From assembly GCA_040752815.1 (NCBI GenBank), contig JBFMGC010000020.1, positions 1 to 46,182 on the forward strand: a stretch of 46,182 bases of DNA, written 5' to 3'. The translations under genes and the position numbers were made by a program. Source of the DNA: Candidatus Zixiibacteriota bacterium (GTDB lineage: Bacteria > Zixibacteria > MSB-5A5 > GN15 > FEB-12). Shown here in pieces: positions 1 to 46,182 of the stretch. How positions within the stretch are numbered: position 1 is the stretch's first letter; each line of letters starts with the position of its first letter. Below the pieces are notes generated by a model. That model was not told the DNA's origin and did not search any database. It worked only from the letters and a program-made list of their open reading frames with translations.

Positions 1-446
1 ATCCTGACCGGCTTGTTGATCACAAACTTGGAGCGGGATTTGATGGGAACCGCTACCGCCTCGAACGCCGGCTCGCCTAACTCGGTTCGCACGATATAGC
101 CGCCGCTGATTCTCTTTATCAGGTGTGTTTGGTCGATCGACGTACCAGTCTCTATTTGAAAACACCGGCGGGATGACCGCTTGCTTTTTAGATAGACCGA
201 TGTGATCCGGAGCCCGTTGCCGGATTTTTCCGCCCAACTACCATCGGCGTTGTACACATCCATGCGGATGTCGGCCTCGCGGCTCGGCGACAGCCAGAGA
301 AGGCCGTCGGCGCCGACACCGGTGCGGGGGTCACAGATTGCTCGCGCCAGTGCGGGCAGGCGGTTCTTCGAGAAACTTCGGTTGTCTGCTCGATCAAGCA
401 CGACAAAGTCGTTCCAGAGGGCGTGGTACTTATGAAATCTGATCAT
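1..446 (-). CDS. dapF: Diaminopimelate epimerase-like protein (DapF), 3' part missing
   Basis: The first 148 codons read without a break and run off the window edge. DapF interconverts LL- and meso-diaminopimelate for lysine and peptidoglycan synthesis in the cytoplasm. Family landmarks seen: HALWNDFVVLD near the N-terminus (family HGLGNDF), GVGADGLL around residue 48, and NADGSWAEKSGNGLR around residues 71-85. In known DapF enzymes the last motif reads CGNG, and that cysteine is one of two catalytic bases; here it is serine. The second cysteine lies outside the window. The ATG at 446 gives the usual N-terminus. A TTG six bases further upstream has a better-spaced GGAG and could be the true start. 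The upstream aminotransferase gene is separated by a terminator, so this gene probably has its own promoter. Family sure; activity uncertain. Confidence 0.82.
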   Translation of the reverse strand, partial: MIRFHKYHALWNDFVVLDRADNRSFSKNRLPALARAICDPRTGVGADGLLWLSPSREADIRMDVYNADGSWAEKSGNGLRITSVYLKSKRSSRRCFQIETGTSIDQTHLIKRISGGYIVRTELGEPAFEAVAVPIKSRSKFVINKPVR

Positions 447-488
447 GAGCGGCAATGTATAACTCCGCGCGCACGGACAGCTCAAGCA

Positions 489-517
489 AAAAGCCGCGCC
501 CCGGGCGGCGCGGCTTT
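489..517 (-). terminator. Rho-independent terminator of the aminotransferase gene
   Basis: A GC-rich hairpin with arms AAAAGCCGCGCC and GGCGCGGCTTT is followed on the minus strand by a run of five T. It lies about 45 bases after the aminotransferase stop codon and before the dapF-like gene, so it should separate their transcripts. Confidence 0.8.
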
Positions 518-563
518 GCATTCATTACCAGGTCACTGCGGCTGCCGGGAAGGTGAGCGACGA

Positions 564-1772
564 TTACATGTTCTCCTTGAACAGATCGCCGAGGCGTCTT
601 ATGCCTTCCGTGATGCCTTCGTGTGACGCGTTTGAAAAATTGAGACGCAGGGTATTGGCGCCACCGCCGTTAGGGAAGAATGGTTCGCCATAAACATACG
701 CGACCTTGCGCTCGATCGCTTTGAACAGCAGCGCCTTTGCCGACATGTGCTTCGGCAGCGTCACCCACAGGAACAGACCGCCATCGGGCCTGGTCCACGA
801 GACACCCTCAGGGAACGATGTCTCCATTGCCTTGATCATTGTGTCGCGCTTGGCCAGGTAGTCCTTGCGCAGGCGCTCAATTTGCGGTTCCAGCAGGCCC
901 TGGCGCATATATTCGTATATAATGTACTGGCTGAACGTGCTGGTGTGAAGGTCGGTGCACTGCTTGACCTTCTCGAACTGCCTGATGATGCTCACCGGGC
1001 CATTCATCCAGCCGATTCGCAATCCGGGCGTGAGGGTCTTGGAGAAGGTCTTCAGCACGATAACCTCGTCGCCGCCCATAGATTTCAGAGTGCGCACCGG
1101 CTGTCCGGCAAAACGAATTTCGCTGTACGGGTTATCGTCGATTACAGGGATGCCGTAGCGAGCCGCAATCATGAGCAGCGCCTTGCGACGCTCCAGCGAC
1201 ATGGTGATTCCGGTCGGGTTCTGGAAGTTCGACACCGAGTATATCATCTTCGGCTTGTACTGCCTGATCTTGTCCTCAACCTCGTCGACCAGCATTCCGT
1301 CATCGTCCATCTCGACCGTAGCGTACCGCGCCTGGTAATACTGAAACGCCTGCAGCGCGCCCACATAAGTCGGATTCTCGGTCAGAACATAGTCGCCCGG
1401 ATCGATAAACACGCGCGCCAGCAGCTCGATACCCTGCTGCGACCCGGACGTTATAAGCACGTTTTCCGGCGCCGTGGGGGTACCAATTCGGGTGGCATTG
1501 GCGGCGATCATCTCGCGGAGCGGGACTATACCCATCGTGAGCGAATACTGCATACAGCCGGAGCCGTATTTCTCGATCACCTCCCCGGCGATTCGTGCCA
1601 GGTCGTCCAGCGGAAACATCTCCGGGGCGGGCAGACCCCCGGCAAAAGAGATGACCCCCGGCTGCGAGGTTATTTTCAGAATCTCCCTGATAATGGAGGC
1701 CTCGAGTGACTTCACATGGGGGGCGACAGGCCATTTGTCGGGGTGGACTTGCTGTTTGAGGTCAGCCAACAC
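564..1772 (-). CDS. PLP-dependent class I/II aminotransferase, LysN/2-aminoadipate type
   Basis: A 402-residue cytosolic fold-type I aminotransferase. Visible landmarks: FAGGLPAPEMFP at 43-54, TSGSQQG near 108, NPTY at 133, NPTG at 185-188, DDNPY at 212-216, the PLP-binding lysine in KTFSKTLTPGLRIGW (Lys245), and RLNFSN near the C-terminus, whose arginine binds the substrate carboxylate. Length and motifs match the LysN, kynurenine and MocR-like aminotransferase group, which uses 2-aminoadipate, aromatic or branched amino acids with 2-oxoglutarate; sequence alone does not settle the substrate. The start is GTG at 1772, with GGAAAGGA eight bases upstream. The neighbouring dapF-like gene makes a link to lysine or DAP metabolism possible, but a terminator separates the two. 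Confidence 0.9.
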   Translation of the reverse strand: MLADLKQQVHPDKWPVAPHVKSLEASIIREILKITSQPGVISFAGGLPAPEMFPLDDLARIAGEVIEKYGSGCMQYSLTMGIVPLREMIAANATRIGTPTAPENVLITSGSQQGIELLARVFIDPGDYVLTENPTYVGALQAFQYYQARYATVEMDDDGMLVDEVEDKIRQYKPKMIYSVSNFQNPTGITMSLERRKALLMIAARYGIPVIDDNPYSEIRFAGQPVRTLKSMGGDEVIVLKTFSKTLTPGLRIGWMNGPVSIIRQFEKVKQCTDLHTSTFSQYIIYEYMRQGLLEPQIERLRKDYLAKRDTMIKAMETSFPEGVSWTRPDGGLFLWVTLPKHMSAKALLFKAIERKVAYVYGEPFFPNGGGANTLRLNFSNASHEGITEGIRRLGDLFKENM

Positions 1773-1898
1773 AGTAGTTTCCTTTCCAGTGGCTCGGCCG
1801 GGTCATCGCATACCGGCGGGTCAAAGTATTCGACGGACAACTGGTCATCAGCGTCAATATGCACAAAACCGATCAAAAAGCAACTAAGACAAATCGTT

Positions 1899-1926
1899 TT
1901 GATCGGAGCGCGATCCGACCTATAAT
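1899..1926 (+). promoter_or_regulatory. Sigma-70-type promoter for the aldo/keto reductase gene
   Basis: TTGATC (1899-1904), a 16-base spacer and a consensus TATAAT (1921-1926), just upstream of an AGGAG at 1935-1939. Transcription should start near 1933. Confidence 0.65.
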
Positions 1927-1991
1927 GCGCACACAGGAGAAAATCGATCTTGATAGCGCTTAACCGCCTGTCCACCGGGGGGCAACCATCG

Positions 1992-2765
1992 ATGACCCAC
2001 AACTTCACCCACACAATACTGGGGAAAACCGGGCTGCGAGTACTCCGCCTGGGACTGTCTGCCACCTATCGGCCCGGCCGAGAGGTTGTCAGAAAGGCGC
2101 TCGATTTGGGCGTCAACTACCTCTTTTGCTACGGGTTCGACACCCAGATCACCAGGACCGTGCGTGAGATGGCGCCGTCGGAGCGGCAACGAGTTGTCGT
2201 AGCCACCGGTGCTTACAACCTCCTGGTCGGTCATCCCAATTTGCGGCGCACGCTGGAAAAGAGGCTCCGCCAGCTCGGCACCGATTACATAGATGTCTTT
2301 CTTTTTCTTGGCGTCACCAAAGGTAAGCATCTGACCGACCACGTGCGCGAAGAGCTCGTGCGCATCAAGAACGAGGGAAAAGTCCGGTTCGTAGGTTTGT
2401 CCTGCCACGATCGGAAGTTCGTCGGTGAGTTGGCCGCCGGCGGCTGGCCGGACGTCATCATGATTCGCTACAACGCCGCTCACCGTGGCGCCGAGCAGGA
2501 TATATTTCCGCACCTGGCCGCCCATAACTCCGGCGTCGTTGGATACACCGCCACACGCTGGACTTATCTCCTCCGCCGCCCCAAGGGATGGCCTAAGAAC
2601 GGCCGTATTCCGACAGCGGGTGAATGCTATCGCTTCGTGCTTTCGAACCCCAATGTGCATCTGTGCCTGACCGCTCCGAGCAACTTGAAGCAGTTCGAGG
2701 CGAATATCGCCGCCCTGCAGGGCGGCCCCTCTCCCCTGACGATCATGCGTTCATGTGTGAAATAG
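1992..2765 (+). CDS. Aldo/keto reductase-fold protein, catalytic residues apparently lost
   Basis: The protein (257 residues from this ATG) matches the AKR family: ILGKTGLRVLRLGLSA at the N-terminus, VRKALDLGVNY, RRLRQLGTDYIDVF and EGKVRFVGLSC. The catalytic tetrad of known AKRs (Asp, Tyr, Lys, His) is largely absent by eye. The FDTAxxYG segment is shortened to LFCYG without the aspartate, the lysine of ATK is glycine (VVVATGAYN), and the histidine after the DYIDxxxLH strand is replaced (DYIDVFLFLG). No C-terminal Fe-S cysteine motif is seen. It is probably a binding or regulatory pseudoenzyme. The ATG at 1992 gives a standard N-terminus; a TTG at 1950 preceded by AGGAG would add 14 residues. 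It is transcribed alone from the promoter at 1899-1926. Confidence 0.8.
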   Translation: MTHNFTHTILGKTGLRVLRLGLSATYRPGREVVRKALDLGVNYLFCYGFDTQITRTVREMAPSERQRVVVATGAYNLLVGHPNLRRTLEKRLRQLGTDYIDVFLFLGVTKGKHLTDHVREELVRIKNEGKVRFVGLSCHDRKFVGELAAGGWPDVIMIRYNAAHRGAEQDIFPHLAAHNSGVVGYTATRWTYLLRRPKGWPKNGRIPTAGECYRFVLSNPNVHLCLTAPSNLKQFEANIAALQGGPSPLTIMRSCVK

Positions 2766-2770
2766 GCGAC

Positions 2771-2812
2771 GCAGTGCGACCAAAGAAGTCGATGTTTGGC
2801 TGACCGCACTGC
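2771..2812. other. Imperfect hairpin between convergent genes
   Basis: GCAGTGCG (2771-2778) pairs with CGCACTGC (2805-2812), and inside them CCAAA pairs with TTTGG. It sits between the convergent AKR and VWA genes and could act as a bidirectional transcript end, although no T-run follows on either side. Confidence 0.4.
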
Positions 2813-2855
2813 GGGATCCAATCAACATTGAGACCCACGACCTTGCACTCTTGCC

Positions 2856-4862
2856 TCACCGCTTGTAATTGCGGTCGCCGTAGAAGTAGTCATCTTCGTC
2901 GTAGTCCGTGTGCCAGCCTGAGAGATCGGCGGCGCGGCGAATCAGATTCAGCAGATCCTCGGTCTGTTCGCCGGGGAGCTCGTGGCGAAGCGGCTCCGCG
3001 AGGCGATACAGAGTCTCGAACGATGTCCCCGCTGCATATGGCGTCTGTTTCAGCACCTCGGCAAAGCGACCGGCCACTATAGCCAGCCGGAGCTCAGGCC
3101 GTGATTGCTCGAAACCGGCGTAGTGCTGCCTCCACTGCGCGTCGCGGCCAAGTTCGAATACCTGCTTTCCTGAGGGGTCTTTCCAGCGCACGTGAACGGT
3201 CGCGATCTGCCCAAACTTGCGACCCCGATTCATTTCGAGTTCATAGACCGCCGTAATCTCGTGACCAGCGCCTACTTCGCCGCCGTCCTGGCGATTATCT
3301 CGGAAACGGTTATCGGCCACCGCCCGGTTTTCATATCCCAGCAGGCGATAGGCTTTGACGGCTTTGGGATTGAATTCGACCTGAACCTTGACATCGCGCG
3401 CTAGCACTTGCAGCGTGCCGATTACGTTATCAACGAACTCATCTCTGATGTCATCCGAGTCGTTTACATAGGCGTACCGTCCGTTCCCCTTGACCGCCAG
3501 TTGCTCAAGAAGCACGTCATTGTAATTGCCCATGCCGTAACCGAAAGTCGACATGACAATCCCCCGACGAGCGAACCGCTGCACCTCGCGCATGATCTCA
3601 TCCGGGCTGGTCCGCCCGACATTGGCAACCCCGTCGCTGCACAGGATTATGACGTTGTTGTGGCCGTTGACAAACTGCCGATTGGCCATCTCGTAACCGA
3701 GACGGATGCCAGCTTCTGCGTAAGTTGAGCCACCCACTCGGAGCCTGTCGACCGCTGCGAAGATATCCCAGTGGCGGTCAGCGGCAATCGGTTCGAACAC
3801 GACAAACGCCTGTGAGCCGTAAGCCACCATGCCGACCCGATCATGCCTGTTGAGCTGCTTCACGAGAGCCTTGATCGACCCGCTGACCAGGGCAAAGCGG
3901 TTGTCGCGCCCCATCGATCCGGATACGTCGATTACGAATGTGACATTCATCGGCTTGCGCTCAAAGCGGTCGATCTCCCGTCCCTTTACCGCCACTTTCA
4001 GCACTTTGATGTCGCTCTCGAAGGGCGAATCAGTCATCTCGGTGAAGACGCGGAAGGTCTCGTCATTGGGAACATTATAACCGTACTCGAAGTGGTTGAT
4101 GAACTCCTCCACTCGGACTGCGTCACGCGGCGGCACGTGACCGTCGAGCAGATACCGCCGCACGAGGTTGTACGAGGCATCGTCGACATCGAGCGCAAAA
4201 GTCGAGAAGCGATCGCGGCGTGTATCGGTGAACCCGTTGGTGCCGTAGTCCTCGAAAAACATGTCCTGGGGCAGCCAGTAGTCACTGTAGTTGGGGTGAT
4301 AGTCGACCGACGGCGCCCGTTTGGGCACCGGCATTAGGGTCGTGCCGCCGTATGAGTGGTCGCCGGACTGGACGCGCTGCTCCTCCAGCCGGTAGGTTGC
4401 ATCGGGTTCGCCGGTTGCCGCTCCCTGCCTCAGCTTTGACATACCCTCACTACTTTTCGAGTCTTCGCCGGGAGCAGGTGCGGTGAGGCGCGGCGCGGTC
4501 GTTCCGCCATCCTTTTTGGCTTTGGTCGTAAGCGCAATCTGAACCAGTTTCTCCTTTCCGGCATTGACTGCAACTACCAGTTCCGGCAGCCCCTTGACGA
4601 TGCCATAGTCCGGATGAGAAACCTCCAGGTGGTAGACTGCGCGGGGGACTCCATTAATAGAAAAGCACCCGGACGAATCCGTCTGGACGCGGTCGCCGGT
4701 TTCGGAGATGGTCACCCATGCGCCGGAGACAGGCTGCCCGGTTTCAGAGTCGGTCAGGCATCCGCTGATCGAACCAGCGGCGGGCTTTTCGCCCGCTGCC
4801 GTGGCAAAAGCCGTGCTTAAGACAGCCGCCACGACAGCCAACATTAGTTTCAACTTATTCAT
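2856..4862 (-). CDS. Exported von Willebrand factor type A domain protein (YfbK-like)
   Basis: A 668-residue protein with a signal peptide (KLMLAVVAAVLSTAFATAAG). An N-terminal carboxypeptidase-regulatory-like beta domain (GSISGCLTDSETGQPVSGAWV-type start, residues 30-110) is followed by a low-complexity linker. The conserved block STFALDVDDASYNLVRR (220-236) marks the YfbK/VWA family, and the VWA domain begins near 305. The MIDAS motif DVSGS (312-316) is intact. The C-terminal part resembles DUF3520. VWA domains bind ligands through a divalent metal; the partner is unknown, and an envelope location is inferred. The start is ATG at 4862 with AGGA seven bases upstream. It is divergent from the M16 pair across a 194-bp gap that may hold back-to-back promoters. 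Confidence 0.9.
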   Translation of the reverse strand: MNKLKLMLAVVAAVLSTAFATAAGEKPAAGSISGCLTDSETGQPVSGAWVTISETGDRVQTDSSGCFSINGVPRAVYHLEVSHPDYGIVKGLPELVVAVNAGKEKLVQIALTTKAKKDGGTTAPRLTAPAPGEDSKSSEGMSKLRQGAATGEPDATYRLEEQRVQSGDHSYGGTTLMPVPKRAPSVDYHPNYSDYWLPQDMFFEDYGTNGFTDTRRDRFSTFALDVDDASYNLVRRYLLDGHVPPRDAVRVEEFINHFEYGYNVPNDETFRVFTEMTDSPFESDIKVLKVAVKGREIDRFERKPMNVTFVIDVSGSMGRDNRFALVSGSIKALVKQLNRHDRVGMVAYGSQAFVVFEPIAADRHWDIFAAVDRLRVGGSTYAEAGIRLGYEMANRQFVNGHNNVIILCSDGVANVGRTSPDEIMREVQRFARRGIVMSTFGYGMGNYNDVLLEQLAVKGNGRYAYVNDSDDIRDEFVDNVIGTLQVLARDVKVQVEFNPKAVKAYRLLGYENRAVADNRFRDNRQDGGEVGAGHEITAVYELEMNRGRKFGQIATVHVRWKDPSGKQVFELGRDAQWRQHYAGFEQSRPELRLAIVAGRFAEVLKQTPYAAGTSFETLYRLAEPLRHELPGEQTEDLLNLIRRAADLSGWHTDYDEDDYFYGDRNYKR

Positions 4863-5056
4863 TGCCAGGTCCTTTCGGTAGGGCGTTTAAGTTCTCATCC
4901 CCTTTACCGGCAAAGCCCCGGTTTCTTCCCCTTGCCCCGCCGTTGCACGGCCACCGGACCTGGTCGTCTATCTTATTCTGAGCTTGACGGTTACCCGGCC
5001 GGGCTGTTAGTTTCCGGACCTGCGAAAAATCTGCAACCCTTGTTCTGAGGCAGCGC

Positions 5057-6559
5057 ATGAAACGAGCAACCTGTTTTGTCCCATCCGTATTCTTAATCGG
5101 ATTCCTGCTCGCCGGTCAGGCGGTCGGGTTCGATTTCAGTGAACTGGAAAATTCGGTCAAAGAGCACACTTTGCAGAACGGCATGAAGTTCATCGTTCTG
5201 GAAAGACACGAGGCACCGGTGGTCTCGTTTGTGATCCAGGCCAATGTCGGCTCGGTGGATGATCCCAAGGAGTACACCGGCCTGGCGCACATGTTCGAGC
5301 ACATGGCGTTCAAGGGGACCACGAGTATCGGCAGCAGAGATGTCAACAAAGAGCTTCGCTTGATGGCAGTGGAAGACTCCATCCTGATGGAACTCCGGTC
5401 CGAGAAGCGCAAAGGTCGACTCGCCGATAGCGCCAGAATAGCCGCATTGACCGAGGCTTTCGAGGCCGCCCGTGAGGCCGCCTACGAGCTCGTGGAGCCG
5501 AACGCCTACCAGGAGATAGTCCGGCGCGAGGGGGCGGTCGGTATCAACGCCGGCACCGGCCCGGACGCCACTACATACTTCTACAGTCTCCCCTCGAACA
5601 AGCTGGAACTCTGGATGGCGCTGGACTCAGACCGGTTTCTCGATCCGGTGCTTCGAGAGATGTACAAGGAGCGCGATGTCGTTGCCGAGGAGCGCCGCAT
5701 GCGTGTAGAAAACAGCCCCAGCGGCAAGGTTTATGAGGAACTGATCGCCCTGGCCTTCAAAGCGCATCCGTACGGCATCCGCGGTATCGGCCACATGTCC
5801 GACATTCAGAATCTCACCCGCGAGGCCGCCCTGGCGTTTTTCGAGAAACACTACGGCCCGTCAAACCTGGTGGCTGCGGTTGTCGGCGATGTCAAGGCCG
5901 AGGAAGTGTTCCGCCTGGCCGACCAGTACTGGAATCGTATCCCCTACCGGCCGAGTCCGGAACGGATTACCACGGTCGAGCCGCCGCAAAGCGGTGAGCG
6001 GCGCATGATCCTGGAAGACAAAGCCCAGCCTATGTATTCGGCCGCTTGGCATATCCCGGAGCTGACCCACCCCGACCGTCCGGCACTCGAGGCGCTGGTG
6101 GATCTTCTCGGGCGTGGCAGGACATCATTGCTATACAAGAGCCTGGTAAAGGAAAAGAAGATTGCCAGCAGCGTTAGCGTTTTTTCCGGGGCAGTGGGTG
6201 AAAAGTATCCAACCCTGCTCATGGTCACCGCGCTCCCAACCCCCGGCCATACCAACCTGGAATGCGAAACCGAGATCTTCGCTCAAATCGAAAAACTGAA
6301 AGCCGAACCGGTTTCGCAGTCAGATCTGGATAAAATCAAAGCGCGGGCGAGGGCTGGGTTTGTCGAAGGCCTGGAAGGGAATGCCGGGCTGGCGCGACAA
6401 CTGGTCACATACAACAACCTTTGGGGTCACTGGCGGGAGATGTTCCGCGAGCTGGCGCGGATCAATGCGGTCACGGCCGAGGATGTACAACGAGTGGCCA
6501 GCACTTACCTCACACGGCAGAACCGAACCGTAGTGATGATGGAAACCCAGGGAAGCTAA
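5057..6559 (+). CDS. Exported M16 family zinc metallopeptidase, catalytic member
   Basis: A 500-residue pitrilysin/M16 peptidase with a signal peptide (FVPSVFLIGFLLAGQAVG). The inverted zinc motif HxxEH is present as HMFEH at residues 78-82 (AHMFEHMAFKG), and the distal glutamate is expected in the ERDVVAEERRMR segment. An insertion rich in Ala, Glu and Arg separates the two halves of the active site. M16 proteins form clamshells that degrade peptides, often as a catalytic plus a non-catalytic subunit, which fits the next gene. The start is ATG at 5057 after GAGG. A weak promoter (TTGACG at 4984, 17-base spacer, TTAGTT) is possible upstream. It should act in the periplasm. Confidence 0.93.
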   Translation: MKRATCFVPSVFLIGFLLAGQAVGFDFSELENSVKEHTLQNGMKFIVLERHEAPVVSFVIQANVGSVDDPKEYTGLAHMFEHMAFKGTTSIGSRDVNKELRLMAVEDSILMELRSEKRKGRLADSARIAALTEAFEAAREAAYELVEPNAYQEIVRREGAVGINAGTGPDATTYFYSLPSNKLELWMALDSDRFLDPVLREMYKERDVVAEERRMRVENSPSGKVYEELIALAFKAHPYGIRGIGHMSDIQNLTREAALAFFEKHYGPSNLVAAVVGDVKAEEVFRLADQYWNRIPYRPSPERITTVEPPQSGERRMILEDKAQPMYSAAWHIPELTHPDRPALEALVDLLGRGRTSLLYKSLVKEKKIASSVSVFSGAVGEKYPTLLMVTALPTPGHTNLECETEIFAQIEKLKAEPVSQSDLDKIKARARAGFVEGLEGNAGLARQLVTYNNLWGHWREMFRELARINAVTAEDVQRVASTYLTRQNRTVVMMETQGS

Positions 6560-6575
6560 GCGGAGGCCGACTACC

Positions 6576-8027
6576 ATGAAATCACTCATTATGATCCTGA
6601 TAATCGTTGCCGCCCTTTGTTGTTCGGTGGCGGCATCGCCGACAGTCGATGTCACCAAGCTGCAGTACCCGCGCCTGAACGACATCGAAATCCCGAAGAT
6701 CACGCGCCATACCCTGGGCAACGGCCTTCGCCTGTATCTTGTCGAAGACCACGAGTTGCCGCTGTTCCGTATGTCAGTCAGAATCAACTGCGGTGGCTTT
6801 ATGGAACCGGCTGACAAAATCGGCCTGGTGGCGATACTCGGCCAGACGCTGCGAACGGGCGGCACCACCACAAGAACGGGTGACGCTCTTGATGAACTAC
6901 TCGAGAGTATCGGCGGCAGTGTGGAGACTTTTGGCGGCATTACCACCTGCGGTGCCTCTGTAAGTGTTCTCAGTGAACACACCGACCTTGGACTAGAGGT
7001 TCTCTCAGACATTCTCCAAAACCCGGTTTTCGATCCGGACAAGATCGAACTGGCCAAAGTGGCGCATCGATCGGGAATATCCCGCCGCAACGACCAGCCC
7101 CAGCAGATCGTCAGCCGCGAATTCGCCAAGCTCATTTATGGCGCCGAATCACCGTATGCCCGACACACTGAATATGCCACTATCGAGGCGATCAGCCGCG
7201 ATGATCTCGTGGCGTTTCACCGGGCCTGGTTCCACCCGGAGAATGTCCAGATGGCCATCTGGGGTGATTTCGACCCGAAGAAATTGGTCAAGCAGGTCGA
7301 GAAGCTGTTCGGCAAGTGGCCCCGAGGATCGAGCCCGGTCCCACCCTTGCCCAAGGTTACGTACAAATACAAACAGCAGGTTTACCTCGTAGACAAAGCC
7401 GATCTTAACCAGGCCCAGGTCATAATCGGCCATATCGGCGGTTTGCTCACCGATCGGGACTACGCCGATCGCATCGTGATGAACACAATCATGGGCGTGG
7501 GATTCGGTAGTCGGATGGTCGATGCGGTCAGATCGCGCGAGGGGCTCGCCTATTCGACCAGTTCCGCCTTTGGGGCCAATGTCGACCGGCCGGGCGTTTT
7601 CACCAGCTACGCTGCTACGAAGTCCGGGTCGACTGCAAAGGCGATTCGGGAGATGATCAAAGTTGTCAGGAGTATGCAGACCGATCCGCCCACGGTCGAT
7701 GAGCTCAAGACCGGCAAGGACAGTTACTTGAACTCGTTTGTGTTCCAGTTTGATACCCGTGCGGAAGTAGTCAACCGCATTATGGACTACGATTTCTATG
7801 GCCTGCCCAACGATTTCCTTCAGCAGGTCAAGGCGAGGGTGGAAAGTGTGACTGCCGATGACATTATAGATGCTGCAAAGCGCAATCTGAAGCCGGACTC
7901 GCTCATAATAATGGTAGTAGGCAACCCGAACGACTTTGACGAACCGCTGGATTCGCTCGGATTGGGGCCGGTCGAGAGGATTGATATTGCGATACGCCAA
8001 GCTGAAGCCCACGGAGGATCGCGGTAG
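6576..8027 (+). CDS. M16 family peptidase homologue without the zinc motif
   Basis: A 483-residue exported protein (signal peptide KSLIMILIIVAALCCSVAAS) with the M16 fold: HTLGNGLRLYLVEDHELP at the start and the R-Y pair region YSTSSAFGANVDRPGVF in the C-terminal half. Where an active subunit has HxxEH this one reads VAILGQTLRTGG, so no zinc can be held. It starts 16 bases after its neighbour with a strong GGAGG, so the two are co-translated. By analogy with mitochondrial processing peptidase and bacterial M16B pairs, it is likely the substrate-binding half of a heterodimer. The partnership is inferred from adjacency and motif loss. Confidence 0.9.
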   Translation: MKSLIMILIIVAALCCSVAASPTVDVTKLQYPRLNDIEIPKITRHTLGNGLRLYLVEDHELPLFRMSVRINCGGFMEPADKIGLVAILGQTLRTGGTTTRTGDALDELLESIGGSVETFGGITTCGASVSVLSEHTDLGLEVLSDILQNPVFDPDKIELAKVAHRSGISRRNDQPQQIVSREFAKLIYGAESPYARHTEYATIEAISRDDLVAFHRAWFHPENVQMAIWGDFDPKKLVKQVEKLFGKWPRGSSPVPPLPKVTYKYKQQVYLVDKADLNQAQVIIGHIGGLLTDRDYADRIVMNTIMGVGFGSRMVDAVRSREGLAYSTSSAFGANVDRPGVFTSYAATKSGSTAKAIREMIKVVRSMQTDPPTVDELKTGKDSYLNSFVFQFDTRAEVVNRIMDYDFYGLPNDFLQQVKARVESVTADDIIDAAKRNLKPDSLIIMVVGNPNDFDEPLDSLGLGPVERIDIAIRQAEAHGGSR

Positions 8028-8458
8028 GAACTGTCAGCTTGGGGAAGCTGCCGCAGGCAGACTCTGAGCGGATGCCCGTGATTAACTCATTGAGTTATTT
8101 GTCGTTAACTTGCGGGCCTAACCCTGGCGGGGAGAACGATTCCAAGGTCCGCTTCCCAAGAGTGACTCGCACACCGCGCAAGATGAAGCGTGGCGGCGCT
8201 GAGACGACATCGGGAGATCTAACTAGGGGCAGTTTTTGCGCCGCAAGCCAATCGCAGCGAGCTGATCCCGAACTCGACGCGACGACGCGATTTTACAGCG
8301 CCGCCGAGCGAAAGTGAGATAAGCACTTGCCAAAAAAGGCTTGCGTTCGAGACCGACGAGTGGTTCTATTACGGCGATGTGGCACAGTTGTTTTGCACAG
8401 TTGGAGCCGGCTGATCGTTACTAAGTCAACGCTATCAAGGACTTTCAAGGATTAGGTA
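8028..8458. other. 431-bp intergenic region with small palindromes
   Basis: I find no convincing gene here. Near its start are two mutually exclusive small hairpins, CAGCTT-GGGG-AAGCTG (8035-8050) and CTGCC-GCA-GGCAG (8048-8060), without a T-run. AACTCA-T-TGAGTT (8084-8096) is a perfect odd palindrome that could be an operator. A 92-codon open frame at 8039-8317 has no recognisable content. AAGGA just before 8459 is the ribosome site of the next gene. I see no clear -35/-10 pair. Confidence 0.4.
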
Positions 8459-11215
8459 ATGGTAAGGAATCGAATTGTCACGGTCGGCATCATAGGATGC
8501 CTGGTAATTGCTGGATTTGGGCTGGTAGATGCCCGCACGGGCCCCGGTTACCGCCCCGCCCCGCCGTCGAATGCGATGGCGAGCCCCGCCTATTGTAATA
8601 CCTTTCACCACATCGGCAAAATTGCGCTCGGGGTAAGCAATGATGGCACTTTCGCCACTCAACTGAGTGTTGGCGGTTCGACCAGGGACTGTTTTACCTC
8701 AGAAACACTACCGTCCGCCGAATATCCTAAAGGTAGTCGCACGTCCTACGTTTTTGGTGGAGCATTGTGGATTGGTGCGGTGCTGGGTCGTGATACTCTT
8801 GTTTCTACCGGCGCCGACGGTTGGGACAGGGCAGGCAATGAGTATCATCCCGAGGCAGTTGAGTTCGGTGGACAAGGGAAACTTCGCTCTAACCTTGATC
8901 CGAATAAGAAGGAGTTGTTTGAGGGAGCGATATCCCAAGAAGATTATGTCTGCAAATATGCGGATACCTGCACATCCTGTAACGGAGTATCTAACGACGC
9001 GTCGGGCCGGGGGCACATTCCGCTCAACATTGAAGTTAGTCAGAATACGTATGCGTGGTCATATGATTATGCCGATGATTTTGTCCTATTCGACTACGGC
9101 ATCAAAAACATCGGCCGTCAGCGTCTTCACGATATCTATATGGGCTTCTATGTCGACGCCGATATTCACGACCTTGCAGAGGAAAGCGAGGGTGCTCAGG
9201 ACGATCTGAATGGATTTCGTAAATGGCAGGCAGCTACATATCTGCCCGCCGGTTTCGCCCCCGATTCGGACGAAGTCAACCTGGCGTGGACAGCCGACAA
9301 CGACGGTGGGCTTGATCAGGACATCTTCTCAAAAGTTCCGCATATCACCGCCATGCGAATCGTCCGCACGCCGTCGGATTCGCTCAAGGTGTCGTTCAAC
9401 TGGTGGGTCAGTAATGGGGACTCACGTCTTGATTACGGTCCTCAATCGCGGGCCAAAGTTCGAGACTTCGGTACGGGCGGGTCAGGCACCCCGGAAGGCG
9501 ACAGAAACAAGTTCTTTATTCTAAGCAATGGAGAATTCGATTTTGATCAGGCAACATGCGCGATCATAAACGAGCTCGACCCAGTGTGGGTACCGCCGCC
9601 GGCGGACCGTAAGAGAGTCTGGCCATTGGGACTCGACACGCGCTATGTCCTATCGTTTGGCCCGTTCGATATCGAGCCGGGCCAGACGTTGCCGATTACG
9701 CTGGCTTACGTTGCCGGCGAGAATTTCCACACGGATCCCAATAATTTCAATAATCTGCCGGACAATCCGCAAGCCTGGTACGAAGGAGTCGATTTCAGTT
9801 CGCTTGGTAAGAATGCCACATGGGCTGGGTGGGTGTACGACAATCCCGGCGTCGACACCGACAGCGACGGTTATCGCGGCGAATTCAGAGTGCGAAATCT
9901 GGGCGGCGATTCCACGAGAAAATGCGACACGATCTGGGACAGCTCAGTTACTCCCCCCGCCGCTGTAGATTCGATTTGTTATTGGGAGTATGCTCTGGCT
10001 GACAGTTTTCCCAAGACTGGCGACGGAGTGCCGGACTTTCGCGGGGCGGAACCTCCACCTGCGCCGTGTTTGTATTCGACCACGGATGAATTCGGCAACG
10101 TTTACTATGGTCAGCGCGTGGAACAGTCGCGTGGCAAATTCACCGTAAGGTGGAACGGCGCCAGAAGCGAGACTTTTGAGGACCCGCTTTTATTTCGGAA
10201 GGACTTCGAGGGCTACAAGGTGTATCTCGCGTTGGATCAGCGCGACTCAAGCTACTCAATCGTGGCGTCGTGGGATTTGGAAAACTACGCCCTTTTCGAT
10301 TGGATTGACCCGTCCATCGACACCACGCTTCCAGACACAGCCGCCGGTGCCTATAGGCCAAACACTGGCAGTCCATTTACTCTGAGGGAGCTTCGGTGCC
10401 GGTTCGCGCCTGACGGCTGCGACGACACGACCTGGCATCCCCTGGACAATCCGAGGTCTCACCCGCTTGTTGAAGATGGAGGTCCCGGAGATACTTTGAT
10501 ACACTATTTCCAGGCCCAGGGCTACAACCAGTCAATCCTCGCCAATTATCCGAATGCACAGACTGAGATTAGAAAGGTCTATCCGGACGCGCCGGTCCCG
10601 CCTGTAGTCGATGCCGATTCTATACGCGCCCGTTTTCCCGATGGCGCGTGGCAGGAATACCTCACCGACTCTGGATTCATAAAGTTTTTTGAGTACGAGT
10701 GGTCTGTTGACGGTTTATTGCCGACTCGTCCCTATTGGGTGAGTGTCACCGCTTTTGACTTCGGCTCGTCTTCGTCAGGTATAGATGCCTTGGAAAGCAG
10801 TCGGTCCATATGCGGTGATCCACACTACCCGCTCGACGCCCCTGACCTGCAAAACCCCGACGCTAATCCTGTGTTCGTATGGCCAAATCCGTATCGTCAC
10901 GACGGCGATTACCGCGGACTGGGATTCGAGGGCCGCGGCTTCGGTGATCGACCCGCCGATTACGTGAGATTAATCCACTTTGGTAATCTCCCCGAGCGCT
11001 GCACTATCAGTATTTATTCTCTTGACGGTGACCTGGTGAGGCAGTTCGAGCACCCAAATCCCACTCTGCCCTCTGGTTGTGCGACCACACCGAATGAAGA
11101 TTGCTGGGATCTGATTACCAGAAACACACAACAGGTCGTGTCCGGCCTCTATTACTGGACTGTGGAGGATGACAAAGGCAACATGCAGGTGGGCAAACTG
11201 GCCATTATTATGTAG
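8459..11215 (+). CDS. Large secreted protein with C-terminal sorting-type domain, paralogue 1
   Basis: A 918-residue protein with a signal peptide (IGCLVIAGFGLVDA). I recognise no enzyme domain. The body carries blocks shared with the next gene: GxxALWIGAVxGRDTLVSTG, a WSYDYADDFVLFDY block, RTPSDSLKVSFNWWVSN, FDTRYVLSFGPFDIEPGQ-type wording, and a calcium-loop-like DTDSDGYRG. A fibronectin-like section (FEGYKVYLALDQR) follows. The C-terminus has PNPYRHDGDYRG, then CTISIYSLDGDLVRQF and SGLYYWTVEDDKGNMQVGK, typical of FlgD-like or type IX secretion sorting domains. It is probably exported to the cell surface. AAGGA lies seven bases before the ATG. By eye its codons are more A/T-rich than its neighbours'. 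Confidence 0.85.
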   Translation: MVRNRIVTVGIIGCLVIAGFGLVDARTGPGYRPAPPSNAMASPAYCNTFHHIGKIALGVSNDGTFATQLSVGGSTRDCFTSETLPSAEYPKGSRTSYVFGGALWIGAVLGRDTLVSTGADGWDRAGNEYHPEAVEFGGQGKLRSNLDPNKKELFEGAISQEDYVCKYADTCTSCNGVSNDASGRGHIPLNIEVSQNTYAWSYDYADDFVLFDYGIKNIGRQRLHDIYMGFYVDADIHDLAEESEGAQDDLNGFRKWQAATYLPAGFAPDSDEVNLAWTADNDGGLDQDIFSKVPHITAMRIVRTPSDSLKVSFNWWVSNGDSRLDYGPQSRAKVRDFGTGGSGTPEGDRNKFFILSNGEFDFDQATCAIINELDPVWVPPPADRKRVWPLGLDTRYVLSFGPFDIEPGQTLPITLAYVAGENFHTDPNNFNNLPDNPQAWYEGVDFSSLGKNATWAGWVYDNPGVDTDSDGYRGEFRVRNLGGDSTRKCDTIWDSSVTPPAAVDSICYWEYALADSFPKTGDGVPDFRGAEPPPAPCLYSTTDEFGNVYYGQRVEQSRGKFTVRWNGARSETFEDPLLFRKDFEGYKVYLALDQRDSSYSIVASWDLENYALFDWIDPSIDTTLPDTAAGAYRPNTGSPFTLRELRCRFAPDGCDDTTWHPLDNPRSHPLVEDGGPGDTLIHYFQAQGYNQSILANYPNAQTEIRKVYPDAPVPPVVDADSIRARFPDGAWQEYLTDSGFIKFFEYEWSVDGLLPTRPYWVSVTAFDFGSSSSGIDALESSRSICGDPHYPLDAPDLQNPDANPVFVWPNPYRHDGDYRGLGFEGRGFGDRPADYVRLIHFGNLPERCTISIYSLDGDLVRQFEHPNPTLPSGCATTPNEDCWDLITRNTQQVVSGLYYWTVEDDKGNMQVGKLAIIM

Positions 11216-11269
11216 GAACTAATTCGGGTGCGTCGACATCTGTCGGTGGTATCCCCCGACAGTAATTGG

Positions 11270-11303
11270 AACCGGCCCCGGTCAGCGACCGGGGCCGGTT
11301 TTC
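11270..11303 (+). terminator. Rho-independent terminator after secreted paralogue 1
   Basis: A perfect 13-bp stem (AACCGGCCCCGGT / ACCGGGGCCGGTT) with a five-base loop, followed by TTC on the plus strand. It ends the transcript of paralogue 1, so paralogue 2 has its own promoter. Confidence 0.85.
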
Positions 11304-11330
11304 TTGCAAAGCCCGCGACCACGGCTGATA

Positions 11331-11359
11331 TTGCATCCACAATGTTTTATTTGTATCTT
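11331..11359 (+). promoter_or_regulatory. Sigma-70-type promoter for secreted paralogue 2
   Basis: TTGCAT (11331-11336), a 17-base spacer and TATCTT (11354-11359). It lies about 70 bases before the start codon. The same TATCTT -10 and 17-base spacing appear upstream of the M29 peptidase gene. Confidence 0.6.
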
Positions 11360-11429
11360 GGGCGACATGGATGGTTGATTAACCCCCGGCGCAAATCGGG
11401 CAGTCACGAATCCGCGACCTGGCAAACAA

Positions 11430-14015
11430 ATGACATCCACTCGGCTTACAGTTCTTCCAATTGCTCTCTTCCTGAGTTTGACGATTGCCGGTCACTCTGT
11501 AACTGCTCTCGCAGGGGAGACACAGTCCGATTATAAGACCGAATCCGGCCTCCGGCTTGGCCGGCTCCAGGCCGGTGCCGAGGAACCGCAGGTCTTCCAT
11601 ACGGCTCACGGACGGGGAAACATTCGCCTCGCAGTAGCCAACAACGGCACTTTCGGTACCTACGGCCAGGTCATTCCGGACCCTTTTACCGGAGACCCTC
11701 TGCCATCATGCGAGTATCCCCGTGGAACTGATATCGTCTTCTTGTATGTTGCCGCGGTGTGGGTTGGAGCGATCGTGAACGGCGATACTCTGGTGTCGAC
11801 GGGTGATGAGGACTTTTATCGCACGCAGGAATTCTGGCCCGACCTCCCCGAACTTGGCGGTCGCTTCCGGTACGGCTCGATCGATATCAATTCCAAGTTC
11901 TACTCTCCGAGCGTTGCAGCGTATTCGGAAGAGGATATCCTGGCCGAATACTACGATACCCAGACGGCGTCCGGTTTGGTCGGCCGGGATCCGACTGATC
12001 AGCGAGGCCATATTCCACTCGGTATCAAGGTCAGCCAGCGTTCCATGGCCTGGAGCTACGAGTACGCCGACGACTTCATACTGTTTGATTACCAGATTCA
12101 GAATATCGGGCAGGACCGGCTGCGCCGGGTTTATATTGGGCTTTGGGTCGACGGCGATACCTGGCATACGTCGCGCAACACGCCCGAGGGGTGGGAGGAC
12201 GATATCACCGGTTTCTACCCATTTCATCCGGCCCCCGAGGGGTGTGGCTTCATCGACACGGTGAATATCGCCTGGCATGCCGACAACGACGGGGACGGAA
12301 TGCCGCGCGAAAACCCGTCGCAGTGGGACTACCGCTCGACCCTCGGCGTTGTAGGCTCGCGCGTGGTTCGGACGCCGTCGGATTCGCTCGCTTATTCCTT
12401 CAACTGGTGGATCACTAACTACAGCGACCCGGCCCTCGATTTCGGTCCGCGCATGAGAGGTACCGACTCACGTCCATTTCGTGACCTCGGTCCCCGTATG
12501 GGCACGCCCGAAGGGGATCGCAACAAGTACTATGTGATGAGCCAGCCCGAGTTTGATTACGACCTCATGTGGACGGCCAAGGATCATAGTTTTGACGGCT
12601 GGCTGCCGCCGCCGCCCGAGGCGCGCAGCTACGCGCGGGGATTCGACACGCGGTACCTGCTGTCGTTCGGGCCCTTCGATATCGAGCCGGGACAAGCGCT
12701 GCCGCTGACATTCGTTTGGGTTGGCGGCGAGGATTTTCACCAGGCTCCGGAGGATATGTTCGCGTTTTTCGACCCGGAAAACCCGGAAGCCTATTACGAC
12801 CGCCTTAACTTCAGCAACCTGGCGCTTAACGCCCGGTGGGCGTCGTGGGTTTACGACAATCCTGGAGTTGATACCGACGGCGACGGCTATCGAGGCAAGG
12901 CGCGGGTCTGTGTCCCCGATGGCGCCACTGACACTACCGCCGAGGATTCCCTCTGGTACGAGGGTGACGGCGTGCCCGATTTTCGCGGCGCGGGTCCGCC
13001 TCCGTCGCCGCGCATGAGGGTTATCCCCTCGGTGGGACAGATGCGAGTCCGCTTCAACGGATTCTACAGCGAGAATACCAAGGACGTTTTCACCAACCGG
13101 GTCGACTTTGAAGGATATCGCGTCTACCTTTCGCTGGATGATCGGCCTTCCAGTTTCTCCGTAATTCGCTCGTACGATCTCGAGAATTACGCGCGGTTTG
13201 TCTGGCGTGAGCAGGCTGCTAGGTCCGACTGGCTGCAGGATGAGGTTCCGTACACTCTGGATTCGCTTCGTCGGATGTACAACGACCCGACACTAGATCC
13301 CCTGCGCCATCCGCGCTCGAACCCGGTCAGCTACAACGGCGAATTCGCTTACTTCGAAAAGCAGGACTTCAATCAGTCGGACTTGACTAATGCGGATGGT
13401 ATTCACAAAGTCTATCCTGATGCCCCCGACCCAGGCACCGATTCGACTCAATGGCAGGATGATGACCTGGTTTTTGACTACAGTGAACCTTTGCCGAAAT
13501 ACTACGAGTACGAATACGTGATCGAAAACCTCCTGCCCACAATTCCGTATCATGTCTCGGTTACGTCGTTTGATCACGGGTCGCCCAAGTCCGGACTGAA
13601 ATCGCTCGAGACAAAGCCGGAGAACGACGCTATCGAGGAATACCCACAGCCATCGAGTGGTGAGATCATAGGGCAGAATCTAGATGCATACGTAGTCCCG
13701 AATCCATACCGCATCGACGGCGGCTACGCCGAGAGCGGGTTCGAGAACCGGGCGCGGGACATCGCCGATCCCGATCGGGCGCGGCGCATTCACTTTTTCA
13801 ATCTGCCGCCGGTCTGCAAGATCAGCATCTATTCACTTGACGGCGACCTGGTTCGCGAAATCGACCACGACTTCCCCAGCGGCGCTCCGGGGTCCCAGCA
13901 CGAGAGCTGGGATCTGATCACGCGGAACTCGCAGACAGTAGTTTCGGGCCTGTTCTACTGGGTAGTGGAATCACCGGAGCGTACCCAGATCGGCAAAGTG
14001 GCGATCATCAAATAA
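11430..14015 (+). CDS. Large secreted protein with C-terminal sorting-type domain, paralogue 2
   Basis: An 861-residue paralogue of the preceding gene with a signal peptide (LTVLPIALFLSLTIAGHSVTALA). It shares the collinear blocks: VANNGTFGTYGQ, AAVWVGAIVNGDTLVSTG, WSYEYADDFILFDYQIQN, RTPSDSLAYSFNWWITN, YLLSFGPFDIEPGQALPL, NPGVDTDGDGYRG and FEGYRVYLSLDDR. The sorting-type C-terminus has PNPYRIDGGYAESG, CKISIYSLDGDLVREID and SGLFYWVVESPERTQIGK. It lacks most of the extra cysteines of paralogue 1. Function is unknown; a surface or secreted role is inferred. The ATG has no good ribosome site. It ends five bases from the stop of the convergent MFS gene. Confidence 0.85.
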   Translation: MTSTRLTVLPIALFLSLTIAGHSVTALAGETQSDYKTESGLRLGRLQAGAEEPQVFHTAHGRGNIRLAVANNGTFGTYGQVIPDPFTGDPLPSCEYPRGTDIVFLYVAAVWVGAIVNGDTLVSTGDEDFYRTQEFWPDLPELGGRFRYGSIDINSKFYSPSVAAYSEEDILAEYYDTQTASGLVGRDPTDQRGHIPLGIKVSQRSMAWSYEYADDFILFDYQIQNIGQDRLRRVYIGLWVDGDTWHTSRNTPEGWEDDITGFYPFHPAPEGCGFIDTVNIAWHADNDGDGMPRENPSQWDYRSTLGVVGSRVVRTPSDSLAYSFNWWITNYSDPALDFGPRMRGTDSRPFRDLGPRMGTPEGDRNKYYVMSQPEFDYDLMWTAKDHSFDGWLPPPPEARSYARGFDTRYLLSFGPFDIEPGQALPLTFVWVGGEDFHQAPEDMFAFFDPENPEAYYDRLNFSNLALNARWASWVYDNPGVDTDGDGYRGKARVCVPDGATDTTAEDSLWYEGDGVPDFRGAGPPPSPRMRVIPSVGQMRVRFNGFYSENTKDVFTNRVDFEGYRVYLSLDDRPSSFSVIRSYDLENYARFVWREQAARSDWLQDEVPYTLDSLRRMYNDPTLDPLRHPRSNPVSYNGEFAYFEKQDFNQSDLTNADGIHKVYPDAPDPGTDSTQWQDDDLVFDYSEPLPKYYEYEYVIENLLPTIPYHVSVTSFDHGSPKSGLKSLETKPENDAIEEYPQPSSGEIIGQNLDAYVVPNPYRIDGGYAESGFENRARDIADPDRARRIHFFNLPPVCKISIYSLDGDLVREIDHDFPSGAPGSQHESWDLITRNSQTVVSGLFYWVVESPERTQIGKVAIIK

Positions 14016-14020
14016 CGCGA

Positions 14021-15235
14021 TTATCGATTCAAGGAGGGGTCAAGCCGCCGGCCGAACCAGAGAAACCCGACCGACGCTACCAGCGCCAGTGAGGCGATCA
14101 TAATCCACGCCAGGACGTAATTCCCTGCAAACGAATCAAGAAACCAGCCGCCGTAGAGCGGTCCCAGCGACCAGCCCAGGGTCATGAAGAACGTGTATAT
14201 GCCCATGTAGCGGCCGATCTGGTCGGGCGGCGCCAGACGTGAGGTCAGGGTCAGGGTGGGAGGAGACATAATCATCTCGCCGCTGGTTACCACTGCAATG
14301 GCGCCTATCATGAACGCATAGTGAGTTGAGAACCCGAGGACGCCATAGCCGATAAAGTAGAAAACCGCGCCCAACGCGAGCTGACTGGTGAAGCGAGTGT
14401 TGCCCAGCATGCGTGTGACCATGATCTGCGCCAGCCCCACCAGCAGGCCGTTGACGGTGTACAGGTAGCCTAGTTGAATCTCGCTGAGCCCGGTTACCTG
14501 GACGGCGTAGACCGAGAACGGCGCCATCAACTGCGCCACGACAAGATACAGGGCAAGTGACAGAAGACAGTGTATGGTCAGGCGGCGGTCGTTTTTGAGG
14601 GCTACCAGATCGGCTATAGTGAACTCCTCGCGGCGCTGAACCTGATTCGGCGCTCGGAACCAAAACAGAAAGATGAGCCCGGAGGTAAACAGTATCGCGG
14701 CCGCGATATAGAATAGGCCTGCGTATGAGCTGTGTGCCATGAAGCCGCCGATAGCCGGCCCTGCCGCCCAACCCAGATTGCCGGCGGATCGCGTAAGGGC
14801 GTAACCGTCGAGCCGCTGCGCGCGGGTGAGAATGTCGGACACCAGGGCATGTTGGGCGGGAAAGTAAATCGCTCCAAAAGTCGAATTCATCGTCATGAAG
14901 ATCGCAATCGGCCAGAAGCCCATATCGTAGTCGATTGCCAGCCCCAGCAGCACGAACGAAACCGCCCGCAGTATTTGGGCGTAGACCAACAGTGTCTTGC
15001 GGCTCATTCTGTCGGAAACCTCTCCCCCGACCAACTGGAAACCGGCCCGCACCACCGCCATGGCGCCGAAAAACAGGCCGATCTCGGTTACCGACATTTT
15101 GAGATGGTCGTGGAAGTAAATCGACAAGAATGGAATAGCTGCCGCAAATCCAAGAGCCCCCACAAACCAGCCGATACAAAGTATCCAGAGGTTGCTCTCG
15201 AACTGGCGGACGTATGCAAGTGGTCGGGCAAACAT
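14021..15235 (-). CDS. Major facilitator superfamily transporter
   Basis: A 404-residue, roughly 12-helix inner-membrane protein. The MFS signature loop between helices 2 and 3 is visible as GGEVSDRMSRKTLL, and the first helices read LWILCIGWFVGALGFAAAIPF. Many MFS members with this layout are drug or metabolite exporters driven by the proton gradient; the substrate cannot be told. The ATG at 15235 gives a normal N-terminus; a longer frame from 15325 would overlap the upstream glycosyltransferase gene and add a non-conserved 30-residue tail. It lies 40 bases downstream of that gene and is probably co-transcribed, so export of, or resistance linked to, a glycosylated product is conceivable. 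Confidence 0.88.
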   Translation of the reverse strand: MFARPLAYVRQFESNLWILCIGWFVGALGFAAAIPFLSIYFHDHLKMSVTEIGLFFGAMAVVRAGFQLVGGEVSDRMSRKTLLVYAQILRAVSFVLLGLAIDYDMGFWPIAIFMTMNSTFGAIYFPAQHALVSDILTRAQRLDGYALTRSAGNLGWAAGPAIGGFMAHSSYAGLFYIAAAILFTSGLIFLFWFRAPNQVQRREEFTIADLVALKNDRRLTIHCLLSLALYLVVAQLMAPFSVYAVQVTGLSEIQLGYLYTVNGLLVGLAQIMVTRMLGNTRFTSQLALGAVFYFIGYGVLGFSTHYAFMIGAIAVVTSGEMIMSPPTLTLTSRLAPPDQIGRYMGIYTFFMTLGWSLGPLYGGWFLDSFAGNYVLAWIMIASLALVASVGFLWFGRRLDPSLNR

Positions 15236-15275
15236 GTCCCACAGAATATATCTACACCCTCGTCGCGCACCAATA

Positions 15276-16460
15276 TCAATGTCGATTATGCTGCACCAGA
15301 AACCGGGCGATCCTGTCGAAGCCATCGAGTTGGTACTTCCCCCAGCCGCGGGTGGCCATTTCCGCCAGCTTCCCCGTCTGGTTCAAGGCGAGAATCGTCG
15401 GGCCTAAGCCCGCGGCGGAGCCGGCGTCACGGATAGCCAGCCCCACGCCGGAGGACTCCAGAAGCCGGAGATTCATCGGCGCGAACGGGCCGATTGGCGG
15501 TGTCAGGACGAACATAGGCAGGCCAAGCCCGACCGCCCAATTGGTGCGCTCGTGCGGCGGTCCAACTATGAAATCAATACGGAGGAACCAACGAGCGACA
15601 ATTGTGTCTTCCCCTGCCTGGTCTTCGTACTGGCCGAGTTGGCACCGATCGGTACTATCACTGCCTGCCGAAACTGGCTCTACGATACTATAAGTGATGC
15701 CCTGACTTTGTGCGGAGGACAAAAACTCTCGTGCCAGCCGCCCATTTTTCCGCACGAGCACGAGCGCGCTTATACCGGCGCGGCGGCATGAGGCGATACT
15801 CGAAACGAGCAGTTCGATGTGTTGCCGCGGTTCCGCTCTGGACGAGAAGAAAAGGCCGGTCAATCCGGCGCGCTGGTGAAAGCGTGCCTGCCGGAACTGA
15901 TACGAATCTGCTGCCAGCCTGGCCAACTCCGACTCGATACACAACCCCGATACAAAGATCTGATCCCGTTTGTATCCTGCGGAAAGAAACGTATCGGCAA
16001 CTTCTTGTGTCGGTACGATGACGGTGGAAGCCCCCGTGACCAGTGTTTCCTTGGGCGCTACCAGTTCGCCGTGTTGGTAGACGAGGTTCCTCCGCCCGCG
16101 CATCAATTCAACTAGCAGCGGGTGGGAGACAACGAAGGTATCATCGCCGGTCCCAAATCGCCTGCGCAAGTCATGCCCCAGGATCGCCAAAGCCGCCGAC
16201 CGAAAAGGGAAACGCTCGCCCCGACGGAGTCGAGAATAAACCGTACCCACCACTCCTCCCGATGAGCCATGCAGGTAAAGCCACCGGATTAGGCGCCAGG
16301 CGGTGTGAGAAAAGCCGCTACTGCTCGCGAATACATCGTGCAGTTCTACTTCAGGCGGCTCAGGGAGCGGTTTTACTGCTTCGGCGATGCCACGAAGATA
16401 GAACGGGTGGCCTCGGCCAACAGTGGTACATAGAAACACAATTTTCCGGGGGCAACTCAC
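15276..16460 (-). CDS. GT-B fold glycosyltransferase-like protein (MurG/UGT type)
   Basis: A 394-residue protein. The N-terminus IVFLCTTVGRGHPFYLRGIAEA contains the glycine-rich GxGH loop typical of MurG, glycolipid synthases and UDP-sugar transferases. The C-terminal half has a Rossmann-like section (LTGLFFSSRAEP) and a donor-site-like stretch, IVGPPHERTNWAVGLGLPMFVL, where such enzymes read GGxxT..E. The acceptor and sugar are unknown. The start is GTG at 16460 with an AGGT somewhat far upstream. It probably forms a two-gene unit with the MFS transporter. Without a database search the family call is moderate. Confidence 0.65.
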   Translation of the reverse strand: MSCPRKIVFLCTTVGRGHPFYLRGIAEAVKPLPEPPEVELHDVFASSSGFSHTAWRLIRWLYLHGSSGGVVGTVYSRLRRGERFPFRSAALAILGHDLRRRFGTGDDTFVVSHPLLVELMRGRRNLVYQHGELVAPKETLVTGASTVIVPTQEVADTFLSAGYKRDQIFVSGLCIESELARLAADSYQFRQARFHQRAGLTGLFFSSRAEPRQHIELLVSSIASCRRAGISALVLVRKNGRLAREFLSSAQSQGITYSIVEPVSAGSDSTDRCQLGQYEDQAGEDTIVARWFLRIDFIVGPPHERTNWAVGLGLPMFVLTPPIGPFAPMNLRLLESSGVGLAIRDAGSAAGLGPTILALNQTGKLAEMATRGWGKYQLDGFDRIARFLVQHNRH

Positions 16461-16510
16461 GTTGTGAATCTACCTGAACCTGCCGCAGGTGTCAAATTGC
16501 GAGGGGACAA

Positions 16511-16539
16511 CAACAAAAGGGTCGGCCAGCGGCCGACCC
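16511..16539 (-). terminator. Rho-independent terminator of cheW
   Basis: GGGTCGGCC / GGCCGACCC with a three-base loop, followed on the minus strand by TTTTGTTGTTG. It starts about 24 bases after the cheW stop codon. Confidence 0.8.
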
Positions 16540-16562
16540 CATTTATCCACACGGTTGGAATC

Positions 16563-17054
16563 TCAGTTTACGGCGGCAACCTCGGCCATATCGATAACTT
16601 TGGAGAGGTCGAGGAAGATCAGCAGCCGGTCGTCCAGCTTGGCGACCCCTCTGATGTATTCGGAGTTTACGCCGGTCACTATATCCGGCGGCGGCTCGAT
16701 AGTGTCGGCCGGCAGTCGAAGCACTTCGGACACCGAATCGACAATCATACCCATGATGGTGCCGCCGATGTCGACCACCACAATCCGGGTGTTCTTGTCG
16801 TGTTCTTTGAGTTCCAGGTTGAAGCGTTTTCTCAGGTCGACAATCGGGATGACTTTCCCGCGCAGGTTAATGACGCCCTCGATGTAATGCGGCGCCTGAG
16901 GAACGCGAGTGATCTCCACCATCCGATTGATTTCCTGAACTTTGAGAATGTCGACGCCGAATTCCTCGGTCCCGATGTTGAACGAGACCAGTTGCAGCTC
17001 GTCCGAAGTTGCCGAACCGGCGCCGGGTTGATTGGTTGTACTGACTTTCTGCAT
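16563..17054 (-). CDS. cheW: Chemotaxis coupling protein CheW
   Basis: A 163-residue CheW domain. Landmarks: LQLVSFNIGTEEFGVDILKVQEI, the conserved ITRVPQAPHYIEGVINLRGKVIPIVDLRKRF block, NTRIVVVD, and GMIVDSVSEVLRLP. CheW links chemoreceptors to the histidine kinase CheA at cytoplasmic arrays. No receptor, cheA or flagellar gene is nearby, so it is an orphan in this window; it has its own terminator. An acidic, glycine-rich N-terminal tail of about 20 residues precedes the domain. The ATG at 17054 has GGGGAT upstream. Confidence 0.95.
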   Translation of the reverse strand: MQKVSTTNQPGAGSATSDELQLVSFNIGTEEFGVDILKVQEINRMVEITRVPQAPHYIEGVINLRGKVIPIVDLRKRFNLELKEHDKNTRIVVVDIGGTIMGMIVDSVSEVLRLPADTIEPPPDIVTGVNSEYIRGVAKLDDRLLIFLDLSKVIDMAEVAAVN

Positions 17055-17248
17055 TGTTCGTATCCCCTAATGATAAACGGTTCTCCCTTTTGCCTCTGCT
17101 GTCTCCGCTCAGGACCAAGGTCATGCCGCAGCCTCCCCCTTCGCAAACCTCCCAGACCACCCGGTCATCGCCACGGATCGTCCCCAGAGTCCTTGAATCT
17201 AATATCGGAGTCCGGTCAAACCAGGTTGAGGCGAGACAGATTTGGGAT

Positions 17249-17281
17249 GCCGGGGTATGTTCAGATCATGAACAGCCCGGC
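17249..17281. other. Stacked hairpin between the DUF72 gene and cheW
   Basis: GCCGGG pairs with CCCGGC, and inside it TGTTCA pairs with TGAACA around GATCA. It lies about 42 bases downstream of the DUF72 stop and about 195 bases upstream of cheW. It could end the DUF72 transcript or be a regulator site; no T-run is present. The rest of the 268-bp gap shows nothing else. Confidence 0.35.
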
Positions 17282-17322
17282 CCTGCCCCATGATAATTGT
17301 CGAGCACCCGACTGAGGACAAA

Positions 17323-18072
17323 TCATCTCAGTCGCTCGCGAAACTGCAGAGCGGTCGACGGTGCATGGCCGGAGAAATGGTTGTTGAAATAGGCGTAAAC
17401 ATCGGCGTTTTCACCGGCAAACCGCTCGGCGAGGTCAGCCCAGTAGGCCAGCTCCTCGGAGCGCCCCAGGCGGACATGGCTGAAATCATCGGTGATCTCG
17501 TCGCGGTCGCCCACGAAGCGAAAATATACAAAGCCGGCCGTTCGGGTCACCAACCTCGGTACCCCGGGATACTCGGTAAGGCAGAGACCGACTCCTCGCT
17601 CTCTCAGCAGGGCGGCGGTCTCCTCGGTGAACCAACCCCGGTCCCGGAATTCAACCGCCAGCTTGACGCTCTTAGGGACAACCGCCAGCATTTCCTGAAG
17701 ATCTGCCTTCCGGTTGGCCCGGAAAGACGCCGGAAACTGGAGAAGCAGCGGCCCCAGCTTCTCGCCAAGAGTTTCCATCACAGAGAGAAACTTCCCGGCC
17801 TCTTCCAGCCGGGTGCGCAAGTCTCCGTCGTGAGTGACCGTCCGAGGAAACTTGGCGGCAAAACGGAAGCCCGGCGGTGTAGTCTGCGCCCACTTGTCGA
17901 GTATCTGACGAGTGGGTATGCGATAGAACGTGGAGTCGAGTTCGACAGTGCTGAAAGTCATGGCGTAGCAGCGGAGAAAATCGGCCTGCGGACAAAATTG
18001 AGGATAGAAATTCCCCAGCCAGTCACGATAACTGAAGCCGGCCGTGCCGATATACACTTTGCCGAATGTCAT
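17323..18072 (-). CDS. DUF72 (YecE-like) TIM-barrel protein
   Basis: A 249-residue protein with the DUF72 hallmarks: VYIGTAGFSYRDWLGNFYP, FSTVELDSTFYRIP, FAAKFPRTVTH, LLQFPASF, AVEFRDRGWF and YAYFNNHFSGHAP. DUF72 proteins have a TIM-barrel fold. Their biochemical role is not established; links to nucleic acid or Fe-S processes have been suggested. The ATG at 18072 fits the family start; an upstream GTG at 18093 would add seven residues. Ribosome binding is weak. It is divergent from the M29 peptidase gene. Confidence 0.92.
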   Translation of the reverse strand: MTFGKVYIGTAGFSYRDWLGNFYPQFCPQADFLRCYAMTFSTVELDSTFYRIPTRQILDKWAQTTPPGFRFAAKFPRTVTHDGDLRTRLEEAGKFLSVMETLGEKLGPLLLQFPASFRANRKADLQEMLAVVPKSVKLAVEFRDRGWFTEETAALLRERGVGLCLTEYPGVPRLVTRTAGFVYFRFVGDRDEITDDFSHVRLGRSEELAYWADLAERFAGENADVYAYFNNHFSGHAPSTALQFRERLR

Positions 18073-18130
18073 GGTGTCTGTAACAAGCCACACCGGCGTT
18101 GGTTCACACCACCCAGTTTATGATAGCAGG

Positions 18131-18159
18131 TTGCCAAGCCCGGCCCCATCCCCTATCTT
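18131..18159 (+). promoter_or_regulatory. Sigma-70-type promoter for the M29 peptidase
   Basis: TTGCCA (18131-18136), a 17-base spacer and TATCTT (18154-18159). The predicted start leaves a leader of about 35 bases containing GAGGT before the ATG at 18201. Confidence 0.6.
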
Positions 18160-18200
18160 GCTTCCCAGTTTACTCTGGAACGAATCGTGAGGTACAGACA

Positions 18201-19337
18201 ATGAAGGACAAACGGAACGAAATCCTCGCCCGGCAACTGCTGGACTACTCGACTAAGCTGGCAAAGGGCGAAATTCTCTATCTCGAGATTAAAGGCAAGG
18301 AAACCCTCGAACTCGGCAAACAGATCGTTCAGCTGGCCACCGAGCGCGGCGCGGTGCCATTCTGGTTTTACAACGATGAATCCCTGCTTAGGCAATGGGT
18401 AGGCAAGGCAACAAAGGAGCAGCATCAGACACAGGCCGAATTGCATCTGGAACTGATGAAACGAGCCGATGCCTATATCGGCTTGCGCGGATCGGATAAT
18501 CCATTTGATCTGGCCGATATTCCCCAGGGCCAGATGGACCTCTGGAACTCGGTCTTCTACAAGCCGGTGCATCTCGAGGAACGAGTTAAGCGGACCCGAT
18601 GGGTGGTGCTCCGCTACCCCAACAACGCCATGGCCCAACTGGCTGAGACTTCGCAGGAGGCGTTCGAGGACTTCTATTTCGACGTCTGCTGCGCGGACTA
18701 CGCCCAAATGTCGCGCGCCATGGATGATCTGGTAAAGCTGGTCGACGCCACCGACAAGGTCCAAATCAAAGGCCCCGGCACCGATCTTACTTTCTCTCTC
18801 AAGGGAATACCGGTGGTCAAGTGCGACGGCCGTCGCAATATCCCCGACGGTGAGGTGTATTCCGCTCCGGTTCGCGATTCCGTGAACGGGACGATCACAT
18901 ACAACACGCCGACTTTGTATCAAGGCGTTGTTTACAACAACATTGCCCTCACGTTTGAGAGGGGCAGGATTGTCAAAGTATCGTGCGAAGGTGATGTCGC
19001 CAAGATGAACAAGATATTTGACACCGACGAGGGCGCCCGATACGTGGGCGAATTCGCCATCGGCGTGAATCCGTTCATACTGAAACCGATGAAGGATACT
19101 CTGTTCGACGAGAAGATCGCCGGGTCGATACACTTCACGCCCGGCCAGTGCTACGACGAGGCGTACAACGGCAACCAGTCAGCCATTCACTGGGACCTGG
19201 TGCTGATTCAGCGCAAGGACTATGGCGGCGGCGAGCTCTGGTTCGACGGCAAACTGGTACGCAAAGACGGGATCTTCACCGATCCGAAGATTGAGCAGGC
19301 GTTCTCAAAGGAGAATTTGAAGCCGAAGGGCCTTTGA
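18201..19337 (+). CDS. M29 family (thermophilic-type) aminopeptidase
   Basis: A 378-residue cytosolic metallo-aminopeptidase. M29 metal ligands are two Glu, two His, one Tyr and one Asp. Candidates seen in order: Glu in PDGEVYSAP, Glu in VGEFAIGVNPF, His in GSIHFTPGQCYDEAY with the nearby Tyr, and His and Asp in SAIHWDLVLI. The N-terminal half (ARQLLDYSTKLAKGEILYLE) is also typical. It releases N-terminal amino acids in peptide turnover. The ATG at 18201 has GAGGT at the right distance; an upstream extension to 18099 has no family similarity and would pass through the promoter. REP-like repeats begin 16 bases after the stop. Confidence 0.92.
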   Translation: MKDKRNEILARQLLDYSTKLAKGEILYLEIKGKETLELGKQIVQLATERGAVPFWFYNDESLLRQWVGKATKEQHQTQAELHLELMKRADAYIGLRGSDNPFDLADIPQGQMDLWNSVFYKPVHLEERVKRTRWVVLRYPNNAMAQLAETSQEAFEDFYFDVCCADYAQMSRAMDDLVKLVDATDKVQIKGPGTDLTFSLKGIPVVKCDGRRNIPDGEVYSAPVRDSVNGTITYNTPTLYQGVVYNNIALTFERGRIVKVSCEGDVAKMNKIFDTDEGARYVGEFAIGVNPFILKPMKDTLFDEKIAGSIHFTPGQCYDEAYNGNQSAIHWDLVLIQRKDYGGGELWFDGKLVRKDGIFTDPKIEQAFSKENLKPKGL

Positions 19338-19352
19338 TAGGAATTAGCAATG

Positions 19353-19398
19353 GTAGGTCGGGTTCCGAACGTTGACCACTTGTGTGAGAAACCCGACA
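19353..19398 (+). repeat. 46-bp GTAG-type palindromic repeat, copy 1
   Basis: It starts GTAGGTCGGGTTCC and ends GAAACCCGACA; the ends can pair around a short variable centre. It lies 16 bases after the M29 stop. Five copies of exactly this length occur in the window. Confidence 0.85.
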
Positions 19399-19406
19399 GT
19401 TGGATC

Positions 19407-19452
19407 GTAGGTCGGGTTCCAAACATCGACCATTCGTGTGGGAAACCCGACA
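19407..19452 (+). repeat. 46-bp GTAG-type palindromic repeat, copy 2
   Basis: Same ends and length as copy 1, in tandem with it and separated by eight bases; the centre differs at several positions. A degenerate third piece (GTCGGGACCC ... GTCTCGACA) follows near 19468-19492. Confidence 0.85.
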
Positions 19453-19532
19453 GCAATTTGTATCTTGAGTCGGGACCCTTATTGTCTCGACACAATATCG
19501 GGATGGCAATTAACTCGGCCTACCGGGCATTA

Positions 19533-19686
19533 GTTGCGTCAGTTCTTGCCCCTTTTGCCTTGCTGAATGGACAAGGCAAAAGGGGCGTGAACTGACGCTT
19601 GCGAAACGACCCGGTTGACGGCGCCAGGTCACCGCCCGTCCCGGTCCGCATCGCGGGACCGGGTCGTGCTCAACACCTGACGCAAC
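19533..19686. repeat. 154-bp structured element with terminal inverted repeats
   Basis: The ends GTTGCGTCAG (19533-19542) and CTGACGCAAC (19677-19686) are perfect inverted repeats, extendable to 14 of 16 bases. Inside, 19536-19562 pairs with 19572-19598 (27 bp, two mismatches, nine-base loop). A second arm then has ACGACCCGG near 19607 pairing with CCGGGTCGT near 19660, with GTCCCG/CGGGAC nested inside. There is no coding content. It resembles a miniature inverted-repeat element or a structured RNA and lies just upstream of the SDR gene's ribosome site. Confidence 0.6.
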
Positions 19687-19720
19687 AGACGCGCGCGAAT
19701 CGTAAGGAGTGTTGTCAAGT

Positions 19721-20476
19721 ATGATCTCACTCAAAGACAAAGTCACGCTAATCACCGGCGCATCGCGCGGAATCGGCGCGGCGATCGCGGTCATGTTTGC
19801 CCGCGCAAACAGCCATGTGGTCATCAACTATCGTGTGGACGAAGCCGCCGCGTGGGCGGTGCAGCGTGAGTGTATCGCCCATGGCGTGAGGGCGATGCTC
19901 GCGAAGGCTGATGTGGCCGTCCGATCTGAGGTGGATGCGATGGTCACTCGTGCGATAACTGATTTCGGCCGAATTGACGTATTAGTCTGCAATGCGGGTA
20001 TATGGGAATACGATGCGATTGACGATATAGATGACGAGCGCCTGCGCCGGACTCTCGACGTCAACATCCTGGGCACTTTCTATCCGATCATGGCAACTGT
20101 GCCGCAAATGAAGAAGCAACGTTCTGGCAATATCATCTTGTTGTCGTCGACTGCCGGCCAGCGCGGCGAGGCGTTTCATTCACCGTATGCAGCCACCAAG
20201 GGCGCGATTATCAGCCTGACCAAATCGCTCGCGCCAGAGCTGGTTCAATACAACATCCGGGTCAACTGTGTCGCTCCGGGGTGGGTTGACACGGACATGT
20301 CTCATGCTGCATTGATTGGCCCGGAGCGGGCTGATATCTTGAGCAAGATACCGATGGGACGCGCCGGCACCGCCGAGGAGTTAGCCGGGCCGATACTTTT
20401 TCTTGCTTCTGACCTCGCGACGTTTATCACTGGCGAGATACTCAACGTCAACGGCGGCGCGGTGCTTTGCGGGTGA
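19721..20476 (+). CDS. Short-chain dehydrogenase/reductase (FabG-like)
   Basis: A 251-residue classical SDR. Cofactor motif TGASRGIGAAIA near the N-terminus; VLVCNAGIWE (NNAG-type motif); catalytic serine in LLSSTAGQRG and catalytic YxxxK in SPYAATKGA; C-terminal GEILNVNGGAVL. The classical-type residues suggest NADP(H) use. Substrate is unknown: FabG (3-oxoacyl-ACP) or any of many alcohol/ketone pairs. The ATG at 19721 gives the standard N-terminus, with AAGGAG eleven bases upstream; a GTG at 19709 is less likely. It stands alone, with the structured element before it and repeats after it. Confidence 0.9.
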   Translation: MISLKDKVTLITGASRGIGAAIAVMFARANSHVVINYRVDEAAAWAVQRECIAHGVRAMLAKADVAVRSEVDAMVTRAITDFGRIDVLVCNAGIWEYDAIDDIDDERLRRTLDVNILGTFYPIMATVPQMKKQRSGNIILLSSTAGQRGEAFHSPYAATKGAIISLTKSLAPELVQYNIRVNCVAPGWVDTDMSHAALIGPERADILSKIPMGRAGTAEELAGPILFLASDLATFITGEILNVNGGAVLCG

Positions 20477-20481
20477 ACCAC

Positions 20482-20508
20482 GTAGGTCGAAACCCCTGCG
20501 GTTTCGAC
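20482..20508 (+). repeat. Short GTAG-type palindrome
   Basis: GTAGGTCGAAACC pairs with GGTTTCGA around CCTGC. It starts five bases after the SDR stop codon and has the GTAG head of the larger repeat family. Confidence 0.7.
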
Positions 20509-20526
20509 TTCGTCTCTCTGGACAGC

Positions 20527-20553
20527 GGCGGGTTTGAAGCAGACCCGCCCTAC
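20527..20553 (-). repeat. GTAG-type palindrome supplying the stop codon of the M1 gene
   Basis: On the minus strand it reads GTAGGGCGGGT ... ACCCGCC. The TAG of its GTAG head is the stop codon (20550-20552) of the M1 peptidase gene. Confidence 0.75.
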
Positions 20554-22670
20554 AATTCCTTTCTCAGCGGCGAACTTACCGCCGGCCACTGGCCTTTGCC
20601 AACATTCCTGGGCCCGTCGAACACCAGGTACGAGTACTTCCCGTAATGCGGCACTAACTGGCCGATTCGCGGCAACGATTGAAAGTCGTCGCTCAGAACG
20701 ATCATGTACTTCTCGAAACCGTTCCAGTTACTTCCCGCCATCACGAACGTATGCCCTGCCCGCGGGTACGAAGTGCCGTTGATTATCAGAGTGCTGTCTG
20801 TCACAGTCATAGCAGCAGCAAGCTCAACCGGCAGCTCCGAGGGATTCAACACAATCGGTGCAAAATCCTTGGCAGACTCGTCCAAGACAGCTCGTGATTC
20901 AACAGGGTTTTCCTCTTCGGTTAAGCTGTTTCCAAACGACTGATACAACGAACGGCCCACTTCTTCAAGGGCGGGGGCAACAATCCGCTTGCGCGGCGTA
21001 CCCATCACGCCTGATATGATCGGTTCAATCTCGCCCGGGTAGAGTCTTCGGAACAGATGATAGTCGGGGTCTATCTCGACGGTGTGTACGTCCGCCGACA
21101 ACGCAAATTCGTATTCTCCGCCTGGCCCATTGAACACGATAAACGTGTCAATGACTGCAACTTCGCCGATAAACCGCACGGGGACCCGCATGTTGAAAGT
21201 CCGATCCGGGTCCTGACGCAGATCCAAAGTTACCCTTGTCTGACCACTTGCAGCGGCCTTCTGCACCGCACCTAACATCAAAGTAGGCGCGCCGGCCCGG
21301 TCGATCCACTCCGGAATCACCCATGACAGATCCGCGCCGCCAGTCTGCTCAAACGCTACAACCCAATCCTCCCAGGAAACCTGCTTCGCTATGTAATGGC
21401 TGTAAACCAGTTTCCAGGCATCGAAAAACGCCTGCGTACCTATACGCTCTTCGATCATATGGAACATCATCATGGTCTTGTTGTAACCAATCGTGCGCGT
21501 CTCGGCACTCGTGCGGGAGGTGAACTTGCGTATCGGGAAATCGTTCCCGCTGTTCACGTAGCTCGCGTACTCCTTGAGAATGTCCTTGCGGTAGTCGCGC
21601 GCCGCAATCGGCGATTCCATCAGCTTGTAGCGGTAGTCCGCGCCATAGACAGTCAGTCCCTCGCACCAGTTGCCCTTGTCGTAATCCACGTAGACGCTGT
21701 TGCCCCACCAGTTGTGAAGTACTTCGTGGCCGAGCGATGTACTCTTGATAAACGGCAGCCTCAGCACCTGCTGACCGAGAAGCGTCCAGCCGGGGAAACC
21801 GTAGCCGGTGGGAAAGAAGTTCTCCGCGATCGTGAACCGCTTGTACGGATACGGGCCGATCAGCTCGGAATACATTCTGAGATATTTGGCCGCCGCCTCG
21901 ACATACCCTGCCGCCAACGCGGTATCGGCTTCAAAGAAGTACGCGGCAACTTCTACGTCACCTTCGGTTTGGACCGTCGCGATATAGGGCGCGGCCATGA
22001 CCGTCAGCCCATCGACAACATACGGGTTTTCGAACGTCTCTAAACGTCGATTGCCGTTGAGAAAGGATGACATCGGGTTGCCGTCAGAGACCGACAGCCA
22101 CTCGCCGGGTATGTCGATCGTTACTACGAATTCTAGCAAATTCTCGCTCCCGCTGGGATAGAAGAACGATGCCGGGCTGAGATAGGCGCCCTGTTCGCCA
22201 ATCGTACCGCGCACCTCGTTGCCGACTTTCTCACGAGAGAACTGGACGTTTTCGACTGGATCGGCAAAAATCGCGACATAAGCCATCACAAACGGTACCG
22301 ATGCCGCTTTGGGCGATTCGAAAAACACCAGCAGCGGCTCGTTTGCAAGATCGAGATCAGGCAAACCGGCCTTGATGTCGGCAGGAAGCTGCGAAGTATC
22401 CGCTGCAGCGAGGACATGATAGTCTACCGGTGCGCCATCGACCGTGAACTTGTCGATCTTCGCACCGGCATTCACGTACAGAAGGTTCCAGCCCTCGCCA
22501 AACGCGGCCATGCCGGAGTCCAACATAGTCGCCTGCTGGGACGGTACATCGAGGCTGACACGAAGGTTGTGTGTTTCGAAAGTCACGACCGTAGCACTTG
22601 AGGCAGTGCCTACAGTTAGAACCGTTACGATAAACGTAAGAACCAAGAAGACGCTAGACGGAACGCGCAT
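20550..22670 (-). CDS. Exported M1-like (gluzincin) metallopeptidase
   Basis: A 706-residue protein with a signal peptide (VFLVLTFIVTVLTVGTASSA), a beta-rich N-terminal half and a peptidase_MA core. The zinc motif is HEVLH at 315-319 (TSLGHEVLHNWWGN), and the third ligand is the Glu of NWCEGLTVYGADY (Glu337). The GAMEN motif of true M1 aminopeptidases is replaced by a YGFPGWTLLGQQ segment, so exopeptidase specificity is doubtful. The C-terminal part (residues 560-706) includes a section reading GHTFVMAGSNWNGFEKYMIVLS. AGGAG lies nine bases before the ATG. The stop codon is provided by a palindromic repeat. Periplasmic or surface peptide breakdown is inferred. Confidence 0.88.
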   Translation of the reverse strand: MRVPSSVFLVLTFIVTVLTVGTASSATVVTFETHNLRVSLDVPSQQATMLDSGMAAFGEGWNLLYVNAGAKIDKFTVDGAPVDYHVLAAADTSQLPADIKAGLPDLDLANEPLLVFFESPKAASVPFVMAYVAIFADPVENVQFSREKVGNEVRGTIGEQGAYLSPASFFYPSGSENLLEFVVTIDIPGEWLSVSDGNPMSSFLNGNRRLETFENPYVVDGLTVMAAPYIATVQTEGDVEVAAYFFEADTALAAGYVEAAAKYLRMYSELIGPYPYKRFTIAENFFPTGYGFPGWTLLGQQVLRLPFIKSTSLGHEVLHNWWGNSVYVDYDKGNWCEGLTVYGADYRYKLMESPIAARDYRKDILKEYASYVNSGNDFPIRKFTSRTSAETRTIGYNKTMMMFHMIEERIGTQAFFDAWKLVYSHYIAKQVSWEDWVVAFEQTGGADLSWVIPEWIDRAGAPTLMLGAVQKAAASGQTRVTLDLRQDPDRTFNMRVPVRFIGEVAVIDTFIVFNGPGGEYEFALSADVHTVEIDPDYHLFRRLYPGEIEPIISGVMGTPRKRIVAPALEEVGRSLYQSFGNSLTEEENPVESRAVLDESAKDFAPIVLNPSELPVELAAAMTVTDSTLIINGTSYPRAGHTFVMAGSNWNGFEKYMIVLSDDFQSLPRIGQLVPHYGKYSYLVFDGPRNVGKGQWPAVSSPLRKEL

Positions 22671-22756
22671 CGGGCGGATCTCCTACAAAAGAGCGATTCG
22701 TTATCATAGCGAAAGCTACGCGCCTGGGAATCAATTGGCAACTGGTTTCGAGAGTT

Positions 22757-22802
22757 GTAGGTCGGGTTCCGAACATTGACCAATGGAGTGAGAAACCCGA
22801 CA
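22757..22802 (+). repeat. 46-bp GTAG-type palindromic repeat, copy 3
   Basis: GTAGGTCGGGTTCC at the start and GAAACCCGACA at the end, with centre CGAACATTGACCA. It lies upstream of the M1 gene, in the gap to pspC. Confidence 0.85.
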
Positions 22803-22828
22803 TCTTGCCAACGATGAAGCGGACGAAG

Positions 22829-22886
22829 GGCGGAACCCCTTGGCGGTTCTGCCATCGAAGGCGGGCTTGATGCAAACCCGCCCTAC
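22829..22886 (-). repeat. Two adjacent palindromes
   Basis: GGCGGAACC/GGTTCTGCC (22829-22853) is followed by GGCGGGC ... CCCGCCCTAC (22860-22886). The second carries the GTAG head on the minus strand and begins four bases after the pspC stop codon. Confidence 0.7.
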
Positions 22887-22890
22887 AGGA

Positions 22891-23076
22891 CTACGGCTCC
22901 AGCGGGACGATAATCCACGCAATGATGTACGCCAGTATCCCCGCGCCGGCGGCCAGCACCAGCAGGACGGCGCCGAGACGGATGAGGGTGGGGTCGAGTT
23001 CGAAGAAGTCGCCGAGCCCGCCGCACACGCCGCCGATCATTTTGTTGGTTCGCGAGCGGTAGAGTTTTTTGGTCAT
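22891..23076 (-). CDS. PspC domain small membrane protein
   Basis: A 61-residue PspC domain: [22 protein letters not shown], then [14 protein letters not shown] and a membrane helix, [17 protein letters not shown]. PspC proteins sit in the inner membrane and take part in envelope stress responses; short stand-alone PspC proteins are common. The ATG at 23076 has AGGA six bases upstream; a TTG at 23082 is less likely. It is last in the minus-strand run that begins with an ECF sigma factor, which fits an envelope-stress regulon. Confidence 0.92.
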
Positions 23077-23098
23077 ATTCAATCCTGTTTTCTATTTC

Positions 23099-23125
23099 GT
23101 AGGGCAGGAGCCCTGCGCTCCTGCC
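23099..23125 (+). repeat. GTAG-type palindrome between pspC and ybjQ-like genes
   Basis: GTAG followed by GGCAGGAGC / GCTCCTGCC around CCTGC. It sits in the 74-base gap and may modulate the downstream pspC transcript. Confidence 0.7.
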
Positions 23126-23150
23126 GTTGCTCACAAATGGAGCTTTCCCT

Positions 23151-23471
23151 CTACTCCCCCTCCACCACCACGGCGGTGCCGTAAACAATAATCTCCGCAG
23201 CACCCTGCATCATCTCAGAAGTCGAGAAGCGACACGCAATCACCGCGTTCGCTCCCAGCTTCCGGGCTTCCTCAATCATCCGGTCGATCGCCTGCTCCCT
23301 CGACTCAGCCATCATCTTGGTGTAGTCCGTAATCTCGCCGCCAACCATATGGCGAAAGAGCGCGGCGATGTCACGTCCAATATGTCGCGCCCGAATTGTA
23401 TTGCCCTTCACCAAACCCAAGGTTTTGATGGTTTTCTTGTGGGCTATTGTCTCCGTAGTAGCCAGTATCAC
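23151..23471 (-). CDS. YbjQ/UPF0145 family protein
   Basis: A 106-residue protein of the YbjQ (putative heavy-metal-binding) family: ATTETIAHKKTIKTLGLVKGNTIRA-type start, GGEITDYTKMMAESREQAIDRM, then EEARKLGANAVIACRFSTSE and YGTAVVVE. Such proteins form pentamers and have been proposed to bind metals; the role is not settled. It starts with GTG, overlapping the anti-sigma gene by four bases (GTGA), so it is translationally coupled and part of the sigma operon. Confidence 0.92.
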   Translation of the reverse strand: MILATTETIAHKKTIKTLGLVKGNTIRARHIGRDIAALFRHMVGGEITDYTKMMAESREQAIDRMIEEARKLGANAVIACRFSTSEMMQGAAEIIVYGTAVVVEGE

Positions 23472-23911
23472 TTCTCCACCTCCGAGTACCGCTCACGTTT
23501 CCAGGCAAACAGCCGCTCACGGATGAACGACACTAACAAGATCGCCATACCCAGCGTCGCCATCGGCAACCCGACCTGAAGCCACAGCGGAGCGTCAGGA
23601 TCGGTAAACAGTTGATTAAACGCCTGGTACAGGCCAAAGGCAATGACCAGAATCGCTCCAACCGAAAAGAGAATCCAGCCCATCCCCCGCTCGGTTTTCT
23701 TGTAGAGCGACTCCCAGTACGACTCCCAGACCGCGTCCGGGATATCAGCGTAGCGCATGGTGTTCGTCACCTCTTTCAGTTGCATGAACTCGTGCAGTTC
23801 GGCGCGGAGTTCGGCGGAATGGGACAGTTCGCGCTCGAAGTCGAGCTTCTCGAGATCGGTCAGCTCGCCGTCGACATACCCTGCCAGCAGTTCACGATAT
23901 TTCTCATCCAT
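23468..23911 (-). CDS. Membrane anti-sigma factor-like protein
   Basis: A 147-residue protein. The N-terminus (YRELLAGYVDGELTDLEKLDFERELSHSAELRAELHEF) has the helical layout of anti-sigma domains (DGEL, then a helix carrying L-x-x-x-x-x-F), but the HxxxCxxC zinc ligands are absent. Two membrane helices follow: WILFSVGAILVIAFGLY and LPMATLGMAILLVSFI. It overlaps the ECF sigma gene by eight bases. It should hold the sigma factor at the inner membrane until a signal releases it. The role is inferred mainly from position and topology. Confidence 0.78.
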   Translation of the reverse strand: MDEKYRELLAGYVDGELTDLEKLDFERELSHSAELRAELHEFMQLKEVTNTMRYADIPDAVWESYWESLYKKTERGMGWILFSVGAILVIAFGLYQAFNQLFTDPDAPLWLQVGLPMATLGMAILLVSFIRERLFAWKRERYSEVEK

Positions 23912-24452
23912 CGTTTGGCCCCATCAGCTTGGCTAACCGTTTCCGCGCATAATAGAGCCGGGACATGACCGTTCCGCGGGGAATCTCCAGCAGCTTCGCA
24001 ATCTCGTCGTACGACATATTGCGAAAGTGCTGAAGCACGATAATCTCGCGGTCCTCGAACGAGAGCTTCTGCAGTGCCTGCCGAAGCCTGGCGATCTGCT
24101 GATCGCGGATCACCGCCTCTTCGGGGTTGTCATCGCTGACCAGAAACGTCGAGGCCTCGTCGATATCGACCATCCGATGGTCGCGCGACGAGCGCCGTCT
24201 CAGCCAGGTGCGGCTGAGATTCGCGATAATCGTGTAGAACCAGGGAAGAAACGGCTGGCGCTGGTCGAAACTCTTCGCCGAGCGATACACCCTGAGAAAA
24301 GCCTCCTGGCTGATATCAAAGGCGTCGTCGCGATTGCCCACTAATCCGAGCGCCATGCCGTAAGCGGTTTTCTTGTGCCGTTCCACCAATACCCTAAAGG
24401 CCGACTTGTCACCAGTCCCGATACTCATAACCAGAGCGGAATCGGAGTTCAT
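23904..24452 (-). CDS. ECF RNA polymerase sigma factor
   Basis: A 182-residue sigma-70 family ECF protein. Region 2: AFRVLVERHKKTAYGMALGLVG, then DDAFDISQEAFLRVYRSAKSF and FLPWFYTIIANLSRTWLRRR. Region 4 with a helix-turn-helix: LQKLSFEDREIIVLQHFRNMSYDEIAKLLEI followed by PRGTVMSRLYYARKRLAKLM. The ATG at 24452 gives a normal family start and has an AGAAG-type ribosome site; an ATG at 24479 would add nine residues. It heads the sigma, anti-sigma, YbjQ, PspC operon and presumably drives envelope-stress genes. I could not identify an autoregulated ECF promoter upstream. Confidence 0.94.
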   Translation of the reverse strand: MNSDSALVMSIGTGDKSAFRVLVERHKKTAYGMALGLVGNRDDAFDISQEAFLRVYRSAKSFDQRQPFLPWFYTIIANLSRTWLRRRSSRDHRMVDIDEASTFLVSDDNPEEAVIRDQQIARLRQALQKLSFEDREIIVLQHFRNMSYDEIAKLLEIPRGTVMSRLYYARKRLAKLMGPNDG

Positions 24453-24572
24453 CGAATCAACTTCTTTCTTACTGGTCATACCGGCGGTTCGGGAGTTTAT
24501 TCAAGGTTAATACGGTCGCTTTTGATTCTGGTTGCGTGGGGGTAAGTTATTTATTTGTTTGGCGTTAGGTCA

Positions 24573-25313
24573 ATGGAAAAGACGCCCATAGATCATAAGA
24601 GGTACGCCTTGATTCTGGGCTTCATCTTCGCCCTCTGGTGGCTCTTTCTGGCCATCAGCCCGCACGACCGCAAGGATTGGGCCCTCGAAAACTTGCTCGC
24701 GGTGATCACGGTTGCCTATCTGGTCTTGACCGCCCGGAAGTTCCCCCTCTCCCGCCTCTCCTATACGCTGCTGTTCATATTTCTCTGTCTGCACGAGGTC
24801 GGGGCGCACTACACCTATGCAGAGGTCCCCTATGACCGCTGGTTCGAAGCAGTCTTCGACCGGACTTTCAATTCGCTTGTCGGCTGGGACCGTAACAACT
24901 TTGACCGTGTCATTCACTTCTCCTATGGATTGCTTCTAGCTTATCCGATCCGGGAAGTATTTCACCGGATCGCCCAGGTGCGCGGGTTTTGGGGGTACTT
25001 TCTACCGCTGGATGTCACCATGTCTACGTCGATGCTGTTTGAGTTGTTCGAGTGGGTAGCCGCGGCGATTTTCGGCGGAGATTTGGGAGTCGCATATCTC
25101 GGAACGCAGGGCGATATCTGGGACGCCCACAAAGACATGGGATTGGCCTCGCTCGGGGCCTTGACCGCAATGTGCGTGACAGCGGGCATCAATTTGTATC
25201 TGCAGCGTGATTTCGCGAAAGAGTGGGCGGCCAGTCTGCGGGTCAAAGAAAGTCGACCGTTGGGTGAAGATGAGATTAAGCGGATGTGGCAGGAGCGGAG
25301 CAGTGATGTGTGA
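24573..25313 (+). CDS. DUF2238 (YjdF-like) inner-membrane protein
   Basis: A 246-residue polytopic membrane protein. Family landmarks: LFIFLCLHEVGAHYTYAEVPYD, WDRNNFDRVIHFSYGLLLAYP, MLFELFEWVAAAIFGGDLG and AYLGTQGDIWDAHKDM. The conserved His, Glu and Asp facing the membrane suggest metal or small-molecule binding; function is unknown. The ATG at 24573 is chosen over a TTG at 24555. It is divergent from the ECF sigma gene across a gap of about 120 bases. Repeats start about 15 bases after the stop. Confidence 0.92.
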   Translation: MEKTPIDHKRYALILGFIFALWWLFLAISPHDRKDWALENLLAVITVAYLVLTARKFPLSRLSYTLLFIFLCLHEVGAHYTYAEVPYDRWFEAVFDRTFNSLVGWDRNNFDRVIHFSYGLLLAYPIREVFHRIAQVRGFWGYFLPLDVTMSTSMLFELFEWVAAAIFGGDLGVAYLGTQGDIWDAHKDMGLASLGALTAMCVTAGINLYLQRDFAKEWAASLRVKESRPLGEDEIKRMWQERSSDV

Positions 25314-25327
25314 ATTCGATGGGGCTT

Positions 25328-25450
25328 GGTGCCCCACCCCTTGGGGTGGGAATAGATTGGGACAGTCGGCTAGCGTGAGTCTAAAAGTAGAGTTCGGCGG
25401 CATCAGCACATCACTCCAGAGTCTTTACCCACCGCAAGCGGTGGGGCACC
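25328..25450. repeat. Composite element: two facing hairpins with 11-bp terminal inverted repeats
   Basis: GGTGCCCCACC (25328-25338) and GGTGGGGCACC (25440-25450) are perfect inverted repeats. Each end also forms its own hairpin: CCCACCCC-TT-GGGGTGGG (25333-25350) and CCCACCGC-AA-GCGGTGGG (25428-25445). This two-headed layout resembles bacterial interspersed mosaic elements built from REP units. It belongs to a second palindrome family, also seen at 26820-26836. Confidence 0.7.
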
Positions 25451-25463
25451 CGGCGTGATGTGC

Positions 25464-25485
25464 TGTCGGGCGACCCTGCCCGACA
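25464..25485. repeat. Palindrome TGTCGGGC / GCCCGACA
   Basis: An 8-bp stem around GACCCT, directly after the composite element, built from the same TGTCGGG tail as the GTAG family but without the GTAG head. Confidence 0.65.
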
Positions 25486-25517
25486 GGCTTTGACTTGCGG
25501 GTGTCGGCCAGAGTCTG

Positions 25518-25545
25518 TGTCGGGACCGCAAGGGTCCCGACCTAC
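25518..25545 (-). repeat. Short GTAG-type palindrome
   Basis: On the minus strand it reads GTAGGTCGGGACCC, a short loop, then GGTCCCGACA; on the plus strand the CTAC lies at the right end. Confidence 0.75.
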
Positions 25546-25577
25546 AGCGCCACCTGTGTCGGTGGGATTGACAAATC

Positions 25578-25623
25578 GTAGGTCGGGTTCCGAACATTGA
25601 CCAATGAGGTGAGAAACCCGACA
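25578..25623 (+). repeat. 46-bp GTAG-type palindromic repeat, copy 4
   Basis: Nearly identical to copy 3 (22757-22802), including the CGAACATTGACCAATG centre, which suggests recent copying. Confidence 0.85.
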
Positions 25624-25633
25624 TTGTCATTCT

Positions 25634-25661
25634 GTAGGTCGGAATGCTCGTCATTCCGACA
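25634..25661 (+). repeat. Short GTAG-type palindrome
   Basis: GTAGGTCGGAATG, loop CTCGT, CATTCCGACA. Same head and tail as the family, with a different stem. Confidence 0.75.
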
Positions 25662-25684
25662 TGCGTATTCTGTGACGACACTCA

Positions 25685-25711
25685 TGTCGGGACCGCCGGG
25701 TCCCGACCTAC
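25685..25711 (-). repeat. Short GTAG-type palindrome
   Basis: TGTCGGGACC, loop, GGTCCCGACCTAC on the plus strand; the GTAG head is on the minus strand. It faces the preceding unit. Confidence 0.75.
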
Positions 25712-25718
25712 AGCTGCG

Positions 25719-25749
25719 AAGTCACCCTTTGACAGGCTCAGGGTGACTT
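25719..25749. repeat. Palindrome of a third family (AAGTCACCCT / AGGGTGACTT)
   Basis: A perfect 10-bp stem around TTGACAGGCTC, ending 24 bases before the DUF1028 start codon. The GACAGGCTCAGGGTGA wording recurs in many environmental bacterial genomes (from memory, unchecked). Confidence 0.6.
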
Positions 25750-25773
25750 GATGGAATATCGGAGATATACAGA

Positions 25774-26763
25774 ATGACAAGGACCATAGTCATGTTGCTT
25801 TCAACTACTATTGCACTATCCACCGCTTCCGCCGGCGAGATGTCGGACGCGATTCCCATGCGTCCTTCGCACACATACTCCATCGTCTGCTACGATTCGG
25901 CCACCGGGCAGTTTGGGGCGGCGGTGCAGTCGCACTGGTTCAAGGTGGCCAATGTCATATGGGCTGAGCCGGGAGTAGGCGCAATCGCTACTCAGTCGTT
26001 CTCAGATTACAGGTACGGCCTGCTCGGTCTCGAGATGATGCGCGCAGGCAAGTCGGCTCAGGAGGCATTAGCCGGTCTGCTCGCCAGCGATCCTAACGAG
26101 GCAGTCCGTCAGGTTGGGATGATCGACATCCACGGCGGTGTCGTGGCGCATACCGGAAGCAAGTGTATTGCTGACGCAGGGCATCGCGTTGGCGTGAACT
26201 ACTCAGTTCAAGCCAATCTGATGCTCAAGAATACGGTGTGGGACGCCATGGCCGAGGCGTTTGAGAACGCCAAAGGCGATCTCGCGGACCGCATGATGGC
26301 CGCGCTCGAGGCGGCCCAGGCTGAAGGCGGCGATATTCGCGGCAAGCAATCGGCGGCGATGATCGTGGTCGCGGCCAAACCGACCGGTCTCCCCTGGCAG
26401 GATCGGTTGGTCGACATCCGCGTAGACGACTCCGCAGAACCGCTCAGGGAGCTGAAGCGCCTGTTGGAAGTGACGCGCGCGTACCAGAAGATGGACGAAG
26501 GCGATAACTTGGTCACGCTCGGCAAGTTCGACGATGCCGGTACGGCGTATGCCGAGGCGGCGAGGCTCAACCCCGACAATGTCGAGATTCTGTTCTGGCA
26601 CGCGGTGACACTCGCGTACAACGGCCAGGTGGAGCGCTCGCTGCCGATTTTCAAAGAGGTATTTGCGAAAGCTCCCATCTGGCGTGAGTTGGTACCGCGA
26701 CTCGTGAAGCCTGAGCTGCTGCCTGATGATCCGAAGTTGATTGAGAGGATTGTGAGCCAGTAG
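25774..26763 (+). CDS. Exported DUF1028 (Ntn-hydrolase-like) protein with TPR tail
   Basis: A 329-residue protein with a signal peptide (MLLSTTIALSTASAGE). The DUF1028 core (residues 33-235) shows THTYSIV-like SHTYSIVCYDSATGQFGAAVQS, GVGAIATQSFSDYRYG, and HTGSKC(I)ADAGHRVG followed by YSVQANLM. The C-terminal 90 residues contain TPR-like helices (LGKFDDAGTAYAEAARLNPDN). DUF1028 has an Ntn-hydrolase-like fold and unknown substrate. GGAG precedes the ATG. The stop codon TAG is the TAG of a GTAG-type repeat that begins at 26760, so the repeat sets the C-terminus. Confidence 0.9.
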   Translation: MTRTIVMLLSTTIALSTASAGEMSDAIPMRPSHTYSIVCYDSATGQFGAAVQSHWFKVANVIWAEPGVGAIATQSFSDYRYGLLGLEMMRAGKSAQEALAGLLASDPNEAVRQVGMIDIHGGVVAHTGSKCIADAGHRVGVNYSVQANLMLKNTVWDAMAEAFENAKGDLADRMMAALEAAQAEGGDIRGKQSAAMIVVAAKPTGLPWQDRLVDIRVDDSAEPLRELKRLLEVTRAYQKMDEGDNLVTLGKFDDAGTAYAEAARLNPDNVEILFWHAVTLAYNGQVERSLPIFKEVFAKAPIWRELVPRLVKPELLPDDPKLIERIVSQ

Positions 26764-26805
26764 GTCGGGTTCCGCGCATTGACCCATTGAGCGCGAAACC
26801 CGACA
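26760..26805 (+). repeat. 46-bp GTAG-type palindromic repeat, copy 5
   Basis: Overlaps the end of the DUF1028 gene; its GTAG provides the TAG stop at 26761-26763. The centre has a compensated GCGC pair (TTCCGCGC ... GCGCGAA), evidence that the stem is kept as a stem. Confidence 0.85.
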
Positions 26806-26819
26806 TTGTGATCTTGTAC

Positions 26820-26836
26820 CCCACCCAACGGGTGGG
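26820..26836. repeat. Palindrome CCCACCC / GGGTGGG
   Basis: A single hairpin of the second family seen in the composite element at 25328-25450. Confidence 0.6.
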
Positions 26837-26879
26837 AATTTCATTCTGGCACTCGGATCTCGCAATGAATATACCGCAG

Positions 26880-26933
26880 TGTCGGGTTTCTACGCGACCC
26901 CGCGACGCGGGGCCACTCCGGAACCCGACCTCC
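26880..26933 (-). repeat. Enlarged GTAG-type repeat with internal hairpin and GGAG head
   Basis: On the minus strand it reads GGAGGTCGGGTTCC ... GAAACCCGACA with an extra CCCCGC-GAC-GCGGGG hairpin in the centre. A further small palindrome (GGCGGGTTCCCGCC) follows near 26940. No gene is seen between 26764 and 27055. Confidence 0.7.
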
Positions 26934-27055
26934 TTCTAACGGCGGGTTCCCGCCAATGCCAGGTTGTGCACGAACGAACTATGTCAGTTAGGAGGCTCGT
27001 TTGGGGGGCGAACGACCCGCAGCAAGCTGTGGGCTACCGGCTCAACATCGTCTTC

Positions 27056-28057
27056 TCAATACTTCTTCCGGCGCTCGATCATGTAGTTCGAACCCTCACG
27101 CGCTTTGCAGGCGCGTTTCAGATCGGCGAGCATCTTGGACAGTTCACCGATGTGCTCGAACTCTCCATTGTGGTTTACGACAACGGCGATCGAAATCGAC
27201 AGCAGCGTGAATCTCTCCATCTGGCCGCGTCGATTACGCGCCTCGTAATAGCCGCGAGCGCGGTCGTCCTCGTTATAGCAATAGGGGATGAAAGCGTCGA
27301 AGCACTTAATGATCCACCGGCAGGCTTCCTCAGCCACCTCCGACGGCATCACGCAGATGAAATCGTCGCCGGCAATGTGCCCGACAAATCCCTCGCGGCA
27401 GAGATCGAAGACAACGTCGCGCAGGATGCGGCCGGTCATACGGATCACCTTGTCGCCATAGACATAGCCATGATAGTCGTTGAAGGCCTTGAAATTGTCG
27501 AGGTCGGCGTAGCAGACCGCGAACTGCTCGCCCAGTTTCATCTGCCGATTGATTTCTTCCTCGATCATCGCCGGGCCGGGCAGCAGTGTCGACGGGTTCA
27601 CGGAGATATCGCGGTGGCTCCTCTCGATCACCCGCTCGATACGGACCTGCACCAGCTTCTTGATCCACTCGCCGTAGATGAACTCCTCTACCCCGCTCTC
27701 ATAGGCCGCCACCACGGTATTGGTGTCCGGATCGGGGTGGTAGAGGATGACCGGCACGATTGACAGCAGGATGTTCTTCTTAATCGCCCGCACCAGTTCC
27801 AGTTCGTGGATAAAGTCACCGTCGCCGGCAATGAGAATCGCGCTGACCTGGTGACGATGGCAGACCGTCACCAGTTCGTCGAAAGTGCGGAAGAAGTGGA
27901 ATTTCAGTTTCCGGTTGCGGAAAAACGTGCCGAGATAGAAGTCGAGATTGACCCGGGTCTGGCGGATGGCGAAATGAGTGGTCCGCTGCTGAGGCGGGCG
28001 GTCACTTTCGGCGAAAACCTGCCAGTTCGCGAGGGTGATGTCGGCGATGTTCGGCAA
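27056..28057 (-). CDS. GGDEF-family protein with degenerate signature (AGDDF)
   Basis: About 333 residues. The N-terminal part (LDFYLGTFFRNRKLKFHFF ... VSAILIAGDGDF ... VPVILYHPDPD) looks like a receiver-type alpha/beta domain; the C-terminal part is a GGDEF-like domain (FAVCYADLDNFKAFNDYHGYVYGD, then VGHIAGDDFICVMP). The signature reads AGDDF instead of GGDEF/GGEEF, so cyclic-di-GMP synthesis is uncertain; it may be a binding protein. I chose the TTG at 28057 because AAGGA lies seven bases before it; the frame is open to 28171, which would overlap xerD further. It overlaps the 3' end of xerD by 56 bases and is last in its operon. Confidence 0.8.
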   Translation of the reverse strand: MPNIADITLANWQVFAESDRPPQQRTTHFAIRQTRVNLDFYLGTFFRNRKLKFHFFRTFDELVTVCHRHQVSAILIAGDGDFIHELELVRAIKKNILLSIVPVILYHPDPDTNTVVAAYESGVEEFIYGEWIKKLVQVRIERVIERSHRDISVNPSTLLPGPAMIEEEINRQMKLGEQFAVCYADLDNFKAFNDYHGYVYGDKVIRMTGRILRDVVFDLCREGFVGHIAGDDFICVMPSEVAEEACRWIIKCFDAFIPYCYNEDDRARGYYEARNRRGQMERFTLLSISIAVVVNHNGEFEHIGELSKMLADLKRACKAREGSNYMIERRKKY

Positions 28058-28907
28058 CGATATATCCTTGATCGATCTGCGTGTAAATCTCGGTAGTCGA
28101 TATATCGGCATGGCCCAACATTTCTTGTACTGTGCGCAGATCGGCCCCTCCGGCAAGCAAATGCGTTGCAAAGGAATGGCGAAACGTATGAGGGGTGACC
28201 GACTTGGTTATTCCTGCCCTGGTCACGAGCTTGCGAATAGACTTCCAGAGACCTACCCGGGAGAGCCTCTTCCCGTTAGGGTTGATCAGCAGGTAGCGGC
28301 CTGAGTCGGTCAGAAACCGAGCGCGGCCTGGGCTATCGAGGTACCGTTCCACGGCCTCGCGGGCAAACCGCCCCAGCGGCACCAGCCGCTGCTTGTTCCC
28401 CTTGCCGATTACGCGGACGAATCCGGCCTCGAACTCAAAGTCGCCGACCTTCAAATCGAGCAGCTCCGATATCCTCAGACCGCAGCCGTAGAGCAATTCG
28501 ATAACCGCGCGATCCCTACCCTCCAGTTTCGGATCCAGCTTGGTGGCGTCCAGTATGCGTTCAATCTCCTCGACGGTGAGATAATCCGGATGGTAGCGAG
28601 AAATCCGCGGCGCCCGATAACCGGTGGTGGGATCGCGCAACGACTTATCCTTCGCGCAGAGATATTGAAAAAAGCGCTTGGACGCGGAGAGCTTGCGAGC
28701 CAGAGTCGCCGGCTTTCGTCCCTTGGCCGCCAAGCGATTAAAGTATTGGTTTATCTGCTGCGATGTAACAGCTTTGTAATCAGCTTGTTTGGCGGTAGTC
28801 CAAAGATCTCGAAGATCGGCGCGGTAGGCCGCCAGGCTGTTGGCGGAGAGACCCCGCTCCAGCTTCAGGTGCTGAATGAAGTCCTCTATGGCGTCCTCGA
28901 AACTCAC
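28002..28907 (-). CDS. xerD: Tyrosine recombinase XerD/XerC family
   Basis: A 301-residue site-specific recombinase with an N-terminal SAM-like domain (DFIQHLKLERGLSANSLAAY). The full catalytic set is visible: Arg145 (GLRISELL), Lys169 (IGKGNKQRLVP), His240 and Arg243 (HTFRHSFATHLL), His266 (LGHADISTT) and Tyr275 (EIYTQ). This is the usual length of chromosomal Xer proteins, which resolve chromosome dimers at dif. The housekeeping context (comF upstream) fits that role rather than an integron or phage. It starts with GTG at 28907, nine bases after the comF stop. XerC versus XerD cannot be told from one copy. Confidence 0.93.
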   Translation of the reverse strand: MSFEDAIEDFIQHLKLERGLSANSLAAYRADLRDLWTTAKQADYKAVTSQQINQYFNRLAAKGRKPATLARKLSASKRFFQYLCAKDKSLRDPTTGYRAPRISRYHPDYLTVEEIERILDATKLDPKLEGRDRAVIELLYGCGLRISELLDLKVGDFEFEAGFVRVIGKGNKQRLVPLGRFAREAVERYLDSPGRARFLTDSGRYLLINPNGKRLSRVGLWKSIRKLVTRAGITKSVTPHTFRHSFATHLLAGGADLRTVQEMLGHADISTTEIYTQIDQGYIVAEHRRHHPRELAGFRRK

Positions 28908-28915
28908 AGCCTCAC

Positions 28916-29635
28916 CTAGAGTTTGTGGGCCATGGCAATCGCCCCCGCCACCGTGATACCGGCATCGCGTAAAGTTCGCCGGGCCTCGAACAGTGTTTGC
29001 CCCGATGTAACCACGTCGTCGACAAGGATCACCTGCGATCGCGGTTCTGCGGGGTCGAAATACGGCGACAAGGCGAAGACTGATTTGATATTGGCCGCCC
29101 GTTTAGATTTCGAGAGCTTGGACTGCGGGCGGCGTTTCTTGACCCGCACCAACAGGTTGGTATCTACAGGCAACTCGAGAGGTTCGGACAGCTTATCGGC
29201 GAAGATCAAAGCCTGGTTGTATCCTCGAAGATATTCGCGGCTGGGGTGCAGCGGTATTGGCACGAGCACTGTCGGGCCGAGTTCTCTAATCGGCTCGCCG
29301 AACCGATCCGCGACCTTCCGAGCAATCAAGCTCGCCACAGAGATTGCACCGTGGAACTTGTACTGCAGAATGATGCGCTGCAGCGGGTCGACATAACTTC
29401 CAGCGGCAAAGAGCGGGATTGACTCGCTAGGCGCCCCGATATCCTCGTCGCCTGGCGGCAAGTCGACATCAGTCAGAACGAGCGATTTGTCCCACCAATC
29501 GATTCGCCTGAGGCAGCTTTCGCAAATGCTGTCGGGATTCTCCTCGTATGTGCCGCAACCGGCACAGAGCGGCGGGTAAACGAAATCAAGCAGCCCCTTG
29601 AGAAGCGGAAACCGTTCCGTCAACTCGGTTAACAT
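28916..29635 (-). CDS. comF: ComF family protein (phosphoribosyltransferase fold)
   Basis: A 239-residue ComF/GntX-type protein. The N-terminus has a zinc-ribbon with two cysteine pairs (CAGC and, 15 residues on, CESC); then YKFHGAISVASLIARKVADRF, VPIPLHPSREYLRGYNQA, RVKKRRPQSKLSKSKRAAN and the PRPP-binding loop VILVDDVVTSGQTL. ComF takes part in DNA uptake and recombination in transformable bacteria. It precedes xerD by eight bases, so the two are co-transcribed. The ATG lies near a 47-base gap after the permease gene. Confidence 0.93.
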   Translation of the reverse strand: MLTELTERFPLLKGLLDFVYPPLCAGCGTYEENPDSICESCLRRIDWWDKSLVLTDVDLPPGDEDIGAPSESIPLFAAGSYVDPLQRIILQYKFHGAISVASLIARKVADRFGEPIRELGPTVLVPIPLHPSREYLRGYNQALIFADKLSEPLELPVDTNLLVRVKKRRPQSKLSKSKRAANIKSVFALSPYFDPAEPRSQVILVDDVVTSGQTLFEARRTLRDAGITVAGAIAMAHKL

Positions 29636-29682
29636 AATTCAGTATCGCCTCTCCCCCGCACCCTCGGCAACACAAAAATCAC

Positions 29683-30741
29683 TCAGCGCGTGAAGCGCCG
29701 GATTACCTGCCGTCCATAATGCCAAAGTACAAGCCCGGCGAGACACAGCGCAGCAACCGAATGAATCCAGTGAACACCGTGCTCGTGCCCGGCGGCCCGA
29801 TAGGCGATATCAATGTTGAACTGGCGGTACAGCCAGTCTAACGTTAGCCCGCACGCCAGTGATACAACCACGATCGAGAGGACATAGCGTACGGTCGGCC
29901 AGGCGCCCAGCAACTTCCTTACCACTGTCATGGTCGCCAGATTGGTGGCGGGGCCGACCATCAGAAAGACCATAATCGCGCCGGGCGGAAAGCCGGCTCC
30001 CAGGAGAACTGCGGCGAGTGGGGTCGATGAGGTCGCGCAGACGTACAATGGTACTCCGACTACGATAGCAGCCAGGTAGGGCCACCACCCCGTCCCCGGA
30101 GTCAAGCCGAGCGGTGATCCAAACGCAGCCGCGGCCAGCCCGGCAAGCAGATAGCCCCAGAAGAGGTATGGCGCCAGATCGCCGATGAGGGTCGTAAAAG
30201 AGTACCTGATACCGCTTCCGACCCGGGAAAGATGCCCCGATGCCTGGCGTGGCGGTTCGCAGTTGCATTCATGGGCGCAGTCATCGGTATGAGGCACAGC
30301 CACACCGAACGTCTGACGCAGCGGTTCTCGGTCAAAGAAATCCTCGACCAGCCCGCCCACGGTCGCCGTAAGGAACGCAGCCACTGGTCGAGCGACTGTC
30401 ATCAGTGGATCGGTCAGCGAGTAGGTGAGCAATATCGAATCTACCGAGCTTTCCGGTGTAGCTATCAGGAACGATACTGTCCCGCCGCGCGAGAGGCCGG
30501 CGTTGCGTAGCTGCGCGGCCACGGGCAGCACCGAGCAGGAGCAAAGCGGCAACGGAACGCCGATCAGCGCGGCACGGATGACCGCCTGGTGGCGACTACG
30601 ACCGAGAAGTCGATTCAGGTTCTTCTCGTTGAGGAATAGCCAGACGAGCCCGGCCAGGACAAGGCCGAGGATGAAGTAGGACGCCGAGTCCACCAGCACC
30701 TGCCAGGTGGCCTCGGCCCAGGTGTTCAGGAAGGCGGCCAA
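29683..30741 (-). CDS. Permease of the SO_0444 Cu/Zn efflux type (ArsP-like)
   Basis: A 352-residue inner-membrane permease with about 10 helices. Metal-binding signature GVPLPLCSCSVLPVAAQLR (Cys67, Cys69) and its counterpart CATSSTPLAAVLL, with GPATNLATMTVV in the second half. A cytosolic loop HTDDCAHECNCEPP (residues 151-164) is rich in Cys and His, as in SO_0444 family Cu/Zn exporters; organoarsenical permease ArsP is the other option. The start is TTG at 30741, three bases after the stop of the upstream zinc-ribbon gene and without a clear ribosome site, so it relies on coupling. Confidence 0.85.
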   Translation of the reverse strand: MAAFLNTWAEATWQVLVDSASYFILGLVLAGLVWLFLNEKNLNRLLGRSRHQAVIRAALIGVPLPLCSCSVLPVAAQLRNAGLSRGGTVSFLIATPESSVDSILLTYSLTDPLMTVARPVAAFLTATVGGLVEDFFDREPLRQTFGVAVPHTDDCAHECNCEPPRQASGHLSRVGSGIRYSFTTLIGDLAPYLFWGYLLAGLAAAAFGSPLGLTPGTGWWPYLAAIVVGVPLYVCATSSTPLAAVLLGAGFPPGAIMVFLMVGPATNLATMTVVRKLLGAWPTVRYVLSIVVVSLACGLTLDWLYRQFNIDIAYRAAGHEHGVHWIHSVAALCLAGLVLWHYGRQVIRRFTR

Positions 30742-30744
30742 GAT

Positions 30745-31389
30745 TTACGGACCCAGTTCTTTGAGGAAGCTCCGCGCCGCATCAGTCGCCCGCCCCTGGG
30801 GATCCGTGGCAAGGTACTTTTCCCAATAGTAACGGGCCGAATCCGTGTCGCCCTGGCCGTGGAAGACGATTCCGAGGTTAAAGTATGATATGACGTGGCC
30901 CGGATGAGTCGAGATGACCTTGCGGAACTCCTCCAGCGCCCGGTGAGGCAGCCCCATGGCGTGCAGGCACGACGCAAAGTCACTGCGAACGTCTGGCGAC
31001 GCGGGATCGAGCTCCAGCGCCCGACGGTAAGCTTCGGCCGCCACCGGGTAGTTCTCATCGTCCATAAACTGGTTGCCCATTTGAATGAGCGGTTCGTACT
31101 CGGTCGGCATGTTTTCCAAGAGCGCCGCCTGCATGTCTTCATGTCCGGGCATCGCCGCGCTCCGTTCCGCCCGCGGCGGTTCCGGCTTCTCTCTGAGTAT
31201 GAAGTAGCCCGAAACAACTACTACGGCGAGGCCGGCCATGATAAGACCGTCGCGATTCCACGTTGATTTCGTCGGTTTTGGTGTCACCGCAGCCGCCGGC
31301 CTACCGGCCACCGGCGTGCCGCACGCCGAGCAGAAACGAACACCCGGGGCAATAACCTCGCCGCACTTGCTGCAATACGTATTATCCAT
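30745..31389 (-). CDS. Zinc-ribbon, membrane-anchored TPR protein
   Basis: A 214-residue protein. The N-terminal zinc ribbon is YCSKCGEVI ... RFCSACGTPV; a single membrane helix, GLIMAGLAVVVVSGYFIL, follows near residue 55; then come at least three TPR-type repeats (YPVAAEAYRRALELDPASPD; ALEEFRKVISTHPGHVISYF; SARYYWEKYLATDPQG). The ribbon is cytosolic and the TPRs probably periplasmic. It likely scaffolds other proteins. The ATG at 31389 has AGGA five bases upstream; ATG 31395 is possible. A long upstream extension to 31755 is antisense to the M28 gene and is rejected. Confidence 0.85.
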   Translation of the reverse strand: MDNTYCSKCGEVIAPGVRFCSACGTPVAGRPAAAVTPKPTKSTWNRDGLIMAGLAVVVVSGYFILREKPEPPRAERSAAMPGHEDMQAALLENMPTEYEPLIQMGNQFMDDENYPVAAEAYRRALELDPASPDVRSDFASCLHAMGLPHRALEEFRKVISTHPGHVISYFNLGIVFHGQGDTDSARYYWEKYLATDPQGRATDAARSFLKELGP

Positions 31390-31424
31390 AGCCATCCTGT
31401 TTGCTTGTTGTTGCCGACCGCACC

Positions 31425-31452
31425 AATATAGCCTAAACCTTCCCAACATCAA
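31425..31452 (-). promoter_or_regulatory. Promoter of the zinc-ribbon/permease/comF/xerD run
   Basis: On the minus strand: TTGATG, a 16-base spacer, TATATT, about 35 bases before the ATG at 31389. Confidence 0.5.
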
Positions 31453-31476
31453 CATTGTTCTGCCAAAACTTATCAC

Positions 31477-31505
31477 CTGACGTTGCAGCGACAAGGCACT
31501 ATATT
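31477..31505 (+). promoter_or_regulatory. Possible promoter of the M28 peptidase
   Basis: CTGACG, a 17-base spacer, TATATT (31500-31505), 43 bases before the ATG. The -35 is only a partial match. Confidence 0.4.
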
Positions 31506-31548
31506 GATCCTCAATGATGAAACCTAATTCGCTCGGAGACACACTATA

Positions 31549-33252
31549 ATGCGATGTTTTCTGCTGTTGTTTGTGCTGAGTATCGGACCCAGGGCCGCGG
31601 ACGCTGCCTATGATATCACGGCCGATTCTGTGCACCGCCATATCGCTGTGCTGGCAGACGACTCGATGGAAGGGCGACAGGTCGGCGAGACAGGCGAACT
31701 GAAAGCGGCGCAGTATATCCAAGGCGTCTTCGCGCAAGCCGGGCTGCTGCCCCACGATAACAACGGCTCATATCTGCAGGCATTCGAGTTTATCAAGAAG
31801 ATCGACTTCGGCCCGAACAATACTCTCAGGTTGAACGGTCAGCCCCTTGAGATCGGCCGTGACTATCAGCCTCTTGAGTATTCCGCGAGCGGAAGCTTCG
31901 ATTTTGTTGAGGTTGTCGACGTCGGCTACGGAATCGTGACCGACGACTCCAGCCATCACGACTACCGAGACAAAGATGTTCACGGTAAAGCCGTGCTGGT
32001 GCGGAGATTCACTCCTCAACAGGAGTCCGATACTACCGCCGCGGATACAATATTTGATCGGCACGCCGGTTTCAGCGCCAAGATCTCGACGGCAATTGAC
32101 CATGGCGCGGCGGGTATCTTCTTCATTACTCCTGAAACACACGATGATACCCTGATGAGTGCGGGCGTCGTTCACGCCCGGCCGAAAAACGTCCCGGTCA
32201 TCTTACTACGGCGAGTCGCGCTCGAAAGATTGGGCCTGAATTTAGCCAACCCCGCGATTGAATCCGCACAGGGTGTCACCGATTTGATTCGGGTACCGGA
32301 TACCGGCTACAATGTCGTGGGACTGTTGCCGGGGAAAAGCGACACCGTTCAAATAATCGGCGCCCACTATGACCATCTCGGCTGGGGCGGACCGGCCTCA
32401 CGCTATCGCGGGGCGACGCCGATGATCCACAATGGCGCCGATGATAATGCGTCAGGAGTCGCGGCGCTTCTGGAACTGGCGCGATATTTCGGAACACGCC
32501 GCGACAGCCTGGAAAACTCGCTGCTGTTTATCGCCTTCTCCGGCGAGGAAGCGGGAACGCTTGGGTCTGGGCATTATGTAAGGAACTGGACAGTTGATCG
32601 CTCGAAGGCTCGACTGATGATCAATATGGATATGATCGGCCGTCTCGCCGAACAAGAAAAAGGGCTGGCCATACTCGGCACCGGAACCTGCGCCGAGTTC
32701 AAGGAGTACTTTAACCAGAAAAACCTGGGGGACCTCAAGGTTGTGTTCAGTGAATCCGGTTCGGGTCCTTCCGATCACTCGGCATTCTACAACGATTCCA
32801 TTCCCTGCCTGTTCTTCTTCACCGGCGCGCACCAGGACTATCACACACCCGATGACGATACCGAAAAGATCGACACTCGCGGCATTGTCCAGGTGAGCAC
32901 GTTGATTTCGGATATCGTGCGCCATTTCGATAACCACCACGGGCCGCTGACATTCCAGCGCACCAAGGGGAGCGGCACCGGTCGGCCGCCGCAACTGTCG
33001 GTCAGCCTCGGGATCATGCCGGACTTCGTCTCGCAGGTGAAGGGGCTGGGTGTCGACGGCGTCACGCCGGAAAAACCGGCCGAACGCGCCGGAATCGTGA
33101 AGGGTGATGTGATTATCAAGATCGGTGAGCGCACCGTTGGGGATATCTATGATTACATGAACGCCCTGCAAAAGTACCGCAAGGGAGACAGTTGCCGTAT
33201 ACAGTTGGTTCGCGGGATTGACACGCTCGAAGTAACCGTGGAATTCAAGTAG
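31549..33252 (+). CDS. Exported M28 family aminopeptidase with PA and PDZ domains
   Basis: A 567-residue protein with a short signal peptide (FLLLFVLSIGPRAADA). A protease-associated insert lies around residues 130-245, within the M28 domain. Zinc ligands are visible: His273 (AHYDHLG), Asp298/299 (NGADDNASG), Glu333/334 (FSGEEAGTLGS), Asp361 (NMDMIG) and His432 (YHTPDDD). A PDZ domain occupies residues 485-567 (LGIMPDF ... PAERAGIVKGDVIIKIG). It should cleave N-terminal residues from peptides in the periplasm or outside the cell. It is followed 22 bases later by the glcD-like gene. Confidence 0.94.
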   Translation: MRCFLLLFVLSIGPRAADAAYDITADSVHRHIAVLADDSMEGRQVGETGELKAAQYIQGVFAQAGLLPHDNNGSYLQAFEFIKKIDFGPNNTLRLNGQPLEIGRDYQPLEYSASGSFDFVEVVDVGYGIVTDDSSHHDYRDKDVHGKAVLVRRFTPQQESDTTAADTIFDRHAGFSAKISTAIDHGAAGIFFITPETHDDTLMSAGVVHARPKNVPVILLRRVALERLGLNLANPAIESAQGVTDLIRVPDTGYNVVGLLPGKSDTVQIIGAHYDHLGWGGPASRYRGATPMIHNGADDNASGVAALLELARYFGTRRDSLENSLLFIAFSGEEAGTLGSGHYVRNWTVDRSKARLMINMDMIGRLAEQEKGLAILGTGTCAEFKEYFNQKNLGDLKVVFSESGSGPSDHSAFYNDSIPCLFFFTGAHQDYHTPDDDTEKIDTRGIVQVSTLISDIVRHFDNHHGPLTFQRTKGSGTGRPPQLSVSLGIMPDFVSQVKGLGVDGVTPEKPAERAGIVKGDVIIKIGERTVGDIYDYMNALQKYRKGDSCRIQLVRGIDTLEVTVEFK

Positions 33253-33274
33253 TGCCCCGTTTCCCGGAAAGACC

Positions 33275-34636
33275 ATGGACATAGTCAGCGCCCTTCGCAG
33301 CCTCCTGTCGCCGGATCAGGTATCGACCCAGGCTGATCAACTGCAGGTAGCCTCGCACGATGAATCCTCCATTTCGCCGGTTGTCCCCGCGGCAGTCGTG
33401 TGGGCCACGAGTCCGCAACAGATTGCCGCAGTAATTCGCGCCTGCATCGACTCTAAGACGCCGGTCACGACTCGCGGCGCCGGTTCCGCTCTCGAGGGTT
33501 CGACTATCCCGGTGGCGGGCGGTATCGTGCTCGATTTGACGCGAATGACCCGCATCGTCAATTACTGGCCCGAAGATTTGCAGATCGAGGTCGAACCGGG
33601 GATCATCTACGATCATCTGAATGCGAAACTGAAAAACGACGGCCTCTTCTTTCCGCCGTCGCCGGGAGGCTCGGGCGACATCGCCACTGTCGGCGGCATG
33701 GTGTCGACAAACGCGAGCGGTATCTATTCGGTCAAGTACGGCGGTACACGGGAGTATGTCCTCGCTCTCGAACTGGTGACCGGAGAGGGCAATGTCATTC
33801 GAATCGGCAGCCGGGCAATCAAACGGTCGAGTGGATATAATCTGGTAGATCTTGTGGCCGGATCAGAGGGCACGCTCGGAGTAATCTCGAAAATCGTTCT
33901 CAGGTTGGCCGGCCTGCCGGAGGGCCGCCAACAAACCGCATACGTTTTTGGCACGGAGGTCGCCGCGGCCAGGGCGGTCTCGGAAATGCGCCGCTACGGG
34001 CTGGACATTGCCGCTATCGAGTTTCTCGATCGTCACCTGGCAACAGCTCTGAACAAGCTCAAGGGTTACGGCCTTCGCGAGGCGCCGATGCTCTTCCTCG
34101 AGTTCCATGGCCCCGAACCGGTGCTCGAGTCCAACAGCGAACTGGCTGAGTCAATCTGTTTGGAGCTTGGCGCCGAGCCGCTCACTCTGCCGGAGGGCCA
34201 GCGTCCGTGGGAGATTCGCCATTGGGCCACCGACGCCATCAAGCACTTCAAGTCGGGGTTAAGCATCGTCAGGAACGATGTTGCCTTTCCGATATCGAAA
34301 CTCCCTGAGATGGTCGGGTTCTGTCACCGACTTGGGGATGAAAACAACGTCACGATGTTCACATTCGGCCATGTCGGTATGGGGCTGCTTCACGCACTGA
34401 TGCTGGCCGACCGCACCGACACCGTTAAGTGGTCCAGGGCGCATGAGATCAACAATCGCATCATTGAGAAGACAATCGAGTTAGGTGGGACAATCTCCGG
34501 CGAGCACGGCATCGGCCTGGGACACAAGGACCTATTCGAACGCGAGCACGGCGCCGGAGTCGAGCTTATGCGCCGGATCAAACGCCAGTTTGACCCGCAC
34601 GGCATCCTGAACCCGGGGAAGATTTTTGATGTGTGA
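33275..34636 (+). CDS. FAD-linked oxidase of the GlcD/D-lactate dehydrogenase family
   Basis: A 453-residue flavoprotein. The FAD-binding (PCMH) domain shows PVTTRGAGSALEGSTIP, LQIEVEPGIIYDHLN and PSPGGSGDIATVGGMVSTNASG; the oxidase C-terminal domain ends with FTFGHVGMGLLHALM, GTISGEHGIGLGHKDLF and DPHGILNPGKIFD. It oxidises a 2-hydroxy acid (D-lactate, glycolate or similar) and passes electrons to a quinone or an Fe-S partner. No GlcF-type Fe-S subunit is next to it, so it could act alone like D-LDH. Confidence 0.93.
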   Translation: MDIVSALRSLLSPDQVSTQADQLQVASHDESSISPVVPAAVVWATSPQQIAAVIRACIDSKTPVTTRGAGSALEGSTIPVAGGIVLDLTRMTRIVNYWPEDLQIEVEPGIIYDHLNAKLKNDGLFFPPSPGGSGDIATVGGMVSTNASGIYSVKYGGTREYVLALELVTGEGNVIRIGSRAIKRSSGYNLVDLVAGSEGTLGVISKIVLRLAGLPEGRQQTAYVFGTEVAAARAVSEMRRYGLDIAAIEFLDRHLATALNKLKGYGLREAPMLFLEFHGPEPVLESNSELAESICLELGAEPLTLPEGQRPWEIRHWATDAIKHFKSGLSIVRNDVAFPISKLPEMVGFCHRLGDENNVTMFTFGHVGMGLLHALMLADRTDTVKWSRAHEINNRIIEKTIELGGTISGEHGIGLGHKDLFEREHGAGVELMRRIKRQFDPHGILNPGKIFDV

Positions 34637-34656
34637 TACGGGGCGGTGGCTCCAAG

Positions 34657-34745
34657 TGGTGCCGGAGGCCGGATTTGAACCGGCACGGACCTTACGGTCC
34701 AAGGGATTTTAAGTCCCTGGTGTCTGCCTATTCCACCACTCCGGC
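34657..34745 (-). tRNA. tRNA-Leu (anticodon UAA)
   Basis: On the minus strand the gene reads GCCGGAG at the 5' end and CTCCGGC-A-CCA at the 3' end, so CCA is encoded. The anticodon stem AGGGA/TCCCT encloses CTTAAAA, giving anticodon TAA. A long variable arm (GACCG/CGGTC-type) and the T-loop GGTTCAAATCC are present, as expected for a class II leucine tRNA. Length is 89 bases. Confidence 0.96.
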
Positions 34746-34754
34746 GTAGGCTCA

Positions 34755-34783
34755 ACAATAACCAGTAACCAGTTACGGCACAA
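34755..34783 (-). promoter_or_regulatory. Probable tRNA-Leu promoter
   Basis: On the minus strand: TTGTGC, a 17-base spacer, TATTGT, ten bases before the mature tRNA 5' end. Confidence 0.45.
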
Positions 34784-34823
34784 CCAGAAATCGGGACGAG
34801 CGGAATATGAAAAACAGCCTTAA

Positions 34824-34839
34824 GTTATCACTCGATAAC
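34824..34839. promoter_or_regulatory. Operator-like inverted repeat GTTATC-ACTC-GATAAC
   Basis: A perfect 6-4-6 inverted repeat upstream of the Rrf2 promoter. It could be bound by the regulator itself or by another protein; binding cannot be shown from one site. Confidence 0.3.
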
Positions 34840-34899
34840 CTGAGCGGCCCACCTGTCCGGTGCTCTTTTTCGAACCCCAAAAAAAGTTCATTTTTTCAC

Positions 34900-34927
34900 T
34901 TGCGGAGGCGTTACCTGCCGATATGTT
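34900..34927 (+). promoter_or_regulatory. Possible promoter of the Rrf2 regulator gene
   Basis: TTGCGG (34900-34905), a 16-base spacer, TATGTT (34922-34927), with AAGAGTCTT just downstream as a small palindrome that could be an autoregulatory site. Confidence 0.4.
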
Positions 34928-34960
34928 CGGATAGAAGAGTCTTAAATCAGGAACTTATTG

Positions 34961-35395
34961 GTGCTGTTTTCGAAAGGCTGTACATACGCAATCCGCGCCG
35001 CCCTCTTAGTGACGGTCAAGGAATCCCGCGACGGGCGTCGGTTTATCCCTATCCGGGAGCTGGCCGACGAGCTCGGTCTCTCCTTCCATTTTCTCACCAA
35101 GATTTTGCAGGAGTTGACCGAGGCCCGGATCATGGAGTCATTCCGCGGTCCGAACGGCGGAATCGGGCTGGCCCGCTCGGCCCGAGAGATAACGCTGGTC
35201 GACCTGATCGCCGCGATCGACGGCATGGCGCTCTTTTCGGAATGTGCGCTCGGCCTTCCCCGGTGCGGCGAGAGCACCCCCTGCCCGCTTCACGATGCCT
35301 GGGCCAAAAGACGTGAGGACCTCAGGCGCATGTGCGAAAAGACTACACTGGCAGGCCTGGCGCGTGAATTTGACATTAACCACTTCAGAAAATGA
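34961..35395 (+). CDS. Rrf2 family Fe-S transcriptional regulator (NsrR/IscR-like)
   Basis: A 144-residue Rrf2 protein with a winged helix (FIPIRELADELGLSFHFLTKILQELTEARIMESFRGPNGGIGLA). Three cysteines and a histidine sit in the classical loop: Cys95, Cys102, Cys108, His111 (SECALGLPRCGESTPCPLH), spacing x6 and x5. IscR and NsrR have x5 and x5, so a [2Fe-2S] or [4Fe-4S] cluster is likely. Known Rrf2 proteins of this type sense NO or cluster status. Sitting directly before the nos genes, it probably represses or activates them in response to NO or redox. The start is GTG at 34961, seven bases after AGGAA; TTG 34958 is also possible. Confidence 0.9.
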   Translation: MLFSKGCTYAIRAALLVTVKESRDGRRFIPIRELADELGLSFHFLTKILQELTEARIMESFRGPNGGIGLARSAREITLVDLIAAIDGMALFSECALGLPRCGESTPCPLHDAWAKRREDLRRMCEKTTLAGLAREFDINHFRK

Positions 35396-35400
35396 AACCT

Positions 35401-35406
35401 TATAAT
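35401..35406 (+). promoter_or_regulatory. Likely -10 element of the nos operon
   Basis: A consensus TATAAT six bases after the Rrf2 stop codon and 124 bases before the cytochrome c start. There is no -35 at normal distance (a TTGACA lies 25 bases upstream), which suggests an activator-dependent promoter. Confidence 0.4.
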
Positions 35407-35529
35407 GTAGACAAGAACGTGCATTGGGTGGCCGGATATCAAACGGCGAAATCCGCTTTTCGGCTGCCGACCTGCACATCCAAGCATCCACCAACGCCAG
35501 GAATCAATAGTAATATGAGGTGTTACGCG

Positions 35530-36075
35530 ATGAGATCCAAGATCACTACGGTGACAGTGTTTGTACTGGGCGCGATGTGCGCAGCCGCATGGTTCGGAGT
35601 CGGCTGCTCATCAGCTCCCGAAACTGACGCCGAACGCCAGGCCCGCTGGGCCCAGGGCAATCTGACTACCTGGGAGACCGAACACGGCATCGGTCCGATC
35701 ACTGAAGATACGCCGGTCGCCGCGGTTGATCCGGCTAAAGCTGAAGAAGGCAAGCAGATCTTCATCCAGAAGTGTGCGACCTGCCACTACCTGGATCAGA
35801 AAAAGACCGGCCCGCCGCTTCGTGATGTCACCAAACGCCGTTCCGACTCGTACGTGCTCAACCAGATTCTCAATCCTGAGCAGATGGGTAAGCTGCACCC
35901 TGACGGCAAGAAGATGGTGGCTCAGTATGCTCAGTTCATGACTATCCAGGGGATCACCAATGACAACGCCATGGCGCTCCTTGCATTTCTCCGCTCGGAG
36001 AGAGATAAACCGGCCGTGCCGCCTGAGGAGCAACCGGGATTCGGGACCCCACCTCCCCCACCGACCAGTAATTAA
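35530..36075 (+). CDS. Lipoprotein mono-heme cytochrome c of the nos operon
   Basis: A 181-residue protein with a lipoprotein signal ending WFGVGC (Cys26). A single heme site, CATCH, is at 82-86 (EGKQIFIQKCATCHYLDQ), followed by KKTGPPLRDV and a probable axial Met in QYAQFMTIQG (Met137). The C-terminus is proline-rich (GTPPPPPTS). ATG 35530 has GAGGTG seven bases upstream; ATG 35515 and a longer frame are less likely. It is first in the nos operon and should be anchored to a membrane facing the periplasm, passing electrons to the CuA site of NosZ. Clade II nos clusters commonly carry such cytochromes. Confidence 0.92.
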   Translation: MRSKITTVTVFVLGAMCAAAWFGVGCSSAPETDAERQARWAQGNLTTWETEHGIGPITEDTPVAAVDPAKAEEGKQIFIQKCATCHYLDQKKTGPPLRDVTKRRSDSYVLNQILNPEQMGKLHPDGKKMVAQYAQFMTIQGITNDNAMALLAFLRSERDKPAVPPEEQPGFGTPPPPPTSN

Positions 36076-36119
36076 ACCGAATACAAGTGCGTTAACGTTT
36101 AGATACGAGGAGTATTGAG

Positions 36120-38036
36120 ATGTTTCACCGCAGCCTCACTTTTACAACAGCGGGCTTTGTCTGCCTGCTAATGATCGGGCTGATCACCGGATGCGCGAAG
36201 AACAAGGAAGTTGGCGGCTTCGGCGATGCCCCGGCCAAGGTGTATGTCGCGCCGGGCAGCTACGATGAGTTCTACGCCTTCATGTCGGGCGGATTCAGCG
36301 GCCAGGTCTCGGTCTACGGTCTGCCCTCGGGGCGACTGTTCCGTGTGATTCCGGTGTTCAGCCAGGACCCGGAAAAAGGATACGGTTATTCCGAGGAAAC
36401 CAAGCCTCTGCTGATGACCTCGCACGGTTTCATCCCGTGGGATGACGCTCATCACCCGCAACTGTCGGTCACTGACGGCCAGACCGATGGCCGTTGGTTG
36501 TTCATCAACGGCAACAACACGCCACGCGTGGCGCGAATCGACCTTTCCACGTTTGAGACGGTCGAGACCATTGAGATTCCCAATTCGGGCGGCAATCACG
36601 GCTCGCCCTTCCTCACTCCAAATACCGAGTATGTCGTGGCCTCCACCCGTTTTTCCGTACCGATTCCCCAGCGAGATGTGCCAATCAACTCCTACAAAGA
36701 GAATTTCAAGGGGACGATCTCGTACATAAAGGTCGATTCCGCTACGGGCCGGATGAATGTCGCCTTCCAGATTCTCGTACCGGGAATTAACTACGATTTG
36801 TCGCGCTCCGGCAAAGGGCCGTCGCACGGATGGTCGTTCTTCAGTTCCTATAATTCTGAGCAGGCTAACACCCAGCTCGAAGTCAACGCTTCTCAGAACG
36901 ACAAGGACTTTATCGCCGCGGTCAACTGGAAACTGGCCGAGGAGCTGATCGCTCAGGGCAAAGGCAAGAGCTGGTCGGTTAGTTATTGCCACAATTATGT
37001 GGACGCCGCCGATGTCGGCCAGTCCGAGGTCATCACTGATGTGACAGTTTTGAACGCGGCCGAGAACCCGGGCCTCGTGTATTTCTTACCCACACCGAAG
37101 TCTCCGCACGGATGTGATGTTGATCCATCCGGAGAATACATCGTAGCCGGCGGCAAGCTGGCGGCGCTAATCCCGGTGCACTCGTTCACCAAGTTCAAGG
37201 CGGCGATCGAGAACCAGGAATTCGACGGCGAGTTCGAGGGAATTCCGATTCTCAGGTACGAGTCGGTTCTGGCCGGCGAAGTAAAAGAACCGGGTCTCGG
37301 CCCTCTGCACACCGAGTTTGACGGTCAGGGGTATGGATATACGTCGATGTTCCTCTCGTCGGAGATTGTCAAGTGGAAGCTCGGCACCTGGGAAGTGGTC
37401 GATCGTATCCCGACTTACTATTCCATCGGCCACCTGATGATTCCGGGCGGCGACACCAAGCAGCCGTACGGCAAGTATGTGGTCGCGCTTAATAAGATTA
37501 CGAAAGACCGTTACCTGCCTACCGGGCCAGAGTTGGTTCAGGCAGCGCAGCTTATCGACATTACAGGCGACAAAATGAAGCTGCTACTGGACTTCCCGAC
37601 TATCGGCGAACCGCACTACGCGCAGGCTTGTCCGGCGACATTGATAAGGGAGCGTTCAGTGCGCTGGTACCCGTTAAACGAGAACCACAACCCGCACGCC
37701 ATCAAGGCCGAGGGCGAAGCTCGGGTGGTTCGCGACGGCAAGACCGTACACATATACATGAGCACTATCCGCACGCACTTCGCGCCGGATAACATCGAAG
37801 GTATCAAGGTCGGTGACAAGGTGTACTTCCACGTCACGAATCTCGAACAGGACTGGGATGTCCCACACGGCTTCAGCGTTATGGGTGCGACGACCTCGGA
37901 GCTTTTAATCATGCCGGGTCAGACGCGCACGATCCTCTGGGAGCCGAAGAAACCCGGCGTGATCCCGTTCTATTGCACCGACTTCTGTTCCGCGCTGCAC
38001 CAGGAGATGCAGGGTTGGATACGCGTGTCCTCGTAA
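36120..38036 (+). CDS. nosZ: Nitrous oxide reductase NosZ, clade II (Sec-type)
   Basis: A 638-residue N2O reductase that reduces N2O to N2 in the periplasm. Seven CuZ histidines are identifiable: 111 and 112 (DAHHPQLS), 160 (GGNHGS), 330 (SPHGCDVD), 397 (GPLHTEF), 438 (IGHLMIPGG) and 499 (GEPHYAQA). The cupredoxin domain has the CuA ligands: His583 (VPHGFS), Cys619, Cys623, His627 and Met630 (FYCTDFCSALHQEMQGW). There is no twin-arginine signal; the N-terminus is Sec-type and reads MIGLITGC, a lipobox with Cys25, so the enzyme may be lipid-anchored. AGGAG lies seven bases before the ATG. It is 44 bases after the cytochrome c gene, in one operon. Confidence 0.97.
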   Translation: MFHRSLTFTTAGFVCLLMIGLITGCAKNKEVGGFGDAPAKVYVAPGSYDEFYAFMSGGFSGQVSVYGLPSGRLFRVIPVFSQDPEKGYGYSEETKPLLMTSHGFIPWDDAHHPQLSVTDGQTDGRWLFINGNNTPRVARIDLSTFETVETIEIPNSGGNHGSPFLTPNTEYVVASTRFSVPIPQRDVPINSYKENFKGTISYIKVDSATGRMNVAFQILVPGINYDLSRSGKGPSHGWSFFSSYNSEQANTQLEVNASQNDKDFIAAVNWKLAEELIAQGKGKSWSVSYCHNYVDAADVGQSEVITDVTVLNAAENPGLVYFLPTPKSPHGCDVDPSGEYIVAGGKLAALIPVHSFTKFKAAIENQEFDGEFEGIPILRYESVLAGEVKEPGLGPLHTEFDGQGYGYTSMFLSSEIVKWKLGTWEVVDRIPTYYSIGHLMIPGGDTKQPYGKYVVALNKITKDRYLPTGPELVQAAQLIDITGDKMKLLLDFPTIGEPHYAQACPATLIRERSVRWYPLNENHNPHAIKAEGEARVVRDGKTVHIYMSTIRTHFAPDNIEGIKVGDKVYFHVTNLEQDWDVPHGFSVMGATTSELLIMPGQTRTILWEPKKPGVIPFYCTDFCSALHQEMQGWIRVSS

Positions 38037-38149
38037 AGGCGAAAGATCGAGAAATGCAGCTTGCTTCAGCCCAGGGCGATCCCGCATCATATACGGGATC
38101 GCCGCATCGGCCGAGCCTGAAACAGGCGGGTCAAACACAGCGAGGGCAC

Positions 38150-38749
38150 ATGTCTGTCTGGTCGCGAATACTGGTTGCACTCGCCGCCCTGGCGCTGGCC
38201 TTTACCTATTACTTCCCCCTCTGGGAGATAACGCTGGACGCCCCCCAGTATCCGGAGGGTCTCGGCATGGAGATCTGGATTAACCAGATCCAGGGCCAGC
38301 ATGAGGGCGATCTGAACAAGATCAACAATTTGAATCACTATATCGGCATGAAGAAGATTGTGCCCGAGTCGATCCCGGAACTTGGCATCATGCCGTGGGT
38401 AATGCGCGCCCTGATGATACTGGGACTTGTGGCCGCGATAGTTGGCAAACGTTCGTTCCTGCTGGCGTGGATAGCGATATTCGTTCTCGTGTGCGTAGCC
38501 GGCCTGGTGGATTTCTATCTGTGGGGCTACGACTATGGACACAACCTGGATACGGAACATGCTATAATCAAGGTGCCCGGCCTGAGCTATCAGCCGCCTC
38601 TGATCGGCACCAAAAACTTGCTCAACTTCAAGGCGATATCATTGCCGGGCGCCGCCGGGTGGGTGGTTATACTCGCCCTTTCGAGCGCATCCGGCGCATG
38701 GTTGTACGAGGTCGTGCGTCATAGAAAGGGAGCCGTCAATGTGGCATAG
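38150..38749 (+). CDS. nosB: NosB-like polytopic membrane protein
   Basis: A 199-residue protein with four predicted helices: ILVALAALALAFTYYFPLW, VMRALMILGLVAAIVG, FLLAWIAIFVLVCVAGLVDF and GAAGWVVILALSSASGAWLY. The first periplasmic loop has a striking block, QIQGQHEGDLNKINNLNHYIGMK. Clade II nos clusters typically encode a small membrane protein, NosB, right after nosZ; it is needed for N2O respiration in Wolinella, with unknown mechanism. Position and topology fit, but I cannot align it to NosB here. ATG 38150 is chosen for its helix-first start and GAGGG. It overlaps nosL by 11 bases. Confidence 0.65.
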   Translation: MSVWSRILVALAALALAFTYYFPLWEITLDAPQYPEGLGMEIWINQIQGQHEGDLNKINNLNHYIGMKKIVPESIPELGIMPWVMRALMILGLVAAIVGKRSFLLAWIAIFVLVCVAGLVDFYLWGYDYGHNLDTEHAIIKVPGLSYQPPLIGTKNLLNFKAISLPGAAGWVVILALSSASGAWLYEVVRHRKGAVNVA

Positions 38750-39209
38750 AGTCACTACCATCGGAATCAGTTCTGCGTTGTTGGTGTGGCTTCTGGCTGC
38801 TTGCAGCGGGTATACACCGTCGGAGATCAACTACGGCACCGACGAGTGCGATTACTGCAAGATGACCATTGCCGACGACAAGTTCGGCACCGAGATCATT
38901 ACTTCCAAGGGTAGGGTGCTGAAATTCGATTCGATCGAATGCATGGCCGCCGCCGACATTAACTCCACAAAGAACGATCTGGCGATTCACTCCCGCTGGG
39001 TAACCGACTTCAACAGCCCGCGCACGTTTATGAAGGCCGACGCGGCGCTGATTGTCGCCACCCTCCACCAGAATAGCCCCATGGGGATCGGCCTGGTGGC
39101 AGTCGACTCGCACACCAAGGCGGCCGGTCTGATTGCCAGAGCAGGCGGCTCGATAGTCACCTGGGATGAGACCAAGGCTCTGGTGACCAAGGCGTGGAAC
39201 CTGAAGTAG
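38739..39209 (+). CDS. nosL: NosL copper chaperone lipoprotein
   Basis: A 156-residue lipoprotein (lipobox LLAAC, Cys22). The copper-binding motif CDYCKM is at 37-42, followed by FGTEIITSKGRVLKFDSIECMAA and a C-terminal NosL fold (GSIVTWDETKAL). NosL delivers Cu(I) to apo-NosZ for CuZ assembly in the periplasm. It overlaps the nosB-like gene by 11 bases and has AGGGAG upstream. Confidence 0.95.
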   Translation: MWHRVTTIGISSALLVWLLAACSGYTPSEINYGTDECDYCKMTIADDKFGTEIITSKGRVLKFDSIECMAAADINSTKNDLAIHSRWVTDFNSPRTFMKADAALIVATLHQNSPMGIGLVAVDSHTKAAGLIARAGGSIVTWDETKALVTKAWNLK

Positions 39210-39234
39210 CAGCCGGCGATTGCGGGTTATAATC

Positions 39235-40494
39235 GTGAAACTCTCGGTTCGCCTGACAGACACTTTGGCGCTGATGCTGCTCGGTGTACTGCTGTTCCTG
39301 ACAAGCAGTGCGACCGGCAGAGTGCTGCATGTGCAACCGGCGGGGGATATCACATCGATCGGATCGGCGCTCGCGCTGGCCGAATCAGGCGACACGATCA
39401 GAGTTTCACAGGCCACTTATCAGGAAACCGATCTCAGGATTGATAAGTCGGTCACCCTGGAAGGTGTGGACTGGCCGATACTCGATGCCGCCGGTGTGGG
39501 TCCGTTGGTCGACATTACAGCACCTGATGTGAGTATCACCGGGATTGAGTTCCGGAATGTCCCGGTCAGTTTCCTAAAGGAGAACGCCGCCGTCACGATC
39601 ACGAGAGCGCGCAATTGCGAAATCCGCGGCAACCGGTTTCGAGACACGTTCTTTGCGATCTACCTCGCCGGAGCTGAGCGCTGCCGGATTGTTCGTAATG
39701 AGATCGGCGGCTCCTCGGAAAACCTGACTTCGGCCGGCAACGGTATCCATCTCTGGCAATGCAAGGATGTCGCTATCACCGGTAACACCATACGAGGTCA
39801 CCGCGACGGTATCTACCTCGAATTCGTCAAGCACAGCATAATAACAAACAACATCAGCGAGCAGAACCTGCGATACGGTTTGCATTTCATGTTCTCGGAC
39901 AGTTGCCGCTACGTAAAGAACAGCTTCGTCCACAATGGCTCGGGCGTCGCGGTGATGTATACCGCCAATGTCCACATGGAAGACAACACTTTCGCCGATA
40001 GCTGGGGCGGCGCATCGTATGGCCTCCTGCTCAAGGACATCCGTGACAGCCGCGTGATTCATAATGTCTTTTCGCAGAATTCAGTCGGCATTCTCATGGA
40101 AGGCTCAGACCGAGTCCGGATGACCGGCAATCGCTTTACCGCCAACGGCTGGGCGCTCAAGATCATGGCAAACTGCGTGGACAGCAGGATTGAGGACAAC
40201 GACTTCATCGATAACTCCTTCAACGTCGCTACTAACAGCAGGCAATCGTTCAGCACCTTCCGCGGCAACTACTGGAGCTCGTATCGCGGCTATGATCTGG
40301 ATCGCGATGGATTCGGCGACGAACCGTATCGCCCGGTCAGCCTGTTCAGCTTGCTCGTAGAATCCGATCCGTCGACCCTCGTGCTCGTGCGCAGTCTGCT
40401 TGTCGATGTCCTGAATCTCGCGGAGCGGATCCTGCCCACGCTTACTCCTGAGTCATTGATCGACCCGTCACCTCGAATGAGGCCCCTCTCATGA
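39235..40494 (+). CDS. nosD: NosD periplasmic copper/sulfur maturation protein
   Basis: A 419-residue exported protein with a signal peptide (TLALMLLGVLLFLTSSATG) and a right-handed beta-helix of repeated PbH1 units (ITGNTIRGHRDGIYLEFV; NNISEQNLRYGLHFMFS; MEDNTFADSWGGASYGLLL). NosD works with the NosFY transporter to supply sulfur/copper species for CuZ. The typical ending FRGNYWSSYRGYDLDRDGFGD-like is seen near residue 355. I prefer GTG at 39235 (GCGGG eight bases before); TTG 39220 is the alternative. It overlaps nosF by four bases (ATGA). Confidence 0.94.
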   Translation: MKLSVRLTDTLALMLLGVLLFLTSSATGRVLHVQPAGDITSIGSALALAESGDTIRVSQATYQETDLRIDKSVTLEGVDWPILDAAGVGPLVDITAPDVSITGIEFRNVPVSFLKENAAVTITRARNCEIRGNRFRDTFFAIYLAGAERCRIVRNEIGGSSENLTSAGNGIHLWQCKDVAITGNTIRGHRDGIYLEFVKHSIITNNISEQNLRYGLHFMFSDSCRYVKNSFVHNGSGVAVMYTANVHMEDNTFADSWGGASYGLLLKDIRDSRVIHNVFSQNSVGILMEGSDRVRMTGNRFTANGWALKIMANCVDSRIEDNDFIDNSFNVATNSRQSFSTFRGNYWSSYRGYDLDRDGFGDEPYRPVSLFSLLVESDPSTLVLVRSLLVDVLNLAERILPTLTPESLIDPSPRMRPLS

Positions 40495-41201
40495 TAGAAA
40501 TCAGCCACCTGCACAAACGCTACGGCCGATTCGTGGCCCTTCACGAAATCGATCTCTCGATTTCGCGTGGCCGTGTAACCGGTATAATTGGCCCCAACGG
40601 GTCCGGGAAGAGCACGCTTCTGAAATGCCTGCTGGGTCTCGTGAAACCGACTTCCGGAAGCATCTCGATCGGCGGCTATCTGCTTAACGGTTCGAGTGAC
40701 TATCGGCGACATCTCGGCTATGTGCCGCAGGTAGCCAGGTTTCCGCTCGATCTTACCGGCCGGGAGACAATAGCGGTAGTCAAGGGGCTGCGTCCGGAGC
40801 CGACCACGCTCGAAAGCGAGCTCATCGCCCTGTTCGGCCTGGAGACCGAGCTCGGCAAGCGGGTGCGGGCCATGTCCGGCGGTACGCGCCAGAAGCTGAG
40901 CGTTGTGCTTGCCTGCATGCATGACCCGGCGCTGCTTATCTGCGATGAACCGACTGCCGGTCTCGACCCGCTAACCAACACCCGTCTGAAGGAGTACATT
41001 TTGTCCCTCAAGGAGAAGGAACGGACGATCCTCCTGACGACCCATATAATGAGTGACCTGGATGAAGTCGCTGAAGACGTTATCGTCCTGCTGGAGGGTC
41101 GTGTACGCTATCATGGCTCGGTTCGGGAACTGAAGCTCCAGACCGCTGAGCCTCGGCTCGAGATGGCGGTGGCCCGTCTGCTGGAAAGGAACGCGGCATG
41201 A
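40491..41201 (+). CDS. nosF: NosF ABC transporter ATPase
   Basis: A 236-residue ABC ATPase. Walker A GPNGSGKST (34-42), Q-loop near GYVPQVARFP, signature MSGGTRQKLS (128-137), Walker B LLICDEPTAGLDP (148-160), switch His in LLTTHIMSD. With NosY and NosD it powers maturation of the CuZ centre. It overlaps both neighbours by ATGA, so translation is coupled. Confidence 0.95.
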   Translation: MIEISHLHKRYGRFVALHEIDLSISRGRVTGIIGPNGSGKSTLLKCLLGLVKPTSGSISIGGYLLNGSSDYRRHLGYVPQVARFPLDLTGRETIAVVKGLRPEPTTLESELIALFGLETELGKRVRAMSGGTRQKLSVVLACMHDPALLICDEPTAGLDPLTNTRLKEYILSLKEKERTILLTTHIMSDLDEVAEDVIVLLEGRVRYHGSVRELKLQTAEPRLEMAVARLLERNAA

Positions 41202-41989
41202 CACTGACACTGCACCTGGCCTGGTATGCCGTTCGCGATGTGGCCCGCAACCGCTGGGGCCTGCTATATACCGCGTTCTTCATGGTGATTACCGCCGGGC
41301 TGTTCTACATGCAAGCGCAATCGGCTAAAGTTGCCGTCAGCCTGATGAGCGTATCACTCTTTTTGATCCCGATGGTCAGCTCGCTCTTTGGCACGATCTA
41401 CTTCTACAACTCGCGAGAATTTGTCGAGCTGGTACTGACTCAGCCGGTTACCCGGCGGACAGTCTTCTTCGGCATGTATATCGGCCTGCTGTGTGCTCTC
41501 GTATTCGGTCTCATAATCGGCGTGGGTGTTCCAGCGGCAGTGTTTGGTGACTGGTCGACCCAGCAACTTTACTCCCTCGCGGTGCTGCTCCTGATCGGTT
41601 CTTTTCTCACCGCGATCTTCCTGGCGCTGGCGTTCCTGGTAGCGATTGTGTTCGATGACCGTGGAAAGGGTCTCGCCGCAACTCTGGGCATCTGGCTGTT
41701 CACGGCTCTGGTGTACGATGGTCTCGTCCTTCTGGCGGCGATGGCGTTCGACGATTATCCTCTCGAAACCCCGCTGCTGCTCGCCTCCATGGCCAACCCG
41801 ATCGATCTGGCGCGGGTGACGCTGCTGGTTAACACTGATTGGGCCGCGCTCATGGGATATACCGGGGCGGTGTTCAATCGCTTTTTTGGAACGGCCCTGG
41901 GAGTGGCCATCGCCGCCGTATCATTGGTAGTCTGGACTGCGGCGCCGCTCTGGCTTGGTGTCCGACGATTCCGAGTCAAGGACCTATGA
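41198..41989 (+). CDS. nosY: NosY ABC transporter permease
   Basis: A 263-residue membrane protein with six helices (for example AFFMVITAGLFYMQA, VSLFLIPMVSSLFGTIYFYN, MYIGLLCALVFGLIIGVGV). FYNSREFVELVLTQPVTRR is the typical ABC-2/NosY coupling region. It forms the membrane part of the NosDFY complex. The start ATG overlaps the nosF stop (ATGA), and it ends 34 bases before the oxidase-like gene. Confidence 0.94.
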   Translation: MTLTLHLAWYAVRDVARNRWGLLYTAFFMVITAGLFYMQAQSAKVAVSLMSVSLFLIPMVSSLFGTIYFYNSREFVELVLTQPVTRRTVFFGMYIGLLCALVFGLIIGVGVPAAVFGDWSTQQLYSLAVLLLIGSFLTAIFLALAFLVAIVFDDRGKGLAATLGIWLFTALVYDGLVLLAAMAFDDYPLETPLLLASMANPIDLARVTLLVNTDWAALMGYTGAVFNRFFGTALGVAIAAVSLVVWTAAPLWLGVRRFRVKDL

Positions 41990-42023
41990 TGTTTGACAAA
42001 TCGATACGAGAGTGACGACAACC

Positions 42024-43508
42024 ATGGAGAAGTCCCAAAGCTGGGTTAGTTCGATTGATTCCCGTCGCATAGCCAATCTCTACCTGCTCACTATTATAGT
42101 GTTTCTGCTGGTCAGTGCGATAGCTGCAATGGCGATGCAACTCGAGCTCTTTGATGCCCCGTCGTGTATCATCAACTCCCAGCTATTCGGACGTCTTATC
42201 ACCCACCATGGCCTGATTATGGTGTTTGCAGTGCTTTTGCCACTTCTCCCGGCGGTGATGGGAAACCTGGTGCTGCCCTCGGCCATAGGCGCGAGCGATT
42301 TGGCCTACAGCAGGTTGAACCTAATAGGATGGATCTGTCATCTTTCCGGCGCTGCGTTGGTTGTTGCGGCGATCGAGCTCGGCGCCTACGACGGCGGCTG
42401 GACCATGCTGATGCCTCCCCCGGCCGGATCGAGCGCCTTTCAATTGCTCGTCGCAGGACTACTGCTGCTTTGTCTATCCACCGGACTGATGCACTTCGTG
42501 ATCGCTGCCACCATATTGAGCAAGACGCACCGCACGGTGCCGTATGCCCGGCTTCCGGTGGTGGCGTGGTTCTTTCTAATCGCGGCGCTGGTGACCTTGG
42601 TCGTCTCGCCCATTCGCCTCATCACTTTGGTGCAGCTGTCACTCCACCAGTGGAATGTTACTCCGCTATTCAAACTGCTCGAGCCCGACGGCATCGTGCG
42701 GTACCAGCACCTGTTCTGGGCCTATGTCGGTCCGGTAACTTATGCTACAATCCTGCCCGCCATTGGCATCACGCTGGCCATCCTGTCGGAGCAGAGCAGA
42801 ACAACCGTATTCGCGCGCCGGGCCGTACTGATTGCGGGCCTTTTGCTCGGTCAGCTTAGCCTCGTGATGTGGGGACAGAACTTACTCGGCACGTCGTCAC
42901 AGCCGGTCGCTCTGACCGGGAGCATGTTCGGCCTTCTGTCCGTGGCCCCCATGTCTGTGCTAATCTTGAGTTGGATCGTGATGTTGACGAGGGTGCACCC
43001 CTGGCGGCAGACATCGGTAGCGCTGATCTGGGCACAGACCACGCTCCTCATTCTCGGCGGTCTTGTCGGGGTAATTCTCGCAACCCCTGCTGTGGGACTG
43101 ACTTTGGACAAGAGCTATACCGCCACCGCTCACCTTCACCTGGTAGTACTCGGCGGCGTGTTTCTATCGTTTGTGGCCGGGATGATGCAATGGTGGCCGG
43201 CCTGGGAGCAGTTCCGCCGGCCATCGCTTGCGGACCGGACCGTGGCGGTCGTCGTCTTTGTCGGCATCGGCGGCACCTACCTTCCGATGCTACTCAACGG
43301 CCTCGGCGGCTTGCCCAGCGCCCTCTGCATCTACCCTGTCCGGTACGAGACCATGCACAAGATATCGTCTATAGGTTCAATCATCCTGCTTGCGGGGATT
43401 GTTGTCCTTTGCGTGTGGTGGTTCCGCGGCATCTTTCGCGGCAGGAGGCACCGGGCTGAAGCGATCCCAGTAGCAGCTCTGGCCGAGCCTGACTTCCCGA
43501 CCCAGTAG
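42024..43508 (+). CDS. Heme-copper oxidase subunit I homologue lacking the CuB ligands
   Basis: A 494-residue protein with about 12 helices, clearly related to cytochrome oxidase subunit I. Helix II has LITHHGLIMVFAVLLP and GNLVLPSAIGASDLAYSRLN (low-spin heme His62); helix X has YTATAHLHLVVLGG (His370 and His372, high- and low-spin heme ligands). The YQHLFW block continues AYVGPVTYATILP, where oxidases read FFGHPEVYILILP, so the CuB His is Gly236 and the Glu is Val; the cross-link Tyr240 remains. The WAHHMFT motif is MWGQNLLG, so both other CuB histidines are Gln285 and Asn286. The GMPRR arginines are GLPSA. No subunit II or III is nearby. O2 or NO reduction is unlikely; heme-based electron transfer in the nos pathway is inferred. 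ATG 42024 is preferred over GTG 42012. Confidence 0.85.
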   Translation: MEKSQSWVSSIDSRRIANLYLLTIIVFLLVSAIAAMAMQLELFDAPSCIINSQLFGRLITHHGLIMVFAVLLPLLPAVMGNLVLPSAIGASDLAYSRLNLIGWICHLSGAALVVAAIELGAYDGGWTMLMPPPAGSSAFQLLVAGLLLLCLSTGLMHFVIAATILSKTHRTVPYARLPVVAWFFLIAALVTLVVSPIRLITLVQLSLHQWNVTPLFKLLEPDGIVRYQHLFWAYVGPVTYATILPAIGITLAILSEQSRTTVFARRAVLIAGLLLGQLSLVMWGQNLLGTSSQPVALTGSMFGLLSVAPMSVLILSWIVMLTRVHPWRQTSVALIWAQTTLLILGGLVGVILATPAVGLTLDKSYTATAHLHLVVLGGVFLSFVAGMMQWWPAWEQFRRPSLADRTVAVVVFVGIGGTYLPMLLNGLGGLPSALCIYPVRYETMHKISSIGSIILLAGIVVLCVWWFRGIFRGRRHRAEAIPVAALAEPDFPTQ

Positions 43509-43581
43509 CGCAACGTCGCACAAAACGGCCACACGGCACGCGCACACCTGCGCCGGGCCTGGTCTACACCTCGCCCATTCC

Positions 43582-43610
43582 TTGCTAAAACCCCGTCGCC
43601 TGATTATAAT
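43582..43610 (+). promoter_or_regulatory. Strong sigma-70-type promoter of the last operon
   Basis: TTGCTA (43582-43587), a 17-base spacer and consensus TATAAT (43605-43610). Transcription should begin near 43617, just before an inverted repeat. Confidence 0.7.
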
Positions 43611-43619
43611 TTAGAGTAA

Positions 43620-43648
43620 GTGAAACTAAACTTAAGAGGGAGTTTCAC
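43620..43648 (+). promoter_or_regulatory. Inverted repeat at the transcript start (operator or 5' hairpin)
   Basis: GTGAAACT (43620-43627) and AGTTTCAC (43641-43648), 13-base loop AAACTTAAGAGGG. As DNA it is placed like a repressor operator; as RNA it would form a hairpin presenting a ribosome-site-like AAGAGGG. Confidence 0.45.
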
Positions 43649-43663
43649 ACCACGTCCGCCAGT

Positions 43664-44761
43664 GTGTCACATAAAGAGGTCCAGGTCTCCACGGCAGAGG
43701 TCTTCAGGCTGTTCCTGATTTCCCCGCGCACCCCGAAATCCTTCGACGCGTTCTTCGGCCTTTGCGTGGACCATACCAAGTCCTGTTTAAGGCAACTACG
43801 CGCCTCGGGTTGGCGGCTCCCTGTCGACCAACTCCAGGCCGAACGGGCTCTTTCCGATATGACCATCGACATACTGGGCGTGTTTCTTGCCAGTCAAAAA
43901 GGCCATCCGTACTTCATCATATTCTTCTACTTGAAGCGGCATGGCCTCACCCATTTCCAGAGAGTCCCTGATAACGAGCTGCTACGGCATTTCAACATCC
44001 TGTTGGGCGGGTTCATCCGCAAAGCTGTAACCGCCGCCAAAGGCGGCGCCGACCCACAAGTGGCCCTGCTGAAGCGTCGTGTCACTGACATCTTGCGTAC
44101 CCATACCTACACCGTCATGAAACGGCCCGGCGACAGGCACAGTTACATTGTACTCAGCCAGAGAAAACACCAGCTCCGGGAGAGCTGTCACACCATTCCC
44201 GACGACAGGTTGTATGAGTTGGTCTTGGACGCCTTTCTTAACACCAACAGCCGCGCTGACTGGTGCATGCGGATCTTTGAGTTGCTTGATGCCGAAACCG
44301 AGTACCGGAATGAGGTCGCCCTCAATTCGCTGATCAGCACCATGATCGCGGTCAACGCAGAGTATGTCGATGCCCTTGAATATACCCAGGACCGCCCCTC
44401 CGGCCCGCTGGGCGAGCTGCGCCTTCGCAAAATCCGCAAGGCGGTTGAGCGGGCGTCGCTGTGGATAAGTGATGTCGGGGCGCGGGCGTATATCGAAAAG
44501 GGCCGCCTGGCCGAATCAGACGCCCACGCCGTTATCGAGGCCTGTTGCACCTGGCTGAACGACCTGTGCCTCTCCGGCGCGGCGGACTCGATCCCGTCAT
44601 ATTTCCTGGAGCTACGGCATGATATCAACCAGCAAGAGTACCAAAGCCGCTACAAGTACGTTATGGACACTCTCTCCCGCCAGGCGCTCGAAGAGGTCCG
44701 TCGAATCCTCCGTGAAGATTCCACAATCTGGCCGCTTGGAGACTACCTACCAGATGAATAA
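43664..44761 (+). CDS. Unrecognised protein, possibly sigma-factor-like
   Basis: A 365-residue soluble protein with no signal peptide or membrane helix. I do not recognise it firmly. The N-terminal section SFDAFFGLCVDHTKSCLRQLRASGW followed by ALSDMTIDILGVFLASQ has the helical pattern of sigma-70 region 2 (compare AEDLxQExFLxV), and an anti-sigma-like zinc-finger gene comes next. The rest is helical, with basic stretches (LLKRRVTDILRTH; LRLRKIRKAVERA) and no clear region 4. The GTG at 43664 has no good ribosome site; the AGAGGGAG at 43635-43642 is about 20 bases away. It is first gene of a three-gene operon. Confidence 0.7.
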   Translation: MSHKEVQVSTAEVFRLFLISPRTPKSFDAFFGLCVDHTKSCLRQLRASGWRLPVDQLQAERALSDMTIDILGVFLASQKGHPYFIIFFYLKRHGLTHFQRVPDNELLRHFNILLGGFIRKAVTAAKGGADPQVALLKRRVTDILRTHTYTVMKRPGDRHSYIVLSQRKHQLRESCHTIPDDRLYELVLDAFLNTNSRADWCMRIFELLDAETEYRNEVALNSLISTMIAVNAEYVDALEYTQDRPSGPLGELRLRKIRKAVERASLWISDVGARAYIEKGRLAESDAHAVIEACCTWLNDLCLSGAADSIPSYFLELRHDINQQEYQSRYKYVMDTLSRQALEEVRRILREDSTIWPLGDYLPDE

Positions 44762-44775
44762 GGGAAGGGCGTAGT

Positions 44776-45630
44776 ATGCATCCGTCACGGGATGACCTGA
44801 TTTTGTACATAGACGGCACCCTGGCCGACCTGGTGCGCCGGCAGGAAATCTCCGACCATGTCGAGGCCTGCGAGTTCTGCGCCGAGTTCTGCCGGAACTA
44901 CCGGCAGCTCGCCGAGCCTACCGAACCGACAGCGGCCGAATCACTGCCAGAGAAGTTCTCTCGCCTGCGGGATTCGCTGTACGAATCCGCGCTTCGCAGC
45001 CTGGTAGTCGACCTCAAACCGCTCATTTCGGAGCGCCCCGAGGTGTCGTATCTCGCTGCCGACGGCCCCTCCGGCAAGCAGCCCGCCGTGCGTAAGATCG
45101 CCACGTTATACTCCGAAAGCCCCGAGGTGGTGGTCCAGATCATGCGTAACACCGAGCAAGGGCGTGATTACCTGCAAATCCAGTCCGAGGAACCGCGCCT
45201 TGCCGCCCACATCATGGTGCAGCTGCCCGAACTGGGGCGGGAGTTTGTCACCGATGCCCACGGCCGCGCCGAGCTCGATCTTTCCCCTGCCACCAATCTC
45301 GAACAGCTCAAGTGGCAGATCAAAATGCCGGACGCGGTATTCGCGCTGGAGCCGCTTGCCTACGATCCGGACAAGGTCGAGTACACCCGCGAAATGACCC
45401 TGCAGACCGATCGGCATGACCGCATCGATATTCGTTTCGAGGGCCGCACCGAGGGCAAACAGCTCTCGATTCGTGTGGTCGAACTCGATGGCCGCACCGA
45501 TTTCGGCCCGGTAAAAGTTGTCGTAACTCAGAAATCACGGACCAATCTGGTATCGGCATTGGCAGGAACGCCGGTTATGATTGGCCCGGTTGACCCGGAC
45601 ACAACAATTGATATCCGCCTGTACCAGTAA
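44776..45630 (+). CDS. Zinc-finger anti-sigma-like protein, soluble
   Basis: A 284-residue protein. The N-terminus DLILYIDGTLADLVRRQEISDHVEACEFCAEFCRNY has the anti-sigma zinc finger HxxxCxxC (His28, Cys32, Cys35, with Cys39 nearby). No membrane helix follows, unlike typical anti-sigma factors. The middle is helical and the C-terminal 120 residues look beta-rich (LELDLSPATN-like; RIDIRFEGRTEGKQLSIRVVELDG). It may sequester a sigma-like partner, for which the upstream gene is the natural candidate. AAGGG precedes the ATG. Its TAA is followed at once, in the same frame, by the ATG of the next gene. Confidence 0.75.
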   Translation: MHPSRDDLILYIDGTLADLVRRQEISDHVEACEFCAEFCRNYRQLAEPTEPTAAESLPEKFSRLRDSLYESALRSLVVDLKPLISERPEVSYLAADGPSGKQPAVRKIATLYSESPEVVVQIMRNTEQGRDYLQIQSEEPRLAAHIMVQLPELGREFVTDAHGRAELDLSPATNLEQLKWQIKMPDAVFALEPLAYDPDKVEYTREMTLQTDRHDRIDIRFEGRTEGKQLSIRVVELDGRTDFGPVKVVVTQKSRTNLVSALAGTPVMIGPVDPDTTIDIRLYQ

Positions 45631-46182
45631 ATGAAACCGTCGCCGCTCGCATTCGCCCGAAGTTTCGAACAGCTCCGCGGCCGCCTCGAAAGCCAGCCCG
45701 CCGCGGATCTTCGCTTGCTGCAGCTCGCCGATTTCTGGCCCAGCCTGAGCCAATTCCACGACGATCCATCATACCGCAACTACTTCGACGAGTTCTCATC
45801 ACTGCTGGAGCATGACATAAGTGAATGCGCCATTATCGACTTGTTGCCCAATGAGTTGCGCCAGTTACTTAATATTGCACTTGAAGTAAGTAGTATCGCT
45901 ACAGCCAGTCACGTGCCCGGCAGTGGCGTAGGTCGGGTTCCGGCCCCGGCCGAAGCGCCGGGGGAGAAACCCGACACCGACACCCCCGACCTGAAACGTG
46001 CCCGGTCCAGTTCAGTCGGGCACCCATCCGCCGACTTACAGCACTCTGAGAGTGCCCGGCAGATGCCCTCATCTGCCGATTTGAGAGACGCCCCCCACAT
46101 TCATCTGCTCGCTCTCGAAGCCGCCCGCAAATTCTTCTATGTCGGCGCGACCGACGACGCCCTCGCCTGCCTGTACTCTGTG
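45631..46182 (+). CDS. Unrecognised protein with palindromic repeats in its coding sequence, 3' end missing
   Basis: 184 codons are open to the window edge. The N-terminal 92 residues (FARSFEQLRGRLESQPAADL, then FWPSLSQFHDDPSYRNYFDEF and DLLPNELRQLLNIALEV) look like helices. Residues about 100-150 are low-complexity, rich in Pro, Ser, Arg and Asp, and coincide with three palindromic repeats. Helical sequence resumes with HIHLLALEAARKFFYVG ... DALACLYSV, suggestive of TPR-type helices. The ATG directly abuts the previous stop in the same frame with no good ribosome site, so it depends on coupling. A TPR or TPR-CHAT protein is one possibility; I cannot confirm it. Confidence 0.65.
   Translation, partial: MKPSPLAFARSFEQLRGRLESQPAADLRLLQLADFWPSLSQFHDDPSYRNYFDEFSSLLEHDISECAIIDLLPNELRQLLNIALEVSSIATASHVPGSGVGRVPAPAEAPGEKPDTDTPDLKRARSSSVGHPSADLQHSESARQMPSSADLRDAPHIHLLALEAARKFFYVGATDDALACLYSV
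45928..45976 (+). repeat. GTAG-type palindromic repeat inside a coding sequence
   Basis: GTAGGTCGGGTTCC ... GAAACCCGACA with a GC-rich internal hairpin (CCCCGGC ... GCCGGGG). It is 49 bases long and is read in frame as part of the gene at 45631. Confidence 0.8.
45998..46023. repeat. Palindrome GTGCCCG / CGGGCAC inside a coding sequence
   Basis: A 7-bp stem with a 12-base loop, read in frame as part of the gene at 45631. Confidence 0.6.
46057..46078. repeat. Palindrome CGGCAGATG / CATCTGCCG inside a coding sequence
   Basis: A 9-bp stem with a four-base loop, third palindrome in the same coding stretch. Confidence 0.65.

Follow-up and report, generated by a model that had tools for sequence, protein, structure and literature searches.

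The stretch of DNA analysed here (the window, 46,182 nucleotides) covers all of contig C20 in a Candidatus Zixiibacteriota genome of 3.19 Mb in 136 contigs. At its right-hand end an open reading frame on the forward strand continues without a stop codon up to the last base of the window, which is also the contig end, and the gene is therefore cut, with its 3' part elsewhere. The encoded host protein is conserved in Zixibacteria and helical in its N-terminal part; its nearest named homologue comes from the Candidatus Zixiibacteriota MAG CP070824, and a paralogue of the gene is found in the same genome (C1:164809). A simple codon-usage gene caller missed the window gene, which is short and has a low codon score across the insert described below. 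Directly upstream lies a gene at 44776-45630 whose product starts with a Cys/His motif (HVEACEFCAEFC) that resembles zinc-finger anti-sigma factors. Pfam gave no match for this gene or for the upstream gene at 43664-44761, and the homologue of the host gene in genome G008 is also preceded by a similar upstream frame.

Inverted repeats were detected within the host frame at 45932-45950/45957-45975, 45998-46004/46017-46023, 46041-46047/46049-46055 and 46057-46065/46070-46078. A preliminary description of this DNA had placed palindromes inside the uninterrupted frame, and the open reading frame, the inverted repeats and folding all confirm this. It had also started the repeat segment at 45928 and named a single family, GTAG, to which one palindrome belonged; the GTAG element is indeed present, but the insert begins at 45913 and contains two families, here called A and B. 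The insert is a mosaic that consists of a partial B head and one A element, followed by a B element whose hairpin is of the variable type, a small palindrome and finally a B element of standard form (Table 1). A repeat search with default seeds returned nothing at the insert, and shorter seeds were required. In the A element GTAG is unpaired and followed by two stems, 8 and 7 bp long, that are interrupted by internal loops, which is the form of a GTAG REP. As DNA, both the standard B element (z=-5.15) and the A element (z=-2.80) folded better than their shuffles, and as RNA the whole of 45913-46080 reached z=-3.66 against shuffles. Rfam held no family for the insert region and gave one chance match far below cut-off. 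Translation of the repeat DNA would give about 54 residues of a linker that is predicted to be disordered and is rich in proline, serine and charge, from which VPAPAEAPGEKPDTDTPDLK and SSSVGHPSADLQHSESAR are the predicted tryptic peptides.

Table 1. Repeat elements and the genes that carry them. Positions without a contig name refer to the window.
Feature	Position	Strand	Basis
Host gene, 5' part, 184 codons	45631..46182	+	ORF reading, homologue comparison
Whole REP-derived insert, about residues 95-150	45913..46079	+	inverted repeats, homologue comparison, AlphaFold
Partial B-family head (GTGCCCGGCA), immediately 5' of the GTAG element	45913..45922	+	sequence
A-family GTAG REP (GTAGGTCGGGTT...AAACCCGACA), translation V-GRVPAPAEAPGEKPDT	45928..45976	+	inverted repeat, copy count, folding
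B-family element with variable hairpin (GTGCCCGG...CATCCGCCG), translation ARSSSVGHPSA	45998..46033	+	repeats, folding
Small palindrome GCACTCT-G-AGAGTGC, separating the B elements	46041..46055	+	inverted repeat
B-family element, 27 nt (GTGCCCGGCAGATGCCCTCATCTGCCG), translation ARQMPSSA	46052..46078	+	repeats, folding
Two tandem A-family (GTAG) copies, intergenic	19353..19451	+	pattern match
A-family copy, intergenic	22757..22802	+	pattern match
A-family copy, intergenic	25578..25623	+	pattern match
A-family copy; its TAG is the stop of the preceding frame, 25774-26763	26760..26805	+	pattern match, ORFs
hypF with in-frame REP-derived loop (SARQMPILKRARQMPSSAG)	C6:56405-58840	-	gene caller, domain profiles, relatives
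O-antigen ligase (Wzy_C) with two B elements in frame (PRARSAAGGPSSAD...GARQMPSSAG)	C73:5185-6549	+	gene caller, domain match
Error-prone DNA polymerase, frame open from contig edge	C54:1-2824	+	PRK05672 profile

Copies of both families were counted genome-wide by pattern searches, with the reversed pattern as control. Family A is defined by a head, GTAGGTCGGGTT, and a tail, AAACCCGACA; the exact head occurs 56 times in the genome (reversed control 0), and in the window it has nine matches with at most one mismatch, against 0.13 expected. Family B consists of GTGCCCGG, a hairpin and then CATCTGCCG, most commonly in the 27-nt form GTGCCCGGCAGATGCCCTCATCTGCCG. Its palindromes, GGCAGATG(N)CATCTGCC, number 33 genome-wide (control 0), and a looser B core pattern was present in 45 of the 96 genomes searched, the source genome counted (control 0). 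The B tag is GTGCC in this genome and mostly GTGGG, sometimes GTAGG, in relatives; the B elements of this genome therefore lack the GT(A/G)G tag of the GTAG REP superfamily. The CGTC tag of Rickettsia palindromic elements and CGTC REPs is absent from both ends of A and B in this genome.

For the placement of the repeats we used the same simple gene caller on 474 kb surrounding the listed family copies: 102 of 108 units fell outside called genes, 3 at an edge and 3 within two other genes, counts in which the caller under-represents contig-edge and trimmed-start cases, including the window gene, C42 and C54. Among the A units surveyed, 62 of 65 were outside called genes, a few of which were later found to be in frame. 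When repeated 13-mer stretches were counted irrespective of family, 231 lay outside genes, 6 at edges and 3 inside. Repeats were also found close to the ends of many contigs.

Comparison with homologues, which the preliminary description had named as one way to check its proposal, gave a clear difference in length. The window protein has 85 residues between the conserved helix that ends near residue 82 and the FFYVG motif, compared with 20-31 in 19 homologues that span the same family to the same class, all of them without the insert. Relative to the closest orthologue, the window gene is longer here by exactly 54 codons net, so that the insert of about 50 residues described earlier is real and its size is corrected. 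Identity to that orthologue stays in register across the insert without a frameshift (59% before, 56% after), and the conserved protein resumes behind it (EAARKFFYVG); of the two observations that would have spoken against an insertion, a homologous, non-repetitive linker of such length is absent from these homologues and a broken frame is not seen. With identity to the closest orthologue at only about 53%, the exact empty site was not seen among the homologues compared. The same-genus genome G001 (77% complete) contained no match to the window protein, and the nearest orthologue therefore comes from another genus. AlphaFold2, run on a two-sequence alignment, gave pLDDT below 50 at residues 94-153 only and helices on either side, in agreement with the linker between two helical parts envisaged before; as the alignment was shallow, we take this low-confidence segment as supportive only.

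A profile of the C-termini of the homologues matched the first part of contig C42 (E=1e-134) as the continuation of the protein. The C42 frame, 567 codons in all, has no stop from base 2 onwards; it starts HVGRVPSIDHSGEKPDTTPVDRDPRGPDMSVSHVGRVPSIDHSGEKPDTAPVGMTPIPTYKRAKPRFVRARF and begins with two more A elements (GRVPSIDHSGEKPDT) translated in the frame of the window copy and two related palindromes, followed by conserved protein. The peptide GRVP...EKPDT, for which the preliminary description had suggested a search, recurs there in frame, on what is most likely the missing half of the window gene. From their sequences C20 and C42 most likely carry one split gene, a join that we infer; a search of 398 kb of small contigs did not turn up the roughly 117 residues that separate the two parts. 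The closest orthologue, in CP070824/G028, also appears split, its 3' part lying about 615 kb away in the record, with the gap at the linker that holds REPs in C42. We rejected this split as biology, as it coincides with a run of N and is probably a scaffolding or assembly gap.

Two further genes of the genome, and probably a third, contain the repeats in frame. HypF (812 codons) has all its Pfam domains and scores above the TIGR00143 cut-off; its REP-derived loop has 50 residues, compared with 14-19 in ten relatives (about 31-36 extra), and HypF chains in the PDB are likewise without it. A predicted tryptic peptide of this insert begins QMPSSAGSYYTPH. In the O-antigen ligase, the corresponding segment has about 47 residues versus about 6 in the same-genus genome G001, and the B elements apparently lie between two membrane segments. 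The peptide ARQMPSSA recurs in frame in both HypF and the ligase. In the C54 polymerase, residues 185-941 match positions 285-1047 of the PRK05672 profile, and 184 residues (about 550 nt) of tandem REP-type repeats with a period of about 189 nt, or 63 codons, precede the catalytic part. Since the N-terminal (PHP) half was not found in a motif search of small contigs, fetched stretches, 40 contig starts and 20 contig ends, this case is only probable, and REPs are probably read in frame upstream of the polymerase catalytic part. Outside this genome, the homologue of the window protein in G036, which represents another genus, has an 893-codon frame (contig C70, reverse strand) with its own REP-like cluster at a different site, consisting of GTAGGGTGGGGGC... 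palindromes and GTGGGCGGCAGACGCCCTCGTCTGCC between the RMRLL region and the VAFDNQ motif. Together, the homologues without insert and the other host genes support the earlier proposal that REP-like elements of this lineage can become protein sequence, as far as can be read from the genomes.

Stops are scarce in four or five of the six frames of A and B REPs, and five of six are open in B elements. In all four host genes with B elements (window gene, hypF, ligase and G036), the frame used is x-RQ[MT]PSSA or a variant of it, with the exception of the 10-nt partial head at 45913, which is read in another frame. A single B frame would arise by chance in about 1/125 under equal use, a value from a test chosen after the data had been seen. 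The window gene and C42 translate A elements as GRVP...EKPDT; the C54 polymerase uses a second frame.

The genome encodes three Y1_Tnp genes. One of them (C4:75507-75983) lies between inverted copies of GTAGGTCGGGTT at 75448(+) and 76030(-), forming a unit at 75448-76041; a transposase between inverted repeats is the arrangement that defines RAYT/REP units (PMC2817692). The flanking copies keep the A head and have a slightly different tail (CAACCCGACA). A second Y1_Tnp gene (C1) is closely flanked by a different GTAG repeat, of the GTAGGTCGAAACC family, with a B-type element on one side. No transposase flanked by the B tag GTGCC was identified. The A family is probably moved by a genome-encoded RAYT-type tyrosine transposase. 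Non-autonomous REPs of the two families would have spread through the genome and built up a mosaic where a conserved protein has a linker between helices that tolerates insertion. Insertions that broke genes would have been removed, and those that kept the frame in flexible linkers would survive; the window gene could have stayed open because the added length is a multiple of three and the frame used has no stop. The same course would have been taken in hypF, the O-antigen ligase gene and probably the error-prone polymerase gene. Transposition presumably put the REPs in the host genes, and the insert-bearing protein would be made and working.

Considering all observations, insertion of REPs into a linker, with the frame kept and the repeats becoming part of the predicted protein, is with high probability the best explanation. 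We give hardly any credence to the idea that the palindromes are ordinary coding sequence with a coincidental resemblance to the intergenic family: the GTCGGGTT/AACCCGAC arms are indeed short and GC-rich, yet the counts contradict it, the 27-nt B element being identical to many copies, the 12-nt A head exact and the controls zero, and the stretch is absent from homologues and its repeats occur in other genes. A repeat-mediated misjoin that set REPs beside a gene fragment would fit the presence of repeats near many contig ends, at one of which the window gene lies. However, the frame crosses the repeats within the contig and returns to homologous sequence in register, and hypF and the ligase gene lie inside contigs and are conserved at both ends, and we consider such an artefact very improbable. 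The window gene might also be a decaying pseudogene in which REPs are tolerated and the frame is open by chance, as could be argued from its truncation at the contig end, its two REP clusters, the paralogue and the scarcity of stops in the repeats. Against this, no stop interrupts the frame ahead of, within or behind either cluster (184 and 567 codons), conserved residues flank them, and the same repeats occur in a HypF that is full-length, retains all its domains and shows no evident decay, making decay quite unlikely.

The segments could, on the other hand, be kept for a function, either as flexible linkers or, at the mRNA level, as hairpins that adjust how well the message is translated or how stable it is. 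In line with this, a single B frame is used in four independent host genes (three here, one in G036) though five frames are open, the insert RNA folds strongly, a second hit on the window protein's family occurred in a homologue from a different genus, and error-prone polymerases are also among the REP-tagged proteins of other phyla (PMC3733652). But the host proteins are unrelated and the sites differ, the A family uses a second frame in the polymerase, and the hydrophilic, cysteine-free frame may be favoured as other frames harm the protein; we therefore find domesticated use rather unlikely, and infer near-neutral insertion filtered by selection, not gained function.

Translated intragenic REPs are already known. 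GTAG and CGTC REPs were described within frames of several phyla (Di Nocera 2013, PMC3733652), among them those of Opitutus terrae, Thauera and Rickettsia conorii, in clusters that encode 20-82 residues, and both neutrality in linkers and altered function were discussed in that work. As there, the REP clusters reported here lie in frames of known proteins including an error-prone polymerase; differences are the host group, a second family that lacks a GTAG or CGTC tag in this genome and is translated in a single frame in all host genes observed, insertion at different sites in homologues from two genera, and HypF and O-antigen ligase as hosts. The A family shares with the GTAG REP/RAYT system (Nunvar 2010, PMC2817692; PMC3733652) the unpaired GTAG, the imperfect palindrome, a high copy number with most copies intergenic, a transposase gene between two inverted copies and clustered mosaics, and differs in the slightly different tail of the RAYT-side copies and in its occurrence in Zixibacteria, which are not among the phyla listed there. 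The preliminary description had pointed to Rickettsia palindromic elements, the older example of in-frame palindromic DNA (Ogata 2000, 2002, as cited in PMC10969869). The analogy is apt, palindromic DNA being read in frame as peptide in unrelated proteins, and the present repeats differ in lacking the CGTC tag, in their shorter units (27-50 nt) arranged as mosaics and in being mainly intergenic; closer kin by sequence are the GTAG-tagged REPs with RAYT (PMC3733652).

Our literature search found no paper joining Zixibacteria with REPs, and Zixibacteria are thus a host group without an earlier description in the literature searched. It is conceivable, if rather doubtful, that REP insertion repeatedly supplies proteins of Zixibacteria with new loops, with B carried in a usable frame (RQ[MT]PSSA), one protein family invaded independently across genera, polymerases targeted as in other phyla and some insertions kept for function. 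HypF is the best and cleanest test case, as this enzyme is well studied, its structures are solved and the insert lies in a defined loop, and the lineage lets the choice of frame and site be studied over dozens of genomes. For gene calling and alignment, the finding is also a warning that repeat DNA can encode genuine protein. Collectively, these genomes suggest that REPs lengthen the predicted sequence of conserved enzymes in a phylum for which the literature searched holds no such description.
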